Source: a bacterium HR40 (lineage in GTDB: Bacteria > Pseudomonadota > Alphaproteobacteria > Geminicoccales > Geminicoccaceae). Taken from it: DNA of 64,000 bases. Position 1 is the first letter of the stretch; every line of letters begins with the position of its first letter. Shown in pieces: positions 1 through 64,000 of the stretch. Where the stretch lies: positions 427,899 to 491,898 of the forward strand of contig BEIQ01000001.1 of assembly GCA_002898275.1 (NCBI GenBank), given 5' to 3'. A program made the translations under genes and the position numbers. The notes under the pieces were generated by a model. The model saw only the letters and a list, made by a program, of their open reading frames with translations. It did not search any database and was not told the origin of the DNA.

Positions 1-1
1 G

Positions 2-787
2 GAACGACCCCTCGTCCATCTCGTCGGCGCCGGACCGGGTGATCCGGAGCTCCTCACGGTCAAGGCCTGGAGACTGCTCGAGCGGGCCGATGTGGTGGTC
101 CACGATCGGCTCGTCGGCGAGGGCGTGCTCCGGCTCGTTCCTGGCTCGGCGCTTCGCATCGATGTCGGCAAAAGGCCGGGCTGCCACCGATTCCGGCAGG
201 AGGAGATCAACGAACTTCTCGCCCGGCTGGCGGCACCGGGGCGAACGGTGGTGCGCCTCAAGGGTGGGGACCCCTTCGTCTTCGGTCGCGGCGGCGAAGA
301 GGCGTTGTTCCTCCTGGAGCGGGGGATCGATGTCGAAGTGGTCCCCGGCGTGACCGCGGCGTTCGCCGCAGCCGCTTCCCGACGAGTGCCGCTCACCCAT
401 CGCGGGGTGGCGAGCAGTGTGCGCTTCTTGACGGGACACGGTCGCGACGGCTGGTGGCTCGATGTCGACTGGCGAAGCGTTGCCGATCCCGCCACCACCC
501 TCGTTCTCTACATGGCGCTCCAAGCGATCGGTGCGATCGCAGCCCGATTGATCGAGGGCGGGCTCGATCCGGCGACCCCGGTACTGGCGGTCGAGAACGC
601 GAGCTTGGACGAGGAGCGGAGCCTGCGCTCCACCTTGGGCGCCATCGAGACGGAGGTGCGGCTCGCGGGCTTCGACACTCCGGTTCTCTTCATCGTCGGC
701 ACGGTCGTCGAGGTGCTACCGGATCGACCGAAGGCTCGGGCTGTGGCCCGGGCGATGCGGGGCACGGAGCCGCTCCTCCATGCCTAG
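2..787 (+). CDS. nirE: uroporphyrinogen-III C-methyltransferase, 5' end outside window
   Basis: SAM-dependent methylation of uroporphyrinogen III at C2 and C7 to precorrin-2, the first committed step toward siroheme and heme d1. The frame is open from base 2, so only a few N-terminal residues are missing; 261 codons are visible. The SUMT signature GAGPGDPELLTVKA lies at the left edge and LKGGDPFVFGRGGEE follows near 258-302. The TAG stop at 785-787 overlaps the nirC start by 8 nt, so it is the first visible gene of the heme d1 operon. I call it NirE rather than CobA or CysG because of these neighbours and because no CysG dehydrogenase/ferrochelatase domain follows. The symbol is inferred from context; the enzyme family is certain. 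Confidence 0.93.
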   Translation, partial: ERPLVHLVGAGPGDPELLTVKAWRLLERADVVVHDRLVGEGVLRLVPGSALRIDVGKRPGCHRFRQEEINELLARLAAPGRTVVRLKGGDPFVFGRGGEEALFLLERGIDVEVVPGVTAAFAAAASRRVPLTHRGVASSVRFLTGHGRDGWWLDVDWRSVADPATTLVLYMALQAIGAIAARLIEGGLDPATPVLAVENASLDEERSLRSTLGAIETEVRLAGFDTPVLFIVGTVVEVLPDRPKARAVARAMRGTEPLLHA

Positions 788-1097
788 AGGTGCGAGCCTC
801 GTTGCCGTCCTGGTGCTGGCAGCGGCCGCAGCCGGGGCGGAGGAGCCCGATCCGGCGCGGCAGGCGGAGCTGTTGCACATGCTGCGCCAGGACTGCGGTT
901 CCTGCCACGGCATGCGCCTCTCGGGCGGCCTCGGCCCGCCACTCTCGCCGCAAGCGCTTGCCGGAAAGGACCGGGAGGCGCTCGTTGCCATCGTCCTCGA
1001 TGGCGTTCCGGGTCGACCGATGCCTCCGTGGCGGCCGTATCTCTCGGAAGGGGAGGCCTTTTGGCTCGTCGACCGGCTGCGGGAGGGGCTGCGGTGA
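780..1097 (+). CDS. nirC: NirC-type c-type cytochrome
   Basis: Small monoheme periplasmic cytochrome c (105 aa) of heme d1 gene clusters. A hydrophobic signal sequence rich in Ala/Leu/Val ends near residue 20 (AAAAGAEE), a CGSCH heme-binding motif follows at about residue 39, and a distal PMPPWRPY segment supplies the probable axial Met. The length and the PMPPW motif match NirC (cytochrome c55x), proposed as an electron donor to NirS or acceptor from NirN. It starts inside the last codons of nirE and its TGA overlaps the GTG of nirF, indicating translational coupling. Other small class I cytochromes are possible, but context favours NirC. Confidence 0.88.
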   Translation: MPRGASLVAVLVLAAAAAGAEEPDPARQAELLHMLRQDCGSCHGMRLSGGLGPPLSPQALAGKDREALVAIVLDGVPGRPMPPWRPYLSEGEAFWLVDRLREGLR

Positions 1098-2266
1098 AGG
1101 GCTGGCCGGTAGTCGTCCTCGTGGGGCTTGCGTTCGTCGGTGTCGCGGCGGCTGAGCCGCGGGGGAGCGGCGACCTCGGGATCGTCATCGAGCGCGCCGA
1201 CGGCTCGGTGCTCGTCGTGGACACGAGCGCGCGCCGCGTTCTCGGCCGCATCGCAGGTCTCGGCGATCTCAGCCACGCGGCGGCAGTGTTCTCGCCGGAC
1301 CAGCGCTACGCCTATGTGTTCGGTCGCGATGGCGGCCTGAGCCGCCTCGACCTTCTCGAGCAGCGCCTCGATCGGCGCATCGTGCAAGCGGGCAACTCCA
1401 TCGGCGGAGCCATCTCGGGCGACGGGCGGCTCGTCGCGGTGGCGAACTATGAACCGGGGGGTGTGCGCATCTTCGACGCCGCGACCCTGGAGCGGGTGGC
1501 CGATATCCCCGCGATCGGAAGGGACGGGACGCGCTCCAAGGTGGTGGGGCTCGAGGACTATGGTCGTCGTCGCTTCGCGTTCTCCCTCTACGACGCCGGC
1601 GAAATCTGGCTCGCCGATCTCGCCGATCCGCAAAGCCCTCGGATCGCCCGCTTTTCCGGGATCGGCCGGCTCCCCTATGACGGCCTGGTCACGCCCGACG
1701 GACGCTATTACCTGGCGGGTCTTTTCGGGGAAGACGGCCTCGTTTTGCTGGATCTGTGGCAACAGCCGCCGCAGCCGCGCCGCATCCTCGAGGGCTACGG
1801 GCGTGGCGAAGAGCCGCTTCCGGTCTACAAGATGCCGCATCTCGAGGGCTGGGCGCAGGCGGGTGACCTGCTTTTCTTACCCGCCGTCGGCCGGCACGAG
1901 CTGCTCGTGGTCGATCGCCGGCAGGGATTTGCCGAAGTCGCCCGCATCGCCGTCGACGGTCAGCCGGTCTTCGCCGTGGCCCGTCCCGACGGTCGCCAGG
2001 TCTGGGTGAACTTCGCCTTTCCCGCCAACGACCGAGTCCAGATCGTCGATGTTCCGAGCCTCGCGACGGTCGCCACCCTGAACCCGGGCAAGGCCGTCCT
2101 GCACATCGAGTTCACGCCGCGGTCGGGCGAGGCGTGGATCTCGGCGCGCGACTCCGGCAGTGTCGTGGTCTTCGACGGCGAGAGTTTGGTCGAGCTCGCC
2201 CGACTGCCGGCGCGCAGCCCCTCGGGAATCTTCTTTACCGCCCGTGCCAACCGAATGGGGTTCTGA
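1094..2266 (+). CDS. nirF: heme d1 biosynthesis protein NirF
   Basis: Periplasmic eight-bladed beta-propeller related to the d1 domain of cytochrome cd1, needed at a late step of heme d1 synthesis. I chose the GTG at 1094 (overlapping the nirC stop), which gives a 390-aa protein with a signal peptide (WPVVVLVGLAFVGVAAAEP); the upstream in-frame ATG at 1028 lies well inside nirC. There is no lipobox cysteine, so this copy looks like a soluble periplasmic form rather than the lipoprotein seen in some Pseudomonas. Propeller-type repeats of the form 'DxxxRRVLGRI...' run through the protein, and the C-terminus SGIFFTARANRMGF is typical of NirF. Gap to nirD is 2 nt. Confidence 0.92.
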   Translation: MKGWPVVVLVGLAFVGVAAAEPRGSGDLGIVIERADGSVLVVDTSARRVLGRIAGLGDLSHAAAVFSPDQRYAYVFGRDGGLSRLDLLEQRLDRRIVQAGNSIGGAISGDGRLVAVANYEPGGVRIFDAATLERVADIPAIGRDGTRSKVVGLEDYGRRRFAFSLYDAGEIWLADLADPQSPRIARFSGIGRLPYDGLVTPDGRYYLAGLFGEDGLVLLDLWQQPPQPRRILEGYGRGEEPLPVYKMPHLEGWAQAGDLLFLPAVGRHELLVVDRRQGFAEVARIAVDGQPVFAVARPDGRQVWVNFAFPANDRVQIVDVPSLATVATLNPGKAVLHIEFTPRSGEAWISARDSGSVVVFDGESLVELARLPARSPSGIFFTARANRMGF

Positions 2267-2268
2267 TC

Positions 2269-2733
2269 ATGACCGAAGCCACGCTGAGCGACTACGAAAA
2301 ACGCCTCCTCGACGACTTCCAAAAGGAGTTTCCCCTCCACCCGCGGCCGTTCGCGGTGATCGCCGAGCGGCTCGGGGTGGACGAGGACACAGTCCTCGAT
2401 CTCTTGTGCGAATTGCAGGAGCGCGGTCTGATTTCGCGCGTGGGTGCAGTGGTCGAACCGCACCGGGTCGGCTACAGCACTCTTGCCGCGATGCGCGTGC
2501 CGCAGGAGATGCTGGAGGCGGTGGGCCGTTTCGTGGCCTCGCATCCGGAAGTGAATCACTGCTACGAGCGGGAGCACGGGCTCAATCTCTGGTTCGTGGT
2601 CGCGGCATCCTCGCGTCGCAAGGTCGCCGAGGTGCTCGCGGACATCGAGTATCGCACCGGCCTGCCGGTGCTCGACCTGCCGCTCGAAGAGGCCTTCCGG
2701 CTCGATCTCGGGTTCCCGCTGACATGGGAGTGA
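2269..2733 (+). CDS. nirD: siroheme decarboxylase subunit NirD
   Basis: AsnC/Lrp-fold protein (154 aa) with an N-terminal winged-helix-like part and a C-terminal RAM-like domain. NirD, L, G and H family members together (AhbA/AhbB homologues) decarboxylate the two acetate groups of siroheme to give 12,18-didecarboxysiroheme. The FPLHPRPFAVIAERLGVDED segment and GLNLWFV near the C-terminal half mark it as the D/G-type partner. The ATG at 2269 sits 2 nt after the nirF stop. The next gene begins inside its last codons (10-nt overlap). Assignment among the four paralogues relies on gene order plus the D/G versus L/H sequence split. Confidence 0.88.
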   Translation: MTEATLSDYEKRLLDDFQKEFPLHPRPFAVIAERLGVDEDTVLDLLCELQERGLISRVGAVVEPHRVGYSTLAAMRVPQEMLEAVGRFVASHPEVNHCYEREHGLNLWFVVAASSRRKVAEVLADIEYRTGLPVLDLPLEEAFRLDLGFPLTWE

Positions 2734-3233
2734 GCGAACGCGATCGGTGCCTGCTCGCTGCGGTTGCCGGGGGGCTACCGTTCGTCCGGCGCCCCTTTGC
2801 CGCGATCGGCGAGCGCTGCGGCATGGACGAGGAGGAGGTGATCGCGCGCCTGCGGCGGATGCTGGCGACCGGGGTGATCCGTCGCTTCGGCATCGTGGTC
2901 AGACATCGTGCCCTTGGCTATCGCGCCAATGCCATGGTGGTGTTCGACGTGCCGGATGCCGATGTGCGGCAGAAGGCCCTCCGCCTCTGCGATCTGCCGT
3001 TCGTCACTCTTTGCTATCGGCGCCGGCGGCGGCCACCCCTCTGGCCCTACAACCTCTTCTGCATGATCCACGGTCGGGAACGCGGCCGGGTCGAGCGGCT
3101 GGCGGAGGAGGCTGCGCGATTTGCCGGCATCGCCCATCTGCCGCGTGCCGCGCTCTTCAGCCGGCGTTGTTTCGTCCAGCGCGGTGCCCGCTACGAGCCC
3201 CCCCTCGCCTTGCCCGAGGCGGAGGTCCGATGA
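2724..3233 (+). CDS. nirL: siroheme decarboxylase subunit NirL
   Basis: Second AsnC-like siroheme decarboxylase subunit (169 aa). It carries the L/H-type signature WPYNLFCMIHG near residue 115, which differs from the 'FNMWFV' form of NirD/NirG, and the shared 'PFVRRPFAAIGERCGMDEEEV' style N-terminal region. In AhbA/AhbB-type enzymes one subunit type contributes substrate-binding and catalytic histidines; here His119 in the MIHG segment is the obvious candidate. The ATG at 2724 overlaps nirD by 10 nt. A GGAGG at 3221-3225 near its end serves nirG. Confidence 0.86.
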   Translation: MGVSERDRCLLAAVAGGLPFVRRPFAAIGERCGMDEEEVIARLRRMLATGVIRRFGIVVRHRALGYRANAMVVFDVPDADVRQKALRLCDLPFVTLCYRRRRRPPLWPYNLFCMIHGRERGRVERLAEEAARFAGIAHLPRAALFSRRCFVQRGARYEPPLALPEAEVR

Positions 3234-3676
3234 TGGATGCCACGGACCGGGCGCTCTTGCGGGAACTCCAAGCCGGTGTCGCGGCCGTGCCGCGTCCCTT
3301 CGCGCCGATCGCGCAGAAGCTGGGGATCGACGAGGCCGAGGTCGTGAGGCGCCTCGAACGGATGCGGGAGGACGGCAGGCTCGGTCGCTTCGGGCCATTG
3401 TTCGATGCCGAACAGCTGGGCGGGGCGGTCGCCCTGTGCGCCATGGCGGTGCCGCCCGAGCGTTTCACCGAAGTGGCGGCACTGGTCAAAAGTTTCCCTG
3501 AGGTCGCCCACAATTACGAGCGGACCGGTCGCTTCAACATGTGGTTCGTGCTCGCCGTCCTCGATCCCGAAGCCATCCCGCGGGTGGTGGCGGACATCGA
3601 ACGCGACACCGGTCTTTCGGTCCTTCTCTTGCCCAAACTCGAGGAATACCGACTCGAGCTGAGGTTCGAGCCATGA
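3230..3676 (+). CDS. nirG: siroheme decarboxylase subunit NirG
   Basis: Third AsnC-like subunit (148 aa), D/G-type: it has FNMWFVLAVLDPEA in the C-terminal half and the shared VPRPFAPIAQKLGIDEAEV region. It begins with two consecutive ATG codons at 3230 and 3233; the first overlaps the nirL stop and either could be used, with a GGAGG ribosome binding site at 3221-3225. Acts with the other three subunits in siroheme decarboxylation in the cytoplasm. The stop overlaps the nirH start as ATGA. Confidence 0.87.
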   Translation: MMDATDRALLRELQAGVAAVPRPFAPIAQKLGIDEAEVVRRLERMREDGRLGRFGPLFDAEQLGGAVALCAMAVPPERFTEVAALVKSFPEVAHNYERTGRFNMWFVLAVLDPEAIPRVVADIERDTGLSVLLLPKLEEYRLELRFEP

Positions 3677-4179
3677 GTCTGGATCCGCGCGATCTCGAAC
3701 TCGTTCGAGCGACCCAGGAAGGCTTGCCGCTCGTCGAGCGTCCCTTTCTGGCCGTCGCTTCTCGGCTCGGCTGGAGCGAGGCCGAGGTGCTCGCTCGCCT
3801 GCGTGCCCTCCTCGAGCGTCGCGCCGTGCGCCGTATCGCCTTGGTCCCGGACCATTTTCGCCTAGGGTACGTCGCGAACGGCATGTGTGTCTTCGATGTC
3901 GACGATGCCCGAGTGAGCGAACTCGGGCGACAGGTCGGCAGCCTTCCCTTCGTGTCGCACTGCTATCGTCGGCCGCGGGTCCTTCCCGAGTGGCCCTACA
4001 ATCTCTTCGCCATGGTCCACGGCCGGGACCGCAGCGAGGTGCTCGCTCGCCTCCCGGAGATCTTGGCGGTTCTCGGCGATGCCTGCCATGGCCACGACGT
4101 GCTGTGGTCGCGGCGCATCCTCAAGAAGACGGGCCTACGGCTGCGCGAGCCGCGAGGGAGCCAGTCATGTTTCGCCTGA
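3673..4179 (+). CDS. nirH: siroheme decarboxylase subunit NirH
   Basis: Fourth AsnC-like subunit (168 aa), L/H-type: it contains WPYNLFAMVHG, matching the corresponding NirL motif one paralogue upstream. The separate presence of D, L, G and H shows the full four-gene set rather than the fused NirDL seen in Paracoccus and Pseudomonas stutzeri types. The ATG at 3673 overlaps the nirG stop by 4 nt, and its own end overlaps nirJ by 13 nt. It presumably pairs with NirG to decarboxylate the second acetate group. Confidence 0.86.
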   Translation: MSLDPRDLELVRATQEGLPLVERPFLAVASRLGWSEAEVLARLRALLERRAVRRIALVPDHFRLGYVANGMCVFDVDDARVSELGRQVGSLPFVSHCYRRPRVLPEWPYNLFAMVHGRDRSEVLARLPEILAVLGDACHGHDVLWSRRILKKTGLRLREPRGSQSCFA

Positions 4180-5360
4180 GCCGCTACATGCGGGAGCTCC
4201 TGGCACCCACGCCGGTGCGCGCCACCAGACCTCGAGCCCCCGTCGTCATCTGGAATCTGATCCGTCGTTGCAACCTCAACTGCATCCACTGCTATTCGCT
4301 CTCCACCGACGTCGACTTCCCGGGAGAGCTGTCGACCGCGGAAGTCTTCGCGGTGCTCGAGGACCTCAAGGCCTTCGGGGTGCCGGCACTCGTTCTCTCG
4401 GGTGGCGAACCCCTTTTGCGCCCGGATATTTTCGAAATCTCTCGACATGCGAGAGGGCTCGGCTTCCACCTCGCCCTGTCGACCAACGGCGCGCTCATCG
4501 ACGAGGCCATGGCCGACCGCATCGCCGAGGTCGGCTACGACTATGTGGGAGTGTCGCTCGACGGCATCGGCGAGGTCCACGACCGTTTTCGTCGGGTACC
4601 CGGATGCTTCGAGGCGTCGCTGCGCGGCATCCGCCTCTGTCGCCAGCGCGGCGTGCGGGTGGGGCTGCGTTTCACCGTGACCGAACGCAATGTCGAAAGC
4701 CTGCCGGCGCTTCTCGACCTCATGGAGGAGGAGCAGGTCGATCGCTTCTACCTGTCCCACCTCGTCTATGCCGGGCGCGGTCACCGCTACCGCGAAGACG
4801 ATGCCTATCACCGGACGAGCCGCAGGGTCATGAACCTCCTCTTCGAGCGCTGTTGGCAACACCTGGTCGAAGGCCGCAACACCGAGTTCGTCACGGGCAA
4901 CAACGATGCCGATGCCGTCTATTTCCTGATCTGGGTCAAACGGAACTTTCCCGATCGCGCCGACCACATCTCGGCCCATCTCGCGGCCTGGGGTGGCAAT
5001 GCGAGCGGCGTCAACGTCGCCAACATCGACAATCTCGGCAACGTCCACCCCGACACCTTCTGGTGGCATCACAATCTGGGCAATGTGCGCGAACGTCCCT
5101 TCTCCGAGATCTGGCGCGATCCTCGGGATCCCCTCATGGCCGGGCTGCGGCGCCGTCCGCGACCGGTCGAGGGGCGGTGCGGCGCTTGCCGCTGGCTCGC
5201 CATTTGCAACGGCAATACCCGGGTGCGAGCGATGCGGCTGTTCGGCAATCCATGGGCCGAGGATCCGGCCTGCTACCTGAGCGACGCCGAGATCGGCTTG
5301 GCCGCATCGGCGCCAGGCTCGGCCGCGGCCGAGGAGGAGCTCGCCGATGTCGCGCTGTAG
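4167..5360 (+). CDS. nirJ: heme d1 biosynthesis radical SAM protein NirJ
   Basis: Radical SAM enzyme (397 aa) that removes the propionate side chains of didecarboxysiroheme during conversion to heme d1. The [4Fe-4S]/SAM motif C-x3-C-x2-C is at residues 35, 39 and 42 (RRCNLNCIHC). GGEP follows at about residue 86 (LSGGEPLLRPD). The C-terminus holds a second cysteine cluster (CGACRWLAIC ... DPAC), a SPASM-like auxiliary Fe-S region usual in NirJ. The ATG at 4167 lies in the last codons of nirH. A TWW-HHNLGNV stretch before the C-terminal cysteines is characteristic of NirJ/AhbD-type proteins. Confidence 0.94.
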   Translation: MFRLSRYMRELLAPTPVRATRPRAPVVIWNLIRRCNLNCIHCYSLSTDVDFPGELSTAEVFAVLEDLKAFGVPALVLSGGEPLLRPDIFEISRHARGLGFHLALSTNGALIDEAMADRIAEVGYDYVGVSLDGIGEVHDRFRRVPGCFEASLRGIRLCRQRGVRVGLRFTVTERNVESLPALLDLMEEEQVDRFYLSHLVYAGRGHRYREDDAYHRTSRRVMNLLFERCWQHLVEGRNTEFVTGNNDADAVYFLIWVKRNFPDRADHISAHLAAWGGNASGVNVANIDNLGNVHPDTFWWHHNLGNVRERPFSEIWRDPRDPLMAGLRRRPRPVEGRCGACRWLAICNGNTRVRAMRLFGNPWAEDPACYLSDAEIGLAASAPGSAAAEEELADVAL

Positions 5361-6906
5361 GGTCGGATGGTGGCTCGCAGCGGCCGTTGCCACCGCCTCG
5401 GCCCAGGCGGCCTCCGATCCGGTCACCCTCTATGCCACGCACTGCGCCTCCTGCCACGGTGCCGATCGCCTCGGGGGCCAGGGCCCAGCCCTGCTGCCCG
5501 AAGCCTATGGCCGTCTCGATGTCGCCGAGGCAGCCGAAGTGATCGCCAGCGGCCGGCCCGCCACCCGCATGCCCGGTTTTCGCTCGGTCCTCGCGCCCGA
5601 GGAGATCGCATCGCTTGCCGCCTACATCTTCACCCCGCCGAGCACACCGCCGCGCTTCACGGCGAGGGACATCGAGGCCAGTCGTCGGATCCTGGTGGCG
5701 GACGAAGCGCTGCCGGAGCGCCCGCTGTTCGATGCCGATCCCCTCGATCTCTTCGTGCTGGTGGAAGCGGGCGACCATCACATCTCGATCCTCGACGGCG
5801 ACGGTTTCGTCCGGCTCGCCCGCCTTGCCACTCACCGCGCCCTCCACGGCGGGCCGAAGTTCTCGTCCGACGGTCGCTTCGTGTGGACCGCCTCGCGCGA
5901 CGGCTGGATCGAGCGCTTCGATTTGTGGAGCCTCGCCAAGCTAGGCGAGGTGCGCGCCGGGATCCACACGCGCAACATCGCGGTGTCGGCGGACGGACGG
6001 ATACTGGCGGTTGCCAACTGGTTGCCGCGCACCCTCGTGTTGCTCGATGCCCGCACTCTGGCTCCCCTCGACGTGCGGGACATCCGGGGAGCAGGCGGAG
6101 AAGCGACCTCGCGCGCGAGCGCCGTCTACAGTGCGCCGCCGCGGCAGAGTTTCGTGCTCGCCCTCAAGGATGTGCCGGAGATCTGGGAGATCGCATGGGC
6201 GGATCCGGCTCCTCGGCGCTTTTCCGGATTCGGCCACAGCTACGAGAAGGGCATGGAGGAGGTGCTGCCTCCACTGGGCCGGTTTCCCGTGCGCCGCATC
6301 GATCTCGCCACGCCGCTCGAGGATTTCTTCTTCGATCCGTCCTATCGTCTGCTCGTCGGTGCAGCGCGCGACGGCAGCCGTGCCGTCGTCGTCCACCTCG
6401 ACCTCGGCCAGCCGATCGCCGAGATCCCTCTTCCCGGAATGCCCCATCTCGGCGCTGGCATCGCCTTCACCTCGCGCGGACGGCGGCTGCTCGCCATTCC
6501 TCACCTCAAGGAGGCAGCCCTCAGCATCGTCGACCTCGAGACCTTCGCCGTCGTCGAACGCATTCCCACCCTCGGCCCGGGTTTCTTCGTGCGCAGCCAC
6601 GAGAACAGCCCGCACATCTGGGTGGATGCGCTTTTGGGGGCGCAGCGCGATGCGGTGCAGGTCATCGACAAGGAGAGCCTCGAGATCGTCGCCACCCTGC
6701 GGCCTCTACCGGGGAAAACGGCGGGCCACGTCGAGTTCGACCGCGAGGGTCGACATGTGCTCCTCAGCATCCAGGAGGACGAGGGGGCGGTCGTGGTCAT
6801 CGACGACCGTTCGCTCGCGGAAGTCGCCCGCCTTCCGGCCCGGAGGCCTTCGGGAAAATACAATGTCTGGAACAAGACTCGGTTGTCCGAGGGCACGAGC
6901 CACTGA
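5347..6906 (+). CDS. nirN: cytochrome cd1-like dihydro-heme d1 dehydrogenase NirN
   Basis: Periplasmic protein of 519 aa with a signal peptide (cleavage near SAQAAS), a class I cytochrome c domain with CASCH at about residue 33, and a C-terminal eight-bladed d1-type propeller. NirN oxidises dihydro-heme d1 to heme d1 and passes it to NirS. The closing PSGKYNVWNKTR motif and the position last in the d1 pathway set favour NirN over the nitrite reductase NirS. Candidate heme-d1-contacting histidines are in PGMPHLGAG and SHENSPHIW. It overlaps nirJ by 14 nt. A divergent NirS is not fully excluded by eye; confirming it needs alignment of the c-domain N-terminus and the two d1-pocket histidines. 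Confidence 0.86.
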   Translation: MSRCRVGWWLAAAVATASAQAASDPVTLYATHCASCHGADRLGGQGPALLPEAYGRLDVAEAAEVIASGRPATRMPGFRSVLAPEEIASLAAYIFTPPSTPPRFTARDIEASRRILVADEALPERPLFDADPLDLFVLVEAGDHHISILDGDGFVRLARLATHRALHGGPKFSSDGRFVWTASRDGWIERFDLWSLAKLGEVRAGIHTRNIAVSADGRILAVANWLPRTLVLLDARTLAPLDVRDIRGAGGEATSRASAVYSAPPRQSFVLALKDVPEIWEIAWADPAPRRFSGFGHSYEKGMEEVLPPLGRFPVRRIDLATPLEDFFFDPSYRLLVGAARDGSRAVVVHLDLGQPIAEIPLPGMPHLGAGIAFTSRGRRLLAIPHLKEAALSIVDLETFAVVERIPTLGPGFFVRSHENSPHIWVDALLGAQRDAVQVIDKESLEIVATLRPLPGKTAGHVEFDREGRHVLLSIQEDEGAVVVIDDRSLAEVARLPARRPSGKYNVWNKTRLSEGTSH

Positions 6907-7645
6907 CGCGGCCCTCGTGCTGGTCACCCACGGCGTCGCCGGCGGCCCGGGGGTCGCTGCCTCCCACGCCGCGGCGCTCGCCGCCCGCCTTCCGGGGGTG
7001 GCAGTGCGGGTTGCCTGTCTGCGCGGCGAGCCGAGGCTCGAGACGGTGGTCGACGGGCTCTCGGCGCGGCTGCTCCTGCTGCTGCCGGTGCTCATGGCGG
7101 ACGGCTACATTCGTGACGGACTCGAGCGCCGCCTTCGCGAACGGGGAATCCGCCCACCGCCCTTGCTCCTGCCGCCGCTCGGGAGCATCCCCGCCCTCGC
7201 TGCCGTGCTCACCCGGATGGCGCAGCGAACGGCCCGCGAAGCAGGTCTCGATCCGGCGACGACCACTCTCGTCCTCGTGGCCCACGGCACCCCCAAACAT
7301 CCCGCAAGCGGCCGCACCGTCGCCGAACAGGCGGCGAGGATCGAGCGGTCCGGACGCTTTGCTGCGGTCGAAACGGCCTTTCTCGAGCAGGAGCCCTTTC
7401 TTGCCGATCGCCTGCTCCGGCTGTGCCGGCGGCCGGCTGTCGTCGTGGGCTTCTTCGTCGATGCTGGGCCGCACGGCCGCGACGATGTCCGGCGCGTTCT
7501 CGAGGGTTTTCCTGCGATCCCCTATGCCGGCGTGGTGGGGGAACGTCCGGAGGTGGTGCCACTCCTTCTCGACATGGCGCAGAGCGCCCTGCGTCGGCCG
7601 CCGCTGCGGACCGCTAGCGAGGCGACAGGGGCTGCCGCCGGCTAG
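6863..7645 (+). CDS. CbiX/SirB-type sirohydrochlorin chelatase-like protein
   Basis: 260-aa protein made of two CbiX-like half domains. The first begins VLVTHGVAGGPG and continues to LLLLPVLMADGYIRDGL; the second begins VLVAHGTPKHPASGRT and ends with FFVDAGPHGRDDVRR and YAGVVGERPEV. The HG histidines and the GPHGRDD segment correspond to metal and substrate contacts of sirohydrochlorin/cobalt chelatases. The ATG at 6863 overlaps nirN by 44 nt; a GTG at 6917 is the alternative start. As last gene of the heme d1 operon it could insert Fe2+ into sirohydrochlorin, a step otherwise unassigned here; this role is inferred. Its stop overlaps the stop of the convergent DUF294 gene. Confidence 0.75.
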   Translation: MSGTRLGCPRARATDAALVLVTHGVAGGPGVAASHAAALAARLPGVAVRVACLRGEPRLETVVDGLSARLLLLLPVLMADGYIRDGLERRLRERGIRPPPLLLPPLGSIPALAAVLTRMAQRTAREAGLDPATTTLVLVAHGTPKHPASGRTVAEQAARIERSGRFAAVETAFLEQEPFLADRLLRLCRRPAVVVGFFVDAGPHGRDDVRRVLEGFPAIPYAGVVGERPEVVPLLLDMAQSALRRPPLRTASEATGAAAG

Positions 7646-9105
7646 AGGATGCGGCCGGTGAGCTCGGCTCGCACGTGGCTGCGGAACTCGTTGATCGTCT
7701 TCAGATATTCGCGCAAGCGGTCGGCTTCGCGCTCGGTCAGCGAGGCGGGATCGATGAAATTGCCGGCCGGCCGGCCCGCGCGATAGTCGGCGATCTGCTG
7801 GCGGAGCTGGAGGCCGGTCAGAAAGGCGTAAGCATTCTCGAGGTAATCGGCCTGGTTGCGGTCGATCCGCCCTTTGCGTTCGAGCGCGGCGATACGGCCC
7901 AAGGTGCTGGTCTCGGGAATCCCTTCGCGCAAGGCGAGCAGCCGGACCGCCTCGGCCAGCGGCAGCGTTCCGCCGTATTTCAGGTTCACTTGTCCGCGAT
8001 GGGCGGGATCGTCCCGTTCGGTGACGAAGCGGCCGAAGAGGCCGACGGCAGCACGGTGCTCGGCTTGCTCCTCGAACATTTGGTAGAGGAAGGCGCGGTT
8101 GGCGGCGGCCGCCTCGGTGACGAACGTTCGCAAGTCGCGCGCGAGTTCGAATTCCCCGAAAACCGGGCGGAAATCGAAGAAGATGTCGCACATCTGCAGC
8201 ATCGTTTCGTGCAGGCGGCGCATCCACATGGTGACCTGGGCCTTCCATTGGGAAAGCGTTTTGCGCCACACCGGATTGATCGCCATCACGCCACCGCGGC
8301 AGAGGGGGAAGCCGACGGCATCGAGCCGACGTACCATCCGCTCGGCGAGTTCGACGAACCAGCGGTCGGTGGCCGTGTGCCGCTCGTCGGGATAGTCCTC
8401 GAGGATGAAGCCGTTGTCCTGGTCGGGGAAAAGGAAACTTTCGCCGCGACCGCCCGAGCCCATGACGATGCAACAAAAGGCGACGGGCGGTTCGCCCCAG
8501 CCGGCCTCGCGCATTTCGCCGAGGGTGAGGCGCAGGACGCGCCGGTAGAGGTCGTTGTTGATGTCGGAGACGAGGGCTTGGATCTCGGGTGCCGGCACAT
8601 GGTCGGCGAATAGCCGTTCAGCGAGCTGGACCTGGGCCGCCTTGACCCCGCGCAATCCCTCGAAGCTGTCCTCGTGGGTGAGATGGTCGATGTCGGCGAC
8701 CAGCGGTCCGGCGGCAACGGCGAGCGCTTCGTGCAGGTAGAGCATGCCGACCAAGCGGCCCGCCAGGTCGGTGACCGGCATGTGGCGCAGTCGATGGCGG
8801 CGCATGAAGCCGATGGCGACGTAGAGCGGATCCTCGTCGCGGACGGTGAGCACCGGCCGGGTCATGAAGCCGTCGATGGTGCGCTCGCCCATGCGCCGGC
8901 AGGCGATGCGGCGAACGATGTCCTGTTCGGTGAGGATGCCGAGGATCCGCCCGGTGGCATCGACCACCACCGCTGCCGAGGCGCGCGCTTCCACCATGCG
9001 GGCGACCACGTCCTCGGCGCGATCGTCGGGGCGGACGACTACCGGCGGCGGTGCCAGATGGTCCCGCACCCGATGGCGAAAGACCTGCGTTTGCGTACCC
9101 GGCAC
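7642..9105 (-). CDS. CBS-domain / DUF294 putative nucleotidyltransferase
   Basis: 487-aa cytoplasmic signalling-type protein. Two CBS repeats occupy about residues 15-130 (VVVDATGRILGILTEQDIVRR and VGMLYLHEAL), followed by a DUF294 nucleotidyltransferase-like domain with GSGGRGESFLFPDQDNG near residue 215 (the GS...D-x-D pattern of the GlnD-type superfamily), then the DUF294 C-terminal helical domain. The family is thought to bind adenine nucleotides via CBS and modify an unknown target. It is tail-to-tail with the chelatase-like gene (stops overlap) and has no obvious operon partner, whereas relatives often sit beside a 3'-5' exonuclease or acetate permease. Substrate unknown. Confidence 0.85.
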   Translation of the reverse strand: MPGTQTQVFRHRVRDHLAPPPVVVRPDDRAEDVVARMVEARASAAVVVDATGRILGILTEQDIVRRIACRRMGERTIDGFMTRPVLTVRDEDPLYVAIGFMRRHRLRHMPVTDLAGRLVGMLYLHEALAVAAGPLVADIDHLTHEDSFEGLRGVKAAQVQLAERLFADHVPAPEIQALVSDINNDLYRRVLRLTLGEMREAGWGEPPVAFCCIVMGSGGRGESFLFPDQDNGFILEDYPDERHTATDRWFVELAERMVRRLDAVGFPLCRGGVMAINPVWRKTLSQWKAQVTMWMRRLHETMLQMCDIFFDFRPVFGEFELARDLRTFVTEAAAANRAFLYQMFEEQAEHRAAVGLFGRFVTERDDPAHRGQVNLKYGGTLPLAEAVRLLALREGIPETSTLGRIAALERKGRIDRNQADYLENAYAFLTGLQLRQQIADYRAGRPAGNFIDPASLTEREADRLREYLKTINEFRSHVRAELTGRIL

Positions 9106-9175
9106 GACAGTCCTCCTCGGCCTGCAGATAGCGCCGTCGCCGCCGTGATGGGAGGTCCCCCAGCTCTTCGGGCGC

Positions 9176-11266
9176 TCATCCGGTGGCCTGCGGTTCGGCG
9201 AACGAGATCACCGGCTCCATCTTTCGGAGATCGGACGGATCCATATGGCAGAGGATACGATGGCCGCGGGCGAATTCGCGTACCGGCGGCAGTTCGCTCT
9301 CGCAGATCCGCCCCAACTTGCGAGGGCAGCGGGTGTGGAACGGGCAGCCGGAGGGCGGCTCCACCGCCGAGGGCAGCTCCCCCTCGAGCAGGATGCGCTT
9401 CTTCCTCACGCGCGTGTCGGCAATGGGCACTGCCGAGAGCAGGGCTTCCGTATAGGGGTGGTAAGGCGGGGCGAAGACCTGGGCAGTCGTTCCCTGTTCC
9501 ACCACGTGACCGAGGTACATCACCACCACCCGATCGGCGAGATAGCGCACCAGCGACAGATCGTGGCTGATGAACAGGAGGGTGGTCCGGTTCTCCCGCT
9601 GGATTTCGGTGAGCAGTCGGGTGATCGCCGCCTGGACCGAGACATCGAGAGCGGAAACCGGTTCGTCCGCCACCACCACCCGCGGTCTGCCGGCGAAGGC
9701 ACGAGCGATCCCGACCCGCTGCTTCTGTCCCCCCGAAAGCTGTCGCGGGCGCCGCCAGTAGAACTCGCGCGGCAGCTTGACGAGATCGAGCAGTTGCATC
9801 GCCCGCGCCTGCACCTCGCGCCGGTCGCGCGCCACCCCGAAGCGGCGGATCACCCGAGCGATCTGGGCACCCACGGTGTGGCTCGGATTGAGGGTCTCGA
9901 ACGGGTTCTGGAAGATCATCTGCAGCTGGCCGACCAGTTCCGGGTCGCGCTGGTCGATGCGCAGACGGGAGATGTCCCGCCCGTTCAGGAGAATGGCGCC
10001 CCCGGTTGCCGACTCGAGACCGACGAGCACCTTGGCGAACGTCGACTTGCCGCAGCCGGACTCGCCGACAATGGCCACGGTCTCCGCCTCCCGGGCGGTG
10101 AAGTCGAGCTTCTCGTTGGCCTTGATCCAGCGGGTCGGGCGCCCGCGCCACAGGCCGGAAAGCGATCGATCGCGCAGTTCGTAGTACTTGCGGAGATCGC
10201 GGACCTCGAGCAGGACGGGGCCCGGCGCAGGCGGCGGCGTGCGCTCGTTTTGGGGGCGCTGGCCGAGAGAGGCGATGTCCCGGAAGCGGGCACAGCGCAC
10301 CCGGTGACCGGGCTCGCCGTCGACCACCTGCATCGCTTGCGGGCGATCGCAAAGGCCCTCGCAGAAGTGGGCGCAGCGCGGGCCGAAGAAGCAGCCTTTC
10401 GGCCGCTGGTGGGGGAGGGGAAGTTGACCGGGGATGGGGACGAGGGGGCGCGTCGTCCGGTCGGTGCCCGGCAGAGGGATCGAGTCGAAGAGCCCGCGGG
10501 TGTAGGGGTGCCGCATACGCTCGAAGACCTGCGCAACGGTACCCTCCTCGACCGCCTCGCCCGAGTACATGACGGTGATGCGGTCGCAGGTCTCGAGGAT
10601 CAACCCGAGATTGTGGCTGATATAGATCATCGAGGTGCCGAAGCGTTCCCCGATTTCGCGGATGAGTTCGACGATACCGGCCTCGACCGTCACATCGAGC
10701 GCCGTGGTCGGCTCGTCGAGCAACAGGAGCTCCGGATTGGCGAGCAACGCCATGGCGATGACCACCCGTTGCTGCTGCCCACCCGAGAGCTGGTGCGGAT
10801 AGGAGTCGAAGATCCGGCGTGGATCGGGCAGGTGCACGGCGGCGAGCATCTCGAGCGCCCGCTCGCGCGCTTCCACCCGGCTCGCTCGCTCGTGGTAGCG
10901 CGGCACTTCGACGAGTTGCCGCCCGATGGTCATGGACGGATTGAGCGACGCCATCGGCTCCTGATAGACCATGGCAATGCGCGAGCCGCGGATCCGGCGC
11001 AGCTGCTCCTCGCTCATGCGCGCGAGATCCTGGCCGCGAAAGCGGATCGCCCCCTTCACGATGCGACCGTTGCGGCCGAGGTACTGCATGATGGCAAGCG
11101 CCACGGTCGACTTGCCACACCCCGACTCGCCGACGAGGCCGACGGCCTCGCCGGGCATCACCCGGAGGTTGAAATCCACCACCGCCGGAATCTCGCCCGC
11201 GCGGGTGAAATAGGACACGTGAAGGTTCTCGCATTCGAGGACGGGTACCACATCCGGTTCCCTCAT
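9176..11266 (-). CDS. peptide ABC transporter, fused double ATP-binding protein (DppD-DppF type)
   Basis: 696-aa cytoplasmic ATPase containing two complete nucleotide-binding domains. Domain 1 has Walker A GESGCGKST near residue 45, LSGGQQQR and LLLLDEPTTALD; domain 2 has GESGCGKST near residue 405, LSGGQKQR and VVVADEPVSALD. Each domain ends with the oligopeptide-transporter C-terminal region, including the Cys-rich GCFFGPRCAHFCEGLC and GCPFHTRCPRKLGRIC segments that in relatives bind an Fe-S cluster. It therefore replaces separate DppD and DppF. Starts 6 nt after the permease gene ends. Powers import of peptides, opines or related solutes; substrate not determinable. Confidence 0.93.
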   Translation of the reverse strand: MREPDVVPVLECENLHVSYFTRAGEIPAVVDFNLRVMPGEAVGLVGESGCGKSTVALAIMQYLGRNGRIVKGAIRFRGQDLARMSEEQLRRIRGSRIAMVYQEPMASLNPSMTIGRQLVEVPRYHERASRVEARERALEMLAAVHLPDPRRIFDSYPHQLSGGQQQRVVIAMALLANPELLLLDEPTTALDVTVEAGIVELIREIGERFGTSMIYISHNLGLILETCDRITVMYSGEAVEEGTVAQVFERMRHPYTRGLFDSIPLPGTDRTTRPLVPIPGQLPLPHQRPKGCFFGPRCAHFCEGLCDRPQAMQVVDGEPGHRVRCARFRDIASLGQRPQNERTPPPAPGPVLLEVRDLRKYYELRDRSLSGLWRGRPTRWIKANEKLDFTAREAETVAIVGESGCGKSTFAKVLVGLESATGGAILLNGRDISRLRIDQRDPELVGQLQMIFQNPFETLNPSHTVGAQIARVIRRFGVARDRREVQARAMQLLDLVKLPREFYWRRPRQLSGGQKQRVGIARAFAGRPRVVVADEPVSALDVSVQAAITRLLTEIQRENRTTLLFISHDLSLVRYLADRVVVMYLGHVVEQGTTAQVFAPPYHPYTEALLSAVPIADTRVRKKRILLEGELPSAVEPPSGCPFHTRCPRKLGRICESELPPVREFARGHRILCHMDPSDLRKMEPVISFAEPQATG

Positions 11267-11272
11267 CGCGGC

Positions 11273-12163
11273 TCAATCCCGAAGCGAGATCTCGCGAATG
11301 CCATCGGCGAGAAGGTTGAAACCGAGGACGAGCGAGGTCACGGCGAGAGCGGGAAAGATCATGGCGTGACCCGCGAAGGCACCCATGGGCTGGGTCTCGG
11401 CGATCATCGCGCCCCAGTCGGGATCGGGCGGCGGCAGACCCAGACCGAGGAAGCCCAGAGTGGCGAGCGCGATGGTGGTATAGCCCATACGCAAGCAGGC
11501 GTCGACGATGAGCGGCCCGCGGGCATTGGGCAAGATCTCGACGAACATGATATAGAGGGGATGTTCGCCGCGCACCTGGGCTGCCGCGACATAGTCGCGG
11601 TTCCGGAGATCGAGCACGAGGCCTCGGACGATGCGCATGATCCCGGGAGCCGAGGCGAACGTCACGGCGAGCACGATGTTGAGCGGCGAAGCGCCGATCC
11701 GCGTGATGATGACGATATAGAGCACCATCACCGGAAAGCTCAAAAGGACATTGGCGAGAAAGGAGAGCGCCTCGTCCCACCAGCCGCCGAAATAGCCCGC
11801 CGTCACTCCCATGACGATGCCCGCGACATAGGCCGTGAGGGTGGCGAGCGTCGCCCACACCAGCACCCGCTGCGATCCCCATATCAGCCGTGCGAGCACG
11901 TCCCGTCCCTTGTGGTCGGTCCCGAGCCAGAACGTCGATTGGCCGTCAGGCGTCGGGGTCAGCGGCTTTTGCAGCGGCAAGATCGGCTGGTTCGGATCGA
12001 AGAGGGGAAGAACGGGCGCGAGGATCGCCATGGCCACCCAAAAGCCCACGAGCAGCGCGCCGATCATGGCGATCCGGCTCTCCCGCACCAGCGCGAGGGT
12101 GGCGAGCAGCCGCCGGATGCGAGAGGGCGCCTCGATGCCGTGGACCTCGAGCTCGGCCGCCAT
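11273..12163 (-). CDS. peptide ABC transporter permease (DppC type)
   Basis: 296-aa inner-membrane permease of the BPD_transp_1 family with an N-terminal OppC_N helix (ALLVGFWVAMAILAPVLPLF) and about six transmembrane segments. The EAA loop is visible around VQVRGEHPLYIMFVEILPNA (cytoplasmic, contacts the ATPase). ASLGxGLPPPDPDWGAMI is typical of DppC. Lies 9 nt after the DppB-type permease and 6 nt before the ATPase, within one operon with the binding protein upstream. Confidence 0.92.
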   Translation of the reverse strand: MAAELEVHGIEAPSRIRRLLATLALVRESRIAMIGALLVGFWVAMAILAPVLPLFDPNQPILPLQKPLTPTPDGQSTFWLGTDHKGRDVLARLIWGSQRVLVWATLATLTAYVAGIVMGVTAGYFGGWWDEALSFLANVLLSFPVMVLYIVIITRIGASPLNIVLAVTFASAPGIMRIVRGLVLDLRNRDYVAAAQVRGEHPLYIMFVEILPNARGPLIVDACLRMGYTTIALATLGFLGLGLPPPDPDWGAMIAETQPMGAFAGHAMIFPALAVTSLVLGFNLLADGIREISLRD

Positions 12164-12172
12164 GGTGCGTCC

Positions 12173-13105
12173 TCAGCGGAAACGGATGCGGGGGTTGAGC
12201 AGCATGTAGCCGATGTCGGAAATGAATTGCGAGAACACGGCGACGAACACCGCGACGATCGTACAGGCCTCGATCAGGAAGATGTCTCCGAAGGTCGCGG
12301 CCTCGTAGAGCAGTGAGCCGAAGCCCTTGTAGGCGAAGAACACCTCGACGACGATCACGCCCGATAGCAGCCAATTGAGCTGCAGTACGATCACCGTGAA
12401 GGGAGCGATGAGGGCATTGCGCAGGGCGTGCACGAGGATCACTCGCGACCGCGGAAGACCTTTGAGGATGGCCGTGCGGATGTATTGCGAGGTCATCACC
12501 TCCGCCATCGACGCCCGCGTCATGCGTGCGACATAGCCGAAGTCGTAGAGCACGAGCACGGTGACCGGCAGCACGAGCTGCCAGGGATCGAAACCCGAGG
12601 TCATGGCGGAGGTGCCGGGAAGCCAGCCCAGATGGAAGACGAAGAGGGCGACGAGAAAGGCGGCAGAAGCGAACTCCGGGGTGGAAGTGGTGACGATGGA
12701 GACGAGGGAGATGAGCCGATCCGTCTTCGATCCCTCGCGCATGCCGGCGAGCACGCCGAGGGTGAGCGAGAGGGGGATCATGAACAGAAAGACGAGCCCG
12801 GCGAGCAGGCCGGTGTTGGCGAGACGCTCCCAGAGCAGGTCGGAGACCGGCACCTTGAAGCGGATCGAGGTCCCGAAGTCGCCGTGCAGCGCGCTCCACA
12901 CCCATTCGCCGTAGCGAACGAAGAACGGCCGATTGTAGCCGTGCTGCTCGAGCCACAGTTCGCGCTGCTCGATCGTCGAGTAAGGCCCGAGCACTTTGCC
13001 GGCAACCGCGAGCTTGTCGGTCTCGAAGATCAAGAAAAGGATCAGGGAGATGACAGCCATGATGAGGACCATGGCGCCGAAGCGTCGGGCTGCCAGGACC
13101 AACAT
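12173..13105 (-). CDS. peptide ABC transporter permease (DppB type)
   Basis: 310-aa inner-membrane permease. The N-terminal first helix (MVLIMAVISLILFLIFETD) is followed by a periplasmic segment with GQHGYNRPFFVRYGEWVW-like spacing and five further membrane helices. The EAA region MTRASMAEVMTSQYIRTAILKG lies near residue 190. Heterodimer partner of the DppC-type permease. The 261 nt separating it from the binding-protein gene is a little long, so it may have its own ribosome binding site and possibly weak promoter; I see no clear -35/-10 pair there. Confidence 0.92.
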   Translation of the reverse strand: MLVLAARRFGAMVLIMAVISLILFLIFETDKLAVAGKVLGPYSTIEQRELWLEQHGYNRPFFVRYGEWVWSALHGDFGTSIRFKVPVSDLLWERLANTGLLAGLVFLFMIPLSLTLGVLAGMREGSKTDRLISLVSIVTTSTPEFASAAFLVALFVFHLGWLPGTSAMTSGFDPWQLVLPVTVLVLYDFGYVARMTRASMAEVMTSQYIRTAILKGLPRSRVILVHALRNALIAPFTVIVLQLNWLLSGVIVVEVFFAYKGFGSLLYEAATFGDIFLIEACTIVAVFVAVFSQFISDIGYMLLNPRIRFR

Positions 13106-13366
13106 CCGACCGTCACCTCCCCGCCGACGGTAGGCGCGGCAGAAGCCGCCGCCGTCTCATGACCTGCCGCTCATGCCACGCGCCCGGTGCGGGCATGCGC
13201 GCGCCTCTCGCTCGCATGGGCACCCCCGCCCCTGGCGGTCGTCGCCGCGACGAAGGGCTGCGGCGTCGGCAGCGACTCGCGCATCATCGCATCGTGGCAG
13301 GCGATTCCCTTCACCGTCTCCCCGAGCTCCATGCGGTGCCGCGATCGCGAGCCCCCGAGGCGTGTC

Positions 13367-15103
13367 TCAGCAGGCGTCGATCCATACGCGGTGGAACAGA
13401 TGGTAACCGCTCGGATCGGGGACGAGATTGCGCACCCGCTGGTGGGCAGCATAGAGCCGAGGGATCCACAGGGGTTGTACGATCACCGCATCGTGCTGGA
13501 GGATGCTCTCCACTTTTTCCATCAGCCGCCGCCGCTGCTCGACATCGAGCGTCGCCTCGGCGGCATCGAGGGCCGCTTCGAAGTCCGGATTGCAGTAGTG
13601 GCTTTCGTTCCAAGGCACGCCGCAGCGATAGGCGAGAGACAGCACCATGGTGCCGAGCGGCCGATGGTACCACTCGGTGACTCCGAACGGCGTTTTCGTC
13701 CAGATCTCCCAATACTGCGACGGCGGCATCACGTTGATGTTGAGGGTGATACCCGCCGGGCGCAGCTGTTCGCGGAAGAGCTCCGCCATTTGCTGCTGCC
13801 AGGGTCCGTTGGTATTGCCGCAGTCGATGCTGATCGTGAGCCCGTTGCCGTAACCAGCCTCGGCGAGCAGCTTTCGTGCCTGCTCGTGATCCTGTTTGAG
13901 CGGCGGCAACTTGAAATACTCGGGATGAATCGGCGCCACATGGTGGTGTTCGCCGACCATGCCCCGGCCGAAATAGATGAGATCCGGATAGACGCTGGCG
14001 TCGCAGCAAAGCTGGATCGCCCGGCGCACGCGCCAGTCGTCGAAGGGTTTGACATCGACCTGCATACGCATCACGCAGGTATGCGCGGTGCGCGCATCGT
14101 ACACCACGGCACCCGGGATCGCCTGGGCCATCTGGTACGAGTCCTTGCCGAACTCGTGCACCATGTCGACCTGCCCGGAGGCGAAGGCGGCGAGCTGGGC
14201 TGCCGAGGCGGCTCCGTGGTCGTAATAGTGGATCTCGTCGAGCCAGATCGGGCCCCCGATGTACGGGTCGTCGAGCGTCTCGCCCCAGTAGGTACCGGGC
14301 CGTCGCTTGAGGATGCACTTAGCGCCAACGGCGTAATCGGCGATGGAATAGGGACCGGTACCCACCGGCCACTTGAAGATATCGCTGCCGTGCTCGTCGA
14401 AGCCACGGTGCACGATGGCCGTCGGATAGTTCCACAGATTCTCGGGGATCGACAGGGACGGCCGGCTGAGGTGCAGGCGAACGGTAAACTCGTCGACCTT
14501 CTCGACCGCGCCGGCGAGCATCCGCCGACCTTTCTTGGGTGTACCGTCCGGATTCTTCTCGCCGGTGTCGTATTCTTCTGTCATGGCGGAGAAGAGACCG
14601 AGATTGGAGGACCCGGTCTTGGGATCGAGCCAGCGGGTGAAGTTGAAGACGACGTCGTCCGCATTGAACGTGTCGCCATTGCTCCATTTCACACCGCGGC
14701 GCAAGTAGAAGGTCCAGGTCTTGAGGTCCTCGGACGCTTCCCACCGCTCCGCGAGATAGGGCCGGGTGACCCCGTCCGGGCCGGTGTAGGTCAGATATTC
14801 GAGCATATGGCGCGTGCAATTGGACTTCTGCACCCAGTCGAAGGTCGCGGGATCCCGGATCTCCGGCACCTCCATCGACACCCGGAGAATGCCTCCCCGG
14901 CAGGGCTGCTTGGCGGCTTGCGCCGCCACCGGGTCGACCAGCCGTTCGCCGAGGATGCGCCCGGCCATGGCGTAGGCCGCGGAAGCACTCACCCCGAGCA
15001 GACACACGGTGCGCAGGAACTCGCGGCGGTCGCAGCGACCCCGTCGCAGCTGCTCCTGCATCTCATACACTCCGGGATGAAGGCGCCTCTCCCCGTACCG
15101 CAT
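13367..15103 (-). CDS. extracellular solute-binding protein family 5, Tat-exported
   Basis: 578-aa periplasmic peptide/opine-type binding protein (SBP_bac_5). A twin-arginine signal (CDRREFLRTVCLLG) sits at about residues 25-38, so it is probably folded before export. Family motifs include the central RRGVKWSNGDTFNADDVVFN near residue 140. Start choice is between ATG 15103 and an in-frame ATG at 15061 closer to the Tat motif. First gene of the importer operon. Ligand unknown. Confidence 0.9.
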   Translation of the reverse strand: MRYGERRLHPGVYEMQEQLRRGRCDRREFLRTVCLLGVSASAAYAMAGRILGERLVDPVAAQAAKQPCRGGILRVSMEVPEIRDPATFDWVQKSNCTRHMLEYLTYTGPDGVTRPYLAERWEASEDLKTWTFYLRRGVKWSNGDTFNADDVVFNFTRWLDPKTGSSNLGLFSAMTEEYDTGEKNPDGTPKKGRRMLAGAVEKVDEFTVRLHLSRPSLSIPENLWNYPTAIVHRGFDEHGSDIFKWPVGTGPYSIADYAVGAKCILKRRPGTYWGETLDDPYIGGPIWLDEIHYYDHGAASAAQLAAFASGQVDMVHEFGKDSYQMAQAIPGAVVYDARTAHTCVMRMQVDVKPFDDWRVRRAIQLCCDASVYPDLIYFGRGMVGEHHHVAPIHPEYFKLPPLKQDHEQARKLLAEAGYGNGLTISIDCGNTNGPWQQQMAELFREQLRPAGITLNINVMPPSQYWEIWTKTPFGVTEWYHRPLGTMVLSLAYRCGVPWNESHYCNPDFEAALDAAEATLDVEQRRRLMEKVESILQHDAVIVQPLWIPRLYAAHQRVRNLVPDPSGYHLFHRVWIDAC

Positions 15104-15226
15104 CGCATCGCGCTCCCTGCATGATGGTCGGACGCCTCGGGACGATCGGGGCCCTCCCCCCGCTCGTCCACCAGCGCTCCGTCATGTTCTTGCACGGATG
15201 CGACAGGGCCGGAAGGCCCCGCTTGG

Positions 15227-16147
15227 TCAGAACGGACCGCGGATGGTGAGGATGTCGTAGGGATCCGCGGGGGGCGCCACCAGATCGTAGAGGAGCTTGC
15301 CGGCCACGAGCAGAACGAGCCCGGCGAAGAGTCCCCGCACCTGGTCCGGTGGCAGCCGGCTGGCGGCGCGCGTGCCGAACTGCGCGCCGACCACACCGCC
15401 GAGGATCATGAGCAGACCGAGCACGACATCGACCGTCTGGTTGGTCCAGGCATGGAGAAGGGCGGTGAGGGCGGCGACGAAGGTGATCTGGAAATGCGAG
15501 GTGCCGATGACCACCGCGGTCGGCATACCGATCAGATAGATCATCGCGGGGATTAGGACGAACCCACCGCCGATCCCGAGGACCGCGGACAGCATGCCGC
15601 CGCCGAGGCCGACCAACAACGGGGTGATGGCGCTGATGTAGAGCCGCGAGGTCGGGAAGCGCATCTTGAGCGGCAACCGATGCAGCCAGGAGTGGCGATG
15701 CAGCTTGCGCCGCACCGGGCCGCGTCGCCGTCGCAGCTGCTGGCTCAGAGTTTCCGCCGCCATCGTCACACCGACGCTGCCCATGAACAGCACATAGCCG
15801 AGCGAGATGGCGGCATCGATCTGGCCGAGCTCGCGCAGCCAGCGGAACAGCCAGACACCTAAAAACGAGCCGCACAGGCCTCCCAACACCAGCACGGCTC
15901 CCATGCGCACATCGAGGGTGCCGTGCCGCATGTGGCTGAGCGTGCTCGAGAAGGAGGAAGCGAGGATCTGCAGCGCCTGGGTGGCGACCGCGACGGCCGG
16001 CGGGATACCCACGAAGATGAGCAGCGGCGTCATGACGAATCCGCCGCCAATGCCAAAGAGGCCGGAAAGCCAGCCGACCGCCAGGCCGAGGCCGAGGATC
16101 AGGAAAAAATTCACCGAGATCTCGGCGATGGGCAGATAGATATCCAT
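15227..16147 (-). CDS. TSUP (TauE/SafE) family membrane transporter
   Basis: 306-aa integral membrane protein of the sulfite/sulfonate exporter superfamily with about eight helices. It has the paired family repeats GLFGIGGGFVMTPLLIFVGIP and SAVLGIGGGFVLIPAMIYLIG in the two halves. A cytoplasmic basic loop with RRRRGPVRRKLHRHSW separates the halves. I use the ATG at 16147 (MDIYLPIAEISVNFF); a TTG at 16207 would add 20 residues lacking resemblance to the family. Substrate unknown; sulfite or sulfoacetate is conceivable given the sox genes at the right edge, but they are 46 kb away. Confidence 0.88.
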   Translation of the reverse strand: MDIYLPIAEISVNFFLILGLGLAVGWLSGLFGIGGGFVMTPLLIFVGIPPAVAVATQALQILASSFSSTLSHMRHGTLDVRMGAVLVLGGLCGSFLGVWLFRWLRELGQIDAAISLGYVLFMGSVGVTMAAETLSQQLRRRRGPVRRKLHRHSWLHRLPLKMRFPTSRLYISAITPLLVGLGGGMLSAVLGIGGGFVLIPAMIYLIGMPTAVVIGTSHFQITFVAALTALLHAWTNQTVDVVLGLLMILGGVVGAQFGTRAASRLPPDQVRGLFAGLVLLVAGKLLYDLVAPPADPYDILTIRGPF

Positions 16148-16242
16148 GCAGGCCCGGGCCCGGAAGGAGGCGGCGCCAATTCCTCGCGGGCCAGGCGCAG
16201 CTGTCAAGGCACAGTCCCGTGGCTCGCCCGGAGGTTGCGGGG

Positions 16243-16263
16243 GCGGCCGGCGGTCCCGGCCGC
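16243..16263 (-). terminator. GC-rich hairpin just after lon
   Basis: Perfect 8-bp inverted repeat GCGGCCGG / CCGGCCGC with a 5-nt loop, beginning 6 nt after the lon stop codon. It would form a strong stem in the lon mRNA but has no following U-run, so it is either a Rho-assisted terminator stem or a 3'-end stabilising hairpin. Confidence 0.4.
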
Positions 16264-16268
16264 TACCG

Positions 16269-18671
16269 TCAGTTCGGCAGGATGCCGGCTTCGCCCGTCT
16301 CGCTCACCGGCCGTACTGGCAGCTCCTCCACCGGCTGGTCGGGAAGCGGCTCCGGGATCCGCACGAGGGCGCGGTGCAGCACCTCGTCGACGGTGGTGAC
16401 GGGGACGATTTCGAGCCCACGCGTCACCGACTCGGGGATCTCGGCGAGGTCTTTGCGGTTCTCCTCCGGAATGAGCACCGTGCGCACGCCGGCGCGCAGG
16501 GCGGCGAGCAACTTCTCTTTCAGTCCGCCGATACCGAGTACGCGGCCCCGCAGGGTGATCTCGCCCGTCATCGCCACCGAAGCGCGCACCGGGATGCGGG
16601 TGAGTACGGAGACGATCGCCGTCACCATCGCCACCCCGGCGGAAGGCCCATCCTTGGGAATCGCACCCTCCGGCACATGGACGTGGATGTCGATGCGGTC
16701 GAACAGATCGGGCCGAATGCCGAGCGACTGGGCGCGGGCGCGCACGAAGGAGCGGGCGGCCTGCACCGATTCTTGCATGACGTCGCCGAGCTTGCCGGTG
16801 ATCGTCATCTTGCCCTTGCCGGGGACCACTACTGCCTCGATCGACAGCAACTCGCCGCCCACCTCGGTCCAGGCGAGGCCAGTCGTCACCCCGATCATGT
16901 CCTCGTTTTCGGCCTCGCCAAAGCGATATCGCCGCACGCCGGCAAATTCGGCGAGATTGTCGGCGGTGACCCGGACCCGCTCCGCCTCGCCGGTGACGAT
17001 GCGCTTGACCGCCTTGCGGGCGAGATTGGCGATCTCCCGCTCGAGATTCCGCACCCCCGCTTCGCGCGTGTAGTAGCGGATGAGATGGAGGACGGCCTCG
17101 TCGGCGACCTCCCACTCGCCCTCCTTGAGGCCGTGCGCGCTGCGCTGCTTCGGCAGGAGGTGGCGCTTGACGATCTCGAGCTTCTCGTCCTCGGTATAGC
17201 CCGGAATGCGGATGATCTCCAGCCGGTCCATGAGCGGCTGCGGCATGCGCAGCGTGTTGGCCGTGCAGACGAACATCACATCCGAGAGGTCGTAATCGAC
17301 CTCGAGGTAGTGGTCGTTGAAGTGGGCGTTCTGCTCGGGATCGAGGACCTCCAGCAGGGCGGACGAGGGATCGCCGCGAAAGTCCATGCCCATCTTGTCG
17401 ATCTCGTCGAGCATGAAGAGGGGGTTGCTCGACTTCGCCTTCTTCATGCTCTGGATAATCTTGCCCGGCATCGAGCCGATGTAGGTCCGGCGATGGCCGC
17501 GGATCTCCGCCTCGTCGCGGATGCCGCCCAGCGAGACCCGCACGAAATTGCGTCCGGTTGCCTTGGCGAGGGACCGGCCGAGGCTGGTCTTGCCGACCCC
17601 CGGGGGGCCGACGAGACAGAGGATCGGCCCCTTCATGCGGTCGACCCGCTGTTGCACGGCGAGATACTCGATGATCCGCTCTTTGACCTTTTCGAGACCG
17701 TAGTGATCGGCGTCGAGGATTTCCTGGGCTCGCTTCAGGTCGGTGCTGATCTTCGTGCGCTTCTTCCACGGAAGGGACAGCAGCCAGTCGAGGTAGTTGC
17801 GGACCACGGTCGCTTCCGCCGACATCGGGCTCATCGACCGTAGCTTCCGGAGCTCGGCTTTGGCTTTCTCGCGCGCTTCTTTCGACAGGCGGGTCTTTTT
17901 AATGCGCTCTTCCAGCTCGGACAGATCGTCCTTGCCGTCCTCGAGTTCGCCGAGCTCTTTCTGAATCGCCTTCATCTGCTCGTTGAGATAGTATTCGCGC
18001 TGCGTCTTCTCCATCTGGCGCTTGACGCGCGAGCGAATCCGCTTCTCGACCTGGAGGACGCCGATCTCGCCCTGCAGGAAGGCGTAGAGCTTCTCCATCC
18101 GCTCCACGAGCGGGATCGTCTCGAGCAGCTCCTGTTTCTCGTGGATCTTGAGATTGAGGTGGGAGGCGATGGTGTCGGCGAGTCGGCCCGGTTCCTCGAT
18201 CTGCTGCAGGGAGACGAGGACCTCGGGTGGCACCTTCTTGTTGAGCTTGACGTATTCCTCGAACTGGCCGAGCAGCGCCCGCGCCAGCGCCTCGGCCTCG
18301 CGGGGCTCGTCCACCACGTCCTCGACCAGCTCCGCTTCGGCCTGGAAAAAGCGGGGATTGTCGCGGAACGCGCGCACCCGCACCCGGCGGCTACCCTCGA
18401 CCAGCACCTTCACGGTACCGTCTGGCAGCTTCAGCAGCTGCAGGACGGCGGCGAGCGTGCCGAAACGGTAGAGGTCTTTCGGCGACGGATCGTCCTGGCT
18501 CGCGTTCTTCTGCGCCACCAGCAGGATCTGGCGATCCTCGCGCATCACTTCCTCGAGGGCCGCGATCGACTTCTCGCGTCCGACGAACAGCGGCACGATC
18601 ATGTGCGGGAAGACGACGATATCCCGCAGCGGCAAGACGGCCAACAGATGAGTTTCGGGAAGCTCGCCCAT
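16269..18671 (-). CDS. lon: ATP-dependent protease Lon
   Basis: 800-aa LonA protease degrading misfolded and regulatory proteins. Order: N-terminal LON substrate-binding domain (about 1-200), coiled-coil linker, AAA+ domain with Walker [14 protein letters not shown] near residue 355 and Walker [11 protein letters not shown], then the protease domain with the catalytic serine in [11 protein letters not shown] and lysine in [12 protein letters not shown]. Length is typical. It follows clpX by 106 nt in the common tig-clpP-clpX-lon order. A CTTGAAA element 72 nt upstream of the start resembles a heat-shock -35 (see findings). Confidence 0.97.
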
Positions 18672-18777
18672 GTCACCTCACGTCGACGGTCGCGCGCGAG
18701 CGCGCCACCACGGACCGGAAGTGGCCTTTGTCTGCCGGGGTTTCAAGCTCGATACTGGTATCGCCCGGCGGCCGCCC

Positions 18778-20040
<1,263 letters not shown>

Positions 20041-20073
20041 AGGCACGTTCGTCCGATCTCGCTCAGCCCGGAT

Positions 20074-20102
20074 ATGGTAGCCGTGTCGCGCACGCCCGGC
20101 AA
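20074..20102 (-). promoter_or_regulatory. candidate sigma-70-type promoter for clpX
   Basis: On the minus strand TTGCCG and TACCAT are separated by 17 nt, with the -10 element ending 34 nt before the clpX ATG. Both hexamers match consensus at 4 of 6 positions. Weak by itself; supported mainly by position in the unusually long clpP-clpX gap. Confidence 0.3.
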
Positions 20103-20218
20103 CCGCCGCACCGCCGGCACCGGCGTGCCCGCACACAATGGCGCAGCCTTCAAGTTAGAGCTGGCGGGAGCGTCCGCAACCGGCGAACGAACGTTGCCGC
20201 CACCGGCCGTCGCCGATC

Positions 20219-20845
20219 TCAGCCGGCTTCCTGGGGCTTCTTCGGCCGCTTTTCGATCACCTCGTCGATGATCCCGAATTCCTTGGCCTCCTGGGCGCTC
20301 ATGAAGGTGTCGCGCTCCATCTTGGCCTCGATCTCGGCGAGGCTGCGACCGGTGTGCTTGACGTAGATCTCGTTGAGCCGCCGCTTGAGGTTCAAGATTT
20401 CGCGGGCGTGGATCTCGATGTCCGTGGCTTGACCCTGGAAACCGCCCGAGGGCTGATGGGTCATGATCCGGGCATGCGGCAAGGCGAACCGCCGTCCCGG
20501 CGCGCCAGCGGCCAACAGCAGCGAGGCCATGCTGGCAGCCTGACCGATGCAGATGGTCGCCACGTTCGGGCGGATGTACTGCATCGTATCGTAAATGGCG
20601 AGGCCGGAGGTGACGATGCCGCCCGGCGAGTTGATGTAGAGGCTGATCTCCTTGTCCGGGTTTTCCGCCTCGAGGAACAACAGCTGGGCGGTGACGAGGC
20701 TCGCGACATGGTCGTCGATGGGCCCCATCAGGAAAATGATGCGCTCCTTGAGCATCCGCGAATAGATGTCGTAAGCGCGCTCGCCCCGCGGCGTCTGTTC
20801 GACGACCATGGGCACGAGCTGGCTCACGGGCGGAAACTCCCGCAT
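20219..20845 (-). CDS. clpP: ATP-dependent Clp protease proteolytic subunit
   Basis: 208-aa serine peptidase forming the ClpP tetradecamer. The catalytic serine is in [10 protein letters not shown], the histidine in [11 protein letters not shown], and the aspartate in the [19 protein letters not shown] region. I start at ATG 20845 because GGAGGA lies just upstream on the minus strand and it leaves a 29-nt gap to tig; an earlier codon at 20878 would run into the tig stop. Works with ClpX encoded next. Confidence 0.96.
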
Positions 20846-20874
20846 CTTCGATCCTCCATCCATCCGGCCGCGGC

Positions 20875-22296
20875 TCACGCGCTCTCCTGGCGCGCCGCCT
20901 CGGCCTCTTCGGGCTTCGCCCCTTCCCCTGCCGCAGGGGTAGCAACGGTCGCGGGCGCTTCGCTCGTCGCCGTCTCCTCGTCAGGCTCGCGGAAGAGTTC
21001 CTCCACGCTCACCTTCTCCTCGCGTACCCGCGCGAGCTCGAAGATGAAGTCGACCACCTTGTCCTCGAAGATCGGCGCCCGCAGCTGTTCGAGGGCCGCC
21101 GGATGGCTGCGGAAGAACTCCACCACCTCGCGCTCGTGGCCAGGATAGCGCTGCGCCTCGCGCAGCACCGCCTGCTGCAGCTCCTGCGGCTCGACCGTGA
21201 TTTGGTTTTTCGTGCCGATATCGGAAAGGATCAGCCCGAGACGGACCCGCCGTTCGGCGATCGCCCGGTACTCCTCGCGCACCTCCTCTTCGCTGCGCCC
21301 GAAGTCGGCGAAGCTCGAGCCGCTGCGCTCCATCTCCTCGCGCAGCTGCTTCCAGATGGTTTCGAACTCGAGCTCCACCATCCCCTGCGGCACCTCGAAG
21401 CGATAGCGCTCGGCCAGCTGGTCGAGCAGCTGGCGCTTCATGCGCTCGCGCGACCGCCGGCGATACTCCTCGGCGAGTCGCTCCCGCAGCGTTTTCTCGA
21501 GATCGGCCAGGCTCTCGTGGGCATAGGCCCGGGCGAGCTCGTCGTCGATCGCCACCGGCTGGGGTTCCCGCACCTCCTTCACGCGACCGCGGAAGACCAC
21601 TTTCCGCCCGGCGATCTCCCGGCGTGGATGGTTGTCGGGAACGTCGACCTCGACCTCGAACTCGTCGCCCGGGCTCCGTCCCACGATGGCATCCTCGAGA
21701 CCCGGCAAGAGCGTCCGGCTCCCCAGCACCACCGGCAGGTCCTGGGCGGTTCCGCCTTCGAACGGCTGGCCTTCGAGATAACCGGTGAAGTCGACGATCA
21801 CCTGATCGCCCTCGCGCGCCGGCCGCGGTGTCGCTGGTGGCGCATAGGAGCGCCGTGCCGCAGCGAGGTTCTCGAGCGACCGCCGCACCCGTTCCTCGTC
21901 GGGTTCGGCCACATAGCGAACGAGTTCGATCGCTCCGAGCTGCACCTCGGGCACCTGGGGCAGCACCTCGAGGTCGAGTCGGAACTCGAGATCCTTGCCT
22001 TCCTCGAAGGACGTGACTTCGATCTTGGGGCGCAGAGCGGGCTTGAGGGCGTGCTCGGCGATCACCCGGCGCTGGCCCTCGTGGACCACCTGTTCCAGCA
22101 CCTCGCCCAAAACCGAAGCGCCAAAACGCTTGCGCAGCAGCGGCAAGGGCACGCGGCCGGGCCGGAAGCCTGGCAAACGCACGGTTTTGGCGAGCTCCTG
22201 CAGCCGCCGAGCGACGCGTTCCTCGATCTCTGCCGCGCTGCAGACGACTCGGTACTCCCGCTTCAGCCCCTCGGCGGCCATTTCGGTGATCTGCAT
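20875..22296 (-). CDS. tig: trigger factor
   Basis: 473-aa ribosome-associated chaperone and peptidyl-prolyl isomerase. The N-terminal ribosome-binding signature [17 protein letters not shown] is near residue 45. The FKBP domain covers about 155-240 ([17 protein letters not shown] ... GLEDAIVG). The C-terminal domain is helical and ends in an acidic, Ala-rich tail ([16 protein letters not shown]...) longer than in E. coli. The start at ATG 22296 matches the conserved MQITE beginning; the longer frame runs back into the tRNA-Leu gene. Confidence 0.95.
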
Positions 22297-22359
22297 GGTG
22301 CTGCCTTCGAACCCTCTTCTCGCGGAAATGTCGTCGCGGACGGATCCGCCGCCGCTCGC

Positions 22360-22444
22360 TGGTGCGGGCGGCGAGACTCGAACTCGCACGGCTGTCGCCA
22401 CGGGAACCTAAATCCCGCGTGTCTACCGGTTCCACCACGCCCGC
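22360..22444 (-). tRNA. tRNA-Leu (anticodon UAG)
   Basis: 85-nt class II tRNA on the minus strand with encoded CCA. Acceptor stem GCGGGCG/CGCCCGC closes exactly; the anticodon stem CGGGA/TCCCG encloses loop TTTAGGT, giving anticodon TAG for CUA/CUG-type leucine codons; an extended variable arm and the T-arm GTTCGAGTC follow. Located between folC and tig. Confidence 0.96.
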
Positions 22445-22461
22445 GCGCAGTCCACGGAGCC

Positions 22462-22490
22462 GCCATAGACCATGGCGTCGCCGCTGCCAA
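22462..22490 (-). promoter_or_regulatory. candidate promoter for tRNA-Leu
   Basis: Minus-strand TTGGCA and TATGGC with a 17-nt spacer; the -10 ends 18 nt before the mature 5' end. The -35 matches consensus 5 of 6; the -10 is poor, keeping the first three bases only. Confidence 0.35.
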
Positions 22491-22517
22491 CCATCCGCGG
22501 TGCCCAAACCGGACGGA

Positions 22518-23807
22518 TCAGCCGTTGTCGCGCAGAATGGCGCCCGCGAGATAGAGCGAGCCGCAGATCAGGACAAGAGCGGGGCCGGGCGCGGTAGCCA
22601 GGCGGCGCAGCGCCTCTTCCACCGAAGGAGCGGTGGCCGCCTCCACGCCTCGCCCTTCCAGGAGGGCCAGCAGTTCCGCTGGCTCGCGGCTCAGCGGTTC
22701 ATCGGGCACCGGCACCGCGGTGATGCTGCGCACGAGGGGCACGAGGGGGGCGAGGAAGGTGCGGGCGTCCTTGGTGCGCAGCATGCCCACCACGAGATGG
22801 ACCGGCCGCCCGCGGGCGAGCTCCGGCAGGCTCTCGGCCAGCACCTCGCCGGCTGCCGGATTGTGGCCGCCATCGAGGCGGAGTTCGAAGTCTGGCGGCA
22901 AGAGTTCGACGAGAGGGCCGCGCTCGAGGCGCTGCAGGCGCCCCGGCCAGCGGGTGCGCCGCAGGCCGAGGGCACAGGCCGCCGGACCGATGGCGAACTC
23001 GCGAAGCGCGCGGGCAGCGGCGAGGGCGAGGCCGGCGTTGGTGATCTGGTGCCGGCCATCGAGCTTGGGCCGCGGCAGATCGAGTCGGCCGCAGCTGTCG
23101 GTATAGACGAGGCGAGCCCCCTCGCTCTCAACCTGCCAATCGCGGCCACCGACGGCGAGAGGGATGGCGAGCTCCTGCGCTCGCTTCTCGATGACGGCGA
23201 GCGCCCGCGGATCCTGGGGTGCCACGATGGCGGGGACGCCCGGCTTCAGGATCCCCGCCTTCTCGAAGGCGATGGTCTCGATGCGGTCGCCGAGATGCGC
23301 CTCGTGGTCCATGGACACGGGCGAGATCAGGGTCAGGCGTGGCCGATCCACCGTGTTGGTGGCATCGAGCCGACCGCCAAGACCGGTCTCGAGCAGTACG
23401 AGATCGGCCGGCACCGCGGCAAAGGCGAGGAAGGCGGCGGCGGTGGTGATCTCGAAGAAGGTGATGGGCTCGCCGCCGTTCGCCCGCTCGCATTCGTCGA
23501 GGACATCGGCGAGCAGAGATTCGGCGATGGGGGTGCCGTGCAGCAGGATTCGCTCGTTGAAGCGCACGAGATGGGGCGAGATGTAGCGGTGGACCCGCAA
23601 TCCGGCAGCCTGCGCCATGGCATCGAGCATGGCGAGAGTGCTGCCCTTTCCGTTGGTGCCGGCGATGTGGACGACCGGCGGCAGAGCGCGCTCCGGATGT
23701 CCCAGTCGGGCGAGCAGCCGCTCGATCCGGTCGAGCGAGAGATCGATGCTCTTGGGATGGAGCGCGTGCAGACGGGCGAGGATCAGTTCGCTCGAGAACC
23801 TAGTCAT
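22518..23807 (-). CDS. folC: bifunctional folylpolyglutamate/dihydrofolate synthase
   Basis: 429-aa Mur-ligase-family enzyme adding glutamate to dihydropteroate and folates. ATP-binding motif HIAGTNGKGSTLAML at about residue 47, ETGLGGRLDATNTVD near residue 120, FEKAGILKPG near 165 (carbamylated lysine region), and a C-terminal LDGGHNPAAG. The ATG at 23807 overlaps the accD stop by 8 nt; the longer frame overlaps accD. Last gene of the trp superoperon. Confidence 0.94.
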   Translation of the reverse strand: MTRFSSELILARLHALHPKSIDLSLDRIERLLARLGHPERALPPVVHIAGTNGKGSTLAMLDAMAQAAGLRVHRYISPHLVRFNERILLHGTPIAESLLADVLDECERANGGEPITFFEITTAAAFLAFAAVPADLVLLETGLGGRLDATNTVDRPRLTLISPVSMDHEAHLGDRIETIAFEKAGILKPGVPAIVAPQDPRALAVIEKRAQELAIPLAVGGRDWQVESEGARLVYTDSCGRLDLPRPKLDGRHQITNAGLALAAARALREFAIGPAACALGLRRTRWPGRLQRLERGPLVELLPPDFELRLDGGHNPAAGEVLAESLPELARGRPVHLVVGMLRTKDARTFLAPLVPLVRSITAVPVPDEPLSREPAELLALLEGRGVEAATAPSVEEALRRLATAPGPALVLICGSLYLAGAILRDNG

Positions 23808-24747
23808 CCGCCGCCTCGCGCAGCGCGAGCTCGATCGCTCCCGCTTCCTCTTCGGCCAGTTCCTCTTCCGGGGCACCGACGGTCGCCGTTTGAACGGGCC
23901 GCATCAGCAGGTCGACCAGGCGGACGAGGGTGTCGCGCAGCTGAAAGCGGTGCACCACCATATCGATCATGCCGTGCTCGAGCAGATATTCGGCCCGCTG
24001 GAACCCGGGCGGCAGCCGCTCGCGGATCGTCTGCTCGATCACCCGCGCTCCGGCGAAGCCGATCACCGCCCCGGGTTCGGCGATGTGGATGTCGCCCAGC
24101 ATCGCAAAGGACGCGGTGACCCCGCCGGTGGTCGGATCGGTGAGGACCACGATGTAGGGGAGGCCAGCTTCCTTCACTTCCGTCACGGCGACGATGGTGC
24201 GCGCCATCTGGGCGAGCGACAGCATGCCCTCCTGCATGCGCGCCCCGCCCGAGGCGGTGAACACGACGAAGGCGGCCTTCCGGCGTACCGCCTCCCGGGC
24301 AGCGGTCACCAAGCCCTCGCCCACGGCACTCCCCATCGATCCGCCCATGAAGGCGAAGTCCATGACGGCCACCACCGCCGGCACTTCGCCGAGCCGACCG
24401 ATGGCCACCTGCAGGGCGTCCTGCGCCCCGGTCTTCTGCTGGGCCTCCCGCAGCCGGTCGGTATAGCGCTTGCTGTCGCGGAACTTCAGGGGATCGACCG
24501 GAACCTGCGGGAGCGTCAAGCGCTCGAAGCCGTCCTCGCCAAACAGCTCGCGGAAGCGGAACTCCGGCCCGACCCGCAGGTGATGGTCACAATGCGGACA
24601 GACCCGGCGATTGGCGTCGAGGTCGCGATGAAAGATCATCCGCTCGCAGGCCGGGCACTGGTGCCAGAGATTCTCGGGCACGCTCGTGGTGCGCCGCTCG
24701 ACGAGCGCGCGGATCTTCGGACGGACGTAGTTGGTGAGCCAGTTCAT
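23800..24747 (-). CDS. accD: acetyl-CoA carboxylase carboxyltransferase subunit beta
   Basis: 315-aa carboxyltransferase beta subunit for malonyl-CoA synthesis. A C4 zinc ribbon ([10 protein letters not shown] ... CPHCDHHL) spans about residues 34-58, followed by the crotonase-fold domain with [15 protein letters not shown] and [14 protein letters not shown]. The C-terminus carries a short acidic extension ([10 protein letters not shown]). It overlaps trpA by 4 nt. Partner accA is not in the window. Confidence 0.95.
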
Positions 24748-25571
24748 GGGCGGGCTCCAGCGACAGCCGAGGCGAGGGCGCGCACCTTGTCGAGCACGGC
24801 CGGCACCATCGCCGGGGTGGGGTGGCCGTCGTCGTCCAGATGGCGAGCTACGAGCTCGACCAGCGCCGAGCCCACCACCACCGCATCGGCAAAGCGGGCG
24901 ATCTCTGCCGCCTGCTCCGGCTCGCGGATGCCAAATCCAACCGCGATCGGCAGCTCCGTGTGCCGGCGAATGCGCGCGGTCGCCTCCGCCACCTGTTGTG
25001 CCACCGGCGTCCTGGCACCGGTAATGCCGGTCACCGACACGTAATAGAGAAATCCCGACGTGTTGGCGAGCACCGTCGGCAGGCGACGATCGTTCGTCGT
25101 GGGGGTGGCGAGGCGGATGAAGTGGAGCCCGCGTTCCCGCGCGGGCAGGCAGAGCTCCTCGTCCTCCTCCGGCGGAAGGTCGACCACGATCAGTCCGTCC
25201 ACACCCGCTGCGACGGCATCGTCGAGGAATTGCAGCCGGCCGTAATTCCAGATCGGATTGTAGTAGCCCATGAGCACGACCGGGGTCGTCGAGTCGCGCT
25301 CGCGGAAGCGGCGTACCGCCGGCAGAATGTCGCGGAGCTTGGTTCCGGCGCGAATGGCGCGCAGATAGCCCGCCTGGATGGTCGGGCCGTCGGCCATCGG
25401 GTCGGAAAACGGCATCCCGATCTCGATCACGTCAGCCCCAGCCGCCGGCAGCCCTGCGAGCAGTTCCTCGAAACTCGCCATTTGGGGATCGCCGGCCACG
25501 AGGAAGGTCACGAGACCGGCGCGCCTTTGGCTGCGGAGATCGGCGAAGCGGCGTTCCAGACGGGTCGTCAC
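24744..25571 (-). CDS. trpA: tryptophan synthase alpha chain
   Basis: 275-aa TIM-barrel subunit releasing indole from indole-3-glycerol phosphate. Catalytic Glu and Asp are in [19 protein letters not shown] at about residues 48-60; the phosphate-binding [10 protein letters not shown] lies near residue 213. It overlaps both trpB and accD by 4 nt (ATGA-type junctions), indicating translational coupling. Confidence 0.96.
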
Positions 25572-26785
25572 AGGTCCACTCCGAGGGCGCGGGCGACGGT
25601 ATAGACGTCCTTGTCGCCCCGGCCGCAGATGTTGACGATGATGATCTCGTCGCGCCCCATGCGCGGCGCTCGCCGGATCACTTCGGCCAGCGCATGCGCC
25701 GGCTCCAGTGCCGGCAGGATCCCCTCGAGCCGCGCGCAGAGTTGAAAGGCCTCGAGGGCCTCGCGGTCGGTGACCGCGCTCACCTCGATGCGTCCCATGT
25801 CCTTGAGCCAGGAGTGCTCGGGTCCGATCCCGGGATAGTCGAGGCCGGCCGAGATCGAATGCGGTTCGACCACCTGGCCGTCGTCGTCCTGCAGCAGATA
25901 GGAGCGCGAACCGTGGAGGATGCCGGGGCGACCGGCGGTCATCGCTGCCGCGTGCCGGCCGGTCGCGATCCCTTCGCCGGCAGCCTCGACGGCGACGATT
26001 CCCACCCCGTCGTCATCGAGGAAGGGATGGAACAGCCCCATGGCGTTCGAGCCGCCGCCCACCGCGGCGACGAGCAGATCGGGCAACCTTCCCTCGCGTT
26101 CGAGGATCTGCGCCCGCGCCTCGCGTCCGATCACCGCCTGGAAATCGCGCACCATCGCCGGATAGGGATGGGGTCCGGCGACCGAGCCGATGAGATAGAA
26201 GGTGGTGTCGACGTGCGTGACCCAGTCGCGCAACGCCTCGTTCATCGCATCCTTGAGGGTGCGCGAGCCCGAGGACACCGGCCGCACCTCGGCGCCGAGA
26301 AGGCGCATGCGGAAGACGTTCGGTCGCTGCCGCTCGATGTCCTTCTCGCCCATGTAGATGACGCACTCGAGACCGAAGCGGGCTGCCACCGTCGCCGTCG
26401 CCACGCCGTGCTGACCGGCGCCGGTCTCGGCGATGATGCGGCGTTTGCCCATGCGCCGGGCGAGCAGGATCTGACCCAGGCAGTTGTTGATCTTGTGGGC
26501 CCCGGTATGGTTGAGCTCGTCGCGCTTGAACCAGATGCGCGCCCCGCCCAAGTGCTCGGTCAGCCGCTCGGCGAGATAAAGCGGCGAGGGGCGGCCGACA
26601 TAGTCCCGGAACCAGCCCTCGAGCTCCTGCCAGAACGTCGGATCCTCGCGAGCCTGGCGATAGGCCTCCTCGAGCTCGAGGACGAGGGGCATCAGCGTCT
26701 CGGCAACGAAACGCCCGCCGTAGATCCCGAAGCGGCCGCGCGCATCGGGCCCGCTCCGCCAGCTGTTGGCTCCCATCCTCGTCAT
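25568..26785 (-). CDS. trpB: tryptophan synthase beta chain
   Basis: 405-aa PLP enzyme condensing indole with serine. The PLP lysine is in [14 protein letters not shown] near residue 97, and the phosphate-binding loop GGGSNAMG near residue 240. N-terminal [16 protein letters not shown] is typical. The ATG at 26785 overlaps the trpF stop by 4 nt; an in-frame ATG three codons later is an alternative. Confidence 0.96.
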
Positions 26786-27468
26786 GCCCTGGAATCCTCC
26801 CGCACGGTGTCTGCATCACCCGGGTCGATGGTCCGCGCAAGCCGCAGGAAGGCGCGGATGCGCTCGGGATCCTTGCGTCCAGGGGCGCTCTCCACGCCGG
26901 ACGAGACATCCACCGCGCGCGCACCGGAAAGCCGCACCGCCTGGGCGAGGTTGCCGGCATCGAGACCGCCGGCGAGCAACCACGGCCGCGGCAGCCTTCG
27001 CCCGGCGAGCAGGCGCCAATCGAAGGCGACGGCGTTACCGCCAGGAAGGGCGCCGGGGCGAACCGGCGGACGGGCATCGAACAGCAGCCAATCGCAGGCC
27101 TCTTCCCAATCCGCCGCGCCGTCGACATCCCGGGCCTCCGCCACGCGCACCGCGGCGACGATACCGGTCGCAAATCGCAGGCGCAGGGCGCGGGCCCGCT
27201 CCGGCGTCTCGCGGCCGTGCAGCTGCAGCAAATCGAGCGGTGCCGCATCGAGGACGCGGGCCACGAGATCGTCTTCGGGATCGACGAACACGCCCACCGT
27301 CCGGATACCAGCCGGCACGCGGCGGCGCAGTTCGGCGAAACGCGCCGGCGAGACCGCGCGCGGCGAAGGCGGGTAGAAGACGAAGCCGACGAAGGCCGCT
27401 CCCTCCTCGACCGCGGCATCGACCGCGGCCTCGTCGCGAAGCCCGCACACCTTGACGAGAAGGCTCAC
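26782..27468 (-). CDS. trpF: phosphoribosylanthranilate isomerase
   Basis: 228-aa TIM-barrel enzyme converting phosphoribosylanthranilate to CdRP. The catalytic Cys is in [12 protein letters not shown] near residue 8 and the Asp in [10 protein letters not shown] / DVSSGVES near 170-190. It uses a GTG start at 27468 overlapping the pyrF stop as GTGA. trpC, trpD and trpE are not in the window. Confidence 0.94.
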
Positions 27469-28184
27469 CGGAGGATGGCTCCTTCGAGGCTCGCCCGGAT
27501 CGCCCGTGCCGCTGCCGCCGGGTCGGCTGCCGCGACGATCGGCCGCCCGATCACGAGGAGGTCGGCACCGAGCTCGAGGGCCGTGCGGGGATCGAGGATC
27601 CGCTTCTGATCGTCGCCGGCTGCCCGCGGCCGGATGCCGGGAACCACGAGGAGCGGCTCGTCTCCGAATCGGCGGCGGAGTTCGGACAACTCATGGGGCG
27701 AACAGACGAGCCCGTCGATACCGCAGGCAAGGGCCATCTCGGCGAGGGCCAGCACCTGTTCGCCGACCGTCCGGTCGGTGCCGAGCAGGCGCAGATCGGA
27801 ATCGTCGAGAGAGGTCAGCACGGTGACGGCGAGCAACCGGGGCCTCGATCCGGTGGCGGCATCGCGGGCACGCACCGCCGCTTCCAGCATCGCCCGTCCG
27901 CCGGCGGCGTGAAGGGTGAGCAGGGTCACAGGGAGCCGACAGGCGGCGGCGACCGCACCGGCGACCGTATGGGGGATGTCGTGGAATTTGAGGTCGAGGA
28001 AAATGGGCACGCCGAGCCCAGCCATCTCCTCCACCGCCGCCGGGCCGTTCGCGGTGAAGAATTCGAGCCCGAGCTTGAGCGCGCCCACTTCGCGCGCAAT
28101 CCGGCGGGCGAGGGCGAAGGACTCCTCGCGCCCGGCACGGTCGAGGGCGCAGCAGAGCGGGTTCGCGAAGCGCAAGGCTCTCAT
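27465..28184 (-). CDS. pyrF: orotidine 5'-phosphate decarboxylase
   Basis: 239-aa enzyme making UMP from OMP. Active-site DLKFHDIPHTV (the Lys/Asp tetrad region) is near residue 62; VVPGIRPRAAGDDQKRI near residue 190 binds phosphate. The ATG at 28184 starts MRALRFANPLCCALD; longer starts add residues with no family resemblance. Its stop overlaps the trpF GTG. It sits between the cyclodeaminase-like gene and trpF. Confidence 0.94.
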   Translation of the reverse strand: MRALRFANPLCCALDRAGREESFALARRIAREVGALKLGLEFFTANGPAAVEEMAGLGVPIFLDLKFHDIPHTVAGAVAAACRLPVTLLTLHAAGGRAMLEAAVRARDAATGSRPRLLAVTVLTSLDDSDLRLLGTDRTVGEQVLALAEMALACGIDGLVCSPHELSELRRRFGDEPLLVVPGIRPRAAGDDQKRILDPRTALELGADLLVIGRPIVAAADPAAAARAIRASLEGAILR

Positions 28185-28252
28185 CGGGATGCGGGTCGGT
28201 GCGGCCGGAGGCCGATATAGACCCCGGCTCGGTCGCCGGGAAGCCCGCACCC

Positions 28253-29203
28253 TCAGGGGCCAGCCCGGGCGAGCACGAGGCTCGCCGCGACCAGGTCCTC
28301 GATGGCGCTGCCCACCGACTTGAAGACGGTGATCTCGGCAGGGTCGCCTCGGCCAGCGACGCGACCGCCGCACAGATCGTAGAGATCGCCGGCAAGATCC
28401 TCGGCCCTGAGGGCCCCCGATGCGATCGCCTGCAGGATGTCGCCGGCTTCGGCCAGCGCCCCCTCGCGGGTGTCGACGAAGACCCGCGCCCGCCGCATCA
28501 GCTCGTCGTCGCTCTCGCGCATGTCTGGCCGAAAGGCGCCGACGAGATCGACATGGGTGCCTGGTCGCAGGTGCCGACCGAGAACGAGGGGCTCGCGCGA
28601 CAGCGTGGCACAGCTCACGATGTCGGCCCGGGCGAGAGCGGCCGTGCGGTCGGCCACGATTTCGACGGCGAGCCCTTCCGCGGCGAGCCGCTCGGCGAGC
28701 AAGCGCGCACGCTCGAGCGTGCGATTCCACAGCAGCACCTGGCGGACGGGGCGCACGGCGGCGTGGGCACGCACCAGGTGGAAGGCGAGCGCGCCGGCGC
28801 CGATCATGAGCAGAGTCGTGGCATCGGAGCGGGCGAGGTGGCGACAGGCGAGGGCAGAGGCGGCTGCCGTCCGCCTCAAGGTGAGCTCGGTGCCGTCGAG
28901 CACGGCGCGCGGGGTACCCGTGGGCCCATCGAACAGCACGTAAAGCCCCTGGACGACCGGAAGGCCGCGGCTCTCGTTGCCCGGGCAGACGTGGACGAGC
29001 TTGACGCCGGTATCGCGGTCCTGCCGCCAAGCCGGCATCAGCAACAGGGTCGCAGGCTCCGGATGGCTTCGCGGGATCTCGTGGTGATGGCGGATCGGTG
29101 CGCGCACGCCGTCCGCGAAGGCGCCAGCGAGGGCGTCGACCAGCTCGAGGTAGGGGAGGGCGCGGGCGATTGCTGCCGCGTCGAACAGACGGAGCACCTT
29201 CAC
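28253..29203 (-). CDS. ornithine cyclodeaminase / mu-crystallin family protein
   Basis: 316-aa NAD(P)-dependent protein of the OCD/alanine dehydrogenase/mu-crystallin family. The substrate-binding LVHVCPGNESRGLPVVQG is near residue 70. The Rossmann glycine loop is MIGAGALAFHLVRA (about residue 130) and C-terminal TVFKSVGSAIEDLVAA is the family signature. The active-site Lys is in GVKLVHVCPGN. It may make proline from ornithine or reduce a cyclic imine or keto acid; the family is functionally mixed. It overlaps the lapA-like gene by 4 nt and precedes pyrF by 68 nt. Confidence 0.85.
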   Translation of the reverse strand: MKVLRLFDAAAIARALPYLELVDALAGAFADGVRAPIRHHHEIPRSHPEPATLLLMPAWRQDRDTGVKLVHVCPGNESRGLPVVQGLYVLFDGPTGTPRAVLDGTELTLRRTAAASALACRHLARSDATTLLMIGAGALAFHLVRAHAAVRPVRQVLLWNRTLERARLLAERLAAEGLAVEIVADRTAALARADIVSCATLSREPLVLGRHLRPGTHVDLVGAFRPDMRESDDELMRRARVFVDTREGALAEAGDILQAIASGALRAEDLAGDLYDLCGGRVAGRGDPAEITVFKSVGSAIEDLVAASLVLARAGP

Positions 29204-29550
29204 GATCCGGCAGCGCTCGGCAAACCCTTGCGGCCTGCCGCCCGGATCCGCTCGAGGGCGGCATCCTCGGCAGCGGCCTCGCGGAGCCTGGCCTGGTACT
29301 CGTAGCCGTGCAGCCGGCGGGCGAGGCGGCGATAGTCGAGCCGCAGTCGCAGCAGCTCGAAGCCGGCGATCGCGGCGGTCACGAGCGCGCCGAGCAGAAG
29401 GCCCATCAGGAAGACGCCGTAGAGGGGGAGATCCACCACGAGCGGAGTCGGCCAGAAGGCGACGTCGACCGGCGCCCGGTTGCCGATGGCAAAGAGCACG
29501 ATCAAAAGGAGGCCGGAGCCGGCGGCGAGCAGGCGGAGGATGCGCAGCAT
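29200..29550 (-). CDS. LapA-domain inner membrane protein
   Basis: 116-aa protein with two predicted membrane helices (LLLIVLFAIGNRAPVDVAFW region and GVFLMGLLLGALVTAAIAGF) followed by a basic, coiled-coil-like cytoplasmic tail (residues about 65-105). This is the LapA (DUF1049) architecture; E. coli LapA works with LapB in lipopolysaccharide assembly control. The conserved position just after ihfB supports the call. A start overlap of 4 nt with the next gene shows coupling. Confidence 0.8.
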   Translation of the reverse strand: MLRILRLLAAGSGLLLIVLFAIGNRAPVDVAFWPTPLVVDLPLYGVFLMGLLLGALVTAAIAGFELLRLRLDYRRLARRLHGYEYQARLREAAAEDAALERIRAAGRKGLPSAAGS

Positions 29551-29580
29551 GGCGATCTCCTCGAGCGTTCGAGACCTCGG

Positions 29581-29868
29581 TCAGCCGCGCCCGCGGTTGA
29601 GCCGCTCGCGCAGCTCCTTGCCGGTCTTGAAGTGCGGCACCCGCTTGGGCGGAACCTGCACCTCCTCGCCGGTCCGCGGATTGCGGCCGATGCGCGCAGC
29701 CCGCTCGCGCACCGAAAAGGCTCCAAAACCGCGCAGCTCCACACGATCGCCGCGCACCAGCGCGGTGGCGATGGTGTCGAAGACGGTCGCGACGATGCGC
29801 TCGATCTCCCGTTGGAGAAGATGTGGATGGGCCTTGGCCAGCCGCCGGACGAGCTCGGAGCGGGTCAT
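29581..29868 (-). CDS. ihfB: integration host factor subunit beta
   Basis: 95-aa DNA-bending protein of the HU/IHF family. [11 protein letters not shown] opens the protein; [26 protein letters not shown] is the beta-arm with the intercalating proline in RNPRTG. The ATG at 29868 gives the usual length; the longer frame adds 25 unlike residues. First gene of the long operon through folC, 30 nt before lapA. IHF is also the usual architectural cofactor at sigma-54 promoters such as the two found in this window. Confidence 0.93.
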
Positions 29869-30004
29869 GGACGGGCCGTCCCCAGAGATGCTGCGGTTGT
29901 TCGGCGTCGCCACCCCTTGCCAGCCCCGGGCAGGCGTCGTCAAGGCCCGTCCGGCGGCCAGAGCCAGAGAAGCCGATCGGTCTCGGTCGCGCAGCCGCGA
30001 TTCC

Positions 30005-30475
30005 TCAGCGTTCCCCTCGTCCGCTCCGTCCCATCGGGTCGATATCCGTCGTGGACCCGGCTTCCCCGTCCTCCTCCGGCGCGCTCGCCAGAGTCCGTAC
30101 GAGATTGCAAATGGCTTCCTGATAGCGGCGGTTGGGCAAGGCGACGAAATGCCGGGCGAGCTCGAGCAACATACGCTGCTGCGGCGTCGGCCGAAAGCTT
30201 TGGCGCGCTTCTATACCCTCGAAGAAATACCCGACATCGACGCCGAGCGCTTGCGCAATGGTGAAGAGACGGCCAGCGGCGATGCGATTGATTCCCTTTT
30301 CGTACTTGTGCGCCTGCTGGTAGGTGACTCCGATGAGCTCGGCCATCTGCTGCTGGGTGAGACCGAGCATGATCCGCCGTTCCCGCATCCTCGCCCCGAC
30401 ATGGCGGTCGATGTCCTGGGCCCGGGTCCGGCCGATCCGGACCTCCCGCCGGCTCAACGCGGCCTCGACGCTCAT
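30005..30475 (-). CDS. XRE-family helix-turn-helix transcriptional regulator
   Basis: 156-aa regulator with an HTH_3 (Cro/CI) domain at about residues 25-85 ([21 protein letters not shown] followed by [15 protein letters not shown]). The C-terminal half is a short helical region ([23 protein letters not shown]) frequently seen in alphaproteobacterial regulators of this subfamily. I start at ATG 30475; an earlier codon at 30514 adds 13 basic residues. Target genes are not evident; it lies between ihfB and the divergent PuuD-like gene. Confidence 0.85.
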
Positions 30476-30778
30476 ACCCTTTCCCCTTCTCTGGTGCACC
30501 CGACCCCTCGGCACGCTCCCTCCGATTCCGGAGCACTCCAGGGCCCAGCCCTGGCCGCACCTCCGGCTCCGGCGGCCCCTCGTCCCGACACGCGCTGCGG
30601 TCGCCTATCTCGAGGCTGGAGCGCACGTTCCTTGTACAACCGGTGGCTATGCGCGGAAAGGGCGAATCCCCGGCCCGCAGGCGTACCCGAGGGTAGAATC
30701 GGGCCCACCCTCGCCAGCTCGTGTCGCCTCACCCGGCGCAGTCGCGAGCGCTCGTCCGAGACCGGCTGGAGGCAGCGG

Positions 30779-31951
30779 ATGACGGCAGCCATCCTCCTCG
30801 AACTCCTCGTGCCCTTTGTGCGCTGGCTGCACATCGCGGCCGCGGCGGTCTGGTTCGGCACCACGCTGCGCGGCCTGACGATCCGGGACCGGCTCGAGGC
30901 GAGCGGGTGGCGCACGCCGGTGCTGCTCGCCGAAGGGGGCCAGTTCTACGCCCTCGAGATGCGGCCCGGCCCCGAGCCGCGGAGCGCGTTCTTGCCGCTG
31001 CGGTGGTCCGCCTACTTCACTTGCCTTGCGGGCTATCTGCTGCTCGCCGAAGGCTACTGGCTCGAGCCCCTGCCGCGACTCATGGGCGCCGACGGCCCGT
31101 TCCCGGAGTCCTGGATGGCGGTGGCCACGGCCGCCGCCGTGCCCATCGTCGGATATCTCCTCTACGAGCTCCTCTGTCGCCTGGCGGCGCGTTTGCCCGA
31201 GCCACTCGCGGCTGCCGTTTTCGGCATTGCGCTCGTCGCCACAGGCCGCTTGCTGCTGGCAATCTTCGTGCCGCGGGCGGCCTTCGTCCACCTCGGGGTG
31301 CTCCTCGCCACCTGCATGGCGGCCAACGTCGGGCACCACTTCGCGCCCTGCGAGCGCAAGCTCGCCGAGCTCGTCGCAGCCGGTCGCCCCCCCTCTCATC
31401 CCTGTCGTCAGCGCGCGGCGTTGCGCCTGCGCCACAATGCCTATGCCATGCCGGTCGCGCTCGCGCTCATGATGGCGGGCCGGATGCCGCTGTGGCTTCC
31501 TCCTGCCTCGCCGACCCTCTTTCTCTCCGGCCTCGTGCTCACCGGCTTTGCGATCGCCGATCTGCTCGCCCACAGGCGGCATCGGCCGCGCCGGGCCAGG
31601 CTCGCCGCCATGGGGCTCTTCCTCGGTCTGTTGGCGATCATCCAGGCTGCCCTGCCACCGTCCAGCATCCGGGGCCCGGCGGCCGAGCCGCCGCAGCTGT
31701 CCGACGTCTTCGCCGTGATCCAACGACGGTGTCTTGCCTGCCACAGCCAAGCCGCGCCGCGAGGACCAGCGGGTGGCCTCGCTCTCGACCGGCCCGAGGC
31801 CGTCGCGCAGAATGCCCGAGCGGTCGCGTTTGCGGCGGGCTACGGGGCCTCGATGCCGCCCGGCAATCTCACCGGGATCGATGTTGCCGAAAGGGCGCTC
31901 CTGCGCCGCTTTTTTGAAAGCGGGACGGCGGCGGGAGGCGAAGACTGGTGA
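30779..31951 (+). CDS. puuD: PuuD-type membrane-bound urate oxidase with cytochrome c domain
   Basis: 390-aa protein with an N-terminal multi-helix membrane domain (about eight helices to residue 300) and a C-terminal cytochrome c domain with CLACH at about residue 320 and a possible distal Met in ASMPPGNLTG. The N-terminal FVRWLHIAAAAVWFGTTL and EGGQFYALEM segments match urate hydroxylase PuuD, which oxidises urate to 5-hydroxyisourate and feeds electrons to the respiratory chain. The ATG at 30779 has GGAGG 7 nt upstream. None of the usual downstream urate genes (HIU hydrolase, OHCU decarboxylase) are adjacent, so substrate is inferred by family only. Confidence 0.75.
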   Translation: MTAAILLELLVPFVRWLHIAAAAVWFGTTLRGLTIRDRLEASGWRTPVLLAEGGQFYALEMRPGPEPRSAFLPLRWSAYFTCLAGYLLLAEGYWLEPLPRLMGADGPFPESWMAVATAAAVPIVGYLLYELLCRLAARLPEPLAAAVFGIALVATGRLLLAIFVPRAAFVHLGVLLATCMAANVGHHFAPCERKLAELVAAGRPPSHPCRQRAALRLRHNAYAMPVALALMMAGRMPLWLPPASPTLFLSGLVLTGFAIADLLAHRRHRPRRARLAAMGLFLGLLAIIQAALPPSSIRGPAAEPPQLSDVFAVIQRRCLACHSQAAPRGPAGGLALDRPEAVAQNARAVAFAAGYGASMPPGNLTGIDVAERALLRRFFESGTAAGGEDW

Positions 31952-32044
31952 CTGCCGTGTCGCGAACGCGCGCTCCTTGGGCGCGGGCACGATGGCACGG
32001 CCGTCCGAAAGCGAGGGGATGGCCGGCGACAGCGAGGGGGAGTG

Positions 32045-33394
32045 ATGACGATGCTCGACGACACGACGGTCGCGGTCCCGAACCATCTCGAGGCGTTCTG
32101 GCTGCCCTTCACGCCCAACCGTCATTTCAAGCGGGAGCCGCGACTGATCGCGCGCGCCGAAGGTTTGCATTACATCACGCCGGACGGCCGTCGTATCCTC
32201 GACTCGGCGGCCGGCCTCTGGTGCTGCAATCTCGGCCATTCGCACCCTGCCGTGGTCGAGGCGGTCCGCCGCCAGATCGGCCAACTCGATTTCGCTCCGA
32301 GCTTCCAGTTCGCGCACATCGGCGCCTTCGAACTGGCGTCGCGCCTGCGCGCGCTGTTCCCCGCCGATCTCGACTATGTGTTTTTCACCAACAGCGGGTC
32401 GGAGTCCGTCGACACCGCGCTCAAGATCGCCCTTTGCTACCAGCGTGCGATCGGCCAAGGCACCCGCACGCGTCTCATCGGCCGCGAGCGCGGCTATCAC
32501 GGGGTCGGCTTCGGCGGCATGTCGGTGGGCGGGATTGCCAACAATCGGAAGTTCTTTGGCACCCTGCTCGCCACCGTCGACCATTTGCCTCACACGCTGG
32601 ACCGCGAGCGCAACGCCTTCGCTCGCGGCCAGCCGAAATGGGGGGCCGAATTCGCCGATGCGCTCGAGCGCCTCGTCGAGCTGCACGACGCCTCGACCAT
32701 CGCCGCCGTCATCGTCGAGCCGGTCGCCGGTTCCATCGGCGTCTACCCGCCACCCGTCGGCTATCTCGAGCGTCTGCGGGAGATCACCGAGCGACATGGC
32801 ATCCTGCTCATCTTCGACGAGGTGATCACCGCCTACGGTCGCCTCGGCAAGGGCTCGGCCGCCGAATATTTCGGGGTGGTCCCCGACATCGTCACCACCG
32901 CCAAGGGACTCACCGCCGGTACCCTGCCGATGGGGGCGGTGATCGTGCGGCGCCAGATCTACGAGGCCATCGTCGAGCGGAACCCCGCGCCCGAGTGGAT
33001 GATCGAGCTGTTCCACGGCTACACCTATTCTGCCCATCCGGTGAGCACGGCTGCGGCCCTCGCGGTGCTCGACACCTACGAGCGCGAACGAGTCTTCGAG
33101 CATGCAGCCGAACTCGCACCCTATTTCGAGGAGCGACTGCATGCCCTGCGCGATTGCCCCCATGTCGTCGACATCCGCAACATCGGGCTCATGGGCGCGG
33201 TCGAGTTGGCACCGCGGCCGGGAGCGCCGGGTGCTCGCGGCTACGCGGCGCTGTGCCGGGGCTTCTTCGAGGAAGACGTGATGTTCCGGATCACCGGCGA
33301 TACCATCGCCCTCTCACCGCCGCTGGTCGCCACCCGGGCCGACATCGACGAGATGATCGCCCGCCTGCGTCGGGTGCTCGAGAAGCTCGACTAG
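32045..33394 (+). CDS. omega-amino acid:pyruvate (beta-alanine) transaminase
   Basis: 449-aa class III PLP aminotransferase. The opening FWLPFTPNRHFKREPRLI and SAAGLWCCNLGHSHPAVVEA resemble the characterised omega-amino acid:pyruvate aminotransferase of Pseudomonas putida. The PLP lysine is in TTAKGLTAG near residue 285; FDEVITAYGRLG precedes it. I use ATG 32045 with an AGCGAGGGGG ribosome-binding region upstream; a GTG one codon earlier is possible. Beta-alanine, the end product of uracil degradation, is a natural substrate, linking it to the cluster at 43831-53364, but this is inference. Confidence 0.85.
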   Translation: MTMLDDTTVAVPNHLEAFWLPFTPNRHFKREPRLIARAEGLHYITPDGRRILDSAAGLWCCNLGHSHPAVVEAVRRQIGQLDFAPSFQFAHIGAFELASRLRALFPADLDYVFFTNSGSESVDTALKIALCYQRAIGQGTRTRLIGRERGYHGVGFGGMSVGGIANNRKFFGTLLATVDHLPHTLDRERNAFARGQPKWGAEFADALERLVELHDASTIAAVIVEPVAGSIGVYPPPVGYLERLREITERHGILLIFDEVITAYGRLGKGSAAEYFGVVPDIVTTAKGLTAGTLPMGAVIVRRQIYEAIVERNPAPEWMIELFHGYTYSAHPVSTAAALAVLDTYERERVFEHAAELAPYFEERLHALRDCPHVVDIRNIGLMGAVELAPRPGAPGARGYAALCRGFFEEDVMFRITGDTIALSPPLVATRADIDEMIARLRRVLEKLD

Positions 33395-33458
33395 GCCGCA
33401 GGGCGCGACCGTCGTCACCCGCCGGCGGACTCCGCCGTTCCACCCGGTCACCGGCCGG

Positions 33459-33980
33459 TCAGCGGTCCGTGGCGGCGGCGAGCGGCGCCCGGAAGGGATA
33501 GGAGGCGTCAGGCAATACCACCTGGACGGCGATCGCCCGCTCGGTGTCGAGGAAGATGGGAGCCCGCAGGTTGACGAAGGCTCCCTTCTCGCCCTCGCGT
33601 CCGAGGGTGACGACGAAGAGCAGCACCGTAGCCTCCCGGGGCCAGCCGAGGGCGTCGCACACCTGGGAAACGTCCCGCTCGGCGATCGGAAGCCGGCCCT
33701 CGGTGGCGGTGGCGACGACGAAGCGGAGATCGGGGTCGTCCAGCGACCGCAGCAGCAGGAGCCCATCGCCGCGGGGCACGGGCTCGAGGCGGAAGCGGGA
33801 GGCGTGAGGAAAACCCGGCAGCCCACAGGGAAACCGCAGCACCGGCCGGCTCGAGGCGGCGCCGGCGACGGTGTCGGCTGCGGGCAGTCGGGCGGCAACG
33901 GTGCTGGCAGGGCTCGCGAGAGGGGTCACGGCTGGGTCCTCCTCGACGGGTTCGGTGCGCGAACGCGGGTGCGCGGTCAT
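33459..33980 (-). CDS. fliW: flagellar assembly factor FliW
   Basis: 173-aa FliW-family protein. After a low-complexity N-terminus (about 45 residues, longer than usual) come RFPCGLPGFPHASRF, LRSLDDPDLRFVV, and VNLRAPIFLDTERAIAVQVVL with a terminal YPFRAPL, all typical of FliW. In Bacillus-type systems FliW binds flagellin and antagonises CsrA. No csrA or flagellin gene is adjacent. It overlaps flgL by 4 nt and is the last gene of this flagellar operon. Convergent with the transaminase, 64 nt apart. Confidence 0.85.
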   Translation of the reverse strand: MTAHPRSRTEPVEEDPAVTPLASPASTVAARLPAADTVAGAASSRPVLRFPCGLPGFPHASRFRLEPVPRGDGLLLLRSLDDPDLRFVVATATEGRLPIAERDVSQVCDALGWPREATVLLFVVTLGREGEKGAFVNLRAPIFLDTERAIAVQVVLPDASYPFRAPLAAATDR

Positions 33981-34876
33981 CGCAGGAAGTCGGTGAGCGA
34001 CAGGTTGGCGAGACGGGCGATGGTGAGGTAGGAGGCCTCGAGGATGGCCTGGTCGCGAGCGAGCCGCGAGACGAGCTGGGGCAGGTCGGTGTCGCGGATG
34101 TCGGAGAGGATCTCCTCGAAATAGACGCGGCTCGTTTCCTGGCTCTGGACGATCTTCCCGAGCCGGTCGGCCCGCGCGCCGTAGTCGGCACGCAGATCGG
34201 CGAGTTCGCGAATGGCCGCGCTCAGTTCTTGGGAGGCAGCCTCGAGACCGCTGCGATCGCTGGCGAGATGCGCCGCGCGCGCCGCGCCGAGGGCGCCGAT
34301 CAGGCGGGCGAAGGCATTCTCGGCTGCCGTCGGCAGGTAGGTGAGGTCGGTGTTCTCGTCGGCGCGCACCTTCGGCTGCAACGAATCGCCAGCGTAATAG
34401 GTGGTCGGATCGGCGGTGGTGGGGGGCGGAGCGGGGATCGTCACCGGCTTGGTGTCGGTGCGTGAGCCGGCGAACAGATAGTGGTCGCCGAACTTGACGT
34501 TGAGGCGGGTTTCGATCTCCGCCAGCATGCCGTCCACTTCGGAGACGAGCGGCACGCTCTCGCCGCTCGCCGCATCGAGCCGGTGGACGAGAAGGCTGCG
34601 CGCGTGTTCGGCGATGTCCGAGAGCGCCGCCATGGCACCGTCCGCCACTTGCATGCGCTGCAGCACTTCGCGGTTCTTGGCGAGGCGGGTGTGCAGCATC
34701 GCGACATCGTGCCCGACGGTCAGGGCGAGCGCGGCGCGATCGGCGATGTCGGCATAGCGCTGCGCCGAGCGGCCGGACGCAACCGCGGTCTGGGCCTCCT
34801 GAATGCGCTTCTGCAGCTGGCCGATGGCGCTCAGGGTGCGGTCGAACTGGACAGCGTCACCGATGCGCGAGACCAT
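33977..34876 (-). CDS. flgL: flagellar hook-associated protein 3 (FlgL)
   Basis: 299-aa hook-filament junction protein. Helical flagellin-like N-terminus (ALALTVGHDVAMLHTRL, GDAVQFDRTLSAIGQLQKRI) and C-terminus (SYLTIARLANLSLTDFLR) flank a variable middle; FGDHYLFAGSRTDTKPV is a FlgL signature. I start at ATG 34876, with GGGAG just upstream; a GTG at 34891 overlapping the flgK stop is the alternative. Confidence 0.92.
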   Translation of the reverse strand: MVSRIGDAVQFDRTLSAIGQLQKRIQEAQTAVASGRSAQRYADIADRAALALTVGHDVAMLHTRLAKNREVLQRMQVADGAMAALSDIAEHARSLLVHRLDAASGESVPLVSEVDGMLAEIETRLNVKFGDHYLFAGSRTDTKPVTIPAPPPTTADPTTYYAGDSLQPKVRADENTDLTYLPTAAENAFARLIGALGAARAAHLASDRSGLEAASQELSAAIRELADLRADYGARADRLGKIVQSQETSRVYFEEILSDIRDTDLPQLVSRLARDQAILEASYLTIARLANLSLTDFLR

Positions 34877-34887
34877 GTCCGTCTCCC

Positions 34888-36711
34888 TCACTCGACGGCC
34901 CGGATGAGGGTGTCCAGCATCTCGTCGACCACCGCGAGGATGCGGGCCGAGGCGGCGTAGGACTGCTGGAAGATGGCGAGGCGGGCGAGCTCCTCGTCAA
35001 GATTGACCCCGGAGACGGCCGAGCGGCGGGCGGTGAGGTCGTCGACGAGGACCGAGCGCTCCTGGAGCGCCCGTTCCGTTTCCGCTGCCTTGCGGGCGGC
35101 GACCGAAGCGACGTCTGAGGCATAGCTGCGCAGATCGACGGTGCGACCCGTGATGTCGCCGCGCGTCAACGTCGCATAGCCGGTGGTGATGGCAGCGGCG
35201 AGTCCGAGGCCGCCGCGGCCATCGCCGGCGCCTCCCAAGGTCGCCGTCGTCGTCGAGGTGTCGATGTCGAGCCGAGCGTGACCGAGCCTTGCGGGATCCT
35301 GTGCAAGGGCGGGAGCGAGAGCGAGCGCGGTCGCCCGCAGGGGCGACCGGACGAGCAGATCGTTGAGGCCGAAGAAGTGGGCGAAGCCATAGCTCCGGGT
35401 GCGGCCCTCGGAGTCGGTCTCGACGATCGTCCCGTCGCCGGCGGTGAAGGCGAGACCGAAACTTGGATCGACCGCCACCTGCAGCTTGCCGTCGGAATCG
35501 AAGGAGGCGTTGCCGCCGAAGGGTGCGAGGGCGGTCGTCAGGCCGGCGAGGAGGGTGCCCGCATCCTGCGACAGGTCGATGGCGATGGTCGCCACCGTGT
35601 CGCCGGTGGCACGGTCGATCACCGCGGCATAGGCGGTGCCCGTGCGAGTCGCGGCATCGAAGGCGGCTCCCGCATCCTCGCGGGTGCCAGCGAGCGCAAA
35701 AGGAAGCGGGCTCGGCCAGGCCTCGTTGTGAGCGGCATTGAGGGCAAAGCGCGCGAGTTCGGCGAGCTCGTCGTATTGGCCGGCGAGTTCCGGCAGGACG
35801 CGGTCGCGCGCCTCGAGCAGGCCGACGAGTTCGCCCGCCCGCAAATTGGTCTGTGCCACTTTACCGGCGCTCACGAGTTCCATGCCCTTGGCGCCGGAAA
35901 CGGGCTCGCCGGTCGCGGGATCGATGTCGCTCGCCTCGTAGACGGTGATGGCGTCGAACACGGTGTCCGCGGTGACCGAGGCGGCGGGTCGGTAGAAGAG
36001 CTGTTTGGCGCCATATTCGAGCAGGGGCGTGCCGCCACGGGCGTAGACGGCGATTGTCCCGCGTTCCTGTTCCGCCACCGAGATCTCGATCCGGCCAGCG
36101 AGGCTATCGAGCAGCCGGTCACGCTCGTCCAGCAGTTCGGCCGTGGCACCGCTGCGCGCGATCTCGAGATTGACGGAATGGAGGGCGCGCAGATCGCTGT
36201 TGATCGCCCGCACCGTGTCGGCGATCCGCCGATCGAGCTCGCCGCGCAGCTTTTGCAGGGTGCGGCCGGCATCGTCCACCGCCTGGGCGAAGTCCTCCAC
36301 CGCTGCCACCGCCGCGGTGCGGGTGGCGACGGTGTCCGGACCGTTGCCCCAATTCTCGAGAGCTGCGGCGAGCGCCGACAGGCGATCGGGCACCGCCCGG
36401 GACGCCTCGCCGGGTCGACCGAACAGCAGCACTTGCACGCGATCCTGGACCTGCGCCGTGACCCTCGCCCGCTCGAGCTCACCCCGATGCAGCCGGAGCT
36501 CGCGGTTCAGATAGTCGTCGGCGAACCGCCGCACCGCCGAGGCATCGACGCCCATACCGATGCCGTCGACCACCCGCTGCACCTGTTCCACCGCCTTGCG
36601 GGAATAACCATCGGTGTGGGTATTGGCGGCGTTGTGCGCGGCGTACTGGACGTTTCGTTTGGCGGCATCGAGCCCGGTCAAGGAGGCGGAGAGGGCGGCG
36701 AGCAGCGACAT
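34888..36711 (-). CDS. flgK: flagellar hook-associated protein 1 (FlgK)
   Basis: 607-aa junction protein. The N-terminus has SASLTGLDAAKRNVQYAAHN and ANTHTDGYSRK, the flagellar rod/hook motif; the C-terminus has VNLDEELARLAIFQQSYAAS and ILAVVDEMLDTLI. Length is within the FlgK range. It follows flgN by 9 nt, matching the chaperone-substrate pairing, and flgL follows. Confidence 0.94.
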   Translation of the reverse strand: MSLLAALSASLTGLDAAKRNVQYAAHNAANTHTDGYSRKAVEQVQRVVDGIGMGVDASAVRRFADDYLNRELRLHRGELERARVTAQVQDRVQVLLFGRPGEASRAVPDRLSALAAALENWGNGPDTVATRTAAVAAVEDFAQAVDDAGRTLQKLRGELDRRIADTVRAINSDLRALHSVNLEIARSGATAELLDERDRLLDSLAGRIEISVAEQERGTIAVYARGGTPLLEYGAKQLFYRPAASVTADTVFDAITVYEASDIDPATGEPVSGAKGMELVSAGKVAQTNLRAGELVGLLEARDRVLPELAGQYDELAELARFALNAAHNEAWPSPLPFALAGTREDAGAAFDAATRTGTAYAAVIDRATGDTVATIAIDLSQDAGTLLAGLTTALAPFGGNASFDSDGKLQVAVDPSFGLAFTAGDGTIVETDSEGRTRSYGFAHFFGLNDLLVRSPLRATALALAPALAQDPARLGHARLDIDTSTTTATLGGAGDGRGGLGLAAAITTGYATLTRGDITGRTVDLRSYASDVASVAARKAAETERALQERSVLVDDLTARRSAVSGVNLDEELARLAIFQQSYAASARILAVVDEMLDTLIRAVE

Positions 36712-36720
36712 AGCGGCACC

Positions 36721-37140
36721 TCATACCTGGCGGTCGAGGGCGAGGGGCACCACTTCGGCACGCCGCGGTCGCGACGGATCGAGGAGCGGGCCGCTGTGGA
36801 TCGCGGCGAGCGAGTGGGCAATGTGCTGGGCCATGCGCTCCACCACCTCGCGCGCCACGAGGAGGGCGTTGAGGTTGACGCGCATGGCCGCGCGCAGTTC
36901 GCGCAGCTCCTCGTCGAGACGGCGGCGCACCTCGGCGGGAAGCGACGCCACCACCTCCGGGTTGCGGCGCAGCTTGGCGAGCTCGACTTCGAAGGCATCG
37001 GCGAGCAGCGCCTTTTGCTCCTGGACCTCGCGCAGCGCCTCGAGATCCATGGTCCGCAGCAGCCGGTTCTCGCGCTCGATGGTGGAGCGCAATTGTTCGA
37101 TCAGAGCGAGGAGCAGGGTGGCCGCGGCGATCGGATCCAT
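36721..37140 (-). CDS. flgN: FlgN-like flagellar export chaperone
   Basis: 139-aa, almost entirely helical protein with heptad-like Leu spacing (LLLALIEQLRSTIERENRLLRTMD, LDEELRELRAAMRVNLNALLVA). FlgN chaperones FlgK and FlgL before export. Sequence conservation in this family is low; the call rests on the helical pattern, the 'ENxLL' segment and its position between flgJ and flgK. Its start abuts the flgJ stop. Confidence 0.75.
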   Translation of the reverse strand: MDPIAAATLLLALIEQLRSTIERENRLLRTMDLEALREVQEQKALLADAFEVELAKLRRNPEVVASLPAEVRRRLDEELRELRAAMRVNLNALLVAREVVERMAQHIAHSLAAIHSGPLLDPSRPRRAEVVPLALDRQV

Positions 37141-37433
37141 CAGCGGATCTCCTGGGCGCGCACGAGCTCCTCGAGCACGAGGTCGGCAAGGCCGATGCCG
37201 CCGCGGCGGGCGACGAGCCCGGCATAGGCGTCGGCGAGCAGGGAACGGAAGGGATCGTCGGCACTGCCGCCGAGCGGCCCCTCGGCCGACAGACCAGCGG
37301 TCATGCCGCGCAGCATCTCGGCGAGGAACATGGCTTCGAAGTCGCGCGCTGCCTCGACCGTGGATCGGTCGGTCGGCAGCCCGTGCGACCTTGCCGGGAG
37401 GGGCGAAAGCGGACGGATCACGGCGTTGTCCAT
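37140..37433 (-). CDS. flgJ: rod-binding protein FlgJ, short form
   Basis: 97-aa protein equivalent to the N-terminal rod-binding domain of FlgJ: AARDFEAMFLAEMLRGMTAGLSAEGPLGGSADDPFRSLLADAY is the conserved core. The muramidase domain of enterobacterial FlgJ is absent, as is usual in alphaproteobacteria, so a separate peptidoglycan hydrolase must act for rod passage. Located immediately after flgI. Confidence 0.85.
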   Translation of the reverse strand: MDNAVIRPLSPLPARSHGLPTDRSTVEAARDFEAMFLAEMLRGMTAGLSAEGPLGGSADDPFRSLLADAYAGLVARRGGIGLADLVLEELVRAQEIR

Positions 37434-37434
37434 C

Positions 37435-38538
37435 TCACATCACCTCGATGTCGGCCTGCAGTGCACCGGCTGCTCGGATCGCGCGGATGATGGCGATCAT
37501 GTCCCGCGGTCCGACGCCGAGAGCATTGAGCCCGTCGACCAGCTGATCGAGGGTGGGAGCGGGTTCGAGAATCGCGACCTTGCGGTCGGCTTGTTCATCC
37601 ACCTGCACGTCGGTACGGGGTACCACCGCGGTCACGCCGCGCGAGAAGGGACCCGGCTGCGAGACGGCAGGCTGCTCGGTGACCCGGATGGTCAGATTGC
37701 CCTGGGCGATCGCGACCCGGCTGATGCGCACCTTGTCGCCCAGCACGATGGTGCCGGTGGATTCGTCGATCACCACCCGGGCGGGCTGGTCGGGCTCGAC
37801 TTCGAGCTGCTCGAGCTCGGCCAACAGCGGCGCGAGCCGCTGCCGCGCGGCGGGCGGCAGCCGCAGCACGACGGTCGTCGGGTCCATCGCCGTGGCGGTC
37901 GCGGTCCCGAGATGGCGATCGATGGCTTCTGCCACCCGGCGGGCGGTGGTGAAGTCGGGATTGCGCAGGGCGAGCCGGACCTCCGCCATCGAGGCGAGCT
38001 CGAAGCCCACCTCGCGCTCGACGATGGCACCTCCGGGCACGGTCGCCACGGTCGGCACTCCCTTGGTCACGGTTTCCGCCTTCCCGCCAGCGGTGAAGCC
38101 GCCGACCGCGAGCGGGCCCTGGGCCACAGCGTAGACTTCACCGTCGGCGCCGAGCAGCGGTGTGACCAACAGCGTGCCGCCGAGCAGCGACTTGGCATCG
38201 CCGAGGGCGCTGACGGTGACGTCGATGCGGCTACCGCGCCGAGCGAAGGGGGGAAGGGTGGCGGTCACCATGACGGCTGCCACGTTCTTGGTGTTGACGC
38301 TGTTGCCGCGCGTGCCGACCCCGAGCCGCTCGAGCATGGCGATCAGGCTCTCCTGGGTGAACACCGCGTTGCGCAGCGAGTCGCCGGTCCCGTTGAGGCC
38401 GACCACCAGGCCGTAGCCCACGAGCATATTGTCTCGTACACCCTCGAAGTCGGCGATGTCCTTGATGCGCGAGCCGGCACCGGCCGGCACGGCCAGGCCG
38501 AGCAGGACGACCGGCAGGAAGAGGAGCGGGCAGCGCAT
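37435..38538 (-). CDS. flgI: flagellar P-ring protein FlgI
   Basis: 367-aa periplasmic P-ring subunit with a signal peptide (LLFLPVVLLGLAVPAGAGS). SRIKDIADFEGVRDNMLVGYGLVVGLNGTGD is the conserved start of the mature protein, and the C-terminus DLNALGVGPRDMIAIIRAI-like segment is conserved. I start at ATG 38538, 27 nt downstream of the predicted sigma-54 transcription start. The longer in-frame start at 38592 would lie upstream of that promoter's start site. Confidence 0.95.
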   Translation of the reverse strand: MRCPLLFLPVVLLGLAVPAGAGSRIKDIADFEGVRDNMLVGYGLVVGLNGTGDSLRNAVFTQESLIAMLERLGVGTRGNSVNTKNVAAVMVTATLPPFARRGSRIDVTVSALGDAKSLLGGTLLVTPLLGADGEVYAVAQGPLAVGGFTAGGKAETVTKGVPTVATVPGGAIVEREVGFELASMAEVRLALRNPDFTTARRVAEAIDRHLGTATATAMDPTTVVLRLPPAARQRLAPLLAELEQLEVEPDQPARVVIDESTGTIVLGDKVRISRVAIAQGNLTIRVTEQPAVSQPGPFSRGVTAVVPRTDVQVDEQADRKVAILEPAPTLDQLVDGLNALGVGPRDMIAIIRAIRAAGALQADIEVM

Positions 38539-38575
38539 CGACCTCGGACTCCCTCGATGGTGCCAGCTTGCCAAA

Positions 38576-38591
38576 AGCCATTTTCGTGCCA
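38576..38591 (-). promoter_or_regulatory. sigma-54 promoter for flgI operon
   Basis: The minus strand reads TGGCACGAAAATGGCT, matching the sigma-54 form TGGCACG-N4-TTGCW with one mismatch and keeping the essential GG-N10-GC spacing. The predicted start is near 38565, giving a leader of about 27 nt to the flgI ATG. Sigma-54 control of hook/ring genes is established in Caulobacter and relatives. Confidence 0.72.
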
Positions 38592-38652
38592 CGGGCCGCG
38601 ACGCCCGGGCCTCGGCCGCTAGGGTCCGGTCCCGACCGCGTGCGACGGCCGC

Positions 38653-38678
38653 AAGACGGCAGTTTCTGCCGCCGTCTT
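38653..38678. repeat. inverted repeat in the flgI-fliX intergenic region
   Basis: Perfect 8-bp arms AAGACGGC and GCCGTCTT separated by 10 nt, with an inner GGCAG/CTGCC pair. It lies 62-87 bp upstream of the -24 element of the flgI promoter and 64 bp before fliX. It may be an enhancer-type operator for a FlbD-like activator, or an mRNA hairpin ahead of fliX. Confidence 0.5.
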
Positions 38679-38741
38679 TACCGCTTTTTCACGACTGCCG
38701 TGCAGGATCTTCCCGCCTCCCGGCTGCGAGGGTCGTCGATC

Positions 38742-39161
38742 ATGAGGATCCAGGGATATGCCGGCCTGCCGCCGGCCACGCTCGCCACCGCCAAGCGCTC
38801 CACCGAGGCGGGCCCGGCGGGCTTCGGCGAGGCTTTGCGGGCGGCCGGCTCTCGGCGGGAGGCGGCTGCGGTCAGCGCTCCCTTGGCCAGCGCAGCGCTA
38901 CTGGCCCTGCAGGAGGTGGAGGATTCGCTGGAGCGGCGGCGCCGGGCGGTGCGGCGAGGCGAGCAGCTCCTCGACGGGCTCGCGGCGCTGCAGCGAGCCT
39001 TGCTCGCCGGGGAGATCGACCCCGAGGTCGTGGGTCGACTCGCCGGCGCACTCCGGGCACGGGTCGGCGATCCCGACGATCCCGGGCTCGCGGCCGTCAT
39101 CCGGGAGATCGAGGTGCGCGCGGCCGTCGAGATCGCCAAGTACGAAGGGCGAGCCTCCTGA
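38742..39161 (+). CDS. fliX: class II flagellar assembly regulator FliX
   Basis: 139-aa alphaproteobacterial protein. PLASAALLALQEVEDSLERRRRA, the RGEQLLDGLAALQRALLAG helix and C-terminal IREIEVRAAVEIAKYE match FliX. In Caulobacter FliX links basal-body assembly to the sigma-54 activator FlbD, and fliX is divergent from flgI just as here. I start at ATG 38742 (MRIQGYAGL); the longer frame to 38568 crosses the intergenic promoter. Confidence 0.85.
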   Translation: MRIQGYAGLPPATLATAKRSTEAGPAGFGEALRAAGSRREAAAVSAPLASAALLALQEVEDSLERRRRAVRRGEQLLDGLAALQRALLAGEIDPEVVGRLAGALRARVGDPDDPGLAAVIREIEVRAAVEIAKYEGRAS

Positions 39162-39218
39162 ACGCTCGCGGCTGCCGTGCGCCGCCCGCTTTCGCCTGCC
39201 CCAGCAGGAGGGCGGGAC

Positions 39219-39974
<756 letters not shown>

Positions 39975-40032
39975 TTATGGTGGCACGCGCCAACGGGGGC
40001 GTCGAGGGGAAGCCCGACGCCGGCTCCGAGGC

Positions 40033-40950
40033 TCAGGACGAGGATGGCGGCGGCAAGGCGGGTGCGGCACGAGCCGCCTCGAGGGCCTTCTTGCTCTCCA
40101 GTCGTTTCATCTCTTTTTGCAGCTTCTCGAAGGCCCGGACCTCGATCTGGCGGACCCGCTCGCGCGAGATCCCGTACTGATGGGAGAGGTCTTCGAGGGT
40201 GACCGGCGGATCGGTGAGCCGGCGAGCGGTGAGGATATGGCGCTCGCGCTCGTTCAGCACGTCGAGGGCTTCCTCGAGCAGGCGCCGACGGAAGGCGAGC
40301 TCGTCCTCTTCGGCGAGCACGTCCTCCTGGGTTTCGCTATCGTCGGCGAGCCAATCCTGCCACTCGGTGTCGCCGTCCTCGCGCAGCAAGGCGTTGAGCG
40401 AATGATCGGGTCCGCCGAGACGGCGGTTCATCTCGATCACCTCTTGCTCGGCGACCTCGAGGGTCTCGGCGATCTCGCGCACCGACTCCGGCCGCAGATC
40501 GCCTTCCTCGAGTTCCTGCAGCTGGCTCTTCAGTCGGCGGAGATTGAAGAACAGCTTCTTTTGCGCGGCGGTCGTGCCGATTTTCACGAGCGACCAGTTG
40601 TGCAGGATGTATTCCTGGATGGCCGCCCGGATCCACCACATGGCATAGGTGGCGAGACGGTATCCGCGGTCGGGATCGAAGCGCTTGACCGCCTGCATGA
40701 GCCCGATGTTCCCTTCGGAGATGATCTCGCTCATGGGCAAGCCGTAGCCCCGGTAGCCCATGGCGATCTTGGCCACCAACCGCAAATGGCTGGTGACCAG
40801 GCGGTGCGCGGCCTCGACGTCGCCGTGCTCTTTCCAGCGTTTGGCGAGGATGTACTCCTCCTCGGCGTCGAGCATCGGGAACTTGCGGATCTCCTCGAGA
40901 TAACGCGCAAGCCCGCTGCCCTCGGTCGGTACGGTCGGCAGACTGGCCAT
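40033..40950 (-). CDS. rpoH: RNA polymerase heat-shock sigma factor RpoH (sigma-32)
   Basis: 305-aa group 3-like sigma-70 family protein. Region 2 has GNIGLMQAVKRFDPDRGYRLATYAMWWIRAAIQEYI; the RpoH box QKKLFFNLRRLK immediately follows (about residue 130) and identifies it as sigma-32. Region 4 has VTLEDLSHQYGISRERVRQIE. It lies 85 nt after rluD, the usual alphaproteobacterial neighbour. Controls heat-shock genes, probably including the clp/lon block in this window. Confidence 0.95.
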   Translation of the reverse strand: MASLPTVPTEGSGLARYLEEIRKFPMLDAEEEYILAKRWKEHGDVEAAHRLVTSHLRLVAKIAMGYRGYGLPMSEIISEGNIGLMQAVKRFDPDRGYRLATYAMWWIRAAIQEYILHNWSLVKIGTTAAQKKLFFNLRRLKSQLQELEEGDLRPESVREIAETLEVAEQEVIEMNRRLGGPDHSLNALLREDGDTEWQDWLADDSETQEDVLAEEDELAFRRRLLEEALDVLNERERHILTARRLTDPPVTLEDLSHQYGISRERVRQIEVRAFEKLQKEMKRLESKKALEAARAAPALPPPSSS

Positions 40951-41035
40951 ATCGTACGCTCCCCCCGACGGCCACGCGCGCGCGCCGGCCGGCGCGATCC
41001 GCGGGCAGCCTCGTGCCAGCGTTAGCGTCTCCCGA

Positions 41036-42004
41036 TCACTCCTGTCCAGCCTCCCGCCGGAGGCGATGGACCACCTCGGCGAAGAGCGCCGGCGGCGGCA
41101 CTTCGAAGCGCATGCGCTCGCCGCTTACCGGATGGACGAAGCCCAGGACCCGGGCATGGAGCAGGATCCGATCGAGGCCGCGCTCGACGGCGGCGACCGC
41201 CGGATCGCGGGCTCGCCTGCTGCCATAGAGCCGATCGCCCAGAAGCGGATGGCCGAGCGCGGCGAGATGGACGCGGATCTGGTGGGTGCGCCCGGTCTCG
41301 AGCCGCACTTCGAGCCGCGAGGCGAGAGTGCCTGCTGCCTCGAGCACGCGATAGTGGCTGACGGCCCGCTTGCCGCCTGCCACCACTGCCATCCGCTTGC
41401 GATCCCGGGGGTCGCGGCCGATCGGTCGGTCGATGGTACCGGCGGGGGGATTCGGGACCCCGCGCACCACCCCCTCGTAGATCCGCTCGATGCTGTGGAC
41501 GGTGAACTGGGCGGCAAGCCCGAGATGGGCGCGGTCGTGTTTGGCGGCGACGAGGACGCCGCTGACGTCGCGGTCGAGGCGGTGGACGATGCCGGGGCGG
41601 GCGACGCCGCCGATGCCGGAGAGGCTGGCTCCGCAGTGGGCGAGGAGGGCGTTGACGAGGGTGCCGGCGGGGTGGCCGGGTGCCGGATGTACCACCGCTC
41701 CTGCGGGTTTGACCAGGACGAGGAGGTGTTCGTCCTCGTAGAGGATGTGAAGGGGTAGGGGTTGCGGACGGGGCTCCGCCGGCGTCGGATCGGGCACCAC
41801 GAGTTCGAACCGGTCGCCGGGTTTGACCCTGGCCGCCGGGTCGGCTATCGGCCGCTCGCAGGTCCGCAGGAAGCCCTCGCGCACCAGCGCCTGCAGGCGG
41901 GCGCGGGAGAACTGCGGCAGGCTGCGGGCGAGGAAGACGTCGAGGCGGCTGCCCGCCGATGCCTCGTCGACCTCGACGTGGATGGTCTGCACCTTTTCCA
42001 GCAT
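41036..42004 (-). CDS. rluD: ribosomal large subunit pseudouridine synthase RluD
   Basis: 322-aa RluA-family pseudouridine synthase. An S4 RNA-binding domain covers about residues 15-75 (SRLDVFLARSLPQFSRARLQALV); the catalytic Asp is in GIVHRLDRDVSGVLVAAK; the C-terminus has TGRTHQIRVHLAALGHPLLGD. It probably modifies helix 69 of 23S rRNA. I start at ATG 42004, which overlaps the divergent ATG at 42003; a much longer antisense-driven frame continues upstream but is not coding. It precedes rpoH. Confidence 0.92.
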   Translation of the reverse strand: MLEKVQTIHVEVDEASAGSRLDVFLARSLPQFSRARLQALVREGFLRTCERPIADPAARVKPGDRFELVVPDPTPAEPRPQPLPLHILYEDEHLLVLVKPAGAVVHPAPGHPAGTLVNALLAHCGASLSGIGGVARPGIVHRLDRDVSGVLVAAKHDRAHLGLAAQFTVHSIERIYEGVVRGVPNPPAGTIDRPIGRDPRDRKRMAVVAGGKRAVSHYRVLEAAGTLASRLEVRLETGRTHQIRVHLAALGHPLLGDRLYGSRRARDPAVAAVERGLDRILLHARVLGFVHPVSGERMRFEVPPPALFAEVVHRLRREAGQE

Positions 42005-42311
42005 GGGCGACGAGTTGGAAGGCTGGCTGCGCCTCGTCAAGATGTTCGTGGTGGTGGCGGGGATCGTGCTCGTGTTGGGCACGGCGCTCCTCGTGCTGCT
42101 CCTGGTGGAGCGGGCGCGGGCACCCCAGCCTGGGATCTCGCGGCCGGCACCCTTGCCCCTGCCAGAGGGCATGCGGCTCGTCGAAGCGTCCCTCGGCGAT
42201 GGGATCCTCCTCTTGCGTCTGACGGATCGCGAGGGTGTCCCGCATCTGCTCCTGGTGGAGCGGGAGCGTGGCCGCCCGCTCGCGTTCTTCCGGATCGAGG
42301 AGCGACCATGA
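42003..42311 (+). CDS. small membrane protein, DUF6476-like
   Basis: 102-aa protein with one hydrophobic helix near the N-terminus (MFVVVAGIVLVLGTALLVLLLV) and a C-terminal beta-type region (ILLLRLTDREGVPHLLLVE). This matches the small alphaproteobacterial family that sits beside rluD and rpoH; function unknown. Its ATG at 42003 shares bases with the rluD start on the other strand. Its TGA overlaps the methyltransferase ATG by 4 nt. Confidence 0.65.
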   Translation: MGDELEGWLRLVKMFVVVAGIVLVLGTALLVLLLVERARAPQPGISRPAPLPLPEGMRLVEASLGDGILLLRLTDREGVPHLLLVERERGRPLAFFRIEERP

Positions 42312-43639
42312 GGGCGTCCGCCCGACGGGTGGGCGACATCGTCGAGGTCACGGTGGAACGGCTCGGCCGCGACGGCGACGGGATAGCGCGCGTCGATGGC
42401 CGTCCCCTCTTCCTTCCCTCGACGCTGCCGGGAGAGCGGCTGCGCGCCCGCATCGTCGAAGACCACCGCGAATGGCGGCGCGGCGTGGCCCTCGAGCGCC
42501 TGCACAGCCCACCACACCCAACGCCGGTCTGTCCCCACTTCGGCACGTGCGGCGGCTGCCGCCTGCAGCACCTCCCGGAGACGGTCTACCGCGAGTTCCG
42601 GCTCGCGCAGGTGACCGAGGAGCTGACACGACGACGGCTGGTTTTCCCGCCGCCGCAGTTCGTCGCCGTGCCGCCGGCAAGCCGCAGACGGCTTCGCCTC
42701 GCCTGGCAGCGAGACAAAGGGCTGCGGTTGGGGTTCCGCCGCTTGCGCGGCCATGCGGTCGTCGACGTCGCCAGCTGTCCGGTGGCGCGTCCTGAGCTCG
42801 TGGGGCTGTTTGCGCCGCTGCGCCGTTTCCTCTCGGCACTCGCGCCAGCGGCAAAGGCCGGAGAAGCGCTCGCCACCCTCCTCGCTCAGGGCGTCGACCT
42901 GCTGCTCTGGCTGCCCGGACCCGTGGGGCCCGGCGAGCGGGAACGCCTTGCGCGCTTCGCCGCGGAGCAGGACCTCGCTCGGGTGGCGGTGGCGACCCCG
43001 GGCGGCACCCCCGAGCCGGTCGTGGTTCGCCGACCGCCGGAGCTCGCCTTCGGTCTTCTGCGGGTGCCGTTCCCGCCCGGGGCCTTCCTCCAGGCCACGG
43101 TCGAGGGCGAGGCGGTGCTCGCGGCGGCGGTGGCCAAAGCGGTGCCCGCCGGTGCGCGGCTCGTCGACCTGTTCGCCGGTCTCGGCGCACTCTCCCTTCC
43201 GATCGCCCACCGACTGGCGCGACTCCACCTCGTAGAAGGGGATGCGGCTGCCGTCGATGCGGTCAGGCGGGCGGTGCGCGCGAGGGGTGCGAACCGGATC
43301 GAGGTCGAGGCCCGCGACCTCCAGCGCCGTCCCCTCGTCGCGCGGGAGCTCGATCGCTTCGATGCCGCGATCCTCGACCCGCCGCGCGGTGGCGCCGCAG
43401 CCCAGGTCGCCGAAATCGCGGCAAGCGCCGTACCGATCCTCGTCTATGCCTCGTGCAATCCGGCCACCTTCGCGCGCGATCTCGCCACCCTCGTCGCATC
43501 CGGCTTTCGCCTCGAGGAGATCCAGGTCGTCGATCAATTTCTGTGGTCGGCGGAAGTCGAACTCGTCGCCCGCTTGGAGCGGCGCCATGCGCACGCGCCC
43601 AGCTGCCGGGTCCGCGGCGAGGCGGCTGGCTGCCCGTAA
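42308..43639 (+). CDS. 23S rRNA (uracil-C5) methyltransferase, RlmD/RumA-like
   Basis: 443-aa SAM-dependent m5U RNA methyltransferase. An N-terminal TRAM domain (about 8-60) is followed by the [4Fe-4S] motif CPHFGTCGGC near residue 77 with a later Cys (VASCPVA). The SAM motif is RLVDLFAGLGALSLPIA; the catalytic nucleophile is in YASCNPATFARDLATL. Methyltransferases of this group act on U1939 or U747 of 23S rRNA; which site is not decidable by eye. It overlaps the small upstream gene by 4 nt. Confidence 0.9.
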   Translation: MRASARRVGDIVEVTVERLGRDGDGIARVDGRPLFLPSTLPGERLRARIVEDHREWRRGVALERLHSPPHPTPVCPHFGTCGGCRLQHLPETVYREFRLAQVTEELTRRRLVFPPPQFVAVPPASRRRLRLAWQRDKGLRLGFRRLRGHAVVDVASCPVARPELVGLFAPLRRFLSALAPAAKAGEALATLLAQGVDLLLWLPGPVGPGERERLARFAAEQDLARVAVATPGGTPEPVVVRRPPELAFGLLRVPFPPGAFLQATVEGEAVLAAAVAKAVPAGARLVDLFAGLGALSLPIAHRLARLHLVEGDAAAVDAVRRAVRARGANRIEVEARDLQRRPLVARELDRFDAAILDPPRGGAAAQVAEIAASAVPILVYASCNPATFARDLATLVASGFRLEEIQVVDQFLWSAEVELVARLERRHAHAPSCRVRGEAAGCP

Positions 43640-43720
43640 AGCGCGCAAACTGCCCGCGCGACAGGCAGAGCGCTCGTGGCCACCGCCGCCTTCGACGCCG
43701 GCCATCGCGGTTCGGGAAGC

Positions 43721-43736
43721 TGGCACGGGAGTTGCA
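43721..43736 (+). promoter_or_regulatory. sigma-54 promoter for the pyrimidine degradation cluster
   Basis: TGGCACGGGAGTTGCA matches the sigma-54 consensus TGGCACG-N4-TTGCA at every defined base, with exact GG-N10-GC spacing. The predicted transcription start near 43747 gives a leader of about 84 nt to preT. It lies in the only non-coding gap (43640-43830) before the cluster. Sigma-54 use implies an NtrC-type or other enhancer-binding activator; I found no clear NtrC palindrome upstream. Confidence 0.75.
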
Positions 43737-43830
43737 CGAGCGACGGCGGGCAGGCCCGTGGAGCCATGCTTGACGGCGCAGGCAGCGACGGTAGCATCGG
43801 CGAGTACCGCGGGAGGCACGGAGACAACCG

Positions 43831-45171
43831 ATGAACGAGATCGAGGCCCGGCTATCTTCGTCCCCGGCCTCCCTCGCCGAACAGCTACCGCCCTTCTCGG
43901 ACAGCCAAGCCCTCCACGAGGCCGCACGCTGTCTCTATTGCTACGATGCCCCCTGTACCCACGCCTGCCCTACCCACATCGACGTGGCGACCTTCATCCG
44001 CCGTATCGCCACTGGCGATCCCCTGGGCGCCGCCAAGACCATCCTCGAGGCCAACATCCTCGGTCACAGCTGCGCTCGCGTCTGCCCCGTCGAGGAGCTG
44101 TGCGTAGGCGCCTGCGTGCTCCATGCCGAGGGCAAGCCGATCGCCATCGGTCGGCTCCAGCGCTTTGCTACCGATCACCTCTATGCCCGGGGCGTGTCCC
44201 TCTTTCGGCCGGGACCACCCAGTGGGCGGCGGGTCGCCGTGGTCGGGGCGGGCCCCGCTGGCTTGAGCTGTGCCGCCGAACTGGCGAAGCTCGGCCACGC
44301 GGTGACGGTGTTCGAGAAGCGGGAGCTCGCCGGCGGTCTTTCCACCTACGGCATCATCGGCCTGCGCGAGCCGGTGGCGGTCGCCCTTGCCGAGGTCGAG
44401 ATGATCCGCAGGCTCGGGGTGGCGATCGTGACCGGGCGCAGCCTCGGCGAGGACCTCGCGCTCGAGGAACTGCGCCGCGACTTCGAGGCCGTGTTCCTCG
44501 CGATTGGGCTTGGCGGCATGCCGAGGCTCGGCATTCCCGGCGAGGACTCCGTGGTCGACGGCCTGTCCTGGATCGAGCGCAGCAAGCTCGACCCCGCCAG
44601 CCTGCGGGTCGGCAAGGAGGTGGTGGTGATCGGTGCCGGCAATACGGCGATCGATGCGGCGACGGTGGCCGTGCGTCTCGGTGCCGAGCGGGTGACCATC
44701 GTCTACCGCCGCTCGCGCCGCGAGATGCCCGCCTACGATCACGAATACGGCTTTGCCCGGCTCGAGGGCATCGACTTCCGCTTCCTCACCCAACCGGTCC
44801 GTGTCCTCGTCGACAACGGCACGGTGCGCGGCCTCGCCTGCGTCCGCATGCGCCTCGGCCGAGCCGATGCCTCGGGCCGGGCACGACCGGAGCCGGTGCC
44901 GGGAAGCGAGTTCGTGCTGCCGTGCGATCAGGTCATCGCCGCTATCGGCCAGAACAAGGTCGGGTGGCTCGAGCGCTTGGGCATCGCGACCGAGAACGGA
45001 TTCGTTCGGGTCGACGAGGAATGGCGCACCAGCCTTCCCGGTGTCTGGGCCGGCGGCGACTGCATTCGGGCGCGCGGCGCGGCGTCGACGGTGATGGCGG
45101 TCGAGGACGGCAAGCGGGCAGCCCGCGCGATCCACCGTGCGCTTTGCGCCACCAGCGCCGCGGCCGAGTGA
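43831..45171 (+). CDS. preT: NAD-dependent dihydropyrimidine dehydrogenase subunit PreT
   Basis: 446-aa GltD-like flavoprotein that with PreA reduces uracil and thymine to dihydro forms (or runs in reverse). An N-terminal Fe-S domain has CLYCYDAPCTHACPTHIDV and CARVCPVEELCVGAC; the FAD loop is VGAGPAGLSCAAELAKLG at about residue 135; the NAD(P)H loop is VIGAGNTAIDAATVAVRLG near residue 265. ATG 43831 with GGAG 7 nt upstream. First gene of the cluster, 12 nt before preA. Confidence 0.92.
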   Translation: MNEIEARLSSSPASLAEQLPPFSDSQALHEAARCLYCYDAPCTHACPTHIDVATFIRRIATGDPLGAAKTILEANILGHSCARVCPVEELCVGACVLHAEGKPIAIGRLQRFATDHLYARGVSLFRPGPPSGRRVAVVGAGPAGLSCAAELAKLGHAVTVFEKRELAGGLSTYGIIGLREPVAVALAEVEMIRRLGVAIVTGRSLGEDLALEELRRDFEAVFLAIGLGGMPRLGIPGEDSVVDGLSWIERSKLDPASLRVGKEVVVIGAGNTAIDAATVAVRLGAERVTIVYRRSRREMPAYDHEYGFARLEGIDFRFLTQPVRVLVDNGTVRGLACVRMRLGRADASGRARPEPVPGSEFVLPCDQVIAAIGQNKVGWLERLGIATENGFVRVDEEWRTSLPGVWAGGDCIRARGAASTVMAVEDGKRAARAIHRALCATSAAAE

Positions 45172-45182
45172 GGAGAAGGACC

Positions 45183-46565
45183 ATGGCCGATCTCACCACC
45201 CGGTTCGGCGGCATCACGGCACCCAACCCCTTCTGGCTGGCCTCCGCCCCACCCACCAACTCGGCCCGACAGGTGCACCGCGCCTTCGAGGCGGGTTGGG
45301 GCGGAGCGGTGTGGAAGACCATCGGGGCACCGGTGCTCAATGTCGCCAATCGTTACGGCGCCTGGCACTGGAACGGCCAAAAGATGCTGGCCATCAACAA
45401 TGTCGAGCTCATCTCCGATCGCCCGCTCGACGTCAATCTGCGCGAAATCGCAGAAGTGAAGAGGACATGGCCCGATCGCGCGGTGATCGTCTCGGCCATG
45501 GTGGAGAGCACGCGCGAGGCGTGGCACGATATCGTCGCTCGCATCGAGGATACCGGCGCCGACGGCATCGAACTCAACTACGGCTGCCCGCACGGGATGT
45601 CGGAACGTGGCATGGGCAGTGCGGTGGGGCAGGTGCCGGAGTATTGCGAGCGGATCACCGCCTGGGTCATGGAACGGGCGTCCATCCCGGTGATCGTCAA
45701 GCTCACTCCCAACGTCACCGACATCCGTTGGCCAGCGCGGGCGGCGGTGCGTGCCGGCGCCAACGGGCTCAGCCTCATCAATACCATCAACTCGATCGTC
45801 GGCGTGGATCTCGATACGCTGCGCCTCGTCCCGGACATCGGTGGCAAGGGTGGGCATGGCGGCTACGCTGGGCCGGCGGTCAAACCCATTGCCCTGCATT
45901 TGCTCTCGGCCGTGGCCTCGGATCCCGAAGTGCGGGGCGCTGTGCCGATTTCCGGCATGGGCGGCATCGCCAGTTGGCGCGATGCGGCGGAATTCTTGCT
46001 CCTCGGAGCGACGAGCGTGCAGGTGTGCACGAGCGTGATGCATTGGGGCTTCCGCATCGTCGAGGATCTCGTCGACGGCTTGTCGCGATGGATGGATGAA
46101 AAGGGCTTTGCCACCCTCGACGAGGTGGTGGGCCGCGCCCTGCCGCAGCTCGCCGCTTTCGAGGACTTCGACCTGTCGTTTCGCACCGTGGCGCGCATCG
46201 ACCCCGAGCGCTGTATCCGTTGCGACCTTTGCTGGGTCGCCTGTAACGACACGGCCCACCAGTGCATCGACCTCGTCGACGCTTCTGGCCAAGTGGTCCA
46301 GCCCCGCAGCTGGGACGAAGGCTCGAATGGCAAGCGGCAGGCGACCGAGGGACGGCCGCAGCCGCGTGTGCGGGAGGCCGACTGCGTCGGCTGCCGGCTC
46401 TGCTACAACGTCTGTCCCGTCGAGGACTGCATCCGCATGGTCGAAGTCGATTCCGGCCGGCCCGCCGTGACCTGGGCCGAGCTCGTGCGCGAGCGCCCGG
46501 AAGTGGGCAGGGATTGGCAGGCGATGGAGCGCTACCGCCGCGACGTCGGCATCGATATCCACTGA
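45183..46565 (+). CDS. preA: NAD-dependent dihydropyrimidine dehydrogenase subunit PreA
   Basis: 460-aa catalytic subunit with an FMN TIM-barrel (DHOD-like) and C-terminal 2x[4Fe-4S] ferredoxin domain. The active-site cysteine lies in the ELNYGCPHGMSERGMG region near residue 135; GGIASWRDAAEFLLLGA binds FMN phosphate. Ferredoxin clusters are CIRCDLCWVAC and CVGCRLCYNVCP near the C-terminus. Receives electrons through PreT. A 23-nt gap precedes the dihydropyrimidinase. Confidence 0.94.
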   Translation: MADLTTRFGGITAPNPFWLASAPPTNSARQVHRAFEAGWGGAVWKTIGAPVLNVANRYGAWHWNGQKMLAINNVELISDRPLDVNLREIAEVKRTWPDRAVIVSAMVESTREAWHDIVARIEDTGADGIELNYGCPHGMSERGMGSAVGQVPEYCERITAWVMERASIPVIVKLTPNVTDIRWPARAAVRAGANGLSLINTINSIVGVDLDTLRLVPDIGGKGGHGGYAGPAVKPIALHLLSAVASDPEVRGAVPISGMGGIASWRDAAEFLLLGATSVQVCTSVMHWGFRIVEDLVDGLSRWMDEKGFATLDEVVGRALPQLAAFEDFDLSFRTVARIDPERCIRCDLCWVACNDTAHQCIDLVDASGQVVQPRSWDEGSNGKRQATEGRPQPRVREADCVGCRLCYNVCPVEDCIRMVEVDSGRPAVTWAELVRERPEVGRDWQAMERYRRDVGIDIH

Positions 46566-46588
46566 GCCACAGCCGGGAGGACCGTGGT

Positions 46589-47968
46589 ATGGCCCTGCTG
46601 ATCCGAGGCGGCGAAATCGTCACCGCCGACAGCCGCTATCGCGCCGATATCTGGATCGAAGACGAGACCATTACCCGCATCGGCCCCGACCTTCCGGCCG
46701 CGCCCGGTGCCGAGGTGGTGGATGCCACGGGCAAATACGTCTTTCCGGGTTTCATCGACCCGCACGTGCACATCCACCTGCCATTCATGGGAACCTTCGC
46801 CAAGGACAGCCATGAGACCGGCAGCATCGCTGCGCTCGTGGGTGGCACCACCACCTATATCGAGATGTGCTGTCCCAGCCGCGCCGACGATCTGCTCGCC
46901 AGTTACGAGCTGTGGAAGTCGAAGGCGGAGGGCAAAAGTGCCTGCGACTACAGCTTCCATATGGCCGTGCCAAAGTTCGACGAGAGCACGGAGGGCGAAC
47001 TGCGCGAGATCGTGAAGGACGGGATATCGTCGTTCAAGGTGTTCCTCGCTTACAAAAACTTTTTCGGGGTCGGCGACGAGGAGCTCTACCGCACGCTGCA
47101 GCTCGCGCGCGAACTCGGAGTCATCACCACGGCGCATTGCGAGAACGCCGAGCTCGTGGCTCGGCTGCAGCAGGCGGTCCTGGCACGCGGGATCACCGGC
47201 CCCGAGGGTCACGAGCCGAGCCGACCGGAGAGCGTGGAGGCGGAGGGCACCCACCGTTTCGTGACCTTCCTCGAGAACACCGGCGCGACCGGCTATGTGG
47301 TCCACCTCTCCTGCGCCCCGGCCCTGGCCGCTGCGGTCGCCGGCAAGTCGCGGGGCGTGCCGGTCTTCGTCGAGGTGGTGATCCCCCATCTCTTGCTCGA
47401 CAGGAGCTATGCCGAGCGACCGGACTTCGAAGGGGCGAAATATGTCATGTCGCCACCGTTGCGCGATGCCCGCAATCTGCCCGTCCTGTGGAACGCCCTC
47501 GCACACGGGATGATCGACACGGTGGCGACCGATCACTGTCCGTTCGATCTCGCGCAAAAGGACATGGGGCGCGGCGACTTCACCAAAATCCCGAATGGCA
47601 TGCCTGCGATCGAAGAACGGGTGAAGCTGCTTTGGACCTATGGAGTGAGGCGTGGGCGGCTCGATATCCACCGCTTCGTCGATGCGGCCAGTACGCGCGC
47701 CGCCAAACTCTTCGGTCTGTTTCCCAAGAAGGGGACGGTGGCGGTGGGTACGGATGCCGATCTCGTGATCTGGGATCCCGGCTGGCGCGGCCGCATCAGC
47801 GTCGCCAGCCAGAGCACCAACAACGACTACAATCCCTTCGAGGGCTTCGCGGTCGAAGGTCGGCCGCAGGTGGTGACGGTGCGCGGCAAGGTGCAAGTGC
47901 GCGACGGGGTTTTCGTCGGGGAACGGGGCCGCGGCCGGCTGTTGCGTCGCGAGCCGATCTGGTTTTGA
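46589..47968 (+). CDS. hydA: dihydropyrimidinase (hydantoinase family)
   Basis: 459-aa amidohydrolase-superfamily enzyme opening the ring of dihydrouracil/dihydrothymine to N-carbamoyl-beta-amino acids. Metal ligands: FIDPHVHIHLPF near residue 60, the carboxylated lysine in SSFKVFLAYKN near 150, TAHCENAEL near 185, VHLSCAP near 240, and VATDHCPFD near 315. Length fits. GGGAGGA lies about 10 nt before ATG 46589. The permease and ATPase for uptake follow directly. Confidence 0.93.
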   Translation: MALLIRGGEIVTADSRYRADIWIEDETITRIGPDLPAAPGAEVVDATGKYVFPGFIDPHVHIHLPFMGTFAKDSHETGSIAALVGGTTTYIEMCCPSRADDLLASYELWKSKAEGKSACDYSFHMAVPKFDESTEGELREIVKDGISSFKVFLAYKNFFGVGDEELYRTLQLARELGVITTAHCENAELVARLQQAVLARGITGPEGHEPSRPESVEAEGTHRFVTFLENTGATGYVVHLSCAPALAAAVAGKSRGVPVFVEVVIPHLLLDRSYAERPDFEGAKYVMSPPLRDARNLPVLWNALAHGMIDTVATDHCPFDLAQKDMGRGDFTKIPNGMPAIEERVKLLWTYGVRRGRLDIHRFVDAASTRAAKLFGLFPKKGTVAVGTDADLVIWDPGWRGRISVASQSTNNDYNPFEGFAVEGRPQVVTVRGKVQVRDGVFVGERGRGRLLRREPIWF

Positions 47969-47972
47969 GCCG

Positions 47973-48803
47973 ATGACGCTCGCCGACACCCCCGCAGTTG
48001 CCAGCGCGCCCAGGGAGCGGACGGGCGATCCGGCGCTGGTCTCGGTCCGCGCGGTGAGCATGGTCTACGCCGACGGCACGGTGGCGCTCGAGAATGCCAC
48101 TCTCGACGTGGGGGCGGGCGAGTTCGTGAGCCTGATCGGCCCCTCGGGCTGCGGCAAGACGACGCTTTTGCGGCTGCTCGCCGATCTCGCCGAACCCACC
48201 TCGGGCACCATCGCCATCGCTGGGCGCAGTCCGGCGGAGGCGCGACGGGCGCGTGCCTATGGCTATGTGTTCCAAGCCCCGACGCTCATGGATTGGCGCA
48301 CCGTGCGCGGCAACGTGCTGCTGCCGCTCGAAGTCATGGGCTTTCCCAAAGCCGAGCGGGAGGAACGGGCGCGGCGGATGCTCGCCCTCGTCGGGCTCGA
48401 ACGCTTCGCCGACCACTATCCGTGGCAGCTGTCGGGCGGCATGCAGCAGCGGGTGTCCATCGCCCGCGCTCTGGCCTTCGATCCGCAGCTGCTGTTCATG
48501 GACGAGCCCTTTGGCGCACTCGACGAGATCACCCGCGAGAACCTCAACCTCGAGCTGCTCCGGCTGTGGCGCGAGACTGGCAAGACCGTGATCTTCGTGA
48601 CGCACTCGATCCCGGAAGCCGTCTTCCTCTCCACGCGCATCGTCGTCATGACGCCGCGGCCGGGCAAGATCGAAACGGTGATCCCCGTCGACTTGCCGCA
48701 GCCGCGCAGCTTCGAGACGCGCGAGACGCGGCGGTTTTTCGAGCTGGCGACGGAGGTGCGAGAGGCCCTTCGGCGCGGCCATGGTTTCGAGGTGGAGGAC
48801 TGA
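47973..48803 (+). CDS. NitT/TauT-family ABC transporter ATP-binding protein
   Basis: 276-aa ATPase of the nitrate/taurine/pyrimidine-type importer family. Walker A GPSGCGKTTLLRLLADL near residue 57, Q-loop YVFQAPTLMDW, signature LSGGMQQRV, Walker B LLFMDEPFGALD, and H-loop FVTHSIPEA. It starts 4 nt after the dihydropyrimidinase stop. With the two permeases and binding protein downstream it probably imports a pyrimidine or its derivative; the ligand is inferred from context. Confidence 0.92.
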   Translation: MTLADTPAVASAPRERTGDPALVSVRAVSMVYADGTVALENATLDVGAGEFVSLIGPSGCGKTTLLRLLADLAEPTSGTIAIAGRSPAEARRARAYGYVFQAPTLMDWRTVRGNVLLPLEVMGFPKAEREERARRMLALVGLERFADHYPWQLSGGMQQRVSIARALAFDPQLLFMDEPFGALDEITRENLNLELLRLWRETGKTVIFVTHSIPEAVFLSTRIVVMTPRPGKIETVIPVDLPQPRSFETRETRRFFELATEVREALRRGHGFEVED

Positions 48804-48824
48804 AAAGAGAGCGGCAGAGGACCC

Positions 48825-49010
48825 ATGCATCGCGTCGCACATGCAGGACGGCGGGCCGGCGGGGAGGCGGCCCTCGTCATCGCCTCGACCTCCCGTGACC
48901 ATCGCCCCTTCGAGCTCGCCGCCACCGCATGCCTCGGCAGCCTGACGATGAGGGGGCTCGCTCCGATACAGGGCGAGCAGGGTGGCGCCCCGGGGCGGGC
49001 ACGGCGGTGA
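48825..49010 (+). CDS. possible small ORF ahead of the permease
   Basis: A 61-codon frame with ATG at 48825, GAGG 4-8 nt upstream, ending in TGA that overlaps the GTG start of the permease (GTGA). The predicted peptide is Arg/Ala/Gly-rich with no membrane helix, repeat or known motif. It fills the otherwise empty 203-nt gap between the ATPase and the permease. It could be a translational coupling leader or chance; high GC makes such frames common. Confidence 0.2.
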   Translation: MHRVAHAGRRAGGEAALVIASTSRDHRPFELAATACLGSLTMRGLAPIQGEQGGAPGRARR

Positions 49011-49867
49011 GGCACTCCCGACTCGCGGCCTGGGGGCCGCTTCTCGTCGTGGCAGCGGTGGCGATGGCGATTTACCTGCCGCTCGTCGTCGTCGCCAACT
49101 ATCCGCTCGCCGCCCGCACGCTCGCACGCGGCGCCACCCTTCCCTGCGATTCGGCGCTCGCCTGTACCTTTTTCCTGCGCAATCCGGTACTGCCGGCGCC
49201 GAACCAACTGCTGGGCGGGATCCTCGCCCTCTCCTGGCCACCAGGCGCCCCTTACGCCCTGCCCCTGAACGCCTGGTGGACCGCCATCGAGACCGTCGTC
49301 GGTCTTTCGCTGGCGGCGACGGTGGGCTTCCTCTTCGCGGTGCTGCTGGTGCTCTCGCGCGCCTTCCAACTGAGCGTGCTGCCGTGGATCGTTGCCTCGC
49401 AGACGGTGCCGATCGTCGCTCTGGCGCCGATGCTCGTGGTCCTTCTCGGTCGCTACGGCGTGCAGGGCTGGTTGCCGAAGGCGATCATCGCTGCCTACAT
49501 CGCGTTCTTTCCGATTACCATCGGTCTCGCGAAGGGGCTGCAGAGCCCCGATCGGCTCGCCCTCGACCTCATGAAGACTTGGAATGCGACGACCTTCCAG
49601 GTCTTCATGCGCCTGCGCATCCCCGCCTCGCTGCCGTTTCTCTTCACCGCCCTCAAAGTGTCGACGGCAGCGGCCCTCATCGGGGCCATCGTCGGCGAGA
49701 TGTCGACCATCAGCTTTGCCGGTCTCGGCAAAATGCTGTCGGAGAACGCCCGCGCCTCGGATGTGGTCGGCACATGGGTGCTGATGCTCGCCTGCGCCTT
49801 GCTCGGGATCCTGTTGATTGCGGTCGTGGACTTGGTGGAGCGACTGGTGACCCCATGGCGACGCTGA
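49007..49867 (+). CDS. ABC transporter permease (NitT/TauT type), first
   Basis: 286-aa inner-membrane permease of the BPD_transp_1 family with about seven helices. A first helix (LLVVAAVAMAIYLPLVVVAN) precedes an extended periplasmic loop, then AIETVVGLSLAATVGFLFAVLL and the EAA loop MKTWNATTFQVFMRLRIPASLPFLFTALK. The GTG at 49007 is preferred because it begins shortly before the first helix; an ATG at 48929 would add 26 polar residues. Coupled to the second permease by a 13-nt overlap. Confidence 0.85.
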   Translation: MRHSRLAAWGPLLVVAAVAMAIYLPLVVVANYPLAARTLARGATLPCDSALACTFFLRNPVLPAPNQLLGGILALSWPPGAPYALPLNAWWTAIETVVGLSLAATVGFLFAVLLVLSRAFQLSVLPWIVASQTVPIVALAPMLVVLLGRYGVQGWLPKAIIAAYIAFFPITIGLAKGLQSPDRLALDLMKTWNATTFQVFMRLRIPASLPFLFTALKVSTAAALIGAIVGEMSTISFAGLGKMLSENARASDVVGTWVLMLACALLGILLIAVVDLVERLVTPWRR

Positions 49868-50856
49868 GCCCCGCTGTCAGCGATCAGCGGCCTCGCCCGG
49901 GGATGGCCAAGCCACCGATCGCGGCCCTCGTCCTCTGTCTCCTCGGCCATCTCGCGCTCGTCGCCTTTCTCCTGGCGTGGTGGCGGGAAGAAACGGCAGC
50001 CCCGTTCGCGTACCGACTGCTTTTGGGGTTGGCGGTGGCGGTGGGCGGGATCGGGGTGGGCGGGATCGCCCGTCATCTCGCGCGGCACCAACTCGACCCG
50101 GTGCGCGCCTTCGTGCCCGCCCTCTTGACCTTGCTCTTCGGCCTGCTGGCCCTCGAGGCCGTGCTGCGGGCTTACGCCGTGCCGCCCGGCCTGTGGCCGA
50201 CGCCGAGCGCGGTCTTCGCCCGGCTGTGGACGGCGCGCCGGGTCCTGCTCGCCGACGCCTGGCAGACCTTCGTCTTGGAGGCGGTCGTGGGTTTCGGCAT
50301 CGGCGTGGGATGGGCCCTGCCGACCGCTCTTCTCGTCGCCCGGTGCCCGTTCCTCCAGCGCGGCTTCATGCCCTATGCGGCGGCTTTCGCCAGCATTCCC
50401 ATTCCGGCGATGGCGCCGGTGGCGGTGCACATGTTCGGGCTCGGCTGGCCGTCGAAAGCCGCGGTGGTCGCCGTGACCGTCTATTTCCCGGTCGTCGTCA
50501 ACAGCGTGCGCGGCCTGCTCGAGGTCGATCGCAACCTGCTCGATCTCATGCGCAGCTACGCCGCCGACGAGCGTACCACCTTCTGGCGGGTCCGCATTCC
50601 CAACGCGCTGCCGTTCCTGTTCACCGCTCTCAAGCTCGGCACCGCGCTCGCGATGATCGGTGCGATCGTCGGCGAGTTCTTCGGCGCGACGGGGCAGGGG
50701 CTCGGCTTCCGCATCCAGATCGAAGCCGGCCGCTTCGGCTTCGACATGGTATGGGCCGCCATCCTCGTCGCCTCGCTGCTCGGCATCGCCTGGTTCGGCC
50801 TGATCGCCGGACTGGAGCGGCGGTTCACCGGCTGGCACGTGTCGCTGCGGGAGTGA
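49855..50856 (+). CDS. ABC transporter permease (NitT/TauT type), second
   Basis: 333-aa permease related to the preceding one. Helices include ALVLCLLGHLALVAFLLAWW and LLLGLAVAVGGIGVGGIA, a longer N-terminal membrane region than usual, followed by the typical core with FVLEAVVGFGIGVGWALPTALLV and the EAA loop LMRSYAADERTTFWRVRIPNALPFLFTALKLG. Two different permeases suggest a heterodimeric channel. A 55-nt gap leads to the binding protein. Confidence 0.88.
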   Translation: MATLSPAVSDQRPRPGMAKPPIAALVLCLLGHLALVAFLLAWWREETAAPFAYRLLLGLAVAVGGIGVGGIARHLARHQLDPVRAFVPALLTLLFGLLALEAVLRAYAVPPGLWPTPSAVFARLWTARRVLLADAWQTFVLEAVVGFGIGVGWALPTALLVARCPFLQRGFMPYAAAFASIPIPAMAPVAVHMFGLGWPSKAAVVAVTVYFPVVVNSVRGLLEVDRNLLDLMRSYAADERTTFWRVRIPNALPFLFTALKLGTALAMIGAIVGEFFGATGQGLGFRIQIEAGRFGFDMVWAAILVASLLGIAWFGLIAGLERRFTGWHVSLRE

Positions 50857-50911
50857 CGCCGTGCCGCCATCCTTGTCACCATCCCGAGGCAACCGAAAGA
50901 AGGAGAGAGCC

Positions 50912-51994
50912 ATGCAGCGCACCTCGCTCGCCGGAGCCGCTCTTGCCTGCGCCGTCGCGGCCGCCCCTGCCGCTGCCGACACGGTGCCGATCGCCCTTCA
51001 GCTCAAATGGTTCCCGCAAGCCCAGTTCGCCGGCTACTTCGTCGCCAAGGACAAGGGCTTCTACGCCGAGGAAGGGCTCGATGTGACCCTCCTGCCGATC
51101 GGCGACCAGTCGCCGATCCAGACCGTGGTCTCGGGAGCCGCCGACTTCGGTACCACCTGGATCGCGGATTTGCTCGCGGCGCGGGAGAAGGGCCTCCCCG
51201 TGGTGCACATCGCCCAGGTCTTCCAGCGCTCCGGCTTCGCCATGGTGGCGCTCAAAGCCACTGGCCTCAAGGATCTCTGCGACCTCGAGGGACGCAGCGT
51301 CGGCGTCTGGCCTTCCGGCAACGAGTATCCAGCTGTGGCCCTGTTCCGCAAATGCGGGCTCACCAGCTCGCTCGACCCGACGGTGTCCAAACCGGACGTG
51401 ACCGCCGTCACCTATCCCTTCGATCCGGCGCTCGTTTTCCCGGATCGCGTCGATGTCGTATCGGCCATGATCTACAACGAGGTCGATCAAATCGTCGGCC
51501 TCGGTTACGATCTCGACAAGCTCGACGTGTGGCTCTTGCCGGATCAGGGCATTAACTTGCTGGAGGACTTGATTTTCACTACCGAACGAGTGCTAGCAGC
51601 CGAGAACTACAAGGGCTCCGGCCTGTCGGGACGCGAGATCGCGACCCGACTGCTGCGGGCGAGCCTCAAGGGCTGGGCCTACGCCGTCGCCCACCAGGAA
51701 GAGACTGTCGAAAACCACGTCCTGCCGGTTTGCGGCAACACCTGCATGGGCTCCGGTACCCGCGCCGACGCCCGGGCGCATCAGATCTGGCAGATGCGCG
51801 AGATCGCGAAACTGTATGCGGCGGGAGCCACCGAGCGCGGCTGTCCGGGCTTTCTCGATCCCGCTGCCTATGCAGCTTCCGTGCAGCTGCTGGTGGATCA
51901 GAGGATCTTGAGCGAGGCTCCGGATGCCAGAACCGTCGATTACGGGCCGTGGCAGGAGGCGACCGGCAAGACCGTCGAGGCGTGTCGCAGTTGA
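50912..51994 (+). CDS. THI5/NMT1-type ABC substrate-binding protein
   Basis: 360-aa periplasmic binding protein with an Ala-rich signal peptide ending near AAPAAAD. The mature start VPIALQLKWFPQAQFAGYFVAKDKGFYAEEGLDV is the NMT1/THI5-like hallmark, used for hydroxymethylpyrimidine, riboflavin and related ring compounds. SGAADFGTTWIADLLAAREKGLP follows. The family preference for pyrimidines fits the degradation genes. AAGGAGAG precedes ATG 50912. Confidence 0.9.
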   Translation: MQRTSLAGAALACAVAAAPAAADTVPIALQLKWFPQAQFAGYFVAKDKGFYAEEGLDVTLLPIGDQSPIQTVVSGAADFGTTWIADLLAAREKGLPVVHIAQVFQRSGFAMVALKATGLKDLCDLEGRSVGVWPSGNEYPAVALFRKCGLTSSLDPTVSKPDVTAVTYPFDPALVFPDRVDVVSAMIYNEVDQIVGLGYDLDKLDVWLLPDQGINLLEDLIFTTERVLAAENYKGSGLSGREIATRLLRASLKGWAYAVAHQEETVENHVLPVCGNTCMGSGTRADARAHQIWQMREIAKLYAAGATERGCPGFLDPAAYAASVQLLVDQRILSEAPDARTVDYGPWQEATGKTVEACRS

Positions 51995-52044
51995 GCTCGG
52001 AGCTCGACGGCCGAGCTGGCGCTGCGAGCGCGGGAGGACTCACC

Positions 52045-53364
52045 ATGCCCCTCGATCCCAAGCGAACCATTGCCGAGCTCGAGGAACTGCGGGCCCGCAC
52101 CGGCGACGAGAACGGTGCCTGGCGGGTCGCATGGACCGATGTCTGGCTCGATGCCCGGCGATGGTACAAGGAGAAGTTGGCTGCCCTACCGGTCGAAGTG
52201 CACGAGGATGCAGCCGGCAATCTGTGGGCGACGCTTTCCGGCGAACGCCCCGAGGCGCTGCTCATGGGCGGCCATCTCGATTCGGTTCCTGGCGGCGGCT
52301 GGCTCGACGGCTGCCTCAACGTCCTCGCCGGTCTCGAGGTGCTGCGTCGGCTCCACGAGCAGTACCGCGGCCGGCCGCCGGTCACGGTGCGGCTCGTCGA
52401 TTGGGCCGACGAGGAGGGCGCCCGGTTCGGCCGCAGCCTCCTCGGGTCCTCCGCCTTCTCGGGCAGCCTGCGCCCGGAGCTCGAGAAGGACCGGCGCGAC
52501 CATGACGGCATCCGGCTCGAGGACGCGCTCCGCCGTTGCGGTGTGGACATGGACCGCATGCTCGAGGCGCAGGCGGAGCGTCAGCATGCCGCCGCCTACC
52601 TCGAGCTCCACATCGAACAGGGACCGGTGTTGCTCGATCTCGACCTGCCGCTCGGAGCGGTGCTGGGCACCTTCGGCGTCGAACGCCACGCCGTGACCTT
52701 CCACGGCCAGGCGGCGCACTCCGGTTCGACACCCATGAACCGGCGCAAGGATGCGTTCCTCGCTGCGGCCAAGATGGCCCCGGAGATCTACGCCATCACC
52801 GGCCGTCACGGTGGCGTGTCGACCATTGGCAGCTGTACGACGCTACCTGGTATCGTCACGAGTGTGGTCGAGACCTGCCGCATCACCCTCGACCAGCGCC
52901 ATCTCGATGCCGACGGCCTGGCCCGGCTGCTCGCCGAGGCGAAGGCCGCATCCGAACGCTTTGCCCGCGAAGGTGGCCTGCCGCCGCCCGAATGGGAGAC
53001 CATCTGGCGGATCGAGCCGATCCCCTTCCACCCCGACCTCATCGAATTGTGCGATCGGGCGATCCGAGAGGTGGTGGGGACCTCCCACCGTCTGCCGAGC
53101 GGGCCGCTGCACGACGCGGCGGAGGTGGCGCGGGCCGGCATCCCGACGGTGATGATGTTCACCCAGAGCCTCCACGGCATCAGCCACAACCGGATCGAGG
53201 ACACCAAGCGCGAACATTTGGAACTCGCGGTGCGGGCCTTCGACCGGCTGGCGGACCTCACGATCGATTGGATCCTCGCCCGCACCTCCGCCGCGGGATC
53301 GGCAGGCGCTCAGGTGCCGGCGAGCAACGACTTCGCCGCCTCCTCGAGAAAGTCCATGGCATAG
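52045..53364 (+). CDS. Zn-dependent amidohydrolase (beta-ureidopropionase / N-carbamoyl-amino acid hydrolase, HyuC type)
   Basis: 439-aa M20-like metallohydrolase. Metal ligands GGHLDSVPGGGWLDGCLN near residue 78, DWADEEGARFGRSLLGS near residue 117, ELHIEQGPVL near 190 and the terminal His in QSLHGISHNRIEDT. It would hydrolyse N-carbamoyl-beta-alanine to beta-alanine, CO2 and NH3, completing the pathway; allantoate amidohydrolase is the closest alternative. CGGGAGG precedes ATG 52045. Its end overlaps the convergent sarcosine oxidase gamma gene by 55 nt. Confidence 0.88.
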   Translation: MPLDPKRTIAELEELRARTGDENGAWRVAWTDVWLDARRWYKEKLAALPVEVHEDAAGNLWATLSGERPEALLMGGHLDSVPGGGWLDGCLNVLAGLEVLRRLHEQYRGRPPVTVRLVDWADEEGARFGRSLLGSSAFSGSLRPELEKDRRDHDGIRLEDALRRCGVDMDRMLEAQAERQHAAAYLELHIEQGPVLLDLDLPLGAVLGTFGVERHAVTFHGQAAHSGSTPMNRRKDAFLAAAKMAPEIYAITGRHGGVSTIGSCTTLPGIVTSVVETCRITLDQRHLDADGLARLLAEAKAASERFAREGGLPPPEWETIWRIEPIPFHPDLIELCDRAIREVVGTSHRLPSGPLHDAAEVARAGIPTVMMFTQSLHGISHNRIEDTKREHLELAVRAFDRLADLTIDWILARTSAAGSAGAQVPASNDFAASSRKSMA

Positions 53365-53882
53365 GGTGCGAACGAGCGGTCGACGAAGAGCGAGGCGGCA
53401 TCCCGTTCGCGGACGACCAGAACGATCTCGCATCGGCCGAGGAGGGAGCGGGAGGCGAAGCTCGGCGGAGTCCCTTCGGGGTCGAGGTCGAGGGGGCAGC
53501 CCGATGCGAGCAGCTCGCGCCAGGCAGGTCCCTCGATGGCGATCTCGGTCATCCGGTGGCCGACGTCGACGAAAGCGGCGTGCGTTTCCGCGAGGGCGCG
53601 GCCGACGGCTTGCGCGAGCGCGTCGGCGCGTTGCGGGGCCATCACCACGAGCCACTCGTCGGGGCCGAGGCGCATGGCGCCGATGTCCTCGCCGAAGGCA
53701 GCGCGCAGCGGGTCGCGCGGCAGGCTCAAGCCGAGGGCGGCGCCAGCGCGATCCAGCTCGCTTTCGCCGATGCGCAACACGAACTTGGCCGAAAAGGGCG
53801 CTTCGAAGACGTGGACGGCGGCGCCGGGAGCACCGATCGGCGGCCGGCCGGCGAGGGGCGTGAGGATGTCGAGCTCAGGCAT
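53310..53882 (-). CDS. soxG: sarcosine oxidase gamma subunit
   Basis: 190-aa GcvT-like small subunit of heterotetrameric sarcosine oxidase. LGPDEWLVVMAP near residue 70, VDVGHRMTEIAIEGPAWRELLASGCPLDLDP and FVDRSFAPYAMDFLEEA fit the family. ATG 53882 overlaps the alpha-subunit stop by 8 nt. The name clashes with sulfur-oxidation sox genes at the right edge; these are unrelated systems. Confidence 0.9.
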   Translation of the reverse strand: MPELDILTPLAGRPPIGAPGAAVHVFEAPFSAKFVLRIGESELDRAGAALGLSLPRDPLRAAFGEDIGAMRLGPDEWLVVMAPQRADALAQAVGRALAETHAAFVDVGHRMTEIAIEGPAWRELLASGCPLDLDPEGTPPSFASRSLLGRCEIVLVVRERDAASLFVDRSFAPYAMDFLEEAAKSLLAGT

Positions 53883-56800
53883 GGAGGCGCTTCCCTTCCG
53901 GATCCCAGAACACGGGAGCGGTGACCTCGACCGCGACCGGTGGCCCCTCGAGTCGCGTGACGTAGAGCTGTTGTCCGATCCGCGACCGTCCACCCGCCAC
54001 GAGGGCCAGGGCGAAGGTACGGCCGAGGTTGGGGCTCGCATAGCTCGACGTCACATGCCCGAGCGTAGGCGCGGGCGGCGAGGCGGTCGGATCCTCGACG
54101 ATCTGGGCGCCTTCGTCGAGCACCATCGCGGGATCGCGCGGCAACAGCCCGACGAGTTGCTTGCGGTCAGGTCGCCGCATCTCTGGCCGGGCGAGCGAAC
54201 GGCTGCCGAGGAAATCGCCTTTGCCGCGGGCGATCAGCCATTCCATGCCGAGATCGATCGGGCTCACGGTTCCATCGGTCTCTTGGCCGATGACGATGTA
54301 GCCCTTCTCGGCGCGCAAAAGGTGCATGGTCTCGGTGCCGTAGACCACGAGCCCGTGGGGTTCCCCGGCCTCCACCAGCCTCTCCCAGACATAGGCGCCG
54401 TAGCCCGCCGGCACGTTGATCTCGAAGCCGAGCTCGCCCGTGAAGCTGATGCGGAACAGGCGCGCGGGCACGCCCGCCACGCGACCCTCGCGCACGCTCA
54501 TATGGGGGAAGGCTTGCGGCGAAAGATCCACGCCCTCCACCAGAGGCCGCAACACTTCCCGCGCCTGCGGGCCGCTCAGGGCGAAAGCCGCCCACTGTTC
54601 GGTGACCGAGGTCAGATAGACGCGCAGATGCGGCCATTCGGTCTGCAACCATTCCTCGAACCATGCGAGCACCCGCGCGGCGCCACCGGTGGTGGTGGTG
54701 AGATGGAAGTGATGGTCTCCGAGCCGCGCCCCGACGCCGTCGTCGAGCACCATGCCGTCGTCTCGCAACAACAGCCCGTAGCGACAGCGTCCGATCGCGA
54801 GCCGCTTCCAATCGTTGGTGTAGAGCCGGTTCAGGAACTCGGCGGCATCCGGTCCACGGACATCGATCTTGCCGAGGGTGCTGGCGTCCATGAGGCCGCA
54901 GGCCTGGCGCACCGTTCTGGCCTCGCGCGCGATCGCCTGCTCCATGGTCTCGCCGGTCCTGGGGAAATAGCGGGCGCGTCGCCACTGCCCGACAGGCTCG
55001 AAAACCGCTCCCTGCCTCTCGGCCCAGGCATGGCTCGGCGGCAAGCGTACGGGATCGAACAGGCGGCCGCGGTGGGGCCCGACGACGGCGCCAAAGGGCA
55101 CCGGGAGGTAGGGCTGGCGGAAGGTGGTGTACCCCAGCTCGGGCACGCTCGTGCCCTGGGTTTCGGCCGCCAGCCCGAGAGCTACGACATTGCCGGTCTT
55201 GCCCTGGTCGGTGCCCATCCCGGTCGTCGTATAGCGCTTGAGATGCTCGATGGCACCGTAGCCCTCGCGGATCGCGAGCTCGAGATCCTTGACCGTGACA
55301 TCGTCCTGGAGATCGACGAAGGCCTTGGCCCGTTGCCGGGGCTTCGGCATCGGCACCCGCCAGAGGGGCTCGATGGCAGCCGCGCCGGGTTCCTCGACCA
55401 GCGGGAGCGGCACGGATGGCGGCGTGCGGCCGAGATCGATCACGATCTCGCGGGCCACCCGCAGGGCATCCGCGAATGCGGCGGCGACCGTCGGGCAGCC
55501 GTTCGCACCACCCGCCACGCGCACCGGCCACGGCGCTTCTCCCGGCAGGAAGATGCCGCGGGCTTCCTCCCACACCAGTCGCCCGCGAGCCTGGGCGAAG
55601 AGGGCGAGGTCGGGGTTGTGGCCACCCGAGACGAGCAGCAGGTCGGCCGGAATGACCTCGGGTAGACCCGTGGTCTCCTGGGCCCGAGCGCGGGTCGTCA
55701 GATGCACCTGCTGCAGCCGCAGTCGGCCACCGGTGCCGACCACCACCGAGGCGGTGCGCACCTCGCAGCCGAGATCGCGCAGCTCGTCCACCAGGCGCGG
55801 CGCCGGCCGCTGGCGGCTGTCGACCAGGGTGACGCGGGCGCCTGCCCACCGCAAGTCGCGAGCGATGGCATAGATGCCGTCATGATTGCCAAAGAGCACC
55901 ACCTCCTGGCCGGCGAGCACGGCGAAGCGGTGCAGGTAGGTAGCGGCGGCACCGGCCAGCATCACTCCGGGTCGGTCGTTGCCGGGAAAGGCGATGGGGC
56001 GCTCGAGGGTGCCGGTGGCGAGCAGCACCTGGCGAGCTCGCACTTTCCACAGTCGCTGGCGCGGCAGGCCGGCCGGTGGTTCGGGCAGATGGTCGGCGAC
56101 GCGCTCGAGCAGGGCGACGAAATTGTGGTCGTAACAGCCGAACACGGTGGTCCGGCAGAGCAGACGACACTTGGGGGCGGCCTCGAGCTCGGCGCGCACC
56201 TGCGCGAGCCAGAGATCGGGCCGCTCGCCATCGAGTCGCACGCGTGCCGAGCCCTCGCCCAAAAGCCAACCACCGATCGCCACGTCGTCCTCGGCGACGA
56301 TCACCCGCAGCCCTGCCCGCACTGCGACGAGCGCTGCGACGAGGCCGGCGGCGCCGGCTCCAGCTACCAGGAGGTCGCAATGGGCGAAGCGGTGTTCATA
56401 GCGGTCCGGATCGGGTTCCGTTGGCGCCTGCCCCAGACCCGCCATCCGCCGGATCGAGGGTTCGTAGAGGGCCTTCCATGCCCAACGCGGCCACATGAAG
56501 GTCTTGTAGTAGAAGCCGGCGGGAAAGAGGGGGGCGAGCCGGTCGTTGAGCGCCGCCACATCGACGCGCAGGGTCGGCCAGCGGTTCTGGGAGTAAGCGA
56601 TCAGCCCGTCGAACAGCTCTTGGCGCGTGGCTCGCAGGTTGGGGTCGCGGCGGCCGCCTGGGCGTTCGAGCTGAACGAGTGCCGAGGGTTCTTCCTGGCC
56701 CGCCGAAAAGATGCCGCGCGGGCGATGATATTTGAAGCTGCGCGCGACGAGCAGGACATCGTTGGCGAGCAGGGCCGAGGCCAGAGTGTCGCCGGGATGG

Positions 56801-56889
56801 CCCTCGAAGCTGCGGCCGTCGAAGGTAAATCGCAGTCGGCGACGACGGTCGATCCGACCCCCCTGGGGAAGACGCCGAGCCGGGCTCAT
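53875..56889 (-). CDS. soxA: sarcosine oxidase alpha subunit
   Basis: 1004-aa large subunit. Domains in order: N-terminal ferredoxin-like (FTFDGRSFEGHPGDTLASALLAND), NAD/FAD domain with LLVAGAGAAGLVAALVAVRAGL near residue 175 and GRCGGxD-like VGTGGRLRL, then a C-terminal tetrahydrofolate-binding GcvT-type domain with FTGELGFEINVPAGYGAYVWE. Oxidatively demethylates sarcosine to glycine, giving formaldehyde or methylene-THF and H2O2. Overlaps soxD by 4 nt. Confidence 0.95.
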   Translation of the reverse strand: MSPARRLPQGGRIDRRRRLRFTFDGRSFEGHPGDTLASALLANDVLLVARSFKYHRPRGIFSAGQEEPSALVQLERPGGRRDPNLRATRQELFDGLIAYSQNRWPTLRVDVAALNDRLAPLFPAGFYYKTFMWPRWAWKALYEPSIRRMAGLGQAPTEPDPDRYEHRFAHCDLLVAGAGAAGLVAALVAVRAGLRVIVAEDDVAIGGWLLGEGSARVRLDGERPDLWLAQVRAELEAAPKCRLLCRTTVFGCYDHNFVALLERVADHLPEPPAGLPRQRLWKVRARQVLLATGTLERPIAFPGNDRPGVMLAGAAATYLHRFAVLAGQEVVLFGNHDGIYAIARDLRWAGARVTLVDSRQRPAPRLVDELRDLGCEVRTASVVVGTGGRLRLQQVHLTTRARAQETTGLPEVIPADLLLVSGGHNPDLALFAQARGRLVWEEARGIFLPGEAPWPVRVAGGANGCPTVAAAFADALRVAREIVIDLGRTPPSVPLPLVEEPGAAAIEPLWRVPMPKPRQRAKAFVDLQDDVTVKDLELAIREGYGAIEHLKRYTTTGMGTDQGKTGNVVALGLAAETQGTSVPELGYTTFRQPYLPVPFGAVVGPHRGRLFDPVRLPPSHAWAERQGAVFEPVGQWRRARYFPRTGETMEQAIAREARTVRQACGLMDASTLGKIDVRGPDAAEFLNRLYTNDWKRLAIGRCRYGLLLRDDGMVLDDGVGARLGDHHFHLTTTTGGAARVLAWFEEWLQTEWPHLRVYLTSVTEQWAAFALSGPQAREVLRPLVEGVDLSPQAFPHMSVREGRVAGVPARLFRISFTGELGFEINVPAGYGAYVWERLVEAGEPHGLVVYGTETMHLLRAEKGYIVIGQETDGTVSPIDLGMEWLIARGKGDFLGSRSLARPEMRRPDRKQLVGLLPRDPAMVLDEGAQIVEDPTASPPAPTLGHVTSSYASPNLGRTFALALVAGGRSRIGQQLYVTRLEGPPVAVEVTAPVFWDPEGKRLHA

Positions 56890-57179
56890 CGCTCGTCCTC
56901 GCGGCTCGCCAGCGGCGAACGGCTACCTACCGGATAGACGGCGAGGATACGGTCGCTCACCGTGTCGCGGGTGAGATGGAACCAGCGTCGGCAGCCGTGC
57001 ACATGCCACCACCGCTCGTGGTGCACTCCCTTGGGGTTGCGGCGGAAATAGAGATGATCGGCCCACTGCGCATCATCGAGGGTGGCGGGATCGGCGGGGC
57101 GCACGATGTGGGCCTCGCCGCCGCAGCGAAACTCGATCTCGGCACGCGGCCCGCAGAAGGGACACGGAATGAGCAGCAT
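56886..57179 (-). CDS. soxD: sarcosine oxidase delta subunit
   Basis: 97-aa zinc-binding subunit. Cys6, Cys9, His59 and Cys63 (CPFC ... HVHGC) reproduce the known zinc ligands; the WxH...CRRWFHLTRDTV segment is characteristic. 27 nt after soxB, 4-nt overlap with soxA. Confidence 0.95.
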   Translation of the reverse strand: MLLIPCPFCGPRAEIEFRCGGEAHIVRPADPATLDDAQWADHLYFRRNPKGVHHERWWHVHGCRRWFHLTRDTVSDRILAVYPVGSRSPLASREDER

Positions 57180-57206
57180 CGGCAGGCTCCCGATAGACTC
57201 CGCGGC

Positions 57207-58457
57207 TCAATGGGCGACGGCGGCGGCCGCCGCCTCGTCGATCAGCCGACCCGTGGTGAAGCGGTCGAGGGAGAAGGGAGCCGCAAGCGGGTGCGGCTCG
57301 TCCTTGGCGATCGTCCAGGCGAAGACGTGGCCCGAGCCCGGGGTCGCCTTGAACCCCCCGGTACCCCAGCCGCAGTTGAGATAGAGGCCCTCGACCGGCG
57401 ACTTGCCGATGATCGGCGAGCGGTCGGGCGTGACGTCGACGATGCCGCCCCATTGCCGCATCATGCGCATGCGCGAGAACATCGGGAACAGTTCGCAGAT
57501 CGCCTCGAGGGCGTGTTCGATGACCTGAAGGCCGCCGCGCTGGCTGTAGGAAACGTACTGATCCGTGCCGGCGCCGATCACGAGCTCGCCCTTGTCGGAC
57601 TGGCTGATGTAGGCGTGCACCGTGTTGGACATGACGACACAGGGAAAGACGGGCTTGACCGGTTCGGACACCAATGCCTGCAGCGGAACGCTCTCGAGCG
57701 GCATGCGGAAACCGGCCATGGCGCACAGGACGCTCGTGTGGCCGGCCACCACGAGGCCGAGCTTTTTGGTGGCGATATAGCCCCGGGTCGTCTCGACGCC
57801 GACCACGCGTGCGCCGTCGCGCCGGATCGCGGTGACCTCGCAGTTCTGGATGATGTCGACACCGAGGGCATCGGCGGCGCGCGCATAGCCCCAAGCGACG
57901 GCATCGTGTCGGGCCACCCCGCCGCGGCGTTGCAGAGCTGCGCCCAGAACCGGATAGCGAGCGCGCGGATCGATGGAAAGGGGAGGACAATACTCTTTCG
58001 CTTCCTGGGGCGAGAGCCACTCGTTGTCGACGCCGGCCATGCGGTTGGCGTGGACGTGACGCTTGAGGATGTGGACGTCATGCTGACTGTGGGCGAGCAT
58101 CATGACGCCGCGGTCGCTGTACATGACGTTGAAGTTCAACACCTGCGAGAGATCGCGCCATAGCTTCACCGCGTGGTCGTAGAGGGCCGCACTCTCCGGA
58201 TGGAGATAGTTCGAGCGGACGATCGTGGTGTTGCGGCCCGTGTTGCCGCCGCCGAGCCAACCCCTTTCCAGCACCGCCACGTCGCGGATGCCGTGTTCTT
58301 TGGCCAGATAGTAGGCCGTCGCCAACCCGTGCCCGCCGCCACCGACGATGACGACCTCGTAGGCGGGTCGAGGATCGGGACTGCGCCAGGCGCGCGGCCA
58401 GTGCTCGTGGCCAGTGAGGGCGTTGCGAGCGAGGGTGAAGATGGAGTAGCGGACCAT
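57207..58457 (-). CDS. soxB: sarcosine oxidase beta subunit
   Basis: 416-aa FAD/FMN amine oxidase subunit. MVRYSIFTLARNAL is the usual start; the FAD loop is VVIVGGGGHGLATAYYLA near residue 35; the FMN-attaching histidine is probably His184 in VARHDAVAWGYA. The C-terminus GWGTGGFKATPGSG contacts FAD. First gene of soxBDAG, divergent from a GlxA-family regulator 192 nt away. Confidence 0.95.
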   Translation of the reverse strand: MVRYSIFTLARNALTGHEHWPRAWRSPDPRPAYEVVIVGGGGHGLATAYYLAKEHGIRDVAVLERGWLGGGNTGRNTTIVRSNYLHPESAALYDHAVKLWRDLSQVLNFNVMYSDRGVMMLAHSQHDVHILKRHVHANRMAGVDNEWLSPQEAKEYCPPLSIDPRARYPVLGAALQRRGGVARHDAVAWGYARAADALGVDIIQNCEVTAIRRDGARVVGVETTRGYIATKKLGLVVAGHTSVLCAMAGFRMPLESVPLQALVSEPVKPVFPCVVMSNTVHAYISQSDKGELVIGAGTDQYVSYSQRGGLQVIEHALEAICELFPMFSRMRMMRQWGGIVDVTPDRSPIIGKSPVEGLYLNCGWGTGGFKATPGSGHVFAWTIAKDEPHPLAAPFSLDRFTTGRLIDEAAAAAVAH

Positions 58458-58619
58458 GGCCTCTCGCACCGGTGGGATGGCGGGGCGTTTGTGGGGCAGG
58501 GCCGCGCATGGCGCAAGCGGGGGGCGGACGCTTTTCCCGATGCGACTTCCATATCGATCGCCGCGAACATCGGCGACCGCCCCCAAATGTCGCGGAAACC
58601 ATAATTTGCCGGTTTGCGC

Positions 58620-58643
58620 GCGGGGGCGGAGCGGTGCTAGATT
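58620..58643 (+). promoter_or_regulatory. candidate promoter of the GlxA-family regulator
   Basis: TTGCGC (58614-58619) and TAGATT (58638-58643) with an 18-nt spacer. The -10 ends only 6 nt before the ATG at 58650, so if real the mRNA would be leaderless or translation would begin at the in-frame ATG at 58674. Low confidence. Confidence 0.25.
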
Positions 58644-58649
58644 CGCGAC

Positions 58650-59681
58650 ATGACGAGGCGAGCTGGTACCGCTATGCAGGCACCCCCTCCGAACGCCACG
58701 GCTTGCGCGCCGGAGGAGACCCGGCCGGAGACCGTGGCCTTCTTCCTCGTTCCCAACTTCTCGATGATCGCTTTCACGAGCGCGGTGGAGCCGTTGCGCA
58801 TCGCCAACCGCATGTCCGGCCGGCAGCTCTATCGCTGGATCCTGGTGTCCAAGGACGGCGAACCGGTGCGGGCGAGCAACGGCATCGCCGTGCAGGTCGA
58901 CCTCGCGATGGAGCAACTATCGCCGGAGACCACGCCACCGCCGACGATCGTGCTCTGCAGCGGGCTCGGCGCCGAGCGCTATCAGGATCGCGAGGTGTTC
59001 GCCTGGCTGCGGCGCTTCGACCGGCATGGCGCGGAAATCGGTGCGGTGTGCACCGGGGCCCACATCCTCGCCCGGGCCGGCCTGATTACCGACCACCGCT
59101 GCACCATCCACTGGGAGAACTTGCCCGGTTTCGTCGAGGCCTTCCCGGACGTGGACGTCGCCTCCGATCTCTTCGAGTTCGATCGCAATCGCTTCACCTG
59201 CTCGGGTGGTACGGCGGCTCTCGACATGATGCTCCATCGTATCGCTCGCCAGCACGGCGAGCCGCTCGCGGTGAAGGTCTCGGAGCAGTGCATCATGGAC
59301 CGCATCCGCGGTCCCCGCGACCGCCAGCGGATGCCCATCCGGGTGCGGCTGGGCGTCCACCACCCGAAGCTGCTCGCCGCGATCGAACTCATGGAGGCCA
59401 ACGTCGAAGAGCCGCTGCCCCAGGACATGCTGGCCAAATATGTGGGTCTCTCGCGCCGCCAGCTGGAGCGGCTGTTCCGCAAGCATCTCGGGCGTACGCC
59501 GGCCCAGTACTATCTCGAACTGCGGCTCGAGCGGGCGCGCCATCTCCTCTATCAGACCGATCTGCCGATCATGGACATCGCTTGCGCCTGCGGCTTCGTC
59601 TCGGCCTCGCACTTCTCGACCTGCTACCGGCAGATGTACGGGCGTACACCACGGCAGGAGCGGACACAGCCGGCAGGCTGA
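58650..59681 (+). CDS. GlxA/GbdR-type AraC-family transcriptional regulator
   Basis: 343-aa regulator with an N-terminal DJ-1/PfpI-like domain (VAFFLVPNFSMIAFTSAVEPLRIANRM to GAVCTGAHILARAGLI; the nucleophile-elbow Cys is present) and a C-terminal AraC HTH (about 235-335: LAKYVGLSRRQLERLFRKHLGRTP and IMDIACACGFVSASHFSTCYRQ). In Pseudomonas, GbdR of this family activates glycine betaine and sarcosine catabolism. Divergent placement from soxBDAG supports the same role here. A second in-frame ATG lies at 58674. Confidence 0.88.
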   Translation: MTRRAGTAMQAPPPNATACAPEETRPETVAFFLVPNFSMIAFTSAVEPLRIANRMSGRQLYRWILVSKDGEPVRASNGIAVQVDLAMEQLSPETTPPPTIVLCSGLGAERYQDREVFAWLRRFDRHGAEIGAVCTGAHILARAGLITDHRCTIHWENLPGFVEAFPDVDVASDLFEFDRNRFTCSGGTAALDMMLHRIARQHGEPLAVKVSEQCIMDRIRGPRDRQRMPIRVRLGVHHPKLLAAIELMEANVEEPLPQDMLAKYVGLSRRQLERLFRKHLGRTPAQYYLELRLERARHLLYQTDLPIMDIACACGFVSASHFSTCYRQMYGRTPRQERTQPAG

Positions 59682-59799
59682 AGACCGGCCTCGTCGCCGG
59701 CGCATCCGCCATGACCGCGAGGGGCCGCGAGCGCGGCGAGCCTCGTCCCGGCATCGTTGCCGTCCCCGGCCGCGGCCGGCGCGGCGACGGGCCACGACA

Positions 59800-59828
59800 T
59801 TGACCGGGCAAGCCTATCCTCCTACATA
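59800..59828 (+). promoter_or_regulatory. sigma-70-type promoter of the tRNA-Cys/tRNA-Asn pair
   Basis: TTGACC (59800-59805) and TACATA (59823-59828) with an ideal 17-nt spacer, ending 9 nt before the mature tRNA-Cys 5' end. The -35 matches consensus 5 of 6. Confidence 0.6.
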
Positions 59829-59837
59829 GCCGCGCGC

Positions 59838-59911
59838 GGCCCGGTGGCAGAGTGGTCATGCAGGGGACTGCAAATCCCCGGACGTCGGTTCGATTCCGGC
59901 CCGGGCCTCCA
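59838..59911 (+). tRNA. tRNA-Cys (anticodon GCA)
   Basis: 74 nt with encoded CCA. Acceptor stem GGCCCGG/CCGGGCC, anticodon stem GGGGA/TCCCC, loop CTGCAAA (anticodon GCA), T-loop GGTTCGATTCC. First of a two-tRNA unit. Confidence 0.97.
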
Positions 59912-59962
59912 GACGGGCGCTCTTGCGGGAGCGGCCGGCTGCTGATAGGAGCGCGCACCACG

Positions 59963-60038
59963 TTCCGGCGTAGCTCAGTTGGTAGAGCAGGCGGCTGTTA
60001 ACCGCCGGGTCGCAGGTTCGAGTCCTGCCGCCGGAGCC
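59963..60038 (+). tRNA. tRNA-Asn (anticodon GUU)
   Basis: 76 nt with encoded CCA. Acceptor stem TCCGGCG/CGCCGGA, D-loop AGCTCAGTTGGTAGAGC, anticodon stem GGCGG/CCGCC, loop CTGTTAA (anticodon GTT), T-arm GTTCGAGTC. Separated from tRNA-Cys by 51 nt, so probably cotranscribed. Confidence 0.97.
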
Positions 60039-60096
60039 ATTTCCCGATGCAGCGCGAAAATCGAGCCGACCGCGCCCTGGCTTGCCGCCTCGCGAC

Positions 60097-60900
60097 CTAG
60101 GCCTTGACCGCGATGGCGAGCAGATAGTCGACCGGCCACACCGCAGCGCCATTGCGGGCGCGATTGTACCGCCCGACCAGGGCTGCGATGTCGGCGGCGA
60201 AAGACTCCCGCGATTTCGCATCGAGCGCCTGCGCGGCCTTGTGAGTCGGCCCGTAATAGCTGAGAAAGAAATCGACATAGTGATCGACCGAGGGGAATCG
60301 ATGGGTGTGGGCACCCTGACGGAAGGACAGCTGGGACGCGCCGGTACCGAACAGCTCGCGCACTCGCTCCTCGGTTCCCCATAGGGCAGCCGGCCGGAGT
60401 TCGGGCGGCGGCGGGACGTAGCGTCCGATGAGTGCGAAGAGCTCGCCGAGATAACCCTTCGGTTGCCAACTCAGCACGCCGACCGTGCCGCCCGGGCGGC
60501 ATACCCGCAACAGCTCGCTCGCCGCCTTCGGCTGGTCGGGAGCGAACATCACGCCGATCGCCGACAGCACGTAATCGAACGTGTCATCGGGGAACGGCAA
60601 GTCCTCGGCATCCCCCTCGACGAATTCGACCCGAAGCCCTTCGGCGGCCGCACGCTGGCGCCCCACCTCCAGGAGCGCGGGGACATAGTCGAGACCTGTC
60701 GCCTCGCAAAAACGGCGCGCCGCCGCCAGCGCCACATGGCCGGTGCCCGTCGCCACGTCCAGCACCCTCGAGCCCGGCCGGAGATCCACCTCCTCGCAGA
60801 CGACTTCGGCGAGCGGCTGGGTGATCCACGCGACCTTGGAGTAATCGCCGGAACTCCAGGTCTGCTGCTGTTTGCGCTTGATCTCGCCGAGACTCGGCAT
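60097..60900 (-). CDS. class I SAM-dependent methyltransferase
   Basis: 267-aa methyltransferase of the Methyltransf_11 / UbiE-like type. SAM motif I is VLDVATGTGHVALAAARRF near residue 45; motif II FVEGDAEDLPFPDDTFDYVLSAIGVMFAPD near 95-120; motif III LLRVCRPGGTVGVLSWQPKG near 135. Substrate unknown. ATG 60900 is preferred; a codon at 60969 adds 23 residues unlike the family. No coupled neighbour. Confidence 0.85.
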   Translation of the reverse strand: MPSLGEIKRKQQQTWSSGDYSKVAWITQPLAEVVCEEVDLRPGSRVLDVATGTGHVALAAARRFCEATGLDYVPALLEVGRQRAAAEGLRVEFVEGDAEDLPFPDDTFDYVLSAIGVMFAPDQPKAASELLRVCRPGGTVGVLSWQPKGYLGELFALIGRYVPPPPELRPAALWGTEERVRELFGTGASQLSFRQGAHTHRFPSVDHYVDFFLSYYGPTHKAAQALDAKSRESFAADIAALVGRYNRARNGAAVWPVDYLLAIAVKA

Positions 60901-61206
60901 GGCATCGCCTCCCGCGAAACAACGAATGCTAGCACCGCTGCCATCCCGTCGCAAGGCGATCGTGGCCATCCCTGTCGCTGGCCATGGTGGGGCGAGCCGG
61001 GGGCTTTTCTCCCGCGCCTCGAAGGCGCGCCATCGCCCTCGGCCTGTCGGATGTCCGGGCCAGGGCGGGACGACCCGTGCAGCCGCTGCCGTCGCGCATC
61101 GGCGCAGGCGAGAGGGTGACGGACGCGAAACCCGCGCGACTGGCCCGTTGCCCCGGCGGACGAGGGACTCGCGGGCGTGGCGCGGCGCGCGGGAAGGGCG
61201 GCCCCT

Positions 61207-62157
61207 TCAGGCGGCGCGGGCGGCGCGCCGTTCCTGGTGGCGGGCCAGGGCGTCCATGCGGCGGAGATCGGCCTCGCTCAGTTCCAGCGCCAGCTCGACC
61301 CACAGTTCGACCACATCGACGAGCTCCGAACGGGTGACCGGCTCGACGCGGTGGCGCATCTTCTTGAGGACGAGCTCCGTGCGGAAGCGAGCGGCGCGCT
61401 CCTCGGCATAGGCGCGCAACGCCGCGCGGGCTTCGCCGCGCTCGACCAATCGGTCGACGAGTCCGAGGGCGTGCAGCTCTTCGGCGCTGCGCGTGCGCCC
61501 GTCTTCGATGAGCCGTCGCGCCTCGATCTCGCCGACCCGCCGACGGAGAAAGCTGTAGGCACCCATACCGGGAAACAGGTTGAAGAGGATCTCGGGCAGG
61601 CCGAACTTGGTGCCGCGCTCGGCGATGACGATGTCGTTGGTGACCATCGCCTCGAAACCGCCGCCTACGGCATCGCCCTCGATCACGGCCACGGTCAGGA
61701 TGGGCAGATCGAGGCTGCGATAGTTGTCGTAGAGGACGTCGATGGAAGCGTGGGCGTAGCGGCGCAGCCCCTCGCGGTTGCGGGTGCGGATGAGCCGGGT
61801 GAAGGTGGCGAGATCGCCGCCGAGGCTCCACACTCCTTTCGCCCGCGACGTCCAGGCGAGGTAGCGGAACGGCATCTCGTGGGCTTCGAAGCCGGCGTAG
61901 AGCCGCTTGAGGTGCTGCTGGAAGGCGCGACCGTCGCGCATGAGTTCGGGCGTGAAGCATGCCCGTTCGCCGTGCTGCATTTCGGCCCAGAGAATGCCTG
62001 TTTCCGGCTCCAGGCGGGCGACCAGATTGGGCAACACCAGATCCGGGCATCCGCCGCTGCCGCGACGGCTCAAGAGCTGGGCGCCGACCCCGCTGGCGGC
62101 ATCCCGGTTATCGTTGCGCTCCACCAGATCCCGCAGCACCTGCTTCGCGACCGCCAT
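61207..62157 (-). CDS. rpfF: RpfF-like DSF synthase (crotonase family)
   Basis: 316-aa enoyl-CoA hydratase/isomerase-fold protein. It matches RpfF over most of its length: VWSLGGDLATFTRLIR, EGDAVGGGFEAMVTND, GLPEILFNLFPGMGAYSFL, and a C-terminal LVDVVELWVELALELSEADLRRMD. The two catalytic glutamates known in RpfF (20 residues apart) correspond to Glu169 and Glu189 here. RpfF makes cis-2-unsaturated fatty acid signals from acyl-ACP/CoA. There is no rpfC, rpfG or rpfR next to it. An alternative is a generic crotonase, but the extended C-terminal match argues for RpfF. Confidence 0.85.
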   Translation of the reverse strand: MAVAKQVLRDLVERNDNRDAASGVGAQLLSRRGSGGCPDLVLPNLVARLEPETGILWAEMQHGERACFTPELMRDGRAFQQHLKRLYAGFEAHEMPFRYLAWTSRAKGVWSLGGDLATFTRLIRTRNREGLRRYAHASIDVLYDNYRSLDLPILTVAVIEGDAVGGGFEAMVTNDIVIAERGTKFGLPEILFNLFPGMGAYSFLRRRVGEIEARRLIEDGRTRSAEELHALGLVDRLVERGEARAALRAYAEERAARFRTELVLKKMRHRVEPVTRSELVDVVELWVELALELSEADLRRMDALARHQERRAARAA

Positions 62158-62577
62158 GTCCGCCCTCCGTTCGCTGCGACCGGCTCCGTGGACGAGCCTG
62201 CTCGATCTTTCCGAACTTTTCGTTAACGACAGAACAGAGGTCTGACAACATGGGATCGTTTCGAAGTCGCGACGGTTTTCTTTAGAAGCCTGCTTTGATT
62301 GTATTCGGATTTCGATAAAAATCTCGCGGTTTCTTTCACCTCTGAAGTGGCTGCCCGGCCCTCGCGCCCGGACGGCGGGGCACCGGCAGCAAGAGCCGTT
62401 CGCCCGCGCTTCCCCTTCCCGGTGATGGGGGGATGGGAGCCGTCGCCCGAAACGAAAGCCGTCCGGCCCCGCTCATATTCGTGCTTGCTGTTTTAGCAAA
62501 CTCCCATATTATCGGCGCGTGCCTCGGGCGTGCCCTCCCAAGGGGCGGTTTTGCGGGTGCATCGCGGGAGAAGGGTC
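62158..62577. other. intergenic region between rpfF-like gene and soxC
   Basis: 420 nt without a convincing gene. The segment about 62200-62345 is AT-rich relative to the window and includes a GTTAAC site at 62222 and several T-runs. For the minus-strand gene a weak pair TTGTCA/TAACGA (62220-62248, 17-nt spacer) can be drawn. The right part holds the soxC promoter-like element described separately. Confidence 0.6.
62485..62512 (+). promoter_or_regulatory. candidate soxC promoter with overlapping palindrome
   Basis: TTGCTG (62485-62490) and TATTAT (62507-62512) are 16 nt apart; the -10 matches consensus 5 of 6. The -35 is embedded in the inverted repeat TTGCT-N5-AGCAA (62485-62499), a plausible operator, for instance for a SoxR-type repressor. 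Predicted leader to soxC is about 60 nt. Confidence 0.45.
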
Positions 62578-63876
62578 ATGAGCCGGGAAAAACGAGAGGG
62601 TGGGGGATTGCTGCTGCCGCGGCGGCAGTTCGTGCGGACGGTGGCGGGCAGTGCGGCGATGCTCGCGGGGAGTCTCGCCGGGGCTGGGACGGCGAGGGCA
62701 GCCAACCCGGACAATCTGCCGCCCAACGAGCCGGAATGGGCGAAGGCGCTCGGGCCCGGGGTGGATGCCACGCCTTATGGCATGCCGGTGTCCTACGAGG
62801 CGCACGTGGTGCGGCGCTGGGTGCCGTGGCTGACCGCCTCTTCCGAGAGTTCCGTGAACTTCACCCCCCTGCAGGACCTTCACGGCTTCGTCACGCCGAA
62901 CGGACTGTGTTTCGAGCGACATCACGGCGGTCGCGCCGAAATCGATCCGGCCGACCACCGGCTCATCATCCACGGGCTGGTGGAGCGGCCGATCATGCTC
63001 ACCGTCGACGATCTCAAGCGGATGCCGTCGGAAAGCCACTTCTATTTTTGCGAGTGCGCGGCCAACTCGGGCATGGAGTGGCGGTCGGCGCAGCTCAATA
63101 GCGTGCAATTCACCCACGGTATGGTTCACTGTGCGCAATATACGGGGGTGTCGCTGCGCACCCTTCTCGACTATGTCGGACTCAAGCCGAACGCCAAGTG
63201 GGTCCTCGCCGAGGGGGCCGACGCGGCGGCGATGACCCGTTCGATCCCGATCGAAAAGGCGCTCGACGACTGCATGGTCGCCTATGGCCAGAACGGCGAG
63301 GCGCTGCGGGCCGAGCAGGGATATCCTATCCGCCTGGTGGTCCCGGGCTTCGAAGCCAACATGTGGGTGAAATGGCTGCGGCGCCTGGAGATCGGGGATC
63401 AACCCTGGTACACGCGCGAAGAGACGTCCAAATACACGGATCTCTTGCCGGACGGCAAGGCTCGGCTGTTCACCTGGGTGATGGAGGCGAAGTCGGTCGT
63501 CACCTTCCCTTGCCCAGAAAAGCCGCTCAATGGTCCTGGCTACTACACGATCCGCGGTCTCGCCTGGTCCGGCTACGGCCGGATCAAGCGTGTCGACGTG
63601 TCCGTCGATGGCGGCCGCAATTGGCAAACGGCGAAGCTCGTCGAGCCGGTGCTCCCCAAGTGTCTCACGCGCTTCGAGCTGCCGTGGCGGTGGAACGGCG
63701 AGGGGGCCCTGGTGGTGAGTCGCGCCATCGACGAAACCGGCTACGTGCAGCCGACGATGTACGAACTGCAGAAGGTGCGGGGTGTCGAATCGATCTACCA
63801 CAATAACGGCCAGCAAGTGTGGGAAGTGAAGCCGAGCGGAGAGGTCGAGAATGTCCGTCTCAAATATGCGTCCTGA
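62578..63876 (+). CDS. soxC: sulfite dehydrogenase molybdopterin subunit SoxC
   Basis: 432-aa periplasmic Mo protein of the Sox sulfur-oxidation system. A Tat signal (LPRRQFVRTVAGSAAML) is at residues 14-30. The sulfite-oxidase fold includes the Mo-ligand cysteine in FCECAANSGMEW (probably Cys160), RLVVPGFEANMWVKWLRRLE and the C-terminal dimerisation domain with SVDGGRNWQTAKL. Complexes with SoxD to remove electrons from the protein-bound sulfane sulfur. GGGAGAAGGG lies upstream of ATG 62578. It overlaps soxD by 26 nt. Confidence 0.94.
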   Translation: MSREKREGGGLLLPRRQFVRTVAGSAAMLAGSLAGAGTARAANPDNLPPNEPEWAKALGPGVDATPYGMPVSYEAHVVRRWVPWLTASSESSVNFTPLQDLHGFVTPNGLCFERHHGGRAEIDPADHRLIIHGLVERPIMLTVDDLKRMPSESHFYFCECAANSGMEWRSAQLNSVQFTHGMVHCAQYTGVSLRTLLDYVGLKPNAKWVLAEGADAAAMTRSIPIEKALDDCMVAYGQNGEALRAEQGYPIRLVVPGFEANMWVKWLRRLEIGDQPWYTREETSKYTDLLPDGKARLFTWVMEAKSVVTFPCPEKPLNGPGYYTIRGLAWSGYGRIKRVDVSVDGGRNWQTAKLVEPVLPKCLTRFELPWRWNGEGALVVSRAIDETGYVQPTMYELQKVRGVESIYHNNGQQVWEVKPSGEVENVRLKYAS

Positions 63877-64000
63877 GGGATTGGTTTTCGGTCTAGCCGC
63901 CCTCGTGCTTTTGCCTTTTTCAGGTGTAGCTGGGGAAGACTTCGGTCTCGGCGTCACTCCGACGCCGGAACAAATCGCCGGTTGGGACAAGGACGTGCGG
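63851..64000 (+). CDS. soxD: SoxD diheme cytochrome c subunit, cut by window end
   Basis: 50 codons visible. A signal peptide (GLVFGLAALVLLPFSGVAGE) is followed by DFGLGVTPTPEQIAGWDKDVR, matching the start of mature SoxD; the heme-binding motifs lie beyond base 64000. ATG 63851 has GGAGAGG 5 nt upstream; an in-frame ATG at 63866 is the alternative. The gene name repeats that of sarcosine oxidase delta at 56886 but the two are unrelated. Confidence 0.85.
   Translation, partial: MSVSNMRPEGLVFGLAALVLLPFSGVAGEDFGLGVTPTPEQIAGWDKDVR

Follow-up and report, generated by a model that had tools for sequence, protein, structure and literature searches.

The rut route of pyrimidine catabolism is oxidative and is not homologous to the reductive route. 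In E. coli, rutABCDEFG figures in a list of RpoN holoenzyme targets (PMC8743547). The NtrC regulon table of Burkholderia cenocepacia gives values of -5.1 for dihydropyrimidine dehydrogenase, -3.7 for dihydropyrimidinase and -3.8 for a putative pyrimidine permease of the reductive pathway (PMC5491218). According to these two lists, NtrC/sigma-54 control of pyrimidine catabolism as such is already known, and a contrast with "sigma-70/RutR logic", drawn in an earlier sequence-only reading of the locus described here, therefore fails as it was worded.

The locus lies in a stretch of 64,000 nucleotides (the window) from the genome of the alphaproteobacterium HR40. It resembles E. coli rut in that sigma-54 promoter recognition, listed for rut (PMC8743547), is predicted here for a pyrimidine catabolic operon. 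The pathway here is reductive, whereas that of rut is oxidative, and HR40 has no RutR equivalog over the cut-off. Compared with the entries for B. cenocepacia (PMC5491218), the transporter is a THI5-type ABC system instead of a permease, and NtrC regulation, measured in that species, is only predicted in the window.

Gene content and origin of the cluster

Judged by its gene families, the cluster, encoded entirely on the + strand, is one of reductive pyrimidine degradation and uptake. It begins with preT (43831-45171), for the NAD(P)H-side subunit of dihydropyrimidine dehydrogenase; the product passes no NCBIfam cut-off and is recognized by two domains, Fer4_20 and Pyr_redox, and by adjoining preA. 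The latter gene (45183-46565), for the FMN/Fe-S subunit, reaches 654 bits with the PreA equivalog model (cut-off 335), and in an alignment with the solved dihydropyrimidine dehydrogenase 1gt8 its LNYGCPHGM motif falls on LNLSCPHGM. Dihydropyrimidinase is encoded by hydA (46589-47968; equivalog score 528.6, cut-off 393.25). Then follow, assigned by Pfam, an ABC transporter ATPase (47973-48803), two BPD permeases (48929-49867 and 49903-50856, the second with a possible alternative ATG at 49855) and an NMT1/THI5-like substrate-binding protein (50912-51994; NMT1, 130.2 bits), whose nearest solved chains are 4nmy and 3ix1; no NCBIfam model is passed by any of these transporter proteins. The last gene encodes a hyuC-type amidohydrolase (52045-53364), scoring 271.5 against a cut-off of 204 for the hydantoinase/carbamoylase-family amidase. 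Its product is probably N-carbamoyl-beta-alanine amidohydrolase; the third pathway step is assigned at family level only, with beta-alanine synthase among the matches. The starts given for preA, hydA and hyuC (45183, 46589 and 52045) are refined ones.

By sequence, the cluster unites all the families that mark reductive pyrimidine degradation: PreTA, dihydropyrimidinase and N-carbamoyl-beta-alanine amidohydrolase. The earlier statement that every reductive step has its enzyme is thus borne out at family level, with PreT placed by domains and context. The binding protein had been called THI5-like, and it does belong to the THI5/ThiY family, beside ABC permeases and ATPase; any ligand is putative.

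In a PreT tree, the HR40 protein groups with those of Thermaceae and Acidobacteria, apart from other alphaproteobacteria. Meiothermus and other Thermaceae possess a preT-preA-hydA-ABC cluster in the same order as in the window, interrupted in some by inserted DNA. In all eight Thermaceae loci identity to the window's proteins is 65-69% for PreT, 73-77% for PreA and 70-75% for HydA, and the ABC ATPase, found in seven of the eight, is 76-83% identical; hyuC and the binding protein would lie past the locus ends or were not found. On account of the tree and of the shared gene order and identity, the cluster has apparently been exchanged horizontally with heat-loving bacteria of another phylum.

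A sigma-54-type element upstream of preT

A non-coding gap of 191 bases (43640-43830, + strand) separates the preT ATG at 43831 from a co-directional ORF ending at 43639. Within this gap, at 43721-43736 on the + strand, TGGCACGGGAGTTGCA matches the 16-base sigma-54 core TGGCACG-N4-TTGCW (with GG at -24 and GC at -12) without mismatch, reading TGGCACG-N4-TTGCA. The element is on the sense strand, 98 bases separate its -12 region from the preT ATG, and transcription is predicted to start at about 43747. Both the agreement at all defined bases and the location in the gap before preT-preA-hydA-ABC-hyuC are as first read from the sequence.

No other exact match occurs in the whole genome of 2,892,134 bases (2.89 Mb). 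Under a first-order model, 0.53 exact matches are expected by chance genome-wide, 0.05 in all non-coding DNA (scaled from the window) and 1.7e-5 in the preT gap on that strand. The location of the match is therefore unusual, while a single exact match somewhere in the genome is by itself not. Sites with at most one mismatch are not in clear excess genome-wide, numbering 27 against 22 (none of them exact) for the same pattern read backwards; among one-mismatch matches, 5 of 27 are intergenic as against 7 of 22 in the control, and three in each case lie upstream of a gene. One such site is found 82 bases before a flagellin-like gene.

The genome encodes rpoN (206.8 bits) and eight proteins matching Sigma54_activat, five of them strongly, including one NtrC-like and one NtrX-like protein as labelled from their sequences. 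A sigma-54-type site, TGGCATCGTCCTTGCA, precedes amtB in HR40, and sites with 10 or 11 of 12 positions precede amtB in all three species examined of another genus, g2; by the same rule none was found in three species of genus g6. Judging by the amtB sites of HR40 and g2, sigma-54 is probably in use.

The consensus of the NtrC box is GCAC-N7-GTGC. When one mismatch is allowed, 43200-43830 holds a single site; it lies inside the previous gene, 445 bases ahead of the element, at a background of 0.43 per 630 bases. Since the same rule, allowing up to one mismatch, finds no box before amtB either, the missing box near preT says little.

The element in related genera and competing explanations

The comparison covers HR40 alone from its own genus; among the relatives from elsewhere are g2 (three species), with the nearest PreT, and g6. 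The element is absent before preT in all three g2 species, each of which keeps the cluster and the amtB site. Such a loss in close relatives retaining the cluster had been named beforehand as refuting the sigma-54 reading; the region upstream of preT in g2 is, over its whole length, not homologous to that of the window. A scan for sigma-54 sites covered 29 other PreT loci. Two g6 loci (L034 and L045) have sites with 10 of 12 positions including the core, and five further loci (L036, L037, L050, L051 and L058) reach 9 of 12; the g6 sites at L034, L037 and L045 lie, by sequence reading, inside the end of the upstream coding region. Sigma-54 control conserved across the family was rejected.

The gap also contains a sigma-70-like element, TTGACG-16-TAGCAT (43770-43797, + strand), which matches at 9 of 12 positions and has a predicted start at about 43804; when the gap was shuffled 300 times, one shuffle gave an element as good. 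It is conceivable, at somewhat below an even chance, that the sigma-54 match is accidental and that the operon is transcribed solely from this element. The lack of conservation and the 0.53 exact matches expected genome-wide agree with such a view, and so do TTGA-type -35/-10-like pairs before preT in g2 (TTGAAG-17-TAATGT, three of three species) and g6 (TTGACC-18-TAGCCT or TAGCGT, four of four examined loci). The g2 pair, however, matches at 7 of 12 positions only, a score that 28-56 of 300 shuffles also reach, and chance accounts poorly for an exact match where so few are expected, whether in all non-coding DNA or in this gap.

Transcription might instead come mainly from readthrough of the upstream gene, or be governed by a TetR-type repressor, both elements of the gap being irrelevant. 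The upstream ORF, ending at 43639, is on the same strand, and a search of 43500-44000 gave no terminator-like site; one protein of the genome also scores 70.7 bits against the RutR model. That score is far under the cut-off of 368, which no protein passes in any of the five genomes searched, HR40 included. In g2 the upstream neighbour of preT appears, by sequence reading, to be divergent, and the operon there would therefore need a promoter of its own. We regard readthrough or repression of this kind as improbable.

Sigma-54 control of the operon, originally proposed as a response to nitrogen limitation or to pyrimidines, survives in part, and nitrogen control is plausible. The exact site, rpoN, the NtrC-like protein, the amtB site and the low expectation in non-coding DNA speak for it, as does the entry of reductive-pathway genes among those that NtrC regulates in B. 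cenocepacia (PMC5491218). It is weakened by the absence in g2, the lack of enrichment of one-mismatch sites, the genome-wide expectation and the sigma-70-like element in the gap. With about equal chances of being right or wrong, we favour a working sigma-54 promoter that is particular to this lineage and accompanies a basal sigma-70 promoter, in front of a horizontally exchanged reductive pyrimidine operon. Basal transcription would then start from 43770-43797, and the promoter at 43721-43736, presumably activated by NtrC, would add to expression when nitrogen is limiting. From its gene neighbourhood the ABC transporter may import uracil or thymine, which, going by the enzyme families, PreTA would reduce; HydA would open the reduced ring and HyuC would hydrolyse the product, giving a beta-amino acid together with CO2 and ammonia. 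Should the sigma-54 element prove functional, nitrogen would control a transferred catabolic operon in one of its hosts but not in another.

A PyrR-type leader in Thermaceae

PyrR attenuates pyr operons in Bacillus and Thermus, and its hairpin has the hexaloop consensus CNGNGA. A PyrR-type leader hairpin is present before preT in all eight Thermaceae loci, where it overlaps the 5' arm of a terminator-like stem, so that the two structures compete. Owing to this overlap, PyrR binding would favour expression of preT, whereas at a related hairpin before pyrR it would turn synthesis off. Pyrimidine excess is thus predicted to switch degradation on and synthesis off in Thermaceae through related hairpins. 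The leader has no Rfam match at gathering score (11 loci) or, for one leader, at E up to 5.

Nothing comparable precedes preT in HR40. The PyrR element was not found there or in g2, no HR40 protein passes the curated PyrR cut-off, and at gathering score Rfam matches in the window comprise three tRNAs only. A structured leader in the window was discarded, folding energies being no better than those of shuffles (z 0.04 and 0.99). Conversely, rpoN, present in HR40, was found in none of six Thermaceae genomes searched. We tentatively put forward, as a possibility well short of an even chance, that the operon has been exchanged between phyla and wired in opposite ways, with a PyrR antiterminator responding to UMP excess in Thermaceae and sigma-54 nitrogen control, without the leader, in the alphaproteobacterium. 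The Thermaceae leader may matter more than the sigma-54 element, as one protein, PyrR, is predicted to steer pyrimidine synthesis and degradation with opposite sign. The PyrR gene is present in all six Thermaceae genomes searched.

Identity and origin of the pyrimidine cluster

The sequence-only reading had assigned enzymes for all steps of reductive pyrimidine degradation to the cluster at 43831-53364 (+ strand), and this assignment stands with unequal firmness for its parts. PreA and HydA both exceed NCBIfam equivalog cut-offs. An alignment of PreA to a solved dihydropyrimidine dehydrogenase, the pig enzyme 1gt8, runs through the region of the catalytic cysteine, and HydA can be aligned almost from end to end with 1gkp, a hydantoinase from Thermus sp. 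PreT gave no NCBIfam match above cut-off; its name rests on the Pfam domains Fer4_20 and Pyr_redox_2 and on the adjoining preA. The last gene of the cluster exceeds the NCBIfam cut-off of the hydantoinase/carbamoylase subfamily. Since PDB matches of the amidase include beta-alanine synthases as well as N-carbamoyl-L-amino-acid hydrolases, it is likely, not certain, that this protein carries out the third step. Four transporter components, namely the ATPase, both permeases and the NMT1/THI5 protein, were assigned by Pfam only. Among solved structures the binding protein is nearest to 4nmy, to 3ix1, which binds aminopyrimidine, and to THI5 proteins, and these relatives do not pin down its ligand.

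Phylogeny separates this PreT from those of other alphaproteobacteria, its own family included, and groups it with Thermaceae and Acidobacteria. In a tree of 104 proteins (quick IQ-TREE run, SH-aLRT support only), the window and five rows of g2, the genus with the nearest PreT, fall into a 25-row set with eight Thermaceae, eight Acidobacteria and three long-branched rows (support 99, starred). The five g2 rows represent three species, two of them entered twice, and their grouping with the window has a support of 91, not starred. The other alphaproteobacterial rows, those of the window's own family among them, form a separate 33-row set (support 100, starred) that also holds some beta- and gammaproteobacteria. 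The other genes of the cluster are likewise close to Thermaceae, where preT-preA-hydA is found in 8/8 loci, the ATPase gene in 7/8 and permease 1 in 3/8, in the same order, as counted over the stretch that each locus covers; some of the loci contain inserted DNA. Both g2 species examined carry every gene of the window cluster in the same order. Between the ATPase and permease 1 they have a further permease and a further THI5-like binding protein (L148:5065-6565, L149:8264-9764), which are missing from the window.

A sigma-54-type element upstream of preT

An exact sigma-54 consensus match in the gap before preT was confirmed. A pattern search of the window found TGGCACGGGAGTTGCA at 43721-43736 (+ strand), with no mismatch to TGGCACG-N4-TTGCW, within the 191 bases that separate the end of a co-directional ORF (43639) from the preT start (43831). 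It is the only exact match in the genome (2,892,134 bases in 8 contigs searched), where a first-order model predicts 0.53 exact matches in all, 0.05 for the non-coding part (scaled from the 6,190 bases outside ORFs in the window) and 1.7e-5 for the preT gap on that strand. Besides it, 26 sites match with one mismatch (27 in total); the backwards-read control pattern gave 22 matches, none exact. With genes called by a simple codon-position rule, 5/27 matches are intergenic, three of these upstream of a co-directional gene, versus 7/22 and three for the control. As forward and backwards counts are alike, a consensus match alone does not pick out true sites in this genome, and support for the preT element comes only from its exactness and location.

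Among the one-mismatch sites, L005:1501-1516 lies 82 bases upstream of a gene labelled flagellin-like by sequence reading. Another, TGGCTCGCCATTTGCA at 5193-5208 of the window, lies 142 bases upstream of a c-type-cytochrome-like gene and falls within a minus-strand ORF.

The genome contains rpoN and eight matches to the sigma-54 activator domain, five of them strong; we take one activator to be NtrC-like and one NtrX-like from sequence reading. A sigma-54 activator at L059:1087-2439 probably resembles the PEP-CTERM-associated response regulator PrsR. The ammonium-transporter gene amtB is preceded by TGGCATCGTCCTTGCA.

Conservation in relatives and the sigma-70 alternative

From a PreT search of 60 relatives, 30 loci were retained, namely the window and 29 others, L055-L058 among the latter being distant paralogs (36-39% identity). 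PreT of the three g2 species is 71-74% identical to that of the window, and g2 is the only other genus with such a PreT among 31 genomes of the family searched. Conservation of the element, which the sequence-only reading had proposed to look for, was not found in g2: within about 450 bases upstream of preT, 0/3 loci have a match of at least 9 with the GG and GC core. The preT neighbourhood differs between g2 and the window, and there is accordingly no homology between the upstream regions. A conserved stretch, GGCTAAACTACGGGAAACGCAGC, stands immediately upstream of preT in all three g2 species (L030, L031, L032). Two loci of another genus, g6 (L034, L045), have 10/12 matches upstream of preT, apparently inside coding sequence.

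Thus g2 has a sigma-54-type site before amtB, like the window's genome, and none before preT. The amtB site matches at 10 or 11 of 12 positions with both core dinucleotides in 3/3 g2 species, leaving out a second amtB copy in the g2 genome G022; in g6 this rule finds no canonical site, the best core match upstream of amtB being 7 or 8/12 in 3/3 species. rpoN was found in two of the three g2 genomes, the third, G022, being fragmented and 90% complete.

The gap also contains a sigma-70-like element, TTGACG-16-TAGCAT at 43770-43797, scoring 9/12 and equalled in 1/300 gap shuffles. In g2, TTGAAG-17-TAATGT is kept in 3/3 but weak (7/12, equalled in 28 to 56 of 300 shuffles), and four g6 loci have TTGACC-18-TAGCCT or TAGCGT (score 8, equalled in 4 to 13 of 300). 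From such pairs in the window, g2 and g6, we think that basal sigma-70 transcription is the common state, and that the sigma-54 element, if working, would be specific to the window's lineage. Sigma-54 control of the operon is supported in part, by an exact element in the right place, but not by conservation in g2, and the chances that the element functions as a promoter are about even.

The sequence-only reading had regarded sigma-54 control as unlike the usual logic of pyrimidine catabolism, and here the literature speaks otherwise. RpoN holoenzyme targets include E. coli rutABCDEFG (PMC8743547), and the B. cenocepacia NtrC regulon table contains dihydropyrimidine dehydrogenase, dihydropyrimidinase and a putative pyrimidine permease (PMC5491218). 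Pyrimidine catabolism under sigma-54/NtrC, the reductive route included, therefore has precedents. In the window's genome, nothing exceeded the cut-off for a RutR equivalog (70.7 bits versus 368).

A PyrR-type hairpin in Thermaceae preT leaders

All eight Thermaceae loci (L068, L069, L071, L072, L074, L075, L076, L077) carry a hairpin, GGTTAA-TC-GCTCCnGnGAGnGC-CGAACC, about 110-300 bases upstream of preT; a pattern search of 106 loci found these eight. We take CNGNGA in a short stem to be the PyrR-binding loop. Against this reading, Rfam gave no match to the leader. A covariance model, run on 34 sources (L108-L147 left out), also finds the hairpin before preT in a Deinococcales MAG outside the model (L079:4842-4873, E 2.2e-5).

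In 7/8 loci the hairpin is followed by a terminator-like stem and by T-rich sequence of variable quality; in L071 this second part is degenerate. Hairpin and stem have the AACC in common. The stem's pairs are intact in 90.5% of cells, two being changed on both sides, but the pairing is equalled by 29/500 shuffles. PyrR with UMP would block the terminator-like stem and so switch degradation on. Unaided folding of seven leaders favours this stem, a preference that the antiterminator model would require when PyrR is absent and that would be equally expected if PyrR plays no part.

A PyrR above the curated cut-off is present in 6/6 of the Thermaceae genomes that were searched; G000, G001 and G015 have none. 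Searches of the open-access literature, including passages of PMC3766115 and leaving most subscription journals uncovered, yielded no paper that connects PyrR with pyrimidine degradation. The loop seen before preT recurs in a hairpin upstream of pyrR in 6/6 genomes. The 3' arm of this hairpin leads into purine-rich sequence that resembles a ribosome-binding site (AAAGGAG in four, GAAGGGAGG in two), which we read as the putative place of a short leader ORF, with a terminator-like stem after it. Related hairpins before preT and pyrR predict opposite PyrR control of degradation and synthesis. Against this, the covariance model finds only the preT copy strongly in each genome and the pyrR leaders weakly (2/6, E 0.076 and 0.28). 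Four stem pairs hold in 15/15 preT and pyrR hairpins, a set in which the search imposed the loop and closing C-G pair and 8/15 rows had defined the element; one pair appears as C-G, A-U and G-C.
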